64,000 bases of DNA from Candidatus Babeliales bacterium (GTDB lineage Bacteria; Babelota; Babeliae; Babelales; JACPOV01). The notes beneath the pieces were generated by a model that saw nothing but the letters and a program-made list of their open reading frames with translations, was not told where the DNA came from and ran no database searches. A program made the translations under genes and the position numbers. The stretch spans positions 1 through 64,000 of the forward strand of contig JAGVLQ010000002.1 in NCBI GenBank assembly GCA_020054235.1, in the 5' to 3' direction. Shown here piece by piece: positions 1 through 64,000 of the stretch; position 1 is the first letter of the stretch; the number at the start of each line of letters is the position of its first letter.

Positions 1-203
1 AGCTTTGCTCCCTTAAGATTTGCATGTATAAGAGATGCTCTCTCAAGATCTGCCCACGTAAGATCTGCTCCTGAGAGGTTTGCTCTCTCAAGATTTGCTC
101 CATCAAGATTTGCATAATAAAGCTTTGTTCCCTCAAGATTTGCATGTATAAGAGATGCTCTCTCAAGATCTGCCCACGTAAGATCTGCTCCTGAGAGGTT
201 TGC
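1..203. repeat. 120-bp-period direct repeat inside the pentapeptide gene
   Basis: Bases 1-83 and 121-203 are identical except at two positions (8/128 and 14/134). The 120-bp offset is 40 codons, or eight pentapeptides, so the duplication keeps the reading frame and the helix register. Near-identity at silent sites points to a recent event. Confidence 0.9.
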
Positions 204-485
204 GCCCTCAAGATTTGCGCTCCCAAGCCTTGCTTCCTTAAGATTTGCTCCATCAAGATTTGCGCCCTGAAGATTTGCTCTCGCAAGATTTGCATTCTCG
301 AGATTAATTTCTTTTCCTTGTTCCCTTAATTTATTAATTATAAAACTTAATTTCTCACCACTCAAATTGCATTCAACACATTCTCCTCTTTCTCTGAATT
401 TTTTTAAATGCTCCGGATTGCCGGCTTGGATGAGTGTGGTTGCGGTTACAACAAGAAGTAATGAAAGTTTTTTTGATAAAGACAT
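1..485 (-). CDS. Secreted pentapeptide-repeat protein (partial, C-terminus outside window)
   Basis: The minus-strand frame is open from an ATG at 485 to the left edge (161 codons), so the C-terminus lies outside the window. The start MSLSKKLSLLLVVTATTLIQ looks like a signal peptide. After a linker containing a CVEC motif, repeats of the A(N/D)LxxA type begin near residue 64 (NLENANLARANLQGANLDGA and onward). Pentapeptide repeats form a right-handed quadrilateral beta-helix and usually mediate protein contacts. The exported form suggests an envelope or host-facing role, which is inference. An AGAGG ribosome site lies 7 bases before the ATG. The repeat tract contains a recent 120-bp duplication, described separately. 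Confidence 0.88.
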   Translation of the reverse strand, partial: MSLSKKLSLLLVVTATTLIQAGNPEHLKKFRERGECVECNLSGEKLSFIINKLREQGKEINLENANLARANLQGANLDGANLKEARLGSANLEGANLSGADLTWADLERASLIHANLEGTKLYYANLDGANLERANLSGADLTWADLERASLIHANLKGAK

Positions 486-525
486 AGAAAAGCCTCTGTT
501 GGTGAAAATTTTACTATTTCAATTG

Positions 526-554
526 AGTATAAAAACTTCTTATTGCTTTGTCCA
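526..554 (-). promoter_or_regulatory. Sigma70-like promoter for the pentapeptide gene
   Basis: On the minus strand TGGACA (549-554) and TATACT (526-531) are separated by 17 bases, about 40 bases upstream of the start codon at 485. This is a sequence match only. Confidence 0.5.
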
Positions 555-615
555 TGTCAATATTTTAATTTGTATAAAATTACAATTTGATAATTAATTT
601 TCAGATTCAGATGTA

Positions 616-927
616 TTATTTTTTATTTTTAAAAATATCTTGAGGTTCTTTATCTAACAGGGTAAAAAGATGTGCAAGGCTTGATAGGGTTAAGTTGGCT
701 TCACCTCGTTGTATTTTTGTTACTTGTGCTGGACTCGAATCTAATCTTCTTACAAGCTCATTAAAACCAATGTTATTTTTTTTCATGTAATCTGTTATAG
801 CATCAGAAATTAATTTTTTAATAGATTTCAACATTTTAATTTCACGATGTGCTTGCTCTTCAATTTCGGCTATTTCTTCTTTATCTAGTCGTTTTTCTAG
901 ATATTTTTTAAAACTTTTTGTTTTCAC
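616..927 (-). CDS. higA: HigA-like antitoxin, XRE helix-turn-helix
   Basis: This 103-residue protein has a charged N-terminal half (about residues 1-45) and a helix-turn-helix domain in the C-terminal half (IGFNELVRRLDSSPAQVTKI to about residue 95), the layout of HigA/XRE antitoxins. It starts with GTG, preceded by AAGGAT. It lies 11 bases downstream of the toxin gene, and toxin-first order is the HigBA signature. Such antitoxins bind the toxin and repress the shared promoter. The family call is firm; activity in this organism is inferred. Confidence 0.85.
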   Translation of the reverse strand: MKTKSFKKYLEKRLDKEEIAEIEEQAHREIKMLKSIKKLISDAITDYMKKNNIGFNELVRRLDSSPAQVTKIQRGEANLTLSSLAHLFTLLDKEPQDIFKNKK

Positions 928-938
928 AAGTAATATCC

Positions 939-1265
939 TTAGGCTTTTATTTCTAATAATCTTGCACGTGAGACTTTAATATCATGTTCTTGGCTTTTTT
1001 TATCGCCTGCCGCAAGAAGAATAATAATCTTATTCATGCCGAAAGTATAATAAACTCGATAGCCAAACCTGCGTTCTCGTAATTCAAATAGCTTATTACC
1101 TAGAGATCGGCTATGCGGCAATTTTAATGAATTTCCAGCTATTTCTAGCATTCTTATTTCTTTAGCTATAGATTTAAATTGTTCTTTGCTCAGCTCATCA
1201 AACCATTGCTCGACAGGACTTTTCCCTTTTTTAGTAGTCCAATATTCTATATGCCAATTTTTCAT
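939..1265 (-). CDS. higB: HigB/Gp49-family toxin (RelE superfamily mRNA interferase)
   Basis: The 108-residue protein has the family pattern: an N-terminal YWTTKKGKSPVEQWFDEL segment, central KLFELRERRFGYRVYY, and C-terminal LLAAGDKKSQ followed by a basic helix. HigB toxins cleave mRNA on the ribosome. The frame also has a GTG at 1280. I chose ATG 1265 because family members begin right before the conserved first strand. It forms an operon with the antitoxin gene downstream. Confidence 0.85.
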   Translation of the reverse strand: MKNWHIEYWTTKKGKSPVEQWFDELSKEQFKSIAKEIRMLEIAGNSLKLPHSRSLGNKLFELRERRFGYRVYYTFGMNKIIILLAAGDKKSQEHDIKVSRARLLEIKA

Positions 1266-1313
1266 AGGATTCTTATCCACTTAAAGTTGTGCGCTATTTT
1301 ATATAGTAGCGCT

Positions 1314-2906
1314 TTAAATTATATCAGTCAATAGTTTAAACGTTGCGGCCGATGGTGCCGGAACTCCTAAAATCTGGGCCAGGGTTGGGGTAATTTGTTG
1401 CATCCAGACTTTGTGGTTGATTTGTTTTTTTTCCAATGATCCTTGCTGATACAGCATTAAGGGCACATGGGTGTCATAATGGTAGGGCGTTTTGTGGCTC
1501 GTGCCTTTCATATTTTTGCCCACCATGGTATACGGAAATACTTGAATAATCAAATCGCCACTGCGGCCGGGAAAGTATTGATTTTGAAAGTAGCTTTCAA
1601 ATTGATTTTCGCCATAATACCGTTTTTGCAATTCTGCGCCTGTCCAAACTTTTTTAATGCCCGGCACCATTCTTAATTCATGCTTTATTGTTTTGATGAT
1701 GGCACCTTGTTTTTTTTGCTCCAGACAGTCAAAAACTGCATGATTGACGTAAAAATCTGGCGTATCAACGTAGCTTATTAGATTTTTTAGTCCAAACTTT
1801 TTTTCAAGAGCTTCATTCAGTTTTTCCTGTAGTTTATGTTTATCAATTCTACGGGCCGCGGAATAGCCTTGTTTTTGCAAATCTTCTACCAGTGGCATGC
1901 TTGCGTGATCAGCGGTAAGAAGCCAGAGCACTTCTTGTGGGTCAACCTTGGTATGAATAGTTTGCATAAAATCTTGCAGTTGGCTATCCAGGTAATATAA
2001 AAGGTCACTATATTCTAAACTTTGCGCGGTAAAATAATGGCCGGTTTTGTCGGGTGTACTGACGCTGATAAAAAGCACAAAAAGATTATCCGAAGGATCA
2101 TATTCGTAAGCAAAACAGTTTTTGGCGAGTTCAAATAATAAGTTTTGTGCATGCGGCGTTTTAAGATATTCTTGTTGCTCAACCTCCGTTTGATACAATG
2201 CCGGTTTGCGACTGTGGTTGTAAACATTATTTTTGGCCAATGCATACGCTTTGTTATTTTTGTCAAAAAAAAGATGCCAATACGTTTTTTGGTCAATAGG
2301 ATGCTGCGCATTGAACTGCTGCAACCAGTCGGGAAGCACTTTAAAATATGCTTTGCTGGAAGTAAACTGCATACTTTTTTCATCAAACCAGAGAGCTTTG
2401 CCTAATTTGCCTGCACATAATGCGGCAGCGCGATCTTTATGCGAAAGGCAAAAAACTTTATTTTTTTTTAATTCTGAGCTTTGCAACATAATTTGATCTG
2501 CAAGGGTGTCAACCATCAAGTTATAGGAAGATACTCCGTAATCAAAAAAACCTTGTTTTGCAAAAACAGCTGTTTCAGGTGAAAAGTCTTCAACAGCTTT
2601 AACTTCATTATTTTTATGATCAAACCAAGAGTTATCAACAATGCCATGATTTTTTGCCGTCGTACCCGTTGCAAGACCAGCATGATTGGTAGCTGTTGCT
2701 GGCATGCCTGATGGCCAAATTGCTTGATTAAATATAATTGCATTATCAAACAACATTTTAAAACCACCGGTAAAATAGGGTTTTAAATTTTGTAATGTTT
2801 GTTGCCCAAGCTGATCAACAACCACAATAATGGCAACTTTTGGCGCGGTTGCTCCAATAAAGTGGCACCAGAAAAAGAGGAAAAAAAAGAGCTTCATTAT
2901 GTTCAT
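1314..2906 (-). CDS. Secreted alkaline phosphatase superfamily protein (PafA-like)
   Basis: 530 residues beginning with a signal peptide of about 19 residues. The AlkP fold is visible as VAIIVVVDQLG (metal-binding Asp of the first strand), then PATATNHAGLATGTTAKNHG, which matches the PafA-type nucleophile Thr region and is followed by NSWFD. Later metal sites are STPDKTGH, LLTADHASM and KGTSHKTPYHYDTHVPL. These match zinc-dependent phosphomonoesterases/phosphodiesterases, so it probably releases phosphate outside the cytoplasm. AAAGGA precedes the ATG by 6 bases. The substrate cannot be told from sequence. Confidence 0.85.
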   Translation of the reverse strand: MNIMKLFFFLFFWCHFIGATAPKVAIIVVVDQLGQQTLQNLKPYFTGGFKMLFDNAIIFNQAIWPSGMPATATNHAGLATGTTAKNHGIVDNSWFDHKNNEVKAVEDFSPETAVFAKQGFFDYGVSSYNLMVDTLADQIMLQSSELKKNKVFCLSHKDRAAALCAGKLGKALWFDEKSMQFTSSKAYFKVLPDWLQQFNAQHPIDQKTYWHLFFDKNNKAYALAKNNVYNHSRKPALYQTEVEQQEYLKTPHAQNLLFELAKNCFAYEYDPSDNLFVLFISVSTPDKTGHYFTAQSLEYSDLLYYLDSQLQDFMQTIHTKVDPQEVLWLLTADHASMPLVEDLQKQGYSAARRIDKHKLQEKLNEALEKKFGLKNLISYVDTPDFYVNHAVFDCLEQKKQGAIIKTIKHELRMVPGIKKVWTGAELQKRYYGENQFESYFQNQYFPGRSGDLIIQVFPYTMVGKNMKGTSHKTPYHYDTHVPLMLYQQGSLEKKQINHKVWMQQITPTLAQILGVPAPSAATFKLLTDII

Positions 2907-3026
2907 AGTTTTCCTTTTTTTAACGCTATGAAAGCTCTTTTAATTTAGCTTTTTGGCAGATCAACTGCAATATTTTAGTCTATTAAAAAAATATTCCGAA
3001 TGGGTTCTTTATGCCAATAACGCCAT

Positions 3027-4337
3027 TTAAATCCGCTCCTTATACCTATTTACTAATGATTTAAAATACTTTCCTCGTTCCTGATAATTGGCAAACAAAT
3101 CAAAGCTAGAGCCTGATGGCGAAAATAAAATGGCAGATCGGTGTTCTACATCGAGCATACAATCATTAAATGCAGCATCGAGGGAGGTGTGTGCAACTGC
3201 AGGAATGTTAAATTCTTTGCAAAAGTCCAATAACTGCTCCGCTTCTTTGCCAAAACAATAGATTTTTTGGACTTTGTTTTTTAGGTTAGCAACAAATGGT
3301 TTGCGGTCTACACCTTTGCTCAGACCACCCAAAAAAAGAATTAGATTTTTATTTTTTAATTGTTCTACTGCAGCTAAGGTCGCTTCTGGTACCGTTGATT
3401 TGGAGTCATTATAAAAAGTAATGCCATTGTACTCAGCAACTTTTTCAAGGCGATGTTCAATCCAATTTTCTGGCATTGCCAGCAAAGTTGCCGGAAGACC
3501 GAGAATATCAAGAGCAGCTACTAGAATGAGTGCATTTTCGGGATATAACGTTTTTGGCAGGGTATTTATGTCGCATAATGCGTTGTTATTGTAAGAAATA
3601 ATTTTTTTTTCATTCTGTATACAATATACATTTTGTAGCATATTTAATGGTTCTATAGAAAAATAATGGTAGCGCGAATATTCCGAAAAATATGAATAAA
3701 AGCTTGCGGGCAACAATGCCTTTTGTTCTGGCCGTTGAAAGGCGAGTATCTTTTTTTTTGCCGCAAAATAATCATTGAGTGTTGTGTGTCGATCAAGATG
3801 ATTTGGATAAAAATTTGTCCAAATAGCCAAATCGGGTGCAAAGCTTTTGCAGTGCTCAAGTTGAAAACTGGAAACTTCAATCACTGCATAATCAACAAGA
3901 TCTTGCTTTTCAATAAGCTCGCACAAACCAACACCAATATTGCCCCCAATTGCAATATTTTTACCCGCTTTTTGCAGTGTTTGTGCAAGAATAGTGGTGA
4001 CCGTTGTTTTGCCAAGTGTACCAGTAATAGCAATGATTGGTTTTTTAAAAAAATAATAAAAAAGATCGAGCTCTGGTAAAAGCTTAGTATGAACTTCTGG
4101 ATATGGCCTTAAATCTACACCACCGCTGGGAACGATGAAGTCATTGTCAGCAAAAAAGTGTTCAAGATTTTGAGAAAGCGTAATCTTTAGTGCAGCAAGA
4201 TTTTTTTGTTCTGTATTTTCGATTGGGCGTTGGTCAAAAACTTGAACGGCAAATCCTTGCTGTGCAAGAAACGCTGCTGTTGCTTTGCCCATGATGCCGT
4301 AGCCCCATATGCCAATTTTTTTATTGTTCAGGTTCAT
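3027..4337 (-). CDS. murD: UDP-N-acetylmuramoylalanine--D-glutamate ligase
   Basis: MurD adds D-glutamate to UDP-MurNAc-L-Ala in cytoplasmic peptidoglycan synthesis. The 436-residue protein has the Rossmann start KIGIWGYGIMGKATAAF, the ATP loop GTLGKTTVTTIL, the central NFYPNHLDRH, YNDSKSTVPEA and the C-terminal FSPSGSSFDLFANYQERG. The P-loop has Leu where most Mur ligases have Asn (GTNGKTT). ATG 4337 is preferred over the upstream M at 4364, because GGAAAG lies 5 bases before it and the protein then begins at the nucleotide-binding strand. The gene is divergent from ileS. No other mur gene is in the window. Confidence 0.93.
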   Translation of the reverse strand: MNLNNKKIGIWGYGIMGKATAAFLAQQGFAVQVFDQRPIENTEQKNLAALKITLSQNLEHFFADNDFIVPSGGVDLRPYPEVHTKLLPELDLFYYFFKKPIIAITGTLGKTTVTTILAQTLQKAGKNIAIGGNIGVGLCELIEKQDLVDYAVIEVSSFQLEHCKSFAPDLAIWTNFYPNHLDRHTTLNDYFAAKKKILAFQRPEQKALLPASFYSYFSEYSRYHYFSIEPLNMLQNVYCIQNEKKIISYNNNALCDINTLPKTLYPENALILVAALDILGLPATLLAMPENWIEHRLEKVAEYNGITFYNDSKSTVPEATLAAVEQLKNKNLILFLGGLSKGVDRKPFVANLKNKVQKIYCFGKEAEQLLDFCKEFNIPAVAHTSLDAAFNDCMLDVEHRSAILFSPSGSSFDLFANYQERGKYFKSLVNRYKERI

Positions 4338-4437
4338 ATCTTTCCATTTTTTTAAGGCTGACAAAAATTACCTTATATCCTATACTATTTACTAAAATTT
4401 CATAAATTTAGTTTTAGAAAAACAAGGATCAAGGACT

Positions 4438-7371
4438 ATGGCTCACGAAACCAATAATGGCTCTAAAAAAAGTTTCAAGGATACCTTAAATCTGCCAGCA
4501 ACCGACTTTCCTATTCGTGCTAACCCTAAAATTGATGATCCTGCTTTAATTAAACGGTGGGAAGATGAAAACCTCTATGAAAAATCGTTTACCCATAATA
4601 AGGGGAACGAGAAATTTATTTTTCATGACGGACCTCCCTATGCTAACGGCCATATTCATTTGGGAAGCGCATACAATAAAATTTTAAAAGACATTGCCTG
4701 CAAAGGGCAGCGCATGACTGGTAAACAGGTGCCAGTAACGCCGGGTTGGGATTGCCATGGTTTACCTATCGAACTTAAAGTAACCACCGAATTTCCGGGC
4801 CTAGCACCGGAAGCTCTCAAAAAGCAATGCCGCGCGTATGCACAAAAATGGGTTGATATTCAGCGCGAAGAGTTTAAAAATTTAGGTGTAGTTTTTAATT
4901 GGGCGCATCCATACTTGACCATGAATCCAGAATATGAAGCCCAAGAGTTGCGTGCACTAGGAGAATTTGTTGAACATGGTTATATTGCAAAAAAAAATAA
5001 AACAGTGCCTTGGTGTGCCTCGTGTCAAACAGTATTAGCAGCTGCTGAAATTGAATACAAAGAACGTAAAGATCCTTCTATTTACGTAAAGTTTTCTTTA
5101 CAAGCCGCTGATGTGAAAGCATTATTTCCTGCTCTCAATGATAAAAAAATAAGTTTGTTAATTTGGACAACAACGCCATGGACGTTGCCGCTCAATCGTG
5201 CGGTGCTTTTAAAGCCCCGTGCTCAATATGATGTTTTAGAATATGAGAATGAATTTCTCATAGTTGGTGCACCATTAGCTGACAAAATTATGCACCTGCT
5301 AGAAAAGCCAAAAAAGAAAACAACTGAGATTCATGCTGAAAAATTGGAAGGTCTTTTTGTTAACCATCCTTTTATTCAGGATTTACAAGTACCAATTATT
5401 CTTGATCAATCAGTTTCTTTAACTGATGGTACAGCCTGCGTGCATAGTGCGCCTGGTTGTGGACCAGAAGATTATGAAGTTGGGATCAAAAATAAATTAG
5501 AAATTTTTTCACCGATAACGCCTGATGGTAAATATAGCTATGGCATAGAGCCATTCGAGCTTGAAGGCATGTCCGTTGCAGATGGCCAAGGATGGGTCAT
5601 TAAAACATTGCAAGAAAATAATAACTTAGTCTTTAAACAATCGATAAAGCATAGCTATCCACATTGTTGGCGTTGCCGCAATGGGTTAATTTTCCGCGCA
5701 ACCAAGCAATGGTTTTTAGATTTAGCGCATCAGAATTTACGCCAGCGAGCGCTTGATGCCATCGAAAAAATTACTTTTATTCCCGAACGCACCAAAAACT
5801 TTTTAAAAGCAACAGTTTCAGGCAGGCTCGAGTGGTGTATTTCTCGTCAACGCACGTGGGGTGTGCCGATTCCTGCACTTATTTGCCAAAAATGTGAACA
5901 TGCAATAATTAGCAAAGAACTTATTGATCGTGTTGCGCAAGGCGTGCAAAAAAAGGGCATAGAGTATTGGGATAGTGTAACAATAGATGAGCTTGGTAGT
6001 AAGAACCTACAATGCTTAGACTGTGGCCACTTAGAATTTAAAAAAGAAAAAGATATTCTTGATGTTTGGTTTGACTCCGGCGTAAGTCATTATGCTGTGC
6101 TTTATAAAAATTCTGAACTTGGTTTTCCTGCTGACCTTTATTTGGAAGGTCTCGATCAACATCGTGGATGGTTCCAAAGTTCATTGCTCACCAGCTTAGT
6201 GCTTGAAAACAAAGCAGCTATGAAAACCATTGTTACGCATGGTTTTACGGTTGACGAAAAAGGACACAAAATGTCCAAATCGCTGGGCAATGTTGTGACG
6301 CCACCGGAAATTATCGAAAAACTGGGAACGGATGGTTTGCGCTTGTGGGCTTCCAGCATAGATTTTGGCGGTGATGCGATTGTTTCAGAAGTATTGTTGA
6401 AAAATATTGCCGAAGTATACCGAAAAATCAGAAATACGTTGCGCTTTTTACTTTCAAATTTAAATGACTTTAATATTGATACCGATGCTGTTTCATTGGA
6501 AAATATGTTGCTTATTGATCGCTATGCGCTTGAGCACTTATTTCATGTTAATTATCGAATTATACAAGCGTACCAGCGGTATGATTTTACTGCCGTATTT
6601 CATGAACTGGCAGATTATTGTGCCAAGGATTTAAGTGCTTTTTATTTGGATGTTATTAAAGATCGTTTGTACGTTGAAAAAGCAAACGGTCCCTTGCGTA
6701 GGTCAGCTCAAACAGCCTGTTGGTATATTTTAGACACTTTGACGCGTGCGATTGCACCAGTACTTTCCTTCACGGCTGAATTAGTTTCTGATTGTTATCA
6801 AAAAAATAAAACAGAATCGATTCATTTGCAAAATTTTGCACAACTGGAGGATATCTATAAAAATATCGCCGATCAAAAACAATGGGCGCCGCTTGTCCCA
6901 ATTGATTGGTATCCATTCCGTGCTCATGCAACAGAATCTGCACAAAAAATTAAAGAAGTCAGCTTTCATCAAGCACGCAATGCTCAATGGGATTTGTTGC
7001 TTGAAATTCGCAATGCCATGCTTAAAGCAATTGAAGAGCAACGTGAAAAAGGTTTGATTAAACATCCGCTTGAAGTTAAAATGACCGTGCATTTTGATCT
7101 TGAGAGTGATGCAATGAAAGTGCTCAAAAGTTTTTTTGCTGATTTAAAACAAAGTATACAAACAAAAGAACAATTCTTCCAAGAACTTTTGGTAATTTCT
7201 CAGTTTCATGAAATAGCATCAAAAGAGGGGCTTAAAGAATCAAAAGAGCTTTCTGGCTTATGGACCAATGTTGAGCATGCAGAAGGTGAAAAATGTCCGC
7301 GCTGTTGGAAATGGGAAGTCACCAAACATCCTGATACGTTGTGTGTTCGGTGCCAAGAAATTGTTGGTTAA
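4438..7371 (+). CDS. ileS: Isoleucyl-tRNA synthetase
   Basis: 977 residues, the usual length for bacterial IleS. The HIGH-type motif is in GPPYANGHIHLGSAYNKILK, followed by WDCHGLPIELKV. The editing domain has WTTTPWTLPLN and SAPGCGPEDYEVG, and the second signature is GHKMSKSLGNVVTP. A C-terminal zinc ribbon reads CPRCWKWEV then CVRCQ, typical of the bacterial type. It charges tRNA-Ile and edits valine. AAGGA lies upstream of the ATG. Downstream is a REP-like palindrome and then a separate secreted-protein gene. Confidence 0.97.
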   Translation: MAHETNNGSKKSFKDTLNLPATDFPIRANPKIDDPALIKRWEDENLYEKSFTHNKGNEKFIFHDGPPYANGHIHLGSAYNKILKDIACKGQRMTGKQVPVTPGWDCHGLPIELKVTTEFPGLAPEALKKQCRAYAQKWVDIQREEFKNLGVVFNWAHPYLTMNPEYEAQELRALGEFVEHGYIAKKNKTVPWCASCQTVLAAAEIEYKERKDPSIYVKFSLQAADVKALFPALNDKKISLLIWTTTPWTLPLNRAVLLKPRAQYDVLEYENEFLIVGAPLADKIMHLLEKPKKKTTEIHAEKLEGLFVNHPFIQDLQVPIILDQSVSLTDGTACVHSAPGCGPEDYEVGIKNKLEIFSPITPDGKYSYGIEPFELEGMSVADGQGWVIKTLQENNNLVFKQSIKHSYPHCWRCRNGLIFRATKQWFLDLAHQNLRQRALDAIEKITFIPERTKNFLKATVSGRLEWCISRQRTWGVPIPALICQKCEHAIISKELIDRVAQGVQKKGIEYWDSVTIDELGSKNLQCLDCGHLEFKKEKDILDVWFDSGVSHYAVLYKNSELGFPADLYLEGLDQHRGWFQSSLLTSLVLENKAAMKTIVTHGFTVDEKGHKMSKSLGNVVTPPEIIEKLGTDGLRLWASSIDFGGDAIVSEVLLKNIAEVYRKIRNTLRFLLSNLNDFNIDTDAVSLENMLLIDRYALEHLFHVNYRIIQAYQRYDFTAVFHELADYCAKDLSAFYLDVIKDRLYVEKANGPLRRSAQTACWYILDTLTRAIAPVLSFTAELVSDCYQKNKTESIHLQNFAQLEDIYKNIADQKQWAPLVPIDWYPFRAHATESAQKIKEVSFHQARNAQWDLLLEIRNAMLKAIEEQREKGLIKHPLEVKMTVHFDLESDAMKVLKSFFADLKQSIQTKEQFFQELLVISQFHEIASKEGLKESKELSGLWTNVEHAEGEKCPRCWKWEVTKHPDTLCVRCQEIVG

Positions 7372-7395
7372 TAATGCCAAAAATTTAAGAAATTT

Positions 7396-7492
7396 CGTTC
7401 ATATCCTTCGACCCATTCGACAAGCTCAGGGCAGGCAAGCTTTATAGCCTTTAGTCCCGAGCAGCTCAGCTGACGAGGGGTCAGGATGAACG
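7396..7492. repeat. Diverged REP-like palindrome
   Basis: The outer arms CGTTCAT (7396-7402) and ATGAACG (7486-7492) enclose imperfectly complementary sequence. The left arm carries TTCGACAAGCTCAGG at 7416-7430, the same core found at 21246-21312. It lies in the 163-base gap after ileS. It looks like a member of a dispersed palindromic repeat family. Confidence 0.6.
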
Positions 7493-7534
7493 GAGTGAAA
7501 AAATTGATTGAACCGTTAGAAAAAAAGGATTTTT

Positions 7535-8326
7535 ATGGTAAACAAAACCTCGTTTATAATTTTTTTAATATTTTTAGGAAGTATTTCTATTGCAGTATCT
7601 TCGATTGAATATCATTCGGAGCATGAAAAAACATCTATGCTGATTGATTCTTACAATCAGTCTGGTAATTCTCTTGAGCGTTATCTTTCTTATCGAGATA
7701 TTCCTTTATTTTTAAAAAACTATGTGCAAGGATTTAAAGCATTAGATTTTGGCGCCGGCACCGGAATTTCTGCACAGTTTCTTTTGGATAATTCTTTTGA
7801 TGTGTCTGCTGTAGATATAAGTGGAGAGATGTTAAAACAGTTTGTTATTAATCATCCAACAGTACCCGCTTATTTAATCAAAGAAAATGAATTTCCTTTT
7901 ACACAGAATAGTTTTGATCTTGTTTTTTCCAGTTTTGTAGTGCTTGAATTATCAAGTAAAGAAGTTATTAAAGAGTATTTTAAGACGGCATACCGAGTTC
8001 TAAAAAAAGATGGAATTTTTATTACTGTTACCACGAGTGACATTGCCTATACAAAGGATTGGTTTCTTTTTGATATTAATTATCCTGAAAACAGTAATTT
8101 AAAAAGTGGTGATTTTGCAAAAATTCATTTACGTGATAAAAATATCACGTTTATTGATTACTTTTGGACTGAGAATGACATCAAAAATTTACTTGAGGAA
8201 ACAGGGTTTGAAGTATTAGAGATTCATCATCCCTTGGGAAAAAGCGATGAACCTTATGCATGGCAAGATGAAAAATATTACTCACCTTTTGCAATTTTTG
8301 TTGCGAAAAGTATATCAATTTTATAA
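7535..8326 (+). CDS. Class I SAM methyltransferase with N-terminal signal/anchor
   Basis: 263 residues. A hydrophobic segment at about residues 7-23 is followed by a Methyltransf_11-type domain. SAM motif I is ALDFGAGTGISAQFLLD, motif II region is VSAVDISGEML, and the later strand is FDLVFSSFVVLELSS followed by AYRVLKKDGIF. This family transfers methyl groups to small molecules or proteins. The unusual point is the leader, which would place the enzyme outside the cytoplasm or on the membrane. The substrate is unknown. It converges with the next gene, and the two coding ends overlap by 6 bases. Confidence 0.82.
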   Translation: MVNKTSFIIFLIFLGSISIAVSSIEYHSEHEKTSMLIDSYNQSGNSLERYLSYRDIPLFLKNYVQGFKALDFGAGTGISAQFLLDNSFDVSAVDISGEMLKQFVINHPTVPAYLIKENEFPFTQNSFDLVFSSFVVLELSSKEVIKEYFKTAYRVLKKDGIFITVTTSDIAYTKDWFLFDINYPENSNLKSGDFAKIHLRDKNITFIDYFWTENDIKNLLEETGFEVLEIHHPLGKSDEPYAWQDEKYYSPFAIFVAKSISIL

Positions 8327-17070: not shown

Positions 17071-17562
17071 GTGGTTATTATTGGCATAGACCCCGGTTTT
17101 TCATTTACTGGTTACGGAGTTTTGAAAAAAGAAAATAACAAAACTTTTCTGCTCGATTACGGGTATTTAAGTTTACCTCAAAAAAAGCATTTATCGGAGC
17201 GTGTTGGCCTTTTTTATGGTTTTTTTCAAGAGAAAATTATCCGACATTCTATATCAGAATTAGCTTTAGAAACCTCTTTTTTGGGTAAAAATGCTCAGAA
17301 TTTTTTAAAGCTTGGTTATTTGCGTGGGATTTTGTATTTGCTTGCAGATCAACATAAGCTTGCTTTACATGAATTTTCTCCGCGTGAAGTTAAACAAGCG
17401 GTTACTGGTTTTGGAGGAGCACAGAAAGATCAGGTAGCGCGCGTGATTATGCAGTTATTTCCTAAGTTGCCGGCACAAAAAAAGGCCGATGTAACTGATG
17501 CACTGGCAGTGACCTTGTGTGGCCTATGGCGCAGTAAATCAGTTAGTCAGTTTTTAAAGTAG
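17071..17562 (+). CDS. ruvC: Holliday junction resolvase RuvC
   Basis: 163 residues. RuvC motifs are IGIDPGFSFTGYGVL (first catalytic Asp), LALETSFLGKN (Glu), and KADVTDALAVTL (two C-terminal Asp), with SPREVKQAVTGFGGAQKDQV between. It cuts four-way junctions with RuvAB, which are not in the window. The start is GTG at 17071, with AGAAGG upstream. It converges with the next gene, with 5 bases between the stops. Confidence 0.95.
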   Translation: MVIIGIDPGFSFTGYGVLKKENNKTFLLDYGYLSLPQKKHLSERVGLFYGFFQEKIIRHSISELALETSFLGKNAQNFLKLGYLRGILYLLADQHKLALHEFSPREVKQAVTGFGGAQKDQVARVIMQLFPKLPAQKKADVTDALAVTLCGLWRSKSVSQFLK

Positions 17563-17567
17563 AATAT

Positions 17568-18302
17568 TTACTTTACACCAAAAAATATCTTTAAATTTTT
17601 ATAATCATTTGTAATTACTTTTTCTAGGGTTGCTTTAACAAAGTTCGTTAACTGAAGAAGAACAAAAAGAATATCTTGTTCTTTTCCTTCAGCTTGAAAT
17701 TCTTCCGCTAAAATACTATTTTCAAGATCTAGTAGCTCAGTATTTTTTTTATTTAAGACCTCAATCTTTCTTGCAAGGTCATTATTTTTAGTTTGCAAAA
17801 ATTTCAACATTTTAGCTCGATTGATATTTTCCATAATGCTATTTCTTTGATTTGCAAGCTCTTTGCCTTGCGCTGATTCTTTTTTTATGGTGCCCTTAAT
17901 AAAATTTATCATCTCCTTGTTAATCGGAAACCCTTTTTCTTTATTGGCAATAAGGGTAGGTTCAATGTTTTTTTTATAATTTTCTGCAAGAAGTTTTAAT
18001 AATTCCTCAGCAATCATTTTTATGCTTCTAAACTGGTTGAAATATTCCTTAGTTTTTGTGCTTTTGGCGTCAAACGCTGTTTTCATTATATATTGACTAA
18101 TGCCTGCAATCATATCCTGCCATTCCTTAACCTCAGATGGACCAATTGCTTGAGTTAATAAATTGTCTTTTGCAAATGCAACGGTATGAGCGCGTATAAG
18201 CGCTTGAATAACTTGATCTTTTTGTTGTGCCTCTAATGAATTATATACATAGAGAGAAGCTATCAAAAAAATCGCACGGCGGATCACTTTTATTGCATTC
18301 AT
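17568..18302 (-). CDS. Exported coiled-coil protein of unknown function
   Basis: 244 residues with a signal peptide of about 25 residues (AIFLIASLYVYNSLEAQ end). The rest is mostly helical, with a likely coiled coil at about 140-200 (MLKFLQTKNNDLARKIEVL). I see no catalytic motif. It is transcribed alone and converges with ruvC. Confidence 0.6.
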   Translation of the reverse strand: MNAIKVIRRAIFLIASLYVYNSLEAQQKDQVIQALIRAHTVAFAKDNLLTQAIGPSEVKEWQDMIAGISQYIMKTAFDAKSTKTKEYFNQFRSIKMIAEELLKLLAENYKKNIEPTLIANKEKGFPINKEMINFIKGTIKKESAQGKELANQRNSIMENINRAKMLKFLQTKNNDLARKIEVLNKKNTELLDLENSILAEEFQAEGKEQDILFVLLQLTNFVKATLEKVITNDYKNLKIFFGVK

Positions 18303-18490
18303 AAGGGGCCTCTTTTTTATTTATATTATACATACTTAAACCCTAGCACAGAGAATATTCAAATTGCAATAAAAGCATCATGTATGTTGTAAATAAAGAC
18401 CACAAGATCTATTTTGCTTTGTGTAATTTTGTAAAAAAAATGAGCTCCATTATTTTCCATGAGCCCAATTATTAAATATTTTGCGATCTC

Positions 18491-18519
18491 TTGACTTTTT
18501 AATTCTGTTTTTTTTACGA
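18491..18519 (+). promoter_or_regulatory. Promoter candidate for the 18567 gene
   Basis: TTGACT (18491-18496), 17 bases, then TTACGA (18514-18519), about 48 bases before the start codon. The rest of the 264-base gap holds nothing I recognise. Confidence 0.4.
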
Positions 18520-18566
18520 TTTTTGAATAAAAAGGTAGAGATAAACCTTAAAAAAGGGAGAAGCGC

Positions 18567-19049
18567 ATGGGATACAGCAATGCAACCGCTCATCGCAAAA
18601 CTCCAGCTTTAATTAAAGCAGATCTATTGGCATTATCCAAAGTTATTAGAAGTCCTTTTACCGAAAAAGATATTTTAGATTTGCAAGATGAATTTCTTTC
18701 CAATGGTTTTCATTATCTTAAAGTAAAAAGCATTCAAGATGGTAGAAGAATCATCAATACGTTTCTGTATTCATTAAAAGGGTATTATCATGATATTGGG
18801 TGTTTAAGCTTGGCTGATGTTTGCTTGCCGGATAACATTAGTGATATCTATGAATTATTAGAATGGTATGGTTATTTGAAGTACGATTGCTTAGAAAATT
18901 TTTTTATCGATCAATGGTATTGTGACTTTCTTTGGATTGAAGCCACGGAAGAACTTTTGCTCTCTCCTTGGTTTTGTACCTTTTCTCAGATGCTTGAAGA
19001 TTTTTCACTTAACAAAGAAATTCCCATTTTTATCATTTCATATTATTAA
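18567..19049 (+). CDS. Conserved-looking cytoplasmic protein, unknown
   Basis: 160 residues with no signal peptide, rich in aromatic residues and acidic toward the C-terminus (LLEWYGYLKYDCLENFFIDQ and onward). A ribosome site AAGGGAG precedes the ATG. I recognise no family. It is the first gene of a same-strand run with the cysteine-rich mini-protein, VKOR and DoxX genes, so a link to that group is possible but unproven. Confidence 0.6.
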   Translation: MGYSNATAHRKTPALIKADLLALSKVIRSPFTEKDILDLQDEFLSNGFHYLKVKSIQDGRRIINTFLYSLKGYYHDIGCLSLADVCLPDNISDIYELLEWYGYLKYDCLENFFIDQWYCDFLWIEATEELLLSPWFCTFSQMLEDFSLNKEIPIFIISYY

Positions 19050-19074
19050 TCTTTAAACAGAGGAATTTTTTATT

Positions 19075-19248
19075 ATGGAAAAAAAACATTTTTGCTCTGG
19101 TTGCTGTGAAAAATGCAAAAATAGTTGCATGAAAAATTGTAAAAGTTGTCCAACAACCAATGAATGCTCCAAAAAATGCACTGGTTGTTGCGCTGCATGC
19201 AAGGGCAAATGTATGAATAAATGCCAATCAACCTGCAAAAAGTGTTAA
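19075..19248 (+). CDS. Cysteine-rich mini-protein, metallothionein-like (57 aa)
   Basis: 57 residues with 16 Cys, 11 Lys by eye, and no signal peptide. Two halves repeat each other: CSGCCEKCKNSCMKNCKSC and CTGCCAACKGKCMNKCQSTC followed by KKC. Spacings are CxxCC, CxxC and CxxxC. This composition suits thiolate metal clusters, as in metallothioneins, or a helical Cys ladder. It matches no family I can name. AGAGG lies upstream and a terminator hairpin overlaps its end. VKOR and DoxX genes follow. Metal binding is inference. Confidence 0.75.
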   Translation: MEKKHFCSGCCEKCKNSCMKNCKSCPTTNECSKKCTGCCAACKGKCMNKCQSTCKKC

Positions 19249-19269
19249 TTATAAGCAGGGCACTTTTTT
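19237..19269 (+). terminator. Terminator overlapping the end of the Cys-rich gene
   Basis: AAAAAGTG (19237-19244) pairs with CACTTTTT (19261-19268) around a 16-base loop. The left arm is inside the coding end. Confidence 0.5.
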
Positions 19270-19334
19270 GTTTAATGCTTGACAAAAAGTTTGCGTTGCG
19301 CGAAGTTAAAAGCAATTAAAAATAGGAGTCCGCC

Positions 19335-19727
19335 ATGCTTTCTACTATTATATTTCTTTCGCTTCTTGGTTTTTCTTTATCATTTTATGCCTATATTTTG
19401 GAAAAAAAAATAAAATCTAATCCAACATACAAAGCTGTCTGTGATATTTCTGATACATTTTCTTGCAGCAAACCTTTACTGAGTGAATATGGTGAAATTT
19501 TCGGTTTCTCTAATTCATTGCTAGGAATGCTTTTCTATGCAACTATGGCCATATTGGCTTTTCTGGGCAGAACGAATCTTCTTTTTTACCTTTCTGTTGC
19601 ATCACTTTTTGCCTCTGCATTTCTTGCTTACATTTTATATTTTAGAATTAAAACGGTTTGCTTGATCTGTACTACCATTTATGGAATCAATATTCTTTTG
19701 TTTTTAGTTATGTATACGTATCATTAA
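19335..19727 (+). CDS. VKOR-family disulfide-forming membrane protein
   Basis: 130 residues with four hydrophobic helices. The vitamin K epoxide reductase pattern is clear: CDISDTFSCSKPLLSEYGEI, then GFSNSLLGMLFY, and the active CLIC motif in the last helices. Bacterial VKORs reoxidise DsbA-like proteins using quinone, replacing DsbB. No thioredoxin-like partner is fused or adjacent. It lies 86 bases after the Cys-rich gene and 21 bases before the DoxX gene. Confidence 0.9.
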   Translation: MLSTIIFLSLLGFSLSFYAYILEKKIKSNPTYKAVCDISDTFSCSKPLLSEYGEIFGFSNSLLGMLFYATMAILAFLGRTNLLFYLSVASLFASAFLAYILYFRIKTVCLICTTIYGINILLFLVMYTYH

Positions 19728-19748
19728 TATTTTTAAAGGGAAAAAAAT

Positions 19749-20141
19749 ATGCATAATGTAAACCTCGGTTTATTGATTATAAGAGTTGGACTTGGTTTTA
19801 TATTTATGGTTCATGGTTATCCAAAACTTGTTGGTGGTATTAGTAGTTGGCAATGGCTTGGTAGCCAGATGGGTTTTTTAGGTATTCATTTTTTACCAAT
19901 TATGTGGGGTTTAATTGCTGCGTGTGTTGAATTTTTTGGAGGGGCATTACTTGCTTTAGGCTTTGGCACGAGATTTATTTCATTGCTATTGGCATTTCAG
20001 ATGTTTATAGCACTCTTATATCATCTAAACAAAGGGGATTCGTTTGCTGTTTATTCTCATCCAATCGCGCTTTTAGTCGTATTTGTTGGATTGGTAATTA
20101 CAGGAGCTGGTCGATTCAGTTTTGATATGTATTTCAAATAA
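19749..20141 (+). CDS. DoxX-family membrane protein
   Basis: 130 residues with four hydrophobic segments. DoxX features include LLIIRVGLGFIFMVHGYPKL near the N-terminus and CVEFFGGALLALGFGTR in the middle. DoxX proteins are small inner-membrane proteins often found with redox genes, and their exact activity is poorly defined. AAAGGG lies upstream. It is probably co-transcribed with the VKOR gene. Confidence 0.88.
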   Translation: MHNVNLGLLIIRVGLGFIFMVHGYPKLVGGISSWQWLGSQMGFLGIHFLPIMWGLIAACVEFFGGALLALGFGTRFISLLLAFQMFIALLYHLNKGDSFAVYSHPIALLVVFVGLVITGAGRFSFDMYFK

Positions 20142-20175
20142 AAAAAAGGCATCAAATGTTTGCATTTTTTATTTT
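20140..20175 (+). terminator. Weak terminator after the DoxX gene
   Basis: A-rich bases ending in GGCA pair imperfectly with TGCATTTTTT around a 9-base loop, followed by more T. The remaining gap to 20422 shows nothing else. Confidence 0.4.
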
Positions 20176-20422
20176 TTTATTAGTAAAGCAATAATTGAAA
20201 ATATTTGTATTTATATTTCCAAAAAAATAGCAAAATGGAACATTCCTTAAATAAAGCGCAAACGAGAATCTCATAAGCGCAACGAAAAGGACTCTTGTCT
20301 TGTTTTTGCTCGACAATTTCTGTCTTGTCGAAATAACGAAAATTTATTGCAATTCTGAATCATTGTTTTTTAGGTTTTTTGATGTTAAAATGCCTGATAA
20401 TATATATTATGTTAAAAGTTCT

Positions 20423-20863
20423 CTAAGGTTTCAGGCGATCGACTATTTGTTTGAAAAGCTCCAAAAATTCAGGCATTTTTGAAACTAACATAAGGGCAAT
20501 CTCTTTTCGATAAATATGAGACGTTAAATTTCGCGATTCAATCATATCAATTGCGTTGCTGCCTTCAGTCTCAGAAAGAAGACCAATCTTGACTGATTCT
20601 CGAATAATAGTTTTTGGACTTCTAACTTCTGGAACTATTTTGTGAACAAACTCCAAATATTCTTTTATATATTTCCATAAAAGATCAATTGAATATTCAA
20701 AGCGTTGAATCAATGAATCTTCCATGGATTGCACAATATCTTCATGTGAAATCGAGCCGTATGGCTGACTCTGTTTTTGAGCAAGATGCAAATCATCAAG
20801 CGCCTTTTGAAATGTTTTTTCTGCTTTTTTTATGGTTTCATAACGAAATTTTAATTTTTCCAT
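20423..20863 (-). CDS. HEPN (HI0074-type) toxin / nucleotidyltransferase partner
   Basis: 146 residues matching the HI0074 family: KLKFRYETIKKAEKTFQKAL, then QRFEYSIDLLWKYIKEYLE, then SPKTIIRESVKIGLL and ESRNLTSH. The last contains RNLTSH, the R-x4-H motif of HEPN ribonucleases. Family members pair with MNT nucleotidyltransferases as toxin-antitoxin systems in which MNT modifies the HEPN toxin. It overlaps the MNT gene by 13 bases. Confidence 0.85.
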   Translation of the reverse strand: MEKLKFRYETIKKAEKTFQKALDDLHLAQKQSQPYGSISHEDIVQSMEDSLIQRFEYSIDLLWKYIKEYLEFVHKIVPEVRSPKTIIRESVKIGLLSETEGSNAIDMIESRNLTSHIYRKEIALMLVSKMPEFLELFKQIVDRLKP

Positions 20864-21144
20864 ACAATTTTATCTTTCAAAATTTGTTCTTTTAAGTCTT
20901 GCGATACCGTATAAAGATCAACAACATCAATATAAACTGGTATTTTTGAATCTTCTAAAGCATTGGTAATTGCAAATAAGAGTTTTAAGTCAATGGGCGC
21001 ACCAGCATCAAGGGCAATATCAATATCTGCGCCTTCCAAGTTGGTGCCACGTGCACGAGAACCAAATAAATATACTTTGCTTTTTGGCAGATACTTTTCA
21101 ATAACTTCCATTATTTGTTTTTTATAGGTTTCAAGACGGTGCAT
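20851..21144 (-). CDS. MNT-type minimal nucleotidyltransferase (antitoxin)
   Basis: 97 residues. The nucleotidyltransferase signature is LFGSRARGTNLEGADIDIAL: Gly-Ser, then Asp-x-Asp after about ten residues. A third acidic strand is VYIDVVDLY. Minimal nucleotidyltransferases of this size act with HEPN proteins. It is the first gene of the pair and overlaps the HEPN gene. A REP-like palindrome lies just upstream. Confidence 0.87.
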   Translation of the reverse strand: MHRLETYKKQIMEVIEKYLPKSKVYLFGSRARGTNLEGADIDIALDAGAPIDLKLLFAITNALEDSKIPVYIDVVDLYTVSQDLKEQILKDKIVWKN

Positions 21145-21245
21145 AAATTATTCCTTTACCAACTTTCTATTAACTATAATGAATTCGTGAGCAAAATTAA
21201 ATAGTTAAATCATTGCTCTAAAAAATCTCTATACGCTAAACTTAC

Positions 21246-21312
21246 TTCGACAGGCTCAGCATGAGCGGTTCATATAAAAATTTACCTATCCGCTCACCCT
21301 GAGCTTGTCGAA
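21246..21312. repeat. REP-like inverted repeat
   Basis: Two 23-base arms, 21246-21268 and 21290-21312, match at 20 of 23 positions in inverted orientation around a 21-base centre. The core TTCGACA(A/G)GCTCAG recurs at 7416. It lies between the MNT gene and a membrane-protein gene. Confidence 0.85.
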
Positions 21313-21364
21313 AGGTGTAAACAAAAGTAATGTATTTTGAATTTTCAGATAAACTGGAGATACT

Positions 21365-22726
21365 ATGAATATTAAAAAATTATGGTTACTGTTTGCCTGT
21401 TTAGGTTTTATGGGAAGTATGAGTATTTTGGGTTGGAATTATCGAGCATATAATAACGTCAAAAAAGAAATTGCTAAAAAGGAGCATCATCCTGAGGAAG
21501 CTTCCATCCAACGAATGTACCAAAAAACTCTTATAAATCTTAGCTTAAGCATTCTTTTTTCTCTTATGTTTCTTTTGCTTATTTTCGGTTTTATTTATAT
21601 TAGAAAAATAGAATATTGGTGGATTATTTCCGGTATTGTTTCACTTTTAGGAATACTTGAACTCATTTTTATTTGGAATCTCTTGTATGAACGTGGATTT
21701 TATTATTCACAAGAATTTTTTAAACCAATAACATCAAAAACAGAACAACATGATTTTTTACAAACAATACAAAATAAAAATCCTGAAAAGCCTTTTATAA
21801 CCATACCAACGGGCATATATGTGGAACATCTTTATTTTGCACGAAAAGATAACGATGTGTATCCTGGAATTTTGGTAAATGGCATCATTTGGCAACGTTA
21901 CTCGAAGGTGATTCCTGCGGAGATTCAACGAAATATAATCCTTCCTGGCGCAAATCAAGGAACCTTACAAGAAATTTTCCGAACCAGTAATGAAAAAGAA
22001 CAATTAATCGGTTGGTATTTTTCAGGTTCCGCACTGTTTCAACACTTTGATTTAGACAAATTTCCGCTCGATTACCGTCATGTAGAAATTCAACTACTGC
22101 ATCCAAATTTTGAAAAAAATGTTATTTGCGTACCAGATTTTGAATCATATTACTCAGTTAATAATGTTATTGGATTAAGAAACTCTCTTTCAATTCCTCA
22201 TTGGCATATTCATAAGTCATTTTTTGGCTTTACTCTTCAGAATTTTGGCACCACCTTTGGCCATACCAATTTTGTATATAACAATTTTCCTCAACTTATT
22301 TTCTTTATCATGACTCATAGGATTCTTTGGGATACTGCAGGCATTTATCTTCTTTTATTGCTTATTGTTGCAATTATTTTATTTGTAACACTCTTAGCAT
22401 TCTTACGCTATGAAACATTAACAAGGTTATTGGGTTTTTCTACTATTGGCGTGGTTGGCGTATGCAGCAGTCTTTTATTTGTACTAATTTCAAGTCATAT
22501 GGAAATGCGCACAGATATTTCTATTGCAGGCACTGCTTATATAGAGTGGCTCTATGCAATTTTATATATAGCAACCATTTTTATAACCATAAGCGCAATT
22601 TTATTTGCTTTGAGCGATCATTTATCATGGATTAGTTATAAAGAAAATTGTATTATTACCAAGCTTTTATATTGGCCTTTGATCATTTATAGCACCGTAC
22701 TTATTACGGTTGTAAAATTTTATTAA
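21365..22726 (+). CDS. Seven-helix membrane protein, possibly related to ligand-gated ion channels
   Basis: 453 residues. Three N-terminal helices (about 5-27, 51-75, 80-108) precede a 200-residue extracytoplasmic domain, then four helices (from about 320 to the end). The domain contains IPTGIYVEHLYF, GIIWQRYS, GWYFSGSALFQHF and KFPLDYRHVEIQLLHP. The FPxD motif before four terminal helices recalls pentameric ligand-gated channels. I remember a bacterial family with this layout but cannot name it. Channel function is inference. It has an ordinary start with TGGAG upstream. Confidence 0.55.
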   Translation: MNIKKLWLLFACLGFMGSMSILGWNYRAYNNVKKEIAKKEHHPEEASIQRMYQKTLINLSLSILFSLMFLLLIFGFIYIRKIEYWWIISGIVSLLGILELIFIWNLLYERGFYYSQEFFKPITSKTEQHDFLQTIQNKNPEKPFITIPTGIYVEHLYFARKDNDVYPGILVNGIIWQRYSKVIPAEIQRNIILPGANQGTLQEIFRTSNEKEQLIGWYFSGSALFQHFDLDKFPLDYRHVEIQLLHPNFEKNVICVPDFESYYSVNNVIGLRNSLSIPHWHIHKSFFGFTLQNFGTTFGHTNFVYNNFPQLIFFIMTHRILWDTAGIYLLLLLIVAIILFVTLLAFLRYETLTRLLGFSTIGVVGVCSSLLFVLISSHMEMRTDISIAGTAYIEWLYAILYIATIFITISAILFALSDHLSWISYKENCIITKLLYWPLIIYSTVLITVVKFY

Positions 22727-22732
22727 CAATTG

Positions 22733-22936
22733 TTATTGCAATCTTGAAGCCCATAATAATAAACCAATTGTCGCTAATGCATTAATAATAATTGCTATAA
22801 GATTAAGGTTTTGGCCTAATGTAATAGAAAAAAAGCGCAGCGGCAAAGAACCCGACACTCCTAACAACATATGCGACAAAGTATGAAAAGCTTGTGCACC
22901 AGCTAGAAAAATTATAATATCTCTTTTTGACCACAT
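22733..22936 (-). CDS. Small two-helix membrane protein
   Basis: 67 residues with hydrophobic segments at about 5-27 and 40-62. It is a likely real gene because AAAGGA lies 6 bases before its ATG, it fills the space between two convergent neighbours, and its composition is typical of small membrane proteins. Function unknown. Confidence 0.55.
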   Translation of the reverse strand: MWSKRDIIIFLAGAQAFHTLSHMLLGVSGSLPLRFFSITLGQNLNLIAIIINALATIGLLLWASRLQ

Positions 22937-22945
22937 AAAAATCCT

Positions 22946-23920
22946 TTATTTGGTTAGAATTTTAAAAAATTCATCTTTTGAAAATACACCAGGAACCATA
23001 TAATTTTTTTGTATATTTTTTTGCGAAATAATGGTGTTGAGTTTTAATGCATATCCCTGTAAATCAAAATTTTCTTCTGTTGTGTAATCTACAAAGTAAA
23101 TCATTTCATGATTATGCTGCGGCAAAAATGGTATTAGCGATTCGTAAATTAATTTTGAACTTTGCGAATTAAAAAAAACTGCTGGTACATGAAAAGAAAA
23201 TAATTTTTTCGTTTCCCAAATTGTAGTTATCTTTTTAAGCTGGCAATAATCAAATTTGATTATTGTGGCGTTACGGCTCAACAGAGAAGAATAGGCTATA
23301 AAAAATCCTTCTGTATTTGAATGCATTGATAAACAAGTTAAGGCTTTTTTGCCATAAAGTTTAATACATTCTTTTTGGTGATCTTCTAAATGGTATAGTT
23401 CTATTCCGTACGTATTTTTTTTGTCGCGAGCTATATAAAAAAGATCGTTGTCTTTAATTTGTGGATATAAAAGATCTAAATCCTCATAAAACAAGAGGCA
23501 TTCAACATCACCTTCTAAATTTGCTTGATAAATTTTATACAAACCATGTTGCCGTGCAGCAAAATAGAATGTTTTATTATCAAGCCACTCAATAGTATTT
23601 ATACCGTAAATTGGTTCATAAAATTCAATTCTTTTGGGAGAACGTTTTGAAAAATATTTTATATATAATGAATCATGTTGGAGAAAACTAAAGCCTTGGT
23701 AATCTGGTAATAAACGAAAACTTACAGGAGTAAAAAATTTTGAAAGTAATTTGATATTTTCTTTGCTGACATAATCATAGGAATATAAACTTAATTCATT
23801 AGTACTATCTTGACGGATATAAAAAAGCGCATTTTTTTCGGGCCAAATGCCAACACTATAAAAAAAGGACCCTGATAATTGAAAAAACACTAAAAAAATA
23901 AAAAAAAATTCTTGTTTCAT
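22946..23920 (-). CDS. Secreted TolB/WD40-like beta-propeller protein
   Basis: 324 residues with a signal peptide (about 1-20). The rest is a repeated beta pattern of the PD40/TolB type, for example SVGIWPEKNALFYIRQDS, LLPDYQGFSFLQHD, TIEWLDNKTFYFAARQHGLY and IKDNDLFYIARDKKNT. I count at least five such blades. Propellers of this type bind proteins or, joined to a hydrolase domain, peptides; no hydrolase domain is present. It is 10 bases downstream of the protease gene and probably co-transcribed with it. Confidence 0.6.
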   Translation of the reverse strand: MKQEFFFIFLVFFQLSGSFFYSVGIWPEKNALFYIRQDSTNELSLYSYDYVSKENIKLLSKFFTPVSFRLLPDYQGFSFLQHDSLYIKYFSKRSPKRIEFYEPIYGINTIEWLDNKTFYFAARQHGLYKIYQANLEGDVECLLFYEDLDLLYPQIKDNDLFYIARDKKNTYGIELYHLEDHQKECIKLYGKKALTCLSMHSNTEGFFIAYSSLLSRNATIIKFDYCQLKKITTIWETKKLFSFHVPAVFFNSQSSKLIYESLIPFLPQHNHEMIYFVDYTTEENFDLQGYALKLNTIISQKNIQKNYMVPGVFSKDEFFKILTK

Positions 23921-23930
23921 GGTGTTTGCC

Positions 23931-32997: not shown

Positions 32998-33360
32998 ATG
33001 GACGATACCACAACAACGCTTGAACAGCTTAAAAAAAATGTTCAAGAATTTGTACGCGAACGCGAATGGGAGCAATATCATACGCCAAAAAATTTAAGCA
33101 TGGCTATTGCCACCGAGGCAGCTGAAGTTATGGAACCGTTCAAGTGGGTCAAGAGTGATGATTCACTTGAACATTTTAAACAGCATCGCGCTGAAATTGA
33201 AGATGAAATTGCAGATGTTTTAATAACGGTTTTATGCTTTGCAAATAGTACCGGCATAGATATTAGCTCTGCTTTTAAAAAAAAATTAGCAGAAATCAAA
33301 AAGAAATATCCCGTTCAAAAAGCAAAAGGCCGCGCGGACAAATATACTGCCTATGAATAA
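32998..33360 (+). CDS. MazG-like nucleotide pyrophosphohydrolase
   Basis: 120 residues of the all-alpha NTP pyrophosphatase fold: LSMAIATEAAEVMEPFKW with the metal-binding Glu residues, then EIEDEIADVLITVLCFANS with the second Glu/Asp set. Family members hydrolyse dCTP or other NTPs to the monophosphate, cleaning the nucleotide pool. It follows the dehydratase gene by 8 bases and is probably co-transcribed. Confidence 0.88.
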   Translation: MDDTTTTLEQLKKNVQEFVREREWEQYHTPKNLSMAIATEAAEVMEPFKWVKSDDSLEHFKQHRAEIEDEIADVLITVLCFANSTGIDISSAFKKKLAEIKKKYPVQKAKGRADKYTAYE

Positions 33361-33439
33361 CTTTGCTTCTCTTGCTCTCCATTGTTCCAATTGTTTATAG
33401 TTAAAGCAGGGACAAACTTGTTTGCGGGGGAGACACGGG

Positions 33440-34453
33440 ATGAAGAAATTTATTTCTTTTTTATTTTTTATACTGTTTGCAAGCATAAAACTTTCTGGTA
33501 ATGACTATACTTTTGCAATTAAAGGCCTTGAATTCGCTGAAAAAACAAATACTGCCTATTTATTTGCACACGGCCTTGCTTCAACCTGGGAGCAAGGAAT
33601 TAATATTTTGTGGCGCCATGGTTCTCCAGCCCGCCCGCGTTGGATTATGGATGGACCTTTAGCTGTATTTGACTTTCCTGATGCAAAAAAAGAACGGCAA
33701 TATTACCATAAAGAAGTAAATCTGGGACAAGAAAAAGATCTTGAGCGCTTGCACCATGCATACAACAAAGTAATTGAATCATTACCTTCGCATAATTTTG
33801 TATTGGTTGGCATTTCACGAGGTGCAGCCGCAATGCTCAATTACGCAGCACTTTATCAGCCAAAACAAGTAAAAGCATTGCTTGTTGAATCACCCTTTGA
33901 TACGTTAAGCTCTGTCGTTAAACATCTCATGACCCGTTACTATGTTGGTTGGGTTCCTTTTTCTAAAACTATCGGTTTTAAAGTATGTCAATCTCATTTT
34001 CCCAGTATTAACATCAAAGGTATTTTTCCATTAAACGTTGTTGAAAAAATTCCAAACGAAATGCCTATCATGTTGGTGCATTCTAAAACAGACCGAACGG
34101 TACCCATTAACAGCTCGCGCCGTCTTTATGTCAAACTCAAAGAAACCGGCCATGAACATGTGTACTTGGTTGAGCTACAATCGGGCAACCACGGCAAGCT
34201 GATCTTTGGACCTGATGCAGACTTTTACAATTACTGTGCCCATGCCTTTTACCAAAAATATTCTCTGGCACACAACCCAGAATTTGCTCGCCATGGTCAA
34301 AACCTTCTCCAGCTTTGTCAGCCATCAATCCAAGATGTCCTTACGCGAATCAAACGCAAACGTGGTTTTGATGAGGATGAAATTGATGAATATGAGCTTA
34401 CTCTGGTAGACGAAGAAGAATTTCCTGGAGAAAAAGCAACCATTGCAGCCTAG
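33440..34453 (+). CDS. Secreted alpha/beta-hydrolase
   Basis: 337 residues from ATG 33440, with GGGGGAG upstream and a signal peptide (about 1-20). The fold shows as YLFAHGLASTWEQG, nucleophile VLVGISRGAAAMLNYAA, acid HSKTDRTVPINSSRRLY and His in QSGNHGKL. A C-terminal acidic tail (about 305-337) is unusual. It resembles the hydrolase at 61077-62039 in the segments after the nucleophile, so they are paralogs. Substrate unknown. Confidence 0.82.
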   Translation: MKKFISFLFFILFASIKLSGNDYTFAIKGLEFAEKTNTAYLFAHGLASTWEQGINILWRHGSPARPRWIMDGPLAVFDFPDAKKERQYYHKEVNLGQEKDLERLHHAYNKVIESLPSHNFVLVGISRGAAAMLNYAALYQPKQVKALLVESPFDTLSSVVKHLMTRYYVGWVPFSKTIGFKVCQSHFPSINIKGIFPLNVVEKIPNEMPIMLVHSKTDRTVPINSSRRLYVKLKETGHEHVYLVELQSGNHGKLIFGPDADFYNYCAHAFYQKYSLAHNPEFARHGQNLLQLCQPSIQDVLTRIKRKRGFDEDEIDEYELTLVDEEEFPGEKATIAA

Positions 34454-34510
34454 TTATTTTATCAAAACCCATCATTTAAACCTGCAGATCGAAATTATTT
34501 AAAAAAACCA

Positions 34511-34540
34511 TTGCATTTCATGCTCTGAACCGTTTATCAT
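34511..34540 (+). promoter_or_regulatory. Promoter of a candidate small RNA
   Basis: TTGCAT (34511-34516), 18 bases, then TATCAT (34535-34540). No open reading frame with a ribosome site follows within the next 220 bases, but a strong terminator does. Confidence 0.55.
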
Positions 34541-34546
34541 TGGAAT

Positions 34547-34761
34547 TAGGAAATAAAGAATTCCTTAAAGCACGCGACAACAAAAGAAGCTCTTCGGAGT
34601 TATTTCGTGGGAATGTGCATTGAGGATGCTAGGGCTGGGTAGGAGACTGTTTGGCCCTAGTTAAAAATTAAAAAAATCTTTTTGTATAAGTAATCTTCGG
34701 ATTGCCTTATGCAAAATGAGCGAAGGTTGAATAAGGAAACTTGTTTGACCTTCGTTTTTTT
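34547..34761 (+). ncRNA. Candidate structured small RNA of about 215 nt, unknown family
   Basis: This part of the 445-base gap (34454-34898) has a promoter, a terminator and three hairpins between. AGCTC/GAGTT closes a TTCG loop at 34588-34601. CTAGGGC/GCCCTAG pairs 34629-34635 with 34654-34660. A long stem with a second TTCG loop spans 34686-34710. Two UUCG tetraloops plus a GAAA-capped terminator suggest selected RNA structure. I compared it by eye with tmRNA, RNase P RNA, SRP RNA and 6S RNA and found none of their conserved core sequences. Transcript ends are estimates. Confidence 0.55.
34721..34761 (+). terminator. Rho-independent terminator of the candidate RNA
   Basis: 34721-34735 pairs with 34740-34754 around GAAA with one internal mismatch zone, followed by seven T. 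It is one of the strongest terminators in the window. Confidence 0.9.
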
Positions 34762-34837
34762 GTACATTAGATTATCTGTCCATTATTGATTTTTTAACTT
34801 TTCATACAAAAAACTTCTTTTAAAAATGGCCTATTTA

Positions 34838-34866
34838 TTGATAAAAATAATTTTTTCTTTTACTAT
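34838..34866 (+). promoter_or_regulatory. Promoter for the 34899 gene
   Basis: TTGATA (34838-34843), 17 bases, then TACTAT (34861-34866), 32 bases before the start codon. Confidence 0.5.
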
Positions 34867-34898
34867 CATATTGAATTTTAAACACCAAAAGGAATCAT

Positions 34899-35291
34899 AT
34901 GAAAAAATTGTACGCATTTTTATTAATTACCAGTTTATCGTTACACGCGCAAGATTCACTCAATAACCTAAAGGATAAAGCAACCGAATTAAAAAATGCT
35001 TTTTTTGGCTCAAAAGAAGAAGAAATTGCTTTTTACATTATAAACAAAATTGAAAAAAGCGCTTCGTATAAAAATTTACTTGAAAATCCGGAAAGCTCTT
35101 TAGATGCTGCTCTGGTTAACATGCAAAAAGGACTTTATAGTGCTGTTGCAACCTTAAAATGCATTACTACTAACAATGGCGTTATGTCAATCTATTATCA
35201 AGACTGGTTGAACGGTTCAAGACAAGCGTGCAAAAAAATTAATGAACAACGTGAAAATGCACGCACAAAAAACAACCAAAAAAGTGAATAA
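34899..35291 (+). CDS. Small exported protein, unknown
   Basis: 130 residues with a signal peptide (LYAFLLITSLSLHAQ) and a helical mature part containing two Cys (about 88 and 112). AAAGGA lies upstream. Its stop overlaps the start of the UmuD-like gene (TAATG), so the two are translationally coupled, although their functions look unrelated. Confidence 0.6.
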   Translation: MKKLYAFLLITSLSLHAQDSLNNLKDKATELKNAFFGSKEEEIAFYIINKIEKSASYKNLLENPESSLDAALVNMQKGLYSAVATLKCITTNNGVMSIYYQDWLNGSRQACKKINEQRENARTKNNQKSE

Positions 35292-35719
35292 TGCGTATTA
35301 AAGAAATTGGCACATTAAATACTACGGTACCATACGGATTACCATTATTGTTAGCCCGCATTGCTGCGGGCTTTCCTTCTCCTGCTGATGATCATATCGA
35401 AAAATCATTAGATTTAAATGAATATTTAGTCAAACATCCAGCAGCAACTTTTTTTGTCCGCGTTGAGGGTGACTCAATGATTAATGCCGGTATTCGCTCC
35501 GGTGACATTCTTATTGTCGACCGTGCTGCTGAAGTTAAAAATAACAGCATTGTTATTGCCCATCTTAATGGCGAATTTACCGTCAAACGCATTCGCAAAG
35601 AAGGCTCCGGTCTTTTTTTAATTCCCGAAAGTCCTGATTTTATGCCCATCAAAATTACTGATGAAATGGATTTTCAACTCTGGGGTGTGGTAACCTTTGT
35701 CATTCATCAAGCGCAATAA
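35291..35719 (+). CDS. umuD: UmuD-like S24 self-cleaving protein
   Basis: 142 residues. It has the UmuD cleavage region AAGFPSPADD (Ala-Gly bond), the nucleophile Ser in RVEGDSMINAGI and the Lys in GEFTVKRIRK. RecA-stimulated cleavage produces UmuD', the DNA polymerase V subunit. It lacks a LexA-type DNA-binding domain. The start overlaps the previous stop by one base. The polymerase partner umuC lies 1.6 kb downstream, separated by an opposite-strand gene. I saw no clear SOS box. Confidence 0.9.
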   Translation: MRIKEIGTLNTTVPYGLPLLLARIAAGFPSPADDHIEKSLDLNEYLVKHPAATFFVRVEGDSMINAGIRSGDILIVDRAAEVKNNSIVIAHLNGEFTVKRIRKEGSGLFLIPESPDFMPIKITDEMDFQLWGVVTFVIHQAQ

Positions 35720-35721
35720 AA

Positions 35722-37272
35722 TTATTTCATTTTTCCAAGCGTATCTTTTAATTTTTTTAACTCATTAGTGAGATTTTGCAAAGACTGCGTCAAAACCCCT
35801 AATTGTTGCTGTTGTGGTGTTACGACCGGTGTCACTGGGGTTACCGGCTGCACAGGTGCCGTTGCTTCAATAATAGATTTAATATTTTCCATTAATTCTG
35901 GCGTTGGATTTATGGGGTCAGGCTTTGCATAAACATTATCTAGATAGATATTAAGATTATTCTCTAATATTGTATTTTTCGCCAATGTCGTACCATTAAT
36001 ATTATCCGCAATAGAGAACATCTGTTTAAGAAAACCAATATCCTCTTCTTTGTTACGCCATGTTTTGCCCGGTTCAGGGCGGTACACTAAGATTACTTCC
36101 AAGCCTGCCTTTTTTATAATATCTTTAAATTCAGAATTATTCATAGCATCAGCCAGCCACGCCATTTTATTACGAAAAGCACTGGCACCCATAAGCGTTA
36201 AATAAACTTTTGTTTTGCCAAGGTATGCCGCAGATTTTAAGGTGCCCAGATAAGAACCTTTTAAAATCATGGTACAAAAATTAATAAGCCACCGTTGATT
36301 TAAATCATTATCAGGAAAAATCTTTGAATCGCGCAAGTTATATGCTGATGAAAAAATAAGATTTACTATTTGCGTTTTGTTTATATTAACAGTAATACGA
36401 TCAGCATTTAGATCAATCGACAATCGCTTTTGCAATTCGTTGCCATCCGGTTTTTTAAAAGGTCGATTAGTCTGACCAAGTGATGCTACAATATTACTGT
36501 GCACTCCTAAACCAACCTTTGCAATATCATTAGCTTGTTGTTTAGTATCATAATTTTCTTGATTCCAGGCATAACGAAAATCTTGAATGTATCCTTTTGG
36601 GATATATTGACCATATTTACCTGTTTTGTAACTAGCTGCTCCTAACAAATTCTCAAGCAAGTAAAAAATTTTTTCCATAAAATATTTGCGATAAATTGTT
36701 GCTGCTGCCGTGCATACCGAAATAATTTCTCCTTGTGCCGCAGCAGGAAACATATTGCTAATTAATGCTTCATGCCTTGCCATACCGCCTTCTAAAGGAC
36801 CCCAAAAAGTGGAAGCAACCTGAAATACGGCATTGTAATTTCCCGGTTGCTCAATCAAATAACGCACATCGGTTAATTCTGGCTTATTTGGATTATGAAT
36901 TAAAATTTTAAAGCTGCCTTTCGACTGCGCTGGAAATTTTTTCTGCTCAAGCTTTTTATCCAAATCACCATTGGTTAAAAACTCAAAATTTCCTTGCCAA
37001 ATTGCTGCACGGCGCGGATAAGCTTTAATCCATGCATCTTTTTGATCCAATTTAAACGTGTCTAATTTACCGGTATTAGTATTCCAGCTATATTGTTTTC
37101 TAAAGGTAGCTTCATCCATACCGACAATATCTTGGAAGAAGTCTCTTGCCATAATATAATCTTCATTTTGTTCTTTGATTATCCTCGGTTCATTATTCAT
37201 CATTGTCCAAGAAAAACTGGAATTCAAAAAAAACATTGCTAATGCAATAGTTTTTGTTATCCTAACGTTCAT
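35722..37272 (-). CDS. Exported protein with a possible divergent macrodomain-like fold
   Basis: 516 residues with a signal peptide (about 5-23). The middle has VFQVASTFWGPLEGGMARH, then EIISVCTAAATIYRKYF, and later VYLTLMGASAFRNKMAWLAD. In my memory this order (QVAS, LE, tIyRnyf, G-G-FgN) occurs in macrodomain/PARG-like proteins that bind ADP-ribose, but key glycines are altered here. A Pro/Thr/Val-rich linker and a short coiled coil form the C-terminus. It sits between umuD and umuC on the opposite strand, and the function is unproven. Confidence 0.5.
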   Translation of the reverse strand: MNVRITKTIALAMFFLNSSFSWTMMNNEPRIIKEQNEDYIMARDFFQDIVGMDEATFRKQYSWNTNTGKLDTFKLDQKDAWIKAYPRRAAIWQGNFEFLTNGDLDKKLEQKKFPAQSKGSFKILIHNPNKPELTDVRYLIEQPGNYNAVFQVASTFWGPLEGGMARHEALISNMFPAAAQGEIISVCTAAATIYRKYFMEKIFYLLENLLGAASYKTGKYGQYIPKGYIQDFRYAWNQENYDTKQQANDIAKVGLGVHSNIVASLGQTNRPFKKPDGNELQKRLSIDLNADRITVNINKTQIVNLIFSSAYNLRDSKIFPDNDLNQRWLINFCTMILKGSYLGTLKSAAYLGKTKVYLTLMGASAFRNKMAWLADAMNNSEFKDIIKKAGLEVILVYRPEPGKTWRNKEEDIGFLKQMFSIADNINGTTLAKNTILENNLNIYLDNVYAKPDPINPTPELMENIKSIIEATAPVQPVTPVTPVVTPQQQQLGVLTQSLQNLTNELKKLKDTLGKMK

Positions 37273-37306
37273 TATTTCTCCACCGTTTTAACGATAATTT
37301 TTTCTC

Positions 37307-38566
37307 ATGACTTTATATGCTCTTATTGATTGTAATAATTTTTATGTTTCATGCGAAAGAGTTTTTAATCCAAAACTCAACAACAAGCCGATTGTTGTAC
37401 TTTCTAATAATGACGGCTGCATTATTGCTCGCTCAAATGAAGCTAAAGCACTGGGCATTCCAATGGGTGCACCGCTCTTTGAATATCAAGCCTTGTTGCA
37501 CAGGCATAAAGTAGTTGTCTATTCTTCAAACTATGCTTTGTATGGGGATATGTCAACGCGGGTTATGTCAACCCTCGCGCAGTTCTGCCCTGACATAGAA
37601 GTATATTCTATCGATGAAGCTTTTTTATTGCTCAAATTTCCTTCATCGGCAAATCTGCATGAATATGCCTTAACCATTCGCAACCAGGTTATGCGTTGGA
37701 CCGGCATTCCCATTTCTGTTGGTATTGCGCCAACCAAAACATTGGCTAAAATTGCAAACCGGATTGCTAAAAAAGAACCGTCCTACAAGAGCGTTTTCTT
37801 GTTGCCAGAAAATCCTGATTCAATTTTAAAATCGGTTGCAGTTACTGATATTTGGGGCGTTGGAAGACACTATACTAAATTGTTACAGCGTTTTGGCATT
37901 CATACAGCTTATGATTTAAAATACACTGATGACCGATGGATAAAAAAAAGGATGACCATCTGTGGTTTACGTACAGTGCATGAACTACGCGGCATTGCCT
38001 GCTTTGCTTTAGATGAAAATCCTGAGCGAAAACAATCAATTGCCTGCACACGTTCTTTTGGAAAACCAACCTCTGAGTTAAAAGATTTAAAAGAAGCTGT
38101 AGCCAACTATACCGCGCGTGCTGCACAAAAGTTACGGACACAAAAATCCCTTGCTTGTGCATTGTACGTATTTATTACCACCAAACATTACAGCCGCTAT
38201 CGCTATGCAAAAGGCATCTGTATTCCTCTTTCCGTAGCAACATCCTATACGCCAACGCTCATTGAATACGCACATCGCGGCTTGACAGCAATTTATAAAT
38301 CAGAATATTACTACAAAAAAGCAGGCGTAATTTTGCTTGATTTTGTTGATGAGCAGCATGCCCAAACAGATTTATTTGTGCCATTGCCTTCTGAAAATCA
38401 GAAAAAATTTATGTGCACATTTGATCAAATAAACAAAAAATGGGGTAGAAAAACGGTACACTTTGCCGCTGAAGGCATTAAAAAACCTTGGCTTATGAGA
38501 CAATCACAAAAATCAGCGCCATTTACAACAGATTGGGATAACTTGCTCAAGATTAATCTTCTTTAA
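37307..38566 (+). CDS. umuC: DNA polymerase V catalytic subunit UmuC
   Basis: 419 residues of the Y-family. Motifs are [18 protein letters not shown] (first catalytic Asp), [11 protein letters not shown] (Asp-Glu pair), a helix-hairpin-helix at [20 protein letters not shown], and the UmuC C-terminal part ([13 protein letters not shown]). It performs translesion synthesis with UmuD'. It is divergent from the exported-protein gene, with a 34-base gap between the start codons. Confidence 0.94.
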
Positions 38567-38669
38567 AAATTTTCTATTTTTACTTGCCAAGTGCTTGATT
38601 TATTTGCTTGTATAAAAAGTGCTATAAAAAAACTTGCAATCAAAAAATACAAAAGTGTAAAAGGAGAAT

Positions 38670-39950
38670 ATGAAAATACGCTGTTTTTTGGTTATTTTTT
38701 TTATAGGAGCTTTACAGGCAGAGAATGCTTTTGAAATTCCAACCTTTACCGAACATGTTTACAAGCGCTATTACTTTATTGCGCGCTTAGAAAAAACCAT
38801 GGAATTTTTTGTATTTTTAAAAGAACATAATTATTTTTCCATTGATACAGCATGCATTAAAAAAATCTATGCCTACAAATATTATTTTGTGCACGAGGTT
38901 ATAACAAAAACTATTGATAATTTAGTTGCATCAAATTCGATCGAACCACTTTTTGAAACATGGTTTGAATTTCGCTCTTATAAATATCTTTATGATGAGA
39001 TCTTTTTGCAAGAATTTACCAAATTGATTTTGCTCTTTTCAGAAAGAATTCTTTCCCATACCATGCAGCATCAAGAAGAACCTTTTTTTAATAGTGGAAA
39101 AATTCAAGCAATGTTGGAAAGTGGCTTCAGGGCTCCTGAAGTGGAACAACTTGAGTATATTGATTTTATAATAGATTTTTTACAAAAAATAATTTTAAAA
39201 AATAAATCAATTTTTACAAAATTATCAATTTGGCGTGGTTATCTTAAAAAAAATTATACACAAGCAGTTTCTCAACGATTGTATTTTCTTAATCGTTTAC
39301 AAAAACCTGTTTCGCTAATTTTAGAATTTTATAAAAAGCCTACCGTATGTTTTCAAACAATACGTGCGTGTTCCTTGATCTTTGATAACAAAGCAACATT
39401 TAGCCACGAACGGATCAACCTATGCATTGTGGCTATGGAAAAAGAATGTTCATTAGAACCATTTGTTGAGCTTTGGCATGACTTTAAACATTATAAGTAC
39501 TTAGATGATGACCTTTTTATAAAAGAATTTTCCAAAGCTATTTTTATTCTCGAAAAAAATATTATCATTAATGGTTTAGCATTCGAACCTATTAAAAGAA
39601 ATTCATTTGATTTTTTATTAGGATTGTATGAAAAAATTGATGCACTTCCATTAGAAGAAATTTTAAATGCTATTGATTTGCTTGCACATGAACTACCACT
39701 TATTAGTCAAAAATATGAGCTTGAAACTGATATGACCTGGAAGCAATGGTTCAAAAAATATTGGTGGGCACCACCTCTTATTCTTGGCACCATTGGCTTG
39801 AAATTCTTGCTGACCGTTAAAAATATCAAAATTGTGATGAATTTATTAAAACCAAATTCGGAACACGATTATTTAGAAAATTTGGAAGTTGAAAATAATG
39901 AAACAACTTTTGAAAGTTATTCTTCTGATCCATCTACACGAATATCATGA
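38670..39950 (+). CDS. Exported repeat protein with C-terminal membrane segment
   Basis: 426 residues: signal peptide (about 1-17), a helical body, and a hydrophobic segment (about 368-384) near the C-terminus. Two stretches repeat: EPLFETWFEFRSYKYLYDEI with FLQEFTKLILLF, and EPFVELWHDFKHYKYLDDDL with FIKEFSKAIFIL. The spacing suggests two related helical domains. I recognise no family. Its 3' end overlaps the converging ymdB gene by 34 bases. Confidence 0.62.
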   Translation: MKIRCFLVIFFIGALQAENAFEIPTFTEHVYKRYYFIARLEKTMEFFVFLKEHNYFSIDTACIKKIYAYKYYFVHEVITKTIDNLVASNSIEPLFETWFEFRSYKYLYDEIFLQEFTKLILLFSERILSHTMQHQEEPFFNSGKIQAMLESGFRAPEVEQLEYIDFIIDFLQKIILKNKSIFTKLSIWRGYLKKNYTQAVSQRLYFLNRLQKPVSLILEFYKKPTVCFQTIRACSLIFDNKATFSHERINLCIVAMEKECSLEPFVELWHDFKHYKYLDDDLFIKEFSKAIFILEKNIIINGLAFEPIKRNSFDFLLGLYEKIDALPLEEILNAIDLLAHELPLISQKYELETDMTWKQWFKKYWWAPPLILGTIGLKFLLTVKNIKIVMNLLKPNSEHDYLENLEVENNETTFESYSSDPSTRIS

Positions 39951-40744
39951 TCAACTATTTTTATGCGCTCAATATGGAGGGATTTACCGGTTTCCACATC
40001 GATTTCAACCCAAACACCGCATAAAATCATAGGGCCTTGATCTTCAACAACAAATTTTACAGGCATTTGTGTGAGAAAATTTTCAATAATCGGTTCTTTT
40101 TTCATGCCAAGCATTGAATGTAGAGCTCCTGCCATGCCCGCATCAGTCATAAAAGCAGTACCTTGTGGCAAAATGCGTTCATCAGTGGTTTGCACATGCG
40201 TATGCGTACCAACGACAGCGCTCACGCGGCCATCAAGATAAAAACCAAGGCCAATTTTTTCTGAGGTTGCCTCGGCGTGAAAATCAACAAAAATTACTTT
40301 GGTTTTAGTGCGTAAAAAACTGAGTACCGTATCCATGGTTTTAAAAGGGTCACTCAAATGATCCCGCATAAAAGTGCGCCCTTGTACATTGACCACGCCA
40401 ATGGTGACACCGTTGCAATTAAAAGTTGTTACGCCGGAACCCGGGCACTGGGCCGGATAGTTTTCCGGCCGCAATAAATCATCATGCATTTGCAAATATT
40501 CAGTAATTTCTCGATAGCGCCAAATATGATTACCTGTAGTAACTACATCAACGTAATTGTGGCGAAAAAATTTTACAATGCGTGGTGTTATGCCACGACC
40601 CTTTGAACTATTTTCGCCATTTACAATTATTGCATCAATTTTGTGTTTTTCTTTTAATGCTTTAACATGTTTTTGAAACACCGCGCGGCCAGGTGCACCA
40701 ACAATATCACCAAAAAAAAGTATGCGAACTGTTTTCATACTCAT
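39917..40744 (-). CDS. ymdB: YmdB-family metallophosphoesterase
   Basis: 275 residues (TIGR00282 type). Motifs are ILFFGDIVGAPGR, IVNGENSSKGRGI, TTGNHIWRY, FVDFHAEATSEKIG and VVGTHTHVQTTDERILPQG. Family members hydrolyse 2',3'-cyclic nucleotides and act with RNase Y in Bacillus. It overlaps rny by ATGA, the arrangement seen in many genomes. Confidence 0.93.
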   Translation of the reverse strand: MSMKTVRILFFGDIVGAPGRAVFQKHVKALKEKHKIDAIIVNGENSSKGRGITPRIVKFFRHNYVDVVTTGNHIWRYREITEYLQMHDDLLRPENYPAQCPGSGVTTFNCNGVTIGVVNVQGRTFMRDHLSDPFKTMDTVLSFLRTKTKVIFVDFHAEATSEKIGLGFYLDGRVSAVVGTHTHVQTTDERILPQGTAFMTDAGMAGALHSMLGMKKEPIIENFLTQMPVKFVVEDQGPMILCGVWVEIDVETGKSLHIERIKIVDHDIRVDGSEE

Positions 40745-42309
40745 CTCGCGTATTCAATAGATCGTTTTTCACGAATAACGTTAACTTTAATTTGTCCCGG
40801 AAAGGTCATCTCTTTTTCAATCCTGCGGGCAATGTCTCGAGCTAATATTGCTGCTTTTTCATCATCAAGAAAATCTTCTTCAACAATAATGCGCACTTCA
40901 CGCCCAGCTTGCAATGCAAACGATTTTTTCACACCTTCAAAACCTGATGCTATTTCTTCAAGCTTTTCTAGACGCTTGATGTATGCCGTTAATGTTTCAC
41001 GACGCGCACCTGGACGTGATGCAGAAATAGTATCAGCAATCATAACAATCGGACCATAAATTGAAGAAAATGGCACTTCTTCATGATGTGCTGCAATAGC
41101 ATTCACTACAATTGGATCTTCACCGCAGCGTTTTGCAATATCAGCACCAATAGAAGCATGCGGCCCTTCAACTTCTGCGCTTACTGCTTTACCAATATCA
41201 TGCAAAAGACCGGCACGTAGTGCCATTTGACCATCAAGACCAAGTTCTTGAGCAATCATACGGGCAAATAGACCAACCTCTTTGCTATGCACCAAAACAT
41301 TTTGTGAAAAACTAGTTCTGAAATGTAATTTGCCAAGCAAAGTAACAATTTCAGGATGAACGCCTTGTAAATTCAGTTCAAGAATTGCTTCTTTACCTAT
41401 TTCTTCTATGATTTCATCGATTTCTTTTTCACATTGTGCAACCGTTTCTTCAATACGCGAAGGATTAATTCTTCCGTCAGAAATAAGTTTTTCAAGAGTT
41501 CTTCGGGCTACTTCTCGGCGCACAGGATTAAAGCCAGAAATGGTGATAATTTCAGGCGTTTCACCAATTACAAACTCCATACCGGTTGCCATTTCAAGAG
41601 CCTTAATATTTCTTCCTTCTTTTCCGATTATTCTTCCCTTCATTTCTTCATTTGGCAAATGAACAATACCAGATGAATGTGGCGTCACTTGTTCTGAAAT
41701 ATAGCGCTGCATAGCTGTTACAACAATATTAACAGCTTTATCTTTTGCAATCTGCTTTGTTTCTTCTTCTACTTTCTGTACCCACTTTTCGCTACTTAAT
41801 CGTACTTCTGCTTCAAGTGTACTCATAAGCTCTTTGCGGGCATCTTCGCGCGTAATACCAGAAATTGTTTCTAATTTGACAATAAGTTCATCAAATAAGG
41901 TTTTGATTTTATGTTCATTGACGCGAATTTTATCACTAGTACGCGAGAGGTTTCGTTCTCGTTGCTGAAGTTCTGTACTGATTTCTTCTAAGCGTTGTTC
42001 TTTTTTTTCAAGGCTTTCATATTTCGCATTAATTTTATTTTGAAAGCGTTCCAATTCAAGGCGCTCGCGCTTAACTTCAAGTTCGAATTCATTTCTACGT
42101 TTGTGAATTTCATCTTTTAACTTAACTAAAGCTTCGCGACGTTCATTTTCTATGTCACGTTTTGCGTTGCGCCATTTTTCTTGCGCCTGGCCCAAAAGTT
42201 CTGAAGCAAGAGAAAAACGTTTTTTAACAAAGAATAATAGTACCAAGCCCAGCACAATGCTGATGGTACCTATTATACTCATAATTTCTGAAAGCATTAT
42301 ACCTATCAT
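40741..42309 (-). CDS. rny: Ribonuclease Y
   Basis: 522 residues, the usual size. An N-terminal membrane helix (about 9-28), a long coiled coil (to about 190), a KH domain (GRIIGKEGRNIKALEMATGM), and an HD domain (LLHDIGKAVSAEVEGPHASI, then NAIAAHHEE). It starts mRNA decay from the membrane. AGGAAAT precedes the ATG at 42309. The 197-base gap to zapA contains a likely promoter for rny (TACAAT) and nothing else clear. Confidence 0.96.
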   Translation of the reverse strand: MIGIMLSEIMSIIGTISIVLGLVLLFFVKKRFSLASELLGQAQEKWRNAKRDIENERREALVKLKDEIHKRRNEFELEVKRERLELERFQNKINAKYESLEKKEQRLEEISTELQQRERNLSRTSDKIRVNEHKIKTLFDELIVKLETISGITREDARKELMSTLEAEVRLSSEKWVQKVEEETKQIAKDKAVNIVVTAMQRYISEQVTPHSSGIVHLPNEEMKGRIIGKEGRNIKALEMATGMEFVIGETPEIITISGFNPVRREVARRTLEKLISDGRINPSRIEETVAQCEKEIDEIIEEIGKEAILELNLQGVHPEIVTLLGKLHFRTSFSQNVLVHSKEVGLFARMIAQELGLDGQMALRAGLLHDIGKAVSAEVEGPHASIGADIAKRCGEDPIVVNAIAAHHEEVPFSSIYGPIVMIADTISASRPGARRETLTAYIKRLEKLEEIASGFEGVKKSFALQAGREVRIIVEEDFLDDEKAAILARDIARRIEKEMTFPGQIKVNVIREKRSIEYAR

Positions 42310-42506
42310 CTTATTTCCTATTTGAATTATTAATTAAAGTTCAAACTAAAATTGCCATCTCTATGTGGCACCAATTTATTGTATCATATTTTTGACTAAA
42401 TGAGGACTGGTAAAAGATGAAATGGAGCATGAAGGAAATGGTCAACAGGCAAAAAAGACTAACCAGGTTTCAAAAAGTTTTTACCTATAAACCTATTCAG
42501 TTGGTA

Positions 42507-42797
42507 TTATAACGATAATTGCATTATTTCACGATCAATAGCCAGAATTAATTCAAGCTCACGCTTGCTTACATTTTCTTGTAAAGCTTGACAGGCAAGT
42601 AATTTGCTTGCGCATTGCAATGCTGCCAGAACGGCAACTTTTTGACCATCTATATTCTTAGCTTTTTGTGCTATTTCTTTCATTAAAGAATCTAGAAGTC
42701 TAGCAGCATTTACAACAAGCAATTCAGGCTCATCGGTAATTACCGTATAGGCTTGGCCTAAAATGGTGAGGGTATATTTTTTTGCTTCAGTATTCAT
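42507..42797 (-). CDS. zapA: Cell division protein ZapA
   Basis: 96 residues with the ZapA pattern: YTLTILGQAYTVITDEPELL, then VNAARLLDSLMKEIAQKAKN and a final helix. ZapA crosslinks FtsZ filaments. Its start overlaps the preceding small coiled-coil gene by ATGA, which suggests the two act together at the division ring. Confidence 0.8.
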   Translation of the reverse strand: MNTEAKKYTLTILGQAYTVITDEPELLVVNAARLLDSLMKEIAQKAKNIDGQKVAVLAALQCASKLLACQALQENVSKRELELILAIDREIMQLSL

Positions 42798-43048
42798 GGT
42801 TGTTTTTCGGTTTGCATGAACGCATTAATGCTTTCAATTAAATCCTCAACAACCATTTTAGTACGTGCTTTTTCTTCGCTCAATACTTTAATATCTTGTT
42901 CATTTCCCAAAACGGTCGATTCAAAAGATTGCAGCTTTTTTTGTAACTGCTTATTTTCTTTATCAACTTTTGCATTTTCAGATTTGAGTTCTTTAACAAG
43001 TATAATAAGCTGTTCTATTTTTTTTTGTAAAGCACTTAATGTTTCCAT
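42794..43048 (-). CDS. Small coiled-coil protein, ZapB-like by context
   Basis: 84 residues from ATG 43048 (GGGGGAG upstream), almost entirely heptad-patterned coiled coil (LSALQKKIEQLIILVKELKS and onward). It overlaps zapA. ZapB is a coiled-coil partner of ZapA in some bacteria; similarity here rests on size, coiled coil and neighbour only. An earlier ATG at 43102 lacks a ribosome site. Confidence 0.65.
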   Translation of the reverse strand: METLSALQKKIEQLIILVKELKSENAKVDKENKQLQKKLQSFESTVLGNEQDIKVLSEEKARTKMVVEDLIESINAFMQTEKQP

Positions 43049-43142
43049 TATGCTCCCCCTTTTTATGCATTCATAATACTCACAGTAATTTTTCCATTCC
43101 AAATCCAGTCTAATGATAAACGCAAATTGGTGTCAAGAAAGA

Positions 43143-43490
43143 TTACCCTTTTGCAAGAATAATGAGTTTTTCAAAAATATCTGGCTCATAAATAGCAAGT
43201 TGGCTCAGCATTTTTCTATTCAAGGCAACATTAGCTTTTTTCATCCCATGCATAAAGGTACTGTAGGACATGTCGTGCTGTTCAGCAGCAGCACCAATAC
43301 GTGTGATAAAAAGACCACGCATATTACGTTTTTCCAATTTTCTTCCAGTATAGGCAAAAGCCATAGCGCGCAATAAGGTTTCTTTCGCACGACGGAAGAT
43401 GTTTTTGCGCTGACCCCAATATCCTTTGGTTTCTTTAAGAAGTTTTTTATGTCTTTTTTTGGTTTGAATACCACGTTTTACTCGTGACAT
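43143..43490 (-). CDS. rplT: Ribosomal protein bL20
   Basis: 115 residues. It has the bL20 pattern RHKKLLKETKGYWGQRKNIF, then AKETLLRAMAFAYTGRKLEK and RGLFITRIGAAAEQHDMSYS. It is required early in 50S assembly. It is third in the infC-rpmI-rplT operon, where L20 often represses translation of the mRNA. Confidence 0.97.
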   Translation of the reverse strand: MSRVKRGIQTKKRHKKLLKETKGYWGQRKNIFRRAKETLLRAMAFAYTGRKLEKRNMRGLFITRIGAAAEQHDMSYSTFMHGMKKANVALNRKMLSQLAIYEPDIFEKLIILAKG

Positions 43491-43520
43491 ATTAGTTCCT
43501 TTGTCTTAATTTAAGCGTAT

Positions 43521-43715
43521 TTAATAAGGTAATAACATTTTAAAATGTCTCATATCACAACAGTCGATATAAGCAGATTCTCCCAGCTGACGTTTTCTTT
43601 TGCTGCTTTTTTTTGTCAAAATATGACGTTTACCTGCTTTGCAATATTTAATTAAACCACTTTTTAATTTTTTAAAGCGTTTTTTTGCCGCTGAGTTTGT
43701 TTTCATTTTTGGCAT
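43521..43715 (-). CDS. rpmI: Ribosomal protein bL35
   Basis: 64 residues. The start [19 protein letters not shown] and [16 protein letters not shown] are standard for bL35. It sits between infC and rplT, with gaps of 22 and 30 bases. Confidence 0.96.
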
Positions 43716-43737
43716 AAACTATCTTTCTTCTAACAAT

Positions 43738-44280
43738 TTATTTTTTTAAAATATATATACGCGACCAATTCATTCCTGCTTTGCTTTCTTTTTCAAACTG
43801 CATGTTTGCAAGGTTGTTTTCAGCAAAGGTCTGTTCAATTTTATCAAACATTTCTTGCCCACGTTCCTTAATGGTTGCCATTTCTCTACCACGAAACATA
43901 AGGGTAATTTTTAAATGTTTTCCTTCAGTTAAAAATTGAATTCCTTGTTTAATTTTCGTTTGGTAGTCATGCTCACCAATTTTGGGACGCAACTTAATTT
44001 CTTTAATTTGTATAACCTTTTGATGTTTTTTTGCTTCAGCCTGCTTTTTCTTTTTTTCGTATAAAATTTTGCCATAATCTACGATTTTTGCTATTGGCAC
44101 ACCTTCGCCACCTCGCTCAGTAACCATAACTAAATCAAGATTTGCAGCTTGAGCCATACGTAATGCTTGATCACGAGAAATGACGCCAACATTTTCACCT
44201 TCAGCGGTAATTACCTGGACCCGCGGTGCACGAATGTGCTCATTAATCGGAAGTGATTTTTCATTCTTCTCGTTCAACAA
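43738..44280 (-). CDS. infC: Translation initiation factor IF-3
   Basis: 180 residues. N-domain INEHIRAPRVQVITAEGENV, linker EKKKKQAEAKKHQKVIQIKE, C-domain KLRPKIGEHDYQTKIKQGI and KITLMFRGREM. The start codon is TTG (44280, or TTG 44277 directly after it), with AAGGA upstream and no ATG nearby. IF3 discriminates against rare starts, and infC commonly uses one for self-control (AUU in E. coli), so this is likely regulatory. It lies 24 bases after recA. Confidence 0.95.
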   Translation of the reverse strand: MLNEKNEKSLPINEHIRAPRVQVITAEGENVGVISRDQALRMAQAANLDLVMVTERGGEGVPIAKIVDYGKILYEKKKKQAEAKKHQKVIQIKEIKLRPKIGEHDYQTKIKQGIQFLTEGKHLKITLMFRGREMATIKERGQEMFDKIEQTFAENNLANMQFEKESKAGMNWSRIYILKK

Positions 44281-44304
44281 ATAATCCTTAAATAAAAGAG
44301 GTTT

Positions 44305-45351
44305 TTATTTTTTTTCTGCTTTTTCTGCGGCTTTTTCTGCCAAGCGCGTTTCTTGTATTTTTTTTCTAATTTTTTCAGCGATATCTTTATGCTCTTTCAA
44401 ATAAGCAAGTGCTTGATCTCTTCCTTGCGCAATTTTTTGATCACCCAAAGAAAACCATGCTCCAGATTGGACAATAATATTATAGTGCAATGCTGCATCC
44501 AAAACATCAAGCTCACGGCTTATGCCCTCACTGAACAAAAGATCTAATTCAACTTTTTTAAAGGGAGGAGCCATTTTGTTTTTTACAACTTTTATAGCTA
44601 CACGATTGCCAAAATGATCTTCATTTCTTTTCAAACTCGCAATCCTTCTAACATCCAAACGCAATGATGCATAAAACTTCAAGGCATTTCCACCAGTTGT
44701 TGTTTCTTTGTTGGCAAAAGGCATGCTGTTAATATTATGACGAATTTGGTTAATGAAAATTAAAACCGTTTTTGACTTATGCACTACTGGAGTAAGCTTG
44801 CGTAAAGCCTGAGACATAAGACGCGCTTGTAACCCAACATGAACATCGCCCATATCGCCTTCCAATTCAGCCTTCGGAACAAGAGCTGCAACTGAGTCTA
44901 TAACGATAATATCGATTGTTCCTGATCGTACTAGCATTTCAGCGATATCTAATGCTTGTTCACCATAATCAGGCTGAGAGATAATAAGATCATTTATATT
45001 AATACCTAGATTTTCTGCATAGGTTGTATCAAGTGCGTGTTCAGCATCGATATACGCACAAATGCCACCATTTTGCTGTGCCTGTGCAATAGCATGCATA
45101 GCAAGAGTGGTTTTCCCTGAAGCTTCTGGGCCGTATATTTCAACTATTCTTCCGCGAGGAAGGCCTCCGATACCAATTGCATCATCTATCAATATTGAAC
45201 CTGTTGAAATGGCTTCAATATTATTGTTTTTTGACTCTCCCAAAAACATCACCAAGCCTTTGCCATGTTGTTTATCAATCTGGGCAAAAGTAGCTTCCAA
45301 TAACTTCTTTTTTATTGTTTTTTCTTTACCGCTATCAGTATTAGTACTCAT
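44305..45351 (-). CDS. recA: Recombinase RecA
   Basis: 348 residues. Walker A is [15 protein letters not shown], Walker [18 protein letters not shown], and the L2-side segment is [20 protein letters not shown]. It drives homologous recombination and triggers UmuD cleavage. It lies 27 bases after the PpiD-like gene and 24 bases before infC, inside the long minus-strand run. I see no obvious own promoter. Confidence 0.97.
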
Positions 45352-45378
45352 CTAAGCTGCTTTCCGTTTCAATTTTAA

Positions 45379-47373
45379 TTAAAAAATATCATCCATAGGA
45401 AGTTCACGTTGCGGAGCTCGAGGATCTTGTATGTGTTTTATTGTAGCATTTTTGTACAAAGAAGCAATAAAACCCCTTATATGAAGGTCTTTTTTCTCTT
45501 TGTAAAGCTGTTTAAGAACCTCTTGCTTTTTGTCTTTGAATAAAACCCAATCAAATGGTTCAACCGCATCTAATTGTGCTATATAACCTCCCTTGGCTGT
45601 GGTTGCCTTACTGGTTGCACCTACAACATCAGATACAAAGAAAAGCCCTCTAACAGGAATCCCTTGTTTTTCTAGTTTTTCCATTTCTTCTGCTGATTCC
45701 TTTTTAAGCCAATCGGTAGCAATAATCTGCAAACTATCACGTTGCGCAATATCATTCATCGAAACTGTTTTAAGGGCACACTCAAAGTTTTTAACGGCCT
45801 TATCTAAAGCTTCTTGAGCCTTTTTGATATAAAGATCTTCTTTAACAGAATTTTTAATTTCTTCCAACTGCGGCTCTCGAGCTTTTTCGATAGCATTCAC
45901 CGTTATCAATAAACCATTTCCCCCTTCATCAAAGGAAGATGCCCATGCTCCTTTTTTCAATTTGAATGATTTTTTTGACAGGGCCGATTCGGTTAAATTG
46001 ATATTGACAACATCAATTTTGGTACCTTTTTTGGCAGCAACAAAAGAATCGATTGCCTTTTGTTCAGACTTCATGGCAGCAAGAGCACGATCAGCTTCCT
46101 TAGTAAATTGTTGCTTAAATTTTTGCCGCAACAACGTTTGCTCTATATCTTTTTTTAGTCCAGCCAGAGGTTTAAAAGTCGGAGCTTTGCGTTCAACTCG
46201 TTGTAACAATTCGATACCTTCGTTCGTAGCTACAAGATCAGAAACTTCATTATCTTTCTGAAGTTTCAAGGCAGCACGCCAGAACATAGCATCTTTATCG
46301 CCTCGCTTTACAAAACCAAGCATACCACCATGCGTAGCGGTTTCTTTATCATCAGAATGCTCTTGTGCCAATTTTTCAAAAAGAGTCGGGTCCTTATCCA
46401 GCTGCTGTTTGATTTCTCGTGCTTTTTTTTCGATCATTGGAGCAGCAGAACCTTCTTCGATTTTGAAAAGAATGCGACGTAATTTTATCTGTACCGGTGT
46501 TTCAACAAACTGTTCTTTTTTGTGCTTTTCATAATATTGCTGAATTGCCTTTTCGCCTATTGTTATACCAAAATCTTTTGGAGCGAATGACCAATAGGTA
46601 ACCGAGCGTTGTTCTGGAATCCAATAACGCTTTGCGGTTTTATTTTCATGGTTAAAGAACGTTGTAAGCTCCTCATCAGTAAGCGTAGTAGTTCGTACTT
46701 CTTTTAAGTATTTATCAAAAGGAACAACTAAGATGGAGTATTTGCGCTTCAGAAAATTTGAAACAAAATAATTTTCAGCCTCTTTTGGAGAAATATAAAC
46801 ACTGGTAGCTACAAGATCGGCAACTATTTTACGGCAAAGCGCTTGTTCTAAATTTTTTTCAAAATCGGCCATGGTTTGACCATGAGCGGTAAGCCAGGAA
46901 TGTAAAACTGTAGCATTTATAGTACCTTGCTGAGTGAGCGCTTGTAATGGAATAACATCACGCAACTCATTAACCACAAAAGATGGATCATTGAGCTTTT
47001 GCATAACAAATTCTGAGGAAAGATCCAAGTTCATTGCTCGAGCAACTTGATTAAGCAATTCTTGATTAATCAGCGTTTTTAGGGCGATTTGCTGTGGATT
47101 ATCCAGGCCCATCATTTTAAGCAAATTGTCAGCAAATTGCCCGTATCGTTGTTTGAGCATTGCTATATATTCATATTCCTGCGCCAGACGCTGTTCGTAT
47201 TCCTTATGAGAAATATCAACATCATTGATGCTCATAATCACCGAAGGGTTCGGCTTAGCCCCTCGAAAAAGCGGCGAAAATAATATGGTTCCACCACTCA
47301 TAGAAACAAGAATAATTAACAGAAAAACGCGGTACAATCTACTTTTTAGTACTTTTTCACGAATTGCAGCCAT
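45379..47373 (-). CDS. PpiD/SurA-like peptidyl-prolyl isomerase, membrane-anchored
   Basis: 664 residues. One N-terminal transmembrane helix (about 14-33), a SurA-type N domain (about 40-220), a parvulin domain (VQIKLRRILFKIEEG, then LAQEHSDDKETATHGGMLGF) and a C-terminal domain. It is built like PpiD, which helps fold exported proteins at the inner-membrane surface. It overlaps the SPOR gene by 17 bases. With many secreted proteins nearby, this chaperone fits the lifestyle. Confidence 0.85.
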   Translation of the reverse strand: MAAIREKVLKSRLYRVFLLIILVSMSGGTILFSPLFRGAKPNPSVIMSINDVDISHKEYEQRLAQEYEYIAMLKQRYGQFADNLLKMMGLDNPQQIALKTLINQELLNQVARAMNLDLSSEFVMQKLNDPSFVVNELRDVIPLQALTQQGTINATVLHSWLTAHGQTMADFEKNLEQALCRKIVADLVATSVYISPKEAENYFVSNFLKRKYSILVVPFDKYLKEVRTTTLTDEELTTFFNHENKTAKRYWIPEQRSVTYWSFAPKDFGITIGEKAIQQYYEKHKKEQFVETPVQIKLRRILFKIEEGSAAPMIEKKAREIKQQLDKDPTLFEKLAQEHSDDKETATHGGMLGFVKRGDKDAMFWRAALKLQKDNEVSDLVATNEGIELLQRVERKAPTFKPLAGLKKDIEQTLLRQKFKQQFTKEADRALAAMKSEQKAIDSFVAAKKGTKIDVVNINLTESALSKKSFKLKKGAWASSFDEGGNGLLITVNAIEKAREPQLEEIKNSVKEDLYIKKAQEALDKAVKNFECALKTVSMNDIAQRDSLQIIATDWLKKESAEEMEKLEKQGIPVRGLFFVSDVVGATSKATTAKGGYIAQLDAVEPFDWVLFKDKKQEVLKQLYKEKKDLHIRGFIASLYKNATIKHIQDPRAPQRELPMDDIF

Positions 47374-47911
47374 TATCTACCTTTACGATACGAATGTCAT
47401 GTAATTTAACAATCTTTTTGATGCCAGCAACCACCGACTGTAGCTCTTCCGGGGAACTATACGAATCGGTTACTACTTGGTACCAGTGCACTACCTTAGC
47501 GCCTTTAGCATGAGGTACCGTTGCCTTATGTTTGATAATAGTAGTATTAATTCCATTTCTTTGCAATCTGTTTACTACTTCTTGTGCGCCATTTAGCGTG
47601 CCAAAGCTGACTAGTTGCGCATAAAATTTTCCGAATACATTTCCCTGAGATTCATAATTAGCATCCCTAACAACTTCAGGGGCTGAAGGGCCCTGTTGTA
47701 CCGGTTGCATATCAGCAAATGCCTGTAAAACGTGTTCACCAAAAAGATTTTGCTTATGAATCTCTGAAAACTCTTGCATAGCTTTACGTTTTCCTAACAA
47801 ATAGCCAATCATAAAAATAAGAAATCCCACCAATAACAAAAAAGAGACAATATGGCTGAGTGTTTTTTTGCTCATTATAAGATGATCATGATTATTGTTC
47901 AATTCATGCAT
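47357..47911 (-). CDS. SPOR-domain membrane protein
   Basis: 184 residues: cytoplasmic start, a transmembrane helix (about 20-41), a linker, and a C-terminal SPOR domain (FYAQLVSFGTLNGAQEVVNR, then VVHWYQVVTDSYSSPEELQS). SPOR domains bind denuded peptidoglycan at division sites. Start 47911 is uncertain; ATG 47875 is possible, and neither has a clear ribosome site. Confidence 0.82.
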   Translation of the reverse strand: MHELNNNHDHLIMSKKTLSHIVSFLLLVGFLIFMIGYLLGKRKAMQEFSEIHKQNLFGEHVLQAFADMQPVQQGPSAPEVVRDANYESQGNVFGKFYAQLVSFGTLNGAQEVVNRLQRNGINTTIIKHKATVPHAKGAKVVHWYQVVTDSYSSPEELQSVVAGIKKIVKLHDIRIVKVDNGCNS

Positions 47912-47922
47912 AATGCATCGCT

Positions 47923-48870
47923 TTATCTAAAAAATTCTTTATTGTTCAATATCTGTTTTATATATACCTGAGCAGTTATATTCGTCAAGTTTATTTCTTC
48001 TACTAATGAAGAGCTATCTTGGTTATGATATTCCAATTTTTTCCGTAACATACGCCAAAATGTCATCTGTCGTTTTGCATAATTGCGACATTTTTGCGCA
48101 ATGGTACTTACAAGATTTTCATAAAAAATCGCCGTTTGAGGACCTTGCAAAAAAGAGAAGATATCATCATATCCTATAATTTTTTTTTCTTTCAAAAAAG
48201 ATTCCCATGCGGTGCATTGTAACCTCCTAACTTCTGCTATCCACCCTTCATCCATCATCAAATTAACTCGTTTATTAATACGTGCATAAAGATCCTCACG
48301 ATCTCGTGTTATGCACAGTAAAAAAAAGGAGGCTAAAGGTTTGTAACAAGGTGCACGCTTAGAAGGCTTTTCTCCCGTAGTAGCCCATATTTCTAAGGCA
48401 CGAAGTATCCGATAGCGGTCATGGTAATGAATTTTTTGCGCTCGCTCAGGATCGATTTTTTGCAACAAAAGCCAGAGGTTTTTCGTATCCTGATTTTCAA
48501 ATTCATGAACTGTTTTAATTTTTGATTGTTGTTGCGGTGAAAAAAAGAGAGACGAAACATAAAATCCACTGCCACCAACCACTATCGGCAAATTTCCCCG
48601 TTGCCAAATCTCTTCCAGCAAAACAGAAACTTTTTCCCGAAACTGCATCACGGTTAAATCTATAGGTTCATCGAGAATATCAAATAAATGATGAGCAATA
48701 GAACTCTGATGCCAGGCCGGCTTTGCGGTGCCAATGGAAAGTGGCTTATAAAATTGCCCGACATCAGCATTAATGATTTCTCCTCGAACCTTGTCAGCCA
48801 ATTCCAAAGAAAAATCTGTTTTACCAACACCAGTAGGACCATAGAGAACTACAATACGCCTTTGAACCAT
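47923..48870 (-). CDS. miaA: tRNA dimethylallyltransferase
   Basis: 315 residues. P-loop VVLYGPTGVGKTDFSLELA, NADVGQFYKPLSIGTAKP, HHLFDILDE and VVGGSGFYVSSLFF match MiaA. It adds dimethylallyl to A37 of tRNAs reading U-starting codons. Its ATG follows the carD stop directly (TAAATG), so the two are co-transcribed. Confidence 0.95.
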   Translation of the reverse strand: MVQRRIVVLYGPTGVGKTDFSLELADKVRGEIINADVGQFYKPLSIGTAKPAWHQSSIAHHLFDILDEPIDLTVMQFREKVSVLLEEIWQRGNLPIVVGGSGFYVSSLFFSPQQQSKIKTVHEFENQDTKNLWLLLQKIDPERAQKIHYHDRYRILRALEIWATTGEKPSKRAPCYKPLASFFLLCITRDREDLYARINKRVNLMMDEGWIAEVRRLQCTAWESFLKEKKIIGYDDIFSFLQGPQTAIFYENLVSTIAQKCRNYAKRQMTFWRMLRKKLEYHNQDSSSLVEEINLTNITAQVYIKQILNNKEFFR

Positions 48871-49407
48871 TTAAACTGTTTTTTGTGTAATAGTTTTAGT
48901 ATTATTTTCAATCATAGTATTAAAAAAAGAGCGTAAGCATTCAATCGCTTTTTCTTCACCAAATTTTTTTACTAAAGCAATTTCTTCGGCCAGCAGCACC
49001 TCTGTTTGATTTAAAAGATTTTTTTCACAAAATGATAATTCTTTATAGAGTTCAATTTGTTTGAGCTCACGATAAATTTCAGAAATGTGTTTCAAGTCAC
49101 CAGTGCGTAATTTAGATTGATATTCTTTATTGCGCTGCTTCCAATTGCCAAGCGCACCATCAACTCTTCTCTTTTTTGGCGGTTGCGCAAGAAATTCAAA
49201 AACATCATCAATTTTTTCCTGAGAAGTCAAAGGACGTAAACTATTTTGACCAAGAGAAGAAGTAGGAACCAAAATGGTCATTTCTTTATTAATAAATTTG
49301 AGTTCATAAAACGCTGTCACTTTATCGCCAACTATTTTTTTTATGATGCGATTAATTTTTGCAACACCATGACCAGAGTAGACAACTCTATCATTCAGAT
49401 TGAACAT
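48871..49407 (-). CDS. carD: CarD-family transcription regulator
   Basis: 178 residues. An N-terminal Tudor-like RNA polymerase interaction domain (LNDRVVYSGHGVAKINRIIK to about 60) and a C-terminal helical DNA-binding domain (about 70-165). CarD stabilises open promoter complexes. It is the first gene of the long minus-strand run, with a promoter candidate at 49471-49499. Some CarD-like proteins lie beside isoprenoid or tRNA genes, as miaA here. Confidence 0.87.
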   Translation of the reverse strand: MFNLNDRVVYSGHGVAKINRIIKKIVGDKVTAFYELKFINKEMTILVPTSSLGQNSLRPLTSQEKIDDVFEFLAQPPKKRRVDGALGNWKQRNKEYQSKLRTGDLKHISEIYRELKQIELYKELSFCEKNLLNQTEVLLAEEIALVKKFGEEKAIECLRSFFNTMIENNTKTITQKTV

Positions 49408-49760
49408 AGGGAATACCTTTTTTTAGAATCCCAGACCAACCAGCATAGAGCTTTTACTTGTACGAAATAAAGTATACCATAATATTTGTAAGTTTTGAAT
49501 TATAAGGCAAAATTAAATAAGTAAAAAAACAAGAACAAGAATAAAAAATAAAAGAAGTTTAAGCAGGGGCCCTGCCAAAAAGAATATGAAAGCAAAAGAA
49601 TTAAATTTTGCCTAAATTTTTTTCTTTTTTAAGATTATGCTCCAAAAATTTTCTATCATGAAAAAACAAGGCTTTTAAATTTTATTAATTTTTTTGCAAG
49701 TAAATTTTTACGTCGCACTTATTTTTCTGCTAAAATTTATAAAAAACGAAAAATGATATT
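49408..49760. other. Gap between divergent carD and flippase genes
   Basis: 353 bases. It holds the carD promoter, an imperfect GC palindrome around 49564-49576 (GCAGGGGCCCTGC), and a weak plus-strand promoter (TTACGT 49708-49713, 17 bases, TAAAAT 49731-49736). No gene is visible. Confidence 0.6.
49471..49499 (-). promoter_or_regulatory. Promoter of the carD run
   Basis: On the minus strand TTCAAA (49494-49499), 17 bases, then TATACT (49471-49476), 64 bases before the carD start. Confidence 0.45.
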
Positions 49761-51140
49761 ATGAACTTTAATCAACTGCTCGAAAAATTTAACAGCGGTA
49801 TTAATTGGAATGCCTATTTTTACGCTACCCATAAAATAACCGCGACAGTCGTTATATTCCTTCTTTACAATAAACTTGATCTCTCCTCTTTTGCTGCATG
49901 GGCAAATATTAATAGCATCATCTTTCTTATTTTATTGTGGGCCGATCTTGGCTTTCGGAAATCAATCCCACGCTATGCACCGGTTTTTTTAAAGAATGCC
50001 CAAGCGCATAAAATTTTTATTCGTTCACTCATTCTCTGTCAAATTACCATTCTGGTTATGACAATGCCTTTTTTATATTATAGTAGCAAATCTCTACAGA
50101 CAACACTGAACATTGACAACATTTATGCTTTTAGCATAATTCCCTTTATTTTTCTGACTGAGGGGCTTATAGCAATCTTACGATTAATTTATCATGCTCA
50201 CTTTGAACAAAAGTTTTTCAATCTCCTAACATCTTTTATGCTTATTACTGAAACACTGATCAATATAGGATTAATTTTTTTAACCAATGAAAATGCACGG
50301 CTCTTATCTAATATTTTTTTAACGAAAACAATCATGAGCAGCATTACCATAATTTTTTTAGCAAGTTCATTAAAAAAAATATATGCCATCAAACAGCATG
50401 AAATTATCGATACGCGACAATTAACCAAAGACTTTATCGTTCATTCATTGGTTATGTGGTTAACCAGTACCTTGCGAAGCCTTTCAGAGCGAAATTTCAT
50501 GATACCTTTGCTTACCTATATGTTCGGACCTCTTCTTGCCAGTGCTTACAAAATTGCAAATGATAGCGCATTGATTTTCCAGCGCATCGTGCTCAAAACA
50601 GTCGGGACCGCTGACACGACATTTTTGTCATACGTTGAAGTAGCACCGGAAGAGAAAAAACTCACAGAAGTTGCGTTCAAAAAATTAGCAACCAAGATGG
50701 CCGCGCTCCGCCTTCCCCTTTTAGGAATTATTGGATTAATCATGTGCTGGTTTTTTATACAAAAAAATAATACCCTTGTTTTTCATATATTTTGTATTAT
50801 TAGTATAAGCTATCTTCTTGAAGCAATGTTGTTACCCTACGAGCGCGTGTTAGAAGTGAAGCGGTCGTATCGCGCACTTATGCATATCTACCTTTTTTAT
50901 GCGTTATTATTACTATTCCTTATTATAAGTTTAAGTACCACGTTGATTGGTCTAAGGACTGCTATCGCCCTTCTATGTTGCGTACGATTGGTTAGTATGT
51001 TTATGATGGCTTATGCTGCGTTCATTCATTTTTCCGTTCACTTTCCTTTTAATTCATTTTTTTTGTTTTTAAAGAGGATACTGTATAGCGGTATTGTTCT
51101 TATACCTTTTATATTTATCGTTAAGTTCCTTATAAACTAA
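49761..51140 (+). CDS. Flippase-like polysaccharide biosynthesis membrane protein
   Basis: 459 residues, with about 12 hydrophobic helices spread along the whole length. It resembles the MOP/Wzx flippase group (for example SSFAAWANINSIIFLILLWA, DLGFRKSIPRYAPVFL). Such proteins move lipid-linked sugars across the membrane. No glycosyltransferase genes are next to it, so its substrate is unknown. Confidence 0.72.
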   Translation: MNFNQLLEKFNSGINWNAYFYATHKITATVVIFLLYNKLDLSSFAAWANINSIIFLILLWADLGFRKSIPRYAPVFLKNAQAHKIFIRSLILCQITILVMTMPFLYYSSKSLQTTLNIDNIYAFSIIPFIFLTEGLIAILRLIYHAHFEQKFFNLLTSFMLITETLINIGLIFLTNENARLLSNIFLTKTIMSSITIIFLASSLKKIYAIKQHEIIDTRQLTKDFIVHSLVMWLTSTLRSLSERNFMIPLLTYMFGPLLASAYKIANDSALIFQRIVLKTVGTADTTFLSYVEVAPEEKKLTEVAFKKLATKMAALRLPLLGIIGLIMCWFFIQKNNTLVFHIFCIISISYLLEAMLLPYERVLEVKRSYRALMHIYLFYALLLLFLIISLSTTLIGLRTAIALLCCVRLVSMFMMAYAAFIHFSVHFPFNSFFLFLKRILYSGIVLIPFIFIVKFLIN

Positions 51141-51168
51141 TTAGTAAATGAGAATAATCTTTTTATCC

Positions 51169-51218
51169 CGTTCGTGGTGAGTGATTTGTGAAACAAATCG
51201 TATCGAACCATACGAACT
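51169..51218. repeat. REP-like palindrome with inner hairpin
   Basis: Outer arms near GTTCGTGGT and ACCATACGAAC flank GATTTGT/ACAAATC, a perfect inner stem. It recalls the GTTCG/CGAAC style of the palindromes at 7396 and 21246. Confidence 0.55.
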
Positions 51219-51314
51219 CCTTATTGGAGAGTAGTATTTATAATTATTCCTTATAAAATTTATAAAGTTTTTCTTTGCTTCAAAGTTTGCCTTCGCTAGA
51301 TTATCACGAAGTCA

Positions 51315-51332
51315 AGCCCAGCAGCCTGGGCT
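51315..51332. repeat. Short perfect hairpin
   Basis: AGCCCAG pairs with CTGGGCT around CAGC. It has no T run and lies within the gene-free stretch. Confidence 0.55.
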
Positions 51333-51436
51333 AACGTAGTTATACTTCATATGAAACTTCGAAGCATCAACCGTGTGCGCAAAAATGGCTGATGGGCGCG
51401 GACGGAGTGTCGCGAAGGTTCCAGCACCTGTCCTTT

Positions 51437-51464
51437 AATCAAAGCTTTTGCAAAAGCTTTGATT
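51437..51464. repeat. Perfect 28-base palindrome
   Basis: All 28 bases read the same on both strands, centred between 51450 and 51451. It could be a protein-binding site or a cruciform, and there is no T run to mark a terminator. Confidence 0.7.
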
Positions 51465-51598
51465 ATTCATTATAAAAATTGGATCACCTGGCCTCAGAAT
51501 TTTTCATAAGCATAAAAATGTGAGTCACTTTCACTCATATAATCTGCAAAAAATTAATTCAAAATTAATACAACCCTATCCTATTCAATAAATTGCAC

Positions 51599-51625
51599 CG
51601 GCGAAGCGCACAAAGATTTTCGCCG
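51599..51625. repeat. Short hairpin
   Basis: CGGCGAA (51599-51605) pairs perfectly with TTCGCCG (51619-51625) around 13 bases. Confidence 0.5.
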
Positions 51626-51767
51626 TACCGACGATCAAAGAATTTTCCTGAATAATGCGTTATGCGACAAAATTACAAAAAAGCTCTCTCAATTTAAAAA
51701 TAAATATTTACCCATAAAAAACTAGGGCCCTTTTTGCCTATAACTAAAGCTTTTTTAAGAAAACCCT

Positions 51768-51796
51768 TGCACCCATCCCATGAAATTTGTTACAGT
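51768..51796 (+). promoter_or_regulatory. Promoter shared in form with the 54018 gene
   Basis: TTGCAC (51768-51773), 17 bases, TTACAG (51791-51796). The sequence around the second box closely matches that at 53874-53902. Confidence 0.6.
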
Positions 51797-51844
51797 TAGT
51801 AATAATTTTTATGGTTGTTATTTAAATAAAAAAAGGAGAAAAAA

Positions 51845-52327
51845 ATGAAAACAACATTAAAATATAGCTTATCTATATTAACAATCATGAGCACCTGCCT
51901 AACGCATAAGGCAAGCTTTACTGCTGAAGAAAAACTAGAGAATGTTCATCAAATAAGTATTACTATTGTAAATAATACAAATGAAAAATTTACAATAATG
52001 AGCAACACTAATACATTAAGCACAGTACAAGCTCAAAGCACAACACCTAAATTGAATATTCCACTAAAATTCGATTCACAATCGGGTATAATTGAGCCAA
52101 AATCAAATTTAAAGCTTGTAAATACAACTACAAAAAAAGAATACCCTTTTGATTTCGCTGTTTCTTTTAGAGATACATACAAATTAGCCGCAGCATTCAA
52201 TAACAAAAGAATAGATGAAAACATAGATTTAGGGAAACAAGGAGAACTAGGAATCAACTTTGAACTAACGCTAGAAGGAAATAATCTCCAAGATTCAACC
52301 CTTGATTTCACAGCTCGAGTAAAATAA
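51845..52327 (+). CDS. Small secreted protein, paralog of the 54018 gene
   Basis: 160 residues with a signal peptide (about 5-24). The mature part is beta-rich: ISITIVNNTNEKFTIMS near the start and GINFELTLEGNNLQDSTLDF at the end. The protein at 54018-54539 has matching ends (ISIFNETNSDYTFAI, HIELNLRGASLKNS), and the upstream promoters match. AAAGGAG precedes the ATG and a terminator follows. No known family. Confidence 0.65.
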   Translation: MKTTLKYSLSILTIMSTCLTHKASFTAEEKLENVHQISITIVNNTNEKFTIMSNTNTLSTVQAQSTTPKLNIPLKFDSQSGIIEPKSNLKLVNTTTKKEYPFDFAVSFRDTYKLAAAFNNKRIDENIDLGKQGELGINFELTLEGNNLQDSTLDFTARVK

Positions 52328-52333
52328 ACGATC

Positions 52334-52360
52334 AGGGCAGCAACCCTGCCCTTCTTTTTT
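52334..52360 (+). terminator. Rho-independent terminator
   Basis: AGGGCAG pairs with CTGCCCT around CAACC, followed by TCTTTTTT. It closes the 51845 gene. Confidence 0.85.
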
Positions 52361-53708
52361 ACCCAATCAAATAGTCAAATGCCTTTTGCATTATTGGCTG
52401 CTCGGCACTGGCAACTACTGCAACAGCATACAATGGATATGAATGTATTTTTTCAAACATTGAATAATTAAGTTGCGAAAAGCGAAGGCCGTATGCGCTC
52501 TTATGGCTTTCCATAAAAATCTGCAGACTTTTTAATGTTTTTCCAGAGCCAGCTTTAACTTCAATGGGAATAATCTCACCGCCCTTATGGAGCAAATAAT
52601 CAACTTCAGCCTGGCTTGCGCGTGATTCACGGTGCCAATAATAAAGATATTTGCGCATGGTAGGATCACTGTAGGCTAAAAGTTCTTGGCCAACAAATGC
52701 TTCTACCAATGAGCCTTTATTGACAAATTCTGCAAGGGGATCTAAAATCCAACCGGCAATATCAGGCCCGAGAACAGTTTGGCACAAACCAACATCAAGA
52801 AAAATTAGTTTGTAATCCATGAGATCAGCTTGTGCACCAAGTGGTATGCCAAAACCTGATGAATGAAAAACTTTATGCGCAATACCTGCCGTCGCCAACA
52901 AATCTAATGCTGGAGCAAGCTCTCGTTTACGGTACTCACCTTCAATGTCACTATATTTAAATTTTTTTCCTAACTGTAGTGGAATCTGATCAAAAAGTAA
53001 TGCAACATATTTGATTTGATTTTTTTTTGCATACTTACCAAAATCTTGCCGATACGTATCTAACAAAATCTGATTAATACGCGTACATTGCAAAGCATCC
53101 TTCAATTCTTTCCAACAAAGCACTGTTTGTGGCATGCCTCCCAGTGCAAGATAATGGCCTACATACGCAAGTAATTTTTGATGCACCACTTCAGGCATTG
53201 GCGTTTCAAGGGTATGAGAAAATATTTCTTGTACTAACAATTTTTGGCCAAGCGCTGCTAAAAACTCAATAAATGAAAGCGGATATACATAAAGCGATTG
53301 CACCCTTCCAACCGGGATACCAACCTCTTCAATTACAAAATCTAATAACGATCCCGCTGCAATCACATGCAAAGCTGGCATAAGCTCATAAAAATAACGG
53401 AGAGCAGAAACAGCAGAAGGACAACTTTGAATTTCATCAAAAAAAAGTAATGTGTTGCCGGGAATTATCTCGCGACCAAAAAACAGCGCAAGCTCTTGGA
53501 CAATTCTTTGTGGCTGCAAATCTTTTTCAAATATTTTATGCACTTGAGGCTGAAGCTCAAAATTCACCTCCAAAAAATTATCAAAATTTTTTCCTAAGGT
53601 ACGTGCCGCATGCGTTTTACCTACTTGCCGAGCACCGCGCAGCAAAAGAGGCCGCCGCTGAGAATCTTGTTGCCAGGCTTTTAAAAAAACATCTATGATA
53701 CGCTTCAT
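52359..53708 (-). CDS. AAA-family ATPase with DUF4143 domain
   Basis: 449 residues. Walker A is LLLRGARQVGKTHAARTLG, Walker B NTLLFFDEIQSCPSAVSAL, with sensor-like HVIAAGSLLDFV. The DUF4143 region fills the C-terminal half, with EVDYLLHKGGEIIPIEVKAG, a pattern like the Asp-(Glu)-x-Lys core of PD-(D/E)xK nucleases. Such ATPases are widespread, variable genes of unknown role, often strain-specific. It sits between two duplicated secreted-protein genes. Confidence 0.87.
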   Translation of the reverse strand: MKRIIDVFLKAWQQDSQRRPLLLRGARQVGKTHAARTLGKNFDNFLEVNFELQPQVHKIFEKDLQPQRIVQELALFFGREIIPGNTLLFFDEIQSCPSAVSALRYFYELMPALHVIAAGSLLDFVIEEVGIPVGRVQSLYVYPLSFIEFLAALGQKLLVQEIFSHTLETPMPEVVHQKLLAYVGHYLALGGMPQTVLCWKELKDALQCTRINQILLDTYRQDFGKYAKKNQIKYVALLFDQIPLQLGKKFKYSDIEGEYRKRELAPALDLLATAGIAHKVFHSSGFGIPLGAQADLMDYKLIFLDVGLCQTVLGPDIAGWILDPLAEFVNKGSLVEAFVGQELLAYSDPTMRKYLYYWHRESRASQAEVDYLLHKGGEIIPIEVKAGSGKTLKSLQIFMESHKSAYGLRFSQLNYSMFEKIHSYPLYAVAVVASAEQPIMQKAFDYLIG

Positions 53709-53721
53709 TTAGCATCTCCAT

Positions 53722-53820
53722 GGTTAAAAATCAGGGTATTTTGAGCCAGCTTTTGGTCGAAAATCAAATACCAATTTATCATTTTTTGGTTAAAAATCAA
53801 ACACTCTATGATTTTTCCAA
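53722..53820. repeat. Three direct repeats spaced 33 bases
   Basis: GGTTAAAAATCA (53722), GGTCGAAAATCA (53755) and GGTTAAAAATCA (53788) recur every 33 bases, just upstream of the ATPase start. They could be operator sites on one helix face or a decayed coding repeat. Confidence 0.6.
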
Positions 53821-53873
53821 AAGAGGCGATGTACCATTTTCCCCTGTAAATCCAACCTTTTTTAGCCAAACTC

Positions 53874-53902
53874 TTGCCCCTTTTCCCATAAATTTATTAC
53901 AA
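53874..53902 (+). promoter_or_regulatory. Promoter matching the one at 51768
   Basis: TTGCCC (53874-53879), 17 bases, TTACAA (53897-53902). The bases between and after the boxes (CCCAT, AAATTT, TTACA, TAATAA) match the first copy. Confidence 0.55.
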
Positions 53903-53952
53903 TTATAATAATAAATAATAAATGATACTTAAATAAAAAAACGATAAAAAAA

Positions 53953-54021
53953 ATGAAGAATATAATAAAATGCGGTCTTTTATCCCTTATGGTATTCCTT
54001 TGTGCCCAAAATATCTTATGA
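53953..54021 (+). CDS. 22-residue signal-peptide-like leader ORF
   Basis: ATG 53953 opens a frame MKNIIKCGLLSLMVFLCAQN and two more residues, ending in TGA that overlaps the next ATG (ATGA). It looks like a complete signal peptide with no mature part. It may be a translated leader or a remnant of the ancestral start. The ribosome site seen in the paralog (GGAG) reads CGAT here. Confidence 0.35.
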   Translation: MKNIIKCGLLSLMVFLCAQNIL

Positions 54022-54539
54022 AAAATATAAAACAATTTTTATATATTACATTCATCATGCTTTCAAATTATCAACTTTCTGTTGGAGCAGAAATAAAGCT
54101 TCCTGCACCCACAGCAGCAATATCGATTTTTAATGAAACAAATTCTGATTATACATTTGCAATCAACAATGCCACAACCATGCTACAAAAAAATAAAAAA
54201 TCCTTAATCTCTATACCATTAGTCCAGACTACTATTGCGCCAGCTACATGGCATACACAAGCAATACTTACCGATCAAACAAGCCAAAAACAATATGGCA
54301 TACAAATAACAATAACTAAAGACTCCTCACAGAATAATATTGTATTTACCGTCATACTCTATGACCAACAAAAATTCCAGCAAGAATTTGAAATCATAAC
54401 TTGCTTAAAAGAAGAACTTAAAGAAGGAACAACCCCACTTGATCCATCAGTGATAGATAGCTATCATATAGAACTTAATTTACGCGGCGCCAGTTTAAAA
54501 AATTCAAAATTTTATTATACAGTTTCTTATCAAGAATAA
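54018..54539 (+). CDS. Small secreted protein, paralog of the 51845 gene
   Basis: 173 residues from ATG 54018, with a signal peptide (about 5-22, ending SVGA). The mature part is beta-rich, with ISIFNETNSDYTFAINNA and DSYHIELNLRGASLKNSKF matching the ends of the 51845 protein. An in-frame ATG at 53970 would add 16 residues before the leader. There is no clear ribosome site, so coupling to the short leader ORF is possible. Function unknown. The gap 54540-54746 holds nothing clear. Confidence 0.58.
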   Translation: MKNIKQFLYITFIMLSNYQLSVGAEIKLPAPTAAISIFNETNSDYTFAINNATTMLQKNKKSLISIPLVQTTIAPATWHTQAILTDQTSQKQYGIQITITKDSSQNNIVFTVILYDQQKFQQEFEIITCLKEELKEGTTPLDPSVIDSYHIELNLRGASLKNSKFYYTVSYQE

Positions 54540-54746
54540 GTTTTCCACCTAAAATTTATTACCATTACAATTAAGTAACAAAAAAATTTGTTTTAACTTA
54601 AAATGTAAATTAATTTATGGACTTTTGGTGCAAGGAATTCTTTTCTAAAAGCTACTTGAAAAAACCCATGACAAAAGAGAAAGTAACAAAATTATTTGAA
54701 AAATACCTTTAACAAGCCTATAGAAACAGAATAACTTGCATCTCAA

Positions 54747-55544
54747 TCAATCAGACTTTCGCGCCCAAGCAAAAAGCATTGGACAGGAATAACTAAAAAA
54801 ATCTTTATTCGGAAATCGAGAAAGAAATAGTTTTTTCATTTGATCTTCATATCTTTCTAAAAGAAATTTATGAGGGTTCTTATTGTTAGAGATACAAATC
54901 TTAGGAATGTCGAGCAACCATGAACGTAAAAGCTTTTCTAAATCGCTATAGTTACACTCATAAGAACCCTCATACGCATTCATAGAAATACACTTAAGAT
55001 CTGATGTCTTTAAAAATTCCATAAATTCTTGTGGATTACATTTAAAAAGATCCAATACCAAAAAAGACATGCAAAAATCCTTATCTTCTTTGAGCAAATT
55101 ATAAAAAACATCAAAATCATTCGCTTTAAACTGATTCGGTGCAATACATAAAAAAAGATCACCTTTTTCTCCAAGCAAATTTTTATCAGTTTTAATAGCC
55201 TGCTTTTTAAACAGATGAGATGTGTTATTCAAAGAACCAACATCAACAACAATATCATAAACCCCTTCAGACTTTGAATGAGTACTTTTTAAATTTAAAG
55301 GAAGAGATTTATTTTCCCAATAACCCATCACTTGATTTTCCTCACAAAAACAAAAAATAGTGCTTAATGGATACTTTTCGGCAAGCTTAAAGGCAAGCTC
55401 TCCATGACGAAAACCGAACTCAATAATCTTCTTTTTATCCAGGCCAATCCTTTCAATATGATCTTGAATAACCTTAAGTTCTCCGGCCTCACTAGAAACA
55501 AAGCCCGGGATGACCAGAAATAAAAAAACTATTTTTGCATTCAT
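54747..55544 (-). CDS. Secreted methyltransferase-like protein, degenerate
   Basis: 265 residues with a signal peptide (about 3-18). KKIIEFGFRHGELAFKLAEK then LSTIFCFCEENQVMGY follows the SAM motif I/II layout, but the glycine-rich loop reads GFRHG instead of GxGxG. VYDIVVDVGSLNN and GDLFLCIAPNQFK fit the later strands. The active site may be lost or changed. I cannot assign a substrate. Confidence 0.5.
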   Translation of the reverse strand: MNAKIVFLFLVIPGFVSSEAGELKVIQDHIERIGLDKKKIIEFGFRHGELAFKLAEKYPLSTIFCFCEENQVMGYWENKSLPLNLKSTHSKSEGVYDIVVDVGSLNNTSHLFKKQAIKTDKNLLGEKGDLFLCIAPNQFKANDFDVFYNLLKEDKDFCMSFLVLDLFKCNPQEFMEFLKTSDLKCISMNAYEGSYECNYSDLEKLLRSWLLDIPKICISNNKNPHKFLLERYEDQMKKLFLSRFPNKDFFSYSCPMLFAWARKSD

Positions 55545-55745
55545 ACATTCTCCTCTTTATGTTACCATTAGCCTATAATCCTATTATTTACTGTACTACC
55601 ACAAACTTTGTAAAAACAATACCAAAAAAGAATTGTCCTGAAAGTCTTATTGCAGAGAACTTTAAATGTATTCAAAACAAAAACCTAGTCAATTTTCAGA
55701 GAAAAAAGTTGAGTGAACAATACTCAAAAAATCTAAATTTTTTAC

Positions 55746-55774
55746 TTGACATTTTTTGCATCGATTTTAATATA
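55746..55774 (+). promoter_or_regulatory. dnaK promoter
   Basis: TTGACA (55746-55751), 17 bases, AATATA (55769-55774), with a further TATA-rich stretch to 55782. It lies 64 bases before the dnaK start. No CIRCE-type inverted repeat was seen. The space 55545-55745 holds only a doubtful 88-codon frame. Confidence 0.6.
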
Positions 55775-55837
55775 CAGTATAAGAAATATCTTAGAAATTA
55801 ACGTAAATTTATTGTATTGAATCCTGAAAGGAAATTC

Positions 55838-57721
55838 ATGAAAAAAATCATAGGTATCGATCTTGGAACAACCAACTCGGTCGTTGCCTTCATGGAAGGT
55901 GGCAATGCCAAGGTTATCCTTAGCAAGGAAGGCACAAATATAATTCCTTCTGTTGTTGGGTATACCAAAGATGGCAAACGCTTGGTTGGCGCTGTGGCAA
56001 AACGCCAGGCCGTTACCAATCCCGAAAATACCATATATTCTGCTAAACGCTTCATTGGTGCCAAATATGACGAAATGGCCAACGAAGTTAAAAAAATGCC
56101 TTATAAGCTGGTCAAACGCGCGAATGGCGATATCAGCATTATGGCTCAAGGCAAAGAATATTCTCCACAAGAGATCTCTGCCGCAATTTTAAGTTTAATC
56201 AAACAAACAGCTGAAGAATACTTGGGCTCTCCGGTTACTGAAGCCGTGATCACCGTTCCTGCTTATTTTAATGACGCACAGCGCCAGGCAACTAAAGATG
56301 CGGGCAAAATTGCAGGACTTGACGTAAAACGGATTATCAATGAGCCGACCGCAGCAGCACTTGCTTATGGTATGGACAAAAAGAAAGAAGGAACCATTGC
56401 AGTATTTGACTTTGGTGGCGGAACGTTTGATATTTCAATTCTTGATATCAGCGACGGCGTTATTGAAGTAAAAGCAACCAATGGCGACACGCATCTTGGT
56501 GGTGATGACATTGATCACCGCATCATTGATTACTTGGTACAAGAATTTAAAAAAGAACAGGGTATCGATATTACACACGACAAAATGGCACTCCAACGCT
56601 TGAAAGAAGCTGCTGAAAAAGCAAAAAAAGAACTTTCAACACTTGAAGAAACTGAAATCAACTTGCCATATATTACTGCAGATGCAACAGGCCCTAAACA
56701 CTTGAACATTAAAATTTCACGCGCAAAGCTAGAATCACTCTGCGCAGATTTGTTCCAGCGTTTATTAGAACCATGCAAAAAAGCATTGGCCGATGCAAAA
56801 ATCGATAAAAGCAAAATCGATGAAGTAATCTTAGTTGGCGGATCAACCCGCATGCCAAAAGTGCAACAACTGGTAAAAGATTTCTTTGGTAAAGAGCCAA
56901 ACCGCTCAGTAAACCCCGATGAAGTTGTTGCCATTGGTGCAGCAATTCAAGGTGGCGTGTTGGCCGGTGAAGTAACTGACATTCTCTTACTTGACGTAAC
57001 CCCTCTTTCATTGGGTATTGAAACGATGGGCGGTGTAGTTACCAAGTTGATAGAACGGAACACAACCATCCCAACCAAAAAGTCACAAGTTTTCTCTACA
57101 GCAGAAAACAATCAAACCGCTGTTGATATTCGTGTATTCCAAGGTGAGCGTGAATTTGCTAAAGACAATAAATTGCTTGGCCAATTCCGTCTTGATGGCA
57201 TTCCACCAGCTCCGCGCGGCGTTCCGCAAATTGAAGTTACCTTTGATATCGATGCAAATGGTATTGTAAACGTTTCAGCTAAAGACAAAGGAACCAATAA
57301 AGAGCAACGCATCACCATTACCGCCGGCAGTGGTCTTTCTAAAGATGAAATCGATAAAATGGTACAAGATGCCAAAGCACACGAAGCAGAAGACAAAAAA
57401 GCGCGTGAAGTAATTGAAAAACGCAACCGCCTAGATGGTCTCATTTTAGAAATTGAAAAATCGTTAAGCGAAAATAAAGACAAACTTTCTGAAGCTGATA
57501 AACAAACAGTTGATGCAGCCGTACAAAAAGCAAAAGCTGCACTGAAAGAATATGAAAACAATGCTGACGAGCTTGAAAAAACAACCAATGAATTAACGCA
57601 AATATGGTACAAAGTTGCTGAGCAACTATACAAGCAACAAGCATCAGGTGGTCAACCTGGTTCTGCACAAGAAGGTGAAAAACCTGAAGGGCAAGGACCA
57701 ATTGATACTGAAGCACAGTAA
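55838..57721 (+). CDS. dnaK: Chaperone DnaK (Hsp70)
   Basis: 627 residues. The ATPase domain begins [20 protein letters not shown] and contains [28 protein letters not shown] and [13 protein letters not shown]. The substrate domain has [19 protein letters not shown] 55838 has AAAGGA upstream; an earlier ATG at 55817 adds seven residues. grpE and dnaJ are not adjacent. Confidence 0.98.
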
Positions 57722-57724
57722 ATT

Positions 57725-57752
57725 AAAAGGGCCGGATTTCTCCGGCCCTTTT
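57725..57752 (+). terminator. Rho-independent terminator of dnaK
   Basis: AAAAGGGCCGG pairs perfectly with CCGGCCCTTTT around ATTTCT, followed by ATTATTTA. Confidence 0.9.
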
Positions 57753-57825
57753 ATTATTTATCTATCCTTTTTTTTACTAGTTCTGGTAGCATAGATAAAA
57801 ACTCAAAAATTTTGAAAGAATTACT

Positions 57826-58698
57826 ATGCTTCCACAAAGAATGTTAATCGTCACCCTTCTTTTATGCTTTGCCTACTCATTCTGCTCAGAACATGCTTTT
57901 AAGAAAGTCCCTCTTGATGTACAAAATAATTATATTGCTCAGTATTTACCTTTCAAAGATATTGAATCTGATGAGGATTTAATAAGAATCGTAAAGGGCA
58001 ATAATAATGCTATCTCAAAAAATAAATGGGGAAGTCGTATCCATACGTCAAATTTTAGGTTTGATATACATTCTGAATCTGTTATTTTACTTAGAAAGAA
58101 TGACCAACCCCTTTTTTTTCCTTTTGAACCCTTATTGACCATGAAAAAAATAAAGTCAGAAAACTCTTCTTTTTATGAATATTTCTTAGAATACCTTTTT
58201 GGTAAAAATGAAAAAAGTCTAATTATTAAAAGAAGCATTTTGTCAGCAAATTCACAGCATTTTTGCATCAACGCTCATGATAACATCAAAGATTCTCATG
58301 GTTTTTATATAGCTGATATAAAAAATAATACGATAAAATATATTTCGTTGCCAAAAGATCTTGGCTTCGATGCATATGCTTCAAAAGCAGCCATAAGCAG
58401 CGATGGCACATTAATTGCTTGCGCAGCCTCTGCCAACCTTTATCTTTTTGATATCAGTACCTGTAAGGATAATCAAGAACTAACATCGCAAGAGATCAAA
58501 ACTTTTAACATCAGAGAAAAAATCAAAAATTTAGAATTCAACCAACAATGCACCAAGCTTGCTATTGCCTATAAAGTAGATCCACAGGTTGAAATTATAC
58601 CCCTGGAAGGAAGAACAGAACCTAACAAAACATTAGCTGACTATTTTAGGAAAAATTTAATTTCACCTGACTTGAATGGTACCAAAAGTAAGAATTAA
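57826..58698 (+). CDS. Secreted protein, possible F-box-like plus WD40-like
   Basis: 290 residues with a signal peptide (about 6-20). Next is a segment like an F-box (KKVPLDVQNNYIAQYLPFKD, about 25-45) and then WD40-like strands (AAISSDGTLIACAASANLYL, LEFNQQCTKLAIAYK). The layout matches 13049-13948. WD40 propellers bind proteins; an F-box would recruit host ubiquitin ligase, but that reading is weak. No close family recognised. Confidence 0.5.
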   Translation: MLPQRMLIVTLLLCFAYSFCSEHAFKKVPLDVQNNYIAQYLPFKDIESDEDLIRIVKGNNNAISKNKWGSRIHTSNFRFDIHSESVILLRKNDQPLFFPFEPLLTMKKIKSENSSFYEYFLEYLFGKNEKSLIIKRSILSANSQHFCINAHDNIKDSHGFYIADIKNNTIKYISLPKDLGFDAYASKAAISSDGTLIACAASANLYLFDISTCKDNQELTSQEIKTFNIREKIKNLEFNQQCTKLAIAYKVDPQVEIIPLEGRTEPNKTLADYFRKNLISPDLNGTKSKN

Positions 58699-58711
58699 TT
58701 CGGACCAACTT

Positions 58712-58933
58712 TTATTTCCATAAATCTTCATGTAAAATAGTTTTTCCCTTGGTTGCATCCCTTTTTTCTGCCAATGCAGATAACGCTCTATCTTCTCGCT
58801 TTTCTAGCGCTTTGCGAATCAATTCTTTTGCAACGCTTGAAACGGATCTTTTTTCTTTTTTTGCAATCGATGAAAGGAGAGAAACTTTTTCAAGCTCGAA
58901 TGTAATATTCAAACGTGGATTTTTGGTAGCTAT
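58712..58933 (-). CDS. Orphan ribbon-helix-helix antitoxin-like protein
   Basis: 73 residues if it starts at ATA 58933, or 66 from TTG 58912. The pattern ATKNPRLNITFELEKVSLLS, then KEKRSVSSVAKELIRKALEK, is typical of RHH antitoxins and CopG repressors. AGGAG lies 5 bases before ATA, where ATG is expected; no ATG is in frame. No toxin gene is beside it. It converges with the propeller-like gene. Confidence 0.6.
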   Translation of the reverse strand: MATKNPRLNITFELEKVSLLSSIAKKEKRSVSSVAKELIRKALEKREDRALSALAEKRDATKGKTILHEDLWK

Positions 58934-59105
58934 AACAACTCCTAGCTTTTGCGCTTAATTCTATCTGTATTGTATCTCTTTTACTCACCAGTTGAATAGT
59001 TCGGCAAAAGCACCTTTTGCACAATTCCCCATTTTTTTCTATCCTTATTCTATAAGCTCAAAAACATTGAGTCTTTCAATCTGAAACATTAATAGAGGAA
59101 TTGGA

Positions 59106-59510
59106 ATGAAAAAACAGCTTTTTTTAACCTGCGCGTTTGCGCTTTTGCCTTTCGCAATCCAGGCTACTGACCCCCATGACCGTTGGCCACTCAATAGGCA
59201 CCCCAAAATTAATTTATCTGATTTAATGAAAGCAAATTATAAGAATCAAGCTCAACAGGCTACCCTTGAGCCAGCTCAGCAAAAAAAACCCATACTACTG
59301 GCTCAACAATCTATCCAGAACCCTTCGCGCGCACCTAAAAAACCAATACCTTCAAAACAAGATGTTCCGTGTATTTCACGCAGCTATTCTTTTAGTGAAA
59401 CTGCAGGCCTTATTGTAGGAAGTGTTTGCGTAACTGGCGCCGCATGTTGGTATGCTCTTCGTTCATTTACCCTGTTTGATTTTCAAAACTTTACCTTCTC
59501 TAAAAGATAA
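59106..59510 (+). CDS. Small exported protein with C-terminal hydrophobic segment
   Basis: 134 residues with a signal peptide (LFLTCAFALLPFAIQA), a Gln/Pro/Lys-rich middle and a hydrophobic segment (about 98-115). AGAGGAATTGGA precedes the ATG. No family recognised. A 16-base string inside it recurs just after its stop (59189-59204 and 59520-59535). Confidence 0.55.
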   Translation: MKKQLFLTCAFALLPFAIQATDPHDRWPLNRHPKINLSDLMKANYKNQAQQATLEPAQQKKPILLAQQSIQNPSRAPKKPIPSKQDVPCISRSYSFSETAGLIVGSVCVTGAACWYALRSFTLFDFQNFTFSKR

Positions 59511-59626
59511 TTTATAGCAACTCAATAGGCACCCCTTTGAATATTTGTATTATTTTGCTAATATGAATTTATTGGCTTAAAATATTGTAAATTTTCTATT
59601 TGTAACTTTTGATCTAATTGGAATCT

Positions 59627-61066
59627 ATGAAGAAAAAAATACTATCGCTCCTTTTTATCACCGGCTTACTTTCTGCTTGCCAGATGCAGGCTATGGATTA
59701 TAGCGATTATTTAAAAAAAATCACTGTTATTGCAAACCAACAAAATCTATTGCCTAATACAAAAAACACTCTTGAAAGCAAAACTTCTGCCACAGCAAAT
59801 AACCCACAACAATCACCATTTAAAAAGTTCTTTGAGTTTTTTAATGATGAACCCATAATAACAACACCTTATCAGGCAACTTCATTAAGAGCACAGTACC
59901 CTATTTTAAACTCGTTTGATAAAGTAGTAAAAACTACAGGGCTGGGGCTTTCTTTATATTTTCTCAGCAGCTATTGTAAAGATTACATCGATCCATCCTG
60001 GGCAGGAATACTTGGCTTAATACTCGGTTATCGTTATATTGAACCAAAAAGACCACCGTTGACTGATTCACTTTTGCTACATCCTGAAAGCGCACTTACC
60101 TATGGTTATCACATAAACGACCAATTCGGTGATGCAGTGGAAAAAAAAGGAATCAATGATTTTAAAAATAAACCATTTACACAAAAAGCATTACAAGAAA
60201 CCAATGCTCTTATTTCAACGTTTGAAAAAAAATGGCCATTATTTTTATTGGGCGAATGTACTGCCGAAGGCTGGGGCCCTTGCATACTGAGCCGCAGCTA
60301 TCAACCAAAAAATAGAGATACCTTTGAACAAGAAGTGGTTTCATCGCTATTGCAAAAAATGTCTAACACAAAGCCGGTTGAATATGTAGGCTTTGCCACG
60401 GGTGGCATGTTTCAAGATTTAGTAATCTTGGTAAAAGCACTTGCACAAAAACCCAACGGAAAAATCAACATACATCTTATCGATAAAAAGTTTACTGGTT
60501 TTGCTTATTCAAAAATGGTCATTGAACAATCAACCGAGATACATGAACATAAAAGTATAGATTTTAGTTCTCCAACCAATATGGATACTTTAAAAAATTA
60601 TGCAAAAACGCATTGGGGCGCTAAAAACGAAACTGATTCTAATATCGAAAAACTTCTTAAAATGGAATGCATTGGCCAAGAAAAAAAATGTCAGCAAATG
60701 CTTAGCTATTTAAAGAAAACGTTTCCTCATGCACAACTTTCTTTATCTGTTTATGGAAGCGCACAAGATTATTGTATGGCAACTAAAAAAACTCAAACAT
60801 ATGCTGATGTAATTTCTGCTGCGGATATGGAAGATGAAATAAGTTTGGTTCAACAAAGTAACGTTCATTATGCTGCTCTTTGCACGAAAATGCTGAAAAA
60901 AAATCCGACTGCTGACAATATTTGGCTTGCAAAAAATCCACAAAAAGGTACCGCTAAAATCCTAAAAATTTCTTTATCAAAAACACAAAACAGCATAGAA
61001 GAAAAGTTTGAACCAAAAAAAAATAAAGAAATAACGTTGTACCTTACACAAAAAGAAATAGAATAA
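59627..61066 (+). CDS. Predicted lipoprotein of unknown function
   Basis: 479 residues from ATG 59627. The start MKKKILSLLFITGLLSACQM ends in LSAC, a lipobox, so it is probably lipid-anchored at Cys18. There is a hydrophobic region at about 105-130. The second half has a Rossmann-like pattern (EYVGFATGGMFQDLVILVKA, KINIHLIDKKF). It lies 10 bases before a secreted hydrolase gene, so they may act together. No known family. Confidence 0.6.
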   Translation: MKKKILSLLFITGLLSACQMQAMDYSDYLKKITVIANQQNLLPNTKNTLESKTSATANNPQQSPFKKFFEFFNDEPIITTPYQATSLRAQYPILNSFDKVVKTTGLGLSLYFLSSYCKDYIDPSWAGILGLILGYRYIEPKRPPLTDSLLLHPESALTYGYHINDQFGDAVEKKGINDFKNKPFTQKALQETNALISTFEKKWPLFLLGECTAEGWGPCILSRSYQPKNRDTFEQEVVSSLLQKMSNTKPVEYVGFATGGMFQDLVILVKALAQKPNGKINIHLIDKKFTGFAYSKMVIEQSTEIHEHKSIDFSSPTNMDTLKNYAKTHWGAKNETDSNIEKLLKMECIGQEKKCQQMLSYLKKTFPHAQLSLSVYGSAQDYCMATKKTQTYADVISAADMEDEISLVQQSNVHYAALCTKMLKKNPTADNIWLAKNPQKGTAKILKISLSKTQNSIEEKFEPKKNKEITLYLTQKEIE

Positions 61067-61076
61067 AGGAAAAATC

Positions 61077-62039
61077 ATGTTAAAAAAAACTATTACACTT
61101 ATATCATTTGCAATAATTGGACAGACAACGTGGAGCATGGAGCCGGAAAAAGGCAATGGGTTCCATAGTATTATTTTACCAGGACAAAATGGTTTAGGTG
61201 GAGAAAAAGCACTCCAATATAACATTGTTAATTCATCTTATTCTAAATATGAAACCCTTACCAATCAGTTTAAAATCGATATGGGCCAGGGCAACTGCAT
61301 TAAAGATTTTCAACAACAATTAGACAATGATGAACAAGCAAAAAATAAAGAATTCCTTCTTTATGGTATTTCGCAAGGTACAGCAACATTGACCAATTGG
61401 CTTGCACAACAACCCCAAGAAAAACAAAAACAAGTTAAAGCACTCATTCTTGAATCTGTTTTGGGGCATGGCGATAATGCAATTTTGCACACTACGGAAA
61501 AAATGGTATCAGAAAAAGCAACCTATCTGCCTTTTGCCCGTTGGTGGTTGCCTTGGGCAGCAAAATTTATGTTTCCTACCTACAACCCATTTGGCAAACA
61601 GGCACTTTCATCAGTAGAAAAACTACCCAACGATTTACCGGTCATCATTATGCATGCAAATACTGATCCACAATTACCTATCAATGATGCGCGTACTTTA
61701 TACATTGCTTTGCGCAAAAAAAATAACCCTGCGTATTTATTCGAAATAAATGCCAAGTTTCCGGCACATATAAATATTTTAGGCGCTGAACAATCTTATG
61801 AACGCAAAGAAAAAATACAAGCAAACCTGCAAACTATATACAAAAAACATGGACTTCCTTGCAATCAAAACTATGATTCAGAAACAGAGACAGTTGATGC
61901 TGAATTCCAGCCATCAATTGAAGAAGTAGAACAAAAAATTGCTGCTTCAACATGGTCTGGCCGCATGAAAAGAAATATTATTGATGGTTTTTTCTTGGCA
62001 TGCTTATTTGGAATTTACGCTCTCAAAAGTAAATTATAA
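61077..62039 (+). CDS. Secreted alpha/beta-hydrolase
   Basis: 320 residues with a signal peptide (about 3-21). HSIILPGQNGLGGEKA, nucleophile LYGISQGTATLTNWLAQQ, acid IIMHANTDPQLPINDARTLY and His in KFPAHINILG. A hydrophobic segment near the C-terminus (about 302-316) may anchor it. The part after the nucleophile matches the hydrolase at 33440-34453. It lies in a run with the lipoprotein gene (10-base gap) and the CPBP gene (5-base gap). Confidence 0.82.
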   Translation: MLKKTITLISFAIIGQTTWSMEPEKGNGFHSIILPGQNGLGGEKALQYNIVNSSYSKYETLTNQFKIDMGQGNCIKDFQQQLDNDEQAKNKEFLLYGISQGTATLTNWLAQQPQEKQKQVKALILESVLGHGDNAILHTTEKMVSEKATYLPFARWWLPWAAKFMFPTYNPFGKQALSSVEKLPNDLPVIIMHANTDPQLPINDARTLYIALRKKNNPAYLFEINAKFPAHINILGAEQSYERKEKIQANLQTIYKKHGLPCNQNYDSETETVDAEFQPSIEEVEQKIAASTWSGRMKRNIIDGFFLACLFGIYALKSKL

Positions 62040-62044
62040 CTAAC

Positions 62045-62764
62045 ATGATTACTGAAAAATTTTTTCTGGCATTACTTCCTTTATGGTGGGGCATTTTTAA
62101 TTTTATAACCATTAAAGCAAGTTATTACTTTGCACCATACGTGCCAGCATTATTGGTCTCTGGAGCTTTTTTGACAACAATTCGCACGATAACAGCTTTT
62201 CTGATTTTGCCCATCTTTTTCCAAAAAGCATGGCGCCAAAGTAAGCAGTATGCAGTTAGTGTTTTTGGTTATCCTGTTCCGGTCGGCAATCTTAGATTAT
62301 TTTTTATTTTAATGGGCATAGGTTTAGTCTTATTGTGGTCACCGAATCAACCACTTGCAACAGTTGCTTCAGCCGCATTTTTATATACAATTTTAGAAGA
62401 ATTAATTGCTCGAAGTTTTTTTATCAAATATGACTTTACGCCACGGCAATTTTTACCCTGGGCATTACTTTCTTCAGCAGCATTTTCACTGATGCATTGG
62501 TGTTATTTAAATCCCGGGTATTGTGTTGCTGCAACTTCGGAACAATTATTTAATTTTTTCAATCATTTTATTTTTGGATTCACCTTAGCTGCAATTACTT
62601 ACAAAACTAAGCGTTTAGAACCAGCAATACTGATTCATATGCTTTCCAATAGCGTATGGGCTCTTGGCCAATTTTTCATGTTCGATCAGGTTACCAATAA
62701 TTTTTTGTTTTTGGTTTCTGGTTTTATTTCAACACTTTTTCTTGCCGGTGGGCAAAGCAAATAA
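62045..62764 (+). CDS. CPBP-family intramembrane metalloprotease
   Basis: 239 residues, about seven hydrophobic helices. The conserved motifs are EELIARSFF (Glu-Glu then Arg), AAFSLMHWCYL (His) and LIHMLSNSVWAL (His/Asn). CPBP/CAAX proteases cut near or inside membranes and are linked to protein processing or immunity to bacteriocins. It is last in the lipoprotein-hydrolase run, so processing one of those is possible. Confidence 0.83.
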   Translation: MITEKFFLALLPLWWGIFNFITIKASYYFAPYVPALLVSGAFLTTIRTITAFLILPIFFQKAWRQSKQYAVSVFGYPVPVGNLRLFFILMGIGLVLLWSPNQPLATVASAAFLYTILEELIARSFFIKYDFTPRQFLPWALLSSAAFSLMHWCYLNPGYCVAATSEQLFNFFNHFIFGFTLAAITYKTKRLEPAILIHMLSNSVWALGQFFMFDQVTNNFLFLVSGFISTLFLAGGQSK

Positions 62765-62837
62765 AAAGGCCTACATTTTTGTCAAAATTTTCATTATTTC
62801 TGTTATGCTTTAAATTATCTATGTTAGGAGCTTTTAT

Positions 62838-62981
62838 ATGATTATTGTTGATAAAACGATTTCTCTTGATGAACTAAAAAAAATGGCAGGAAAAATGTTT
62901 GGAAATCGAACAAGAAGTGTTGAAAACAAGGAAATACGCAAAAAAATAGAAAAAATTGTTTCTAAGCGAGTTTCAGCATGA
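62838..62981 (+). CDS. 47-aa protein, apparently DUF5674 with internal deletion
   Basis: 47 residues. The start IIVDKTISLDELKKMAGKMF looks like the N-terminus of DUF5674 and NRTRSVENKEIRKKIEKIV like its C-terminus, as I remember the family; the 60 or so residues between are absent. TAGGAG lies 8 bases before the ATG, and ATGA overlaps the next gene. It may be a shortened functional protein or an in-frame relic. Confidence 0.6.
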   Translation: MIIVDKTISLDELKKMAGKMFGNRTRSVENKEIRKKIEKIVSKRVSA

Positions 62982-63313
62982 TTTTGCATAAAGAACTTGC
63001 ACATGGAAAATGGTTTTCATTATCCATTCTTGAACAACTTGCTAACGTTGGCATGGACATTTCAAGAACAATTAATTGGAAAAAAAAAGGCAACCAAGAA
63101 TATAGTAATGCTGCCTTTGAACGTGCACTTGAACTAATCTCCTTAACTATACAAGATCCCAAAAATAAAAAACGGCTTAAAGAACTTTGTCGTGTACGCG
63201 AAGCACTTATTGATCATTTTGTTTATGATAATGAATATCAAACAACGGATGAATCATGGGATAGCTATTTTTTTGCTTTTAATTATGCTGCTGCATTGCA
63301 ACGCGGTCGTTGA
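62978..63313 (+). CDS. Conserved small protein partner of DUF5674-type genes
   Basis: 111 residues, helical, with WFSLSILEQLANVGMDISRT, INWKKKGNQEYSNAAFERAL, and KNKKRLKELCRVREALIDHF. I recognise the pattern as a conserved uncharacterised family often found after a DUF5674 gene, but know no function. It overlaps the previous gene by ATGA, and a bidirectional terminator follows. Confidence 0.7.
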   Translation: MILHKELAHGKWFSLSILEQLANVGMDISRTINWKKKGNQEYSNAAFERALELISLTIQDPKNKKRLKELCRVREALIDHFVYDNEYQTTDESWDSYFFAFNYAAALQRGR

Positions 63314-63330
63314 TAAAGCATTATTGATAT

Positions 63331-63368
63331 TAAAAAAAGCCTGACGTGTTATGCCAGGCTTTTTTTTA
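63331..63368. terminator. Bidirectional terminator
   Basis: AAAAAAAGCCTG pairs with CAGGCTTTTTTT around an 11-base loop, with T runs in both directions. It separates the convergent genes ending at 63313 and 63384. Confidence 0.88.
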
Positions 63369-63383
63369 ATATTGCTCTAAATT

Positions 63384-64000
63384 TTAGGGTTGCATTTTCC
63401 TTTTTAAAATATGTTTTTGTTCAAGCTGTTGCTCAGTAAAACTTTGTGGCCAACGTGCCGTGCAATCCACCACTTCACCATTCTTATTGGTCACCTGATT
63501 AAAATACGGAAAAATTGATGCACTCATTTTTACGGTACCATTCACTGCTTCTCGATTTTTCTTTAAAATTTCAATATGTTCAGGATTGCGTACGTGAGCA
63601 CCGTAGGTATCAAACAGTTCATTCACGCCTACACGGTCCGCGGTTGATTTGATTGCTTGCACTTTAATAGCCAATTCTTTGATAGCATTCAATGCTTTCG
63701 GCAATGAAACTACTGGCGCACCAAGAACAGTATGGTGTTGACCATCAATTTGAATTTCATCTTTTTCCAACGTGATACCGCCATGATCTAGCAAATAATA
63801 CAAAATAGTTGTATCGGCAAGCGCATGAGCACCAGTAACTTTAGTTGAACCTTCTGGTATGCTCATCCATTTACCCAAGGTAAAATCACTGATATCTTGA
63901 ATCAACAGTTCCAACAACTTTTCCTTACTTACACCGGCTGGAATTTCTCCCAATAATCCAGCTTCAATTAAAGAATCAAGATTTTGGGTACTTGAAAGCA
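63384..64000 (-). CDS. Protein of unknown function (partial, start outside window)
   Basis: The minus-strand frame is open to the right edge, so the N-terminus lies beyond 64000. The codons before the first TTG at 63953 read through as STQNLDSLIEAGLLGEIPAG, so the TTG is not the start. At least 205 residues, with a soluble alpha/beta mix (LGKWMSIPEGSTKVTGAHAL, LPKALNAIKELAIKVQAI). No family recognised. Confidence 0.7.
   Translation of the reverse strand, partial: LSSTQNLDSLIEAGLLGEIPAGVSKEKLLELLIQDISDFTLGKWMSIPEGSTKVTGAHALADTTILYYLLDHGGITLEKDEIQIDGQHHTVLGAPVVSLPKALNAIKELAIKVQAIKSTADRVGVNELFDTYGAHVRNPEHIEILKKNREAVNGTVKMSASIFPYFNQVTNKNGEVVDCTARWPQSFTEQQLEQKHILKRKMQP

Follow-up and report, generated by a model that had tools for sequence, protein, structure and literature searches.

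The stretch of DNA analyzed here (the window, 64 kb in length) belongs to a 1.25-Mb genome, in 29 contigs, which we take to be from the Dependentiae (TM6), a bacterial group living inside protists. As listed in Table 1, it carries a small gene whose product, here called P0001, translates from an ATG start as MEKKHFCSGCCEKCKNSCMKNCKSCPTTNECSKKCTGCCAACKGKCMNKCQSTCKKC. In agreement with the preliminary description, this protein has 57 residues, of which 16 (28%) are cysteines. Its N terminus reads MEKKHFCSGCC..., it is rich in lysine, and it contains one aromatic residue in all. Also as described earlier, a VKOR gene and then a DoxX gene lie downstream on the same strand. At 16580-16945 of the window is a gene for a 121-residue protein with a signal-like N terminus and two similar cysteine-containing segments (KHEICEDESTCPE / THEACHDEATCPE).

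Table 1. Features at the P0001 locus and at the related loci discussed in the text
Feature	Position	Strand	Basis
160-aa protein of a Dependentiae family without Pfam match (44/101 genomes)	18567-19049	+	Comparison of 101 genomes
AGAGGA, Shine-Dalgarno-like, 10 nt before the P0001 ATG	19059-19064	+	Sequence
P0001, 57 aa, 16 Cys, 13 Lys; candidate half-size Csp-like metal store	19075-19248	+	Sequence, AlphaFold
VKOR family protein, PF07884, E = 6.6e-29; C-x-x-C motif CLIC present	19335-19727	+	Pfam
DoxX family protein, PF07681, E = 8.4e-14	19749-20141	+	Pfam
Full-length Csp-like protein, 34 Cys, E = 5e-27; DUF326 above cut-off	Contig C17, 71347-71730 (L105:5336-5761)	- in L105	Profile search of own genome
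MauE/DoxX-like membrane proteins after full-length Csp	L087:1982-2494; L086:992-1504; L093:2120-2620; L100:1746-2240		

P0001 is the product of a real gene. Its open reading frame is the only stop-free stretch of at least 40 amino acids with at least 18% cysteine in the window, and dinucleotide-preserving shuffles (n = 60) gave a mean of 0.05 such stretches per window, with a maximum of 8 cysteines; the cysteine content is thus far above chance. Synonymous codon choice is similar to that of the window's genes. Judged by eye, the sequence has no visible signal peptide or hydrophobic stretch, as the preliminary description had stated. An inverted repeat 3′ of the stop codon (aaaaagtg/cacttttt) was considered as a terminator and rejected, since it folds no better than shuffled sequences (z = -0.47). 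The two similar halves reported earlier were also recovered: when aligned (CSGCCEKCKNSCMKNC / CTGCCAACKGKCMNKC), they are identical at 9 of 16 residues, six of these being cysteines, although the likeness is mostly that of a common cysteine register, because 70 of 1,000 shuffles with the cysteines held fixed equaled it. At the nucleotide level, the halves show five synonymous codon differences, including TGT/TGC swaps at cysteine codons.

These observations bear on the possibility that the open reading frame is not functional, being either a lineage-specific orphan or a decaying fragment of a Csp gene. The preliminary description had made its case depend on orthologs that keep the cysteines; none was found in four sister-genus genomes, and distant look-alikes in the same register turned up only in three other genomes. 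The lack of a sister-genus ortholog would suit a nonfunctional frame, as would the neighboring genes, which are conserved elsewhere without P0001. Against this reading speak the 16 cysteines in helical register (see below), the synonymous cysteine codon changes between the halves, the ribosome-binding site, and the unremarkable codon usage, and we regard it as the least probable of the readings considered.

We then examined the neighborhood. P0001 had been proposed to form a thiol- or metal-handling unit with VKOR and DoxX; as one functional unit, the three would be comparable to bufferin clusters (a DoxX gene plus a cysteine-rich copper-binding peptide), many of which contain doxX genes (PMC12452194). 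The shared strand fits this proposal, as does the best NCBIfam match of the DoxX protein, which is to the HvfX family (E = 1e-13, below the cut-off). The P0001 gene lies only 25 bp from the stop codon of the upstream 160-residue protein gene, a family member usually found beside ruvC, as it is here, versus 86 bp from the VKOR gene. Our comparison set consisted of 101 Dependentiae genomes, surveyed with a cysteine-pattern scan and profiles. VKOR and DoxX genes were paired in 15 of the 23 VKOR-bearing genomes (a few other cases were cut by contig ends), and a cysteine-rich gene beside the pair was absent from all other loci in the flank searched, leaving the adjacency in 1 of 23 VKOR-bearing genomes. 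The adjacency of P0001 to VKOR is therefore local, and VKOR-DoxX is probably a separate conserved pair. Neither an MNIO (DUF692) nor a DUF2063 gene was found by Pfam and NCBIfam among the seven genes at 16580-20141.

Full-length Csp genes show associations of a related kind. In four genomes, a MauE/DoxX-like gene lies directly 3′ of the full-length Csp gene; Pfam identified it in G002 and G064, whereas sequence resemblance pointed to it in G001 and G020. Its product may act together with Csp in handling thiols or copper. VKOR and Csp genes occur together in 10 of the 23 VKOR-bearing genomes, where 5.9 would be expected (P = 0.03 by Fisher test, without correction for kinship), and in G054 the VKOR-DoxX pair lies ∼2 to 5 kb from Csp, efflux, and ATPase genes. 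Both the MauE/DoxX-like genes and the co-occurrence speak for a joint unit. Against this stand the 14 of 15 VKOR-DoxX pairs without any such gene, the absence of a recognizable MNIO gene among the flanking genes scanned, the missing Sec signal, and the 86-bp gap. A joint unit of P0001, VKOR, and DoxX is not supported on balance and appears very improbable.

The spacing of the cysteines is the most distinctive property of P0001. They follow an alpha-helical period: compared with random cysteine placement, the resultant at 100 degrees was 0.81 (P = 0.0003) for the first half and 0.69 (P = 0.0013) for the second. CXXXC pairs (i+4) numbered 10 versus 4.4 expected (P = 0.001), the dominant spacings were i+3, i+4, and i+7, and CXC (i+2) did not occur at all. 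This pattern places the cysteines along a single side of each of the two predicted helices. AlphaFold, run on the single sequence, likewise predicted a helical hairpin, with helices at residues 3 to 21 and 28 to 48 and a short one at 51 to 56 (pLDDT, 79; pTM, 0.52). A model built on an alignment of five half-size sequences, with a relative as lead, was confident (pLDDT, 86) but had more broken helices.

Such a helical arrangement of thiols favors a Csp-like thiolate core over a classical metallothionein. If P0001 were a general metallothionein-like buffer of Zn, Cd, or Cu, it would have no preformed bundle and would fold only around metal clusters. Its 57 residues, 28% cysteine, single aromatic residue, and lysine richness are indeed of metallothionein size and composition, and its lack of a Pfam or NCBIfam match would also agree. 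We nevertheless judge this reading rather unlikely in view of the missing CXC, the strictly alpha-helical spacing, the helices predicted with good confidence, and the wide occurrence in the phylum of helical, full-length Csp-like proteins whose cysteines are similarly spaced.

Proteins in which disulfides staple a hairpin with twin CXXXC motifs are known, and P0001 might instead be one of this type (CHCH/twin-CX3C or vanabin-like), serving as a thiol-redox protein or a lysine-mediated metal binder and possibly oxidized by VKOR. The VKOR gene next door would suit such a protein. A Foldseek search of the P0001 model against the PDB gave no significant match; the only one listed, Vanabin2, points in the same direction but is insignificant (E = 7.4, probability 0.07) and was rejected. 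VKOR normally acts at the outer face of the membrane. P0001 lacks a signal peptide and should thus be cytosolic and reduced, which, together with the unconserved adjacency to VKOR, makes a disulfide-stapled hairpin improbable.

We found full-length Csp-like proteins (∼130 residues, 15 to 34 cysteines) in 26 of the 101 Dependentiae genomes, and a profile built from them matches Csp3s of solved structure (E = 5e-4). The window's own genome encodes one on contig C17, next to genes for a multicopper oxidase, an outer-membrane efflux protein, a carbonic anhydrase, and a DUF305 protein; the cluster also has a HAD-type fragment that may belong to a P-type ATPase. The P0001 gene lies outside this copper operon. 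Multicopper-oxidase, efflux, or P-type ATPase genes adjoin some of the full-length Csp loci inspected. Exported-looking proteins were seen near Csp genes as well, namely, Csp1-like proteins with 20 to 24 cysteines adjoining the cytosolic Csp in G002 (L087:616-1086) and G064 (L100:788-1168) and a 314-residue protein with 18 cysteines in G090 (L088:2062-3006).

Proteins of about half this size that resemble P0001 occur in G007, G048, and G089 (L071, L072, and L073), with two tandem copies in G089. Including P0001, the half-size group has five members in 4 of the 101 genomes, and a profile of the group found no more. The G048 and G089 loci are syntenic with each other and not with the P0001 locus. 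Most matches to the CxxCCxxC motif, suggested earlier as a search pattern, were TTG/TGC simple repeats; the half-size look-alikes in three genomes came to light in the cysteine-pattern scan of the 101 genomes. Searches of the tblastn type through plasmids, viral contigs, and GTDB contigs returned no relatives of P0001. Two other matches were rejected, one in G002 (E = 0.0018) that reads across two stops within the gene of a repeat protein and the RBX1 RING proteins, the sole matches of the half-size profile (E = 0.4), which were hit by cysteine content. In G009, an exported-looking, lysine- and cysteine-rich protein of 99 residues (L146:4760-5059) has Cx3Cx2Cx3C repeats in the register of P0001.

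How far P0001 resembles Csps was assessed in several ways. Pfam and NCBIfam searches gave no family match for it, DUF326 (PF03860) included, and its best match among sequences of solved structure was RkCSP3 (E = 0.018). When P0001 was scored against the profile of the full-length proteins from Dependentiae, it obtained 40 bits, compared to ∼21 bits for composition shuffles, none of which reached 40 (0/200). When the cysteines were held fixed, however, shuffles averaged 37 bits, and 29 of 200 equaled or exceeded P0001. In pairwise comparison with the full-length Csp of the same genome, 510 of 1,000 cysteine-fixed shuffles scored as high, and the reversed sequence scored about equally. P0001 was not picked up when its genome was searched with the full-length profile (E ≤ 10), and a profile-profile comparison of half-size and full-length proteins gave a probability of 19%. 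At the level of sequence, then, the Csp likeness is carried by the cysteine register, to which the non-cysteine residues add nothing significant; homology beyond that register was not detectable, as cysteine-fixed shuffles score as well. Because these shuffles and the reversed sequence score alike, the comparisons do not establish common descent with Csps. With two main helices in place of four, and without a hit to DUF326, P0001 is not filed here as a Csp.

The best explanation, to which we assign a probability of roughly one half, is that P0001 is a cytosolic helical hairpin rich in thiols and that, in the fashion of a Csp, it binds several soft metal ions, Cu(I) being the likeliest. In MtCsp3, all cysteines come from helices and point into the core without forming disulfides. 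A CXXXC pair within a single helix serves each of eight Cu(I) sites (PMC5171941). By analogy, the reduced P0001 hairpin would take up Cu(I) on its CXXXC pairs and between the helices, each pair, on the cysteine-lined side of its helix, holding Cu(I) between two thiolates. Metal binding itself is probable, and copper is somewhat favored as the main metal. Two hairpins may pair, although this is less likely than not; they would then form a four-helix bundle with ∼32 cysteines, close to the 34 of the Csp encoded on C17. Amoebae turn copper against ingested bacteria (PMC11197307), and P0001 could buffer copper met in the vacuole of the protist host, alongside efflux and oxidase genes elsewhere in the genome, and so may have a role in host-imposed copper stress. 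The initial guess of intracellular metal storage therefore stands as the best-supported function and is sharpened to a putative Csp-like helical design for Cu(I).

A bolder and tentative extension is that P0001 represents a Csp reduced to its minimum. Its two-helix hairpins would assemble with one another into a cysteine-lined four-helix Cu(I) bundle, each hairpin amounting to the half-unit from which four-helix Csps could have arisen by duplication. If this is true, Dependentiae keep a graded copper-storage kit with full-length cytosolic, exported, and half-size members, and a Csp-like hairpin of 57 residues would offer a model for the origin of cysteine-lined helical bundles. It would be smaller than any other Csp-like protein that we know of, and our literature search found no description of such a hairpin. 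The occurrence of Csp-like proteins in about a quarter of the Dependentiae genomes and their copper-gene neighbors at some of the loci suggest a copper defense theme in residents of phagocytic protists.

Among known systems, bufferins and HvfA-type copper-binding RiPPs with HvfX (DoxX) share with P0001 a small cysteine-rich protein and a nearby DoxX gene. They are marked by a Sec signal and by adjacent MNIO (DUF692) and DUF2063 genes, whereas P0001 has no Sec signal, no MNIO or partner gene recognized among the flanking genes scanned, and another cysteine pattern. Bacterial metallothioneins are similar in size, cysteine fraction, and presumed metal buffering, but their CXC, CXXC, and CC clusters without helical register are not a feature of P0001, which has no CXC, an alpha-helical cysteine spacing, and no family match. 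The half-size proteins of G007, G048, and G089 (51 to 65 residues, 10 to 15 cysteines) are like P0001 in lacking a signal peptide and in having the CXXXC register and two helix-forming halves; they differ in gene neighborhood and have low identity outside the cysteines. The full-length Csp-like proteins of Dependentiae are twice as long, and the C17 copy sits with copper efflux and oxidase genes, but they are likewise rich in lysine and cysteine and free of a signal peptide, with a similar cysteine spacing spectrum in the C17 copy. Csp3 proteins (MtCsp3, BsCsp3, and RkCsp3; DUF326/PF03860) have ∼110 to 135 residues and form a four-helix bundle in one chain, in contrast to the 57 residues and two main helices of P0001, for which neither a DUF326 match nor homology beyond the cysteines was found. 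What P0001 has in common with them is a cytosolic location, as judged from the missing export signal, and a helix face of many cysteines with multiple CXXXC pairs.
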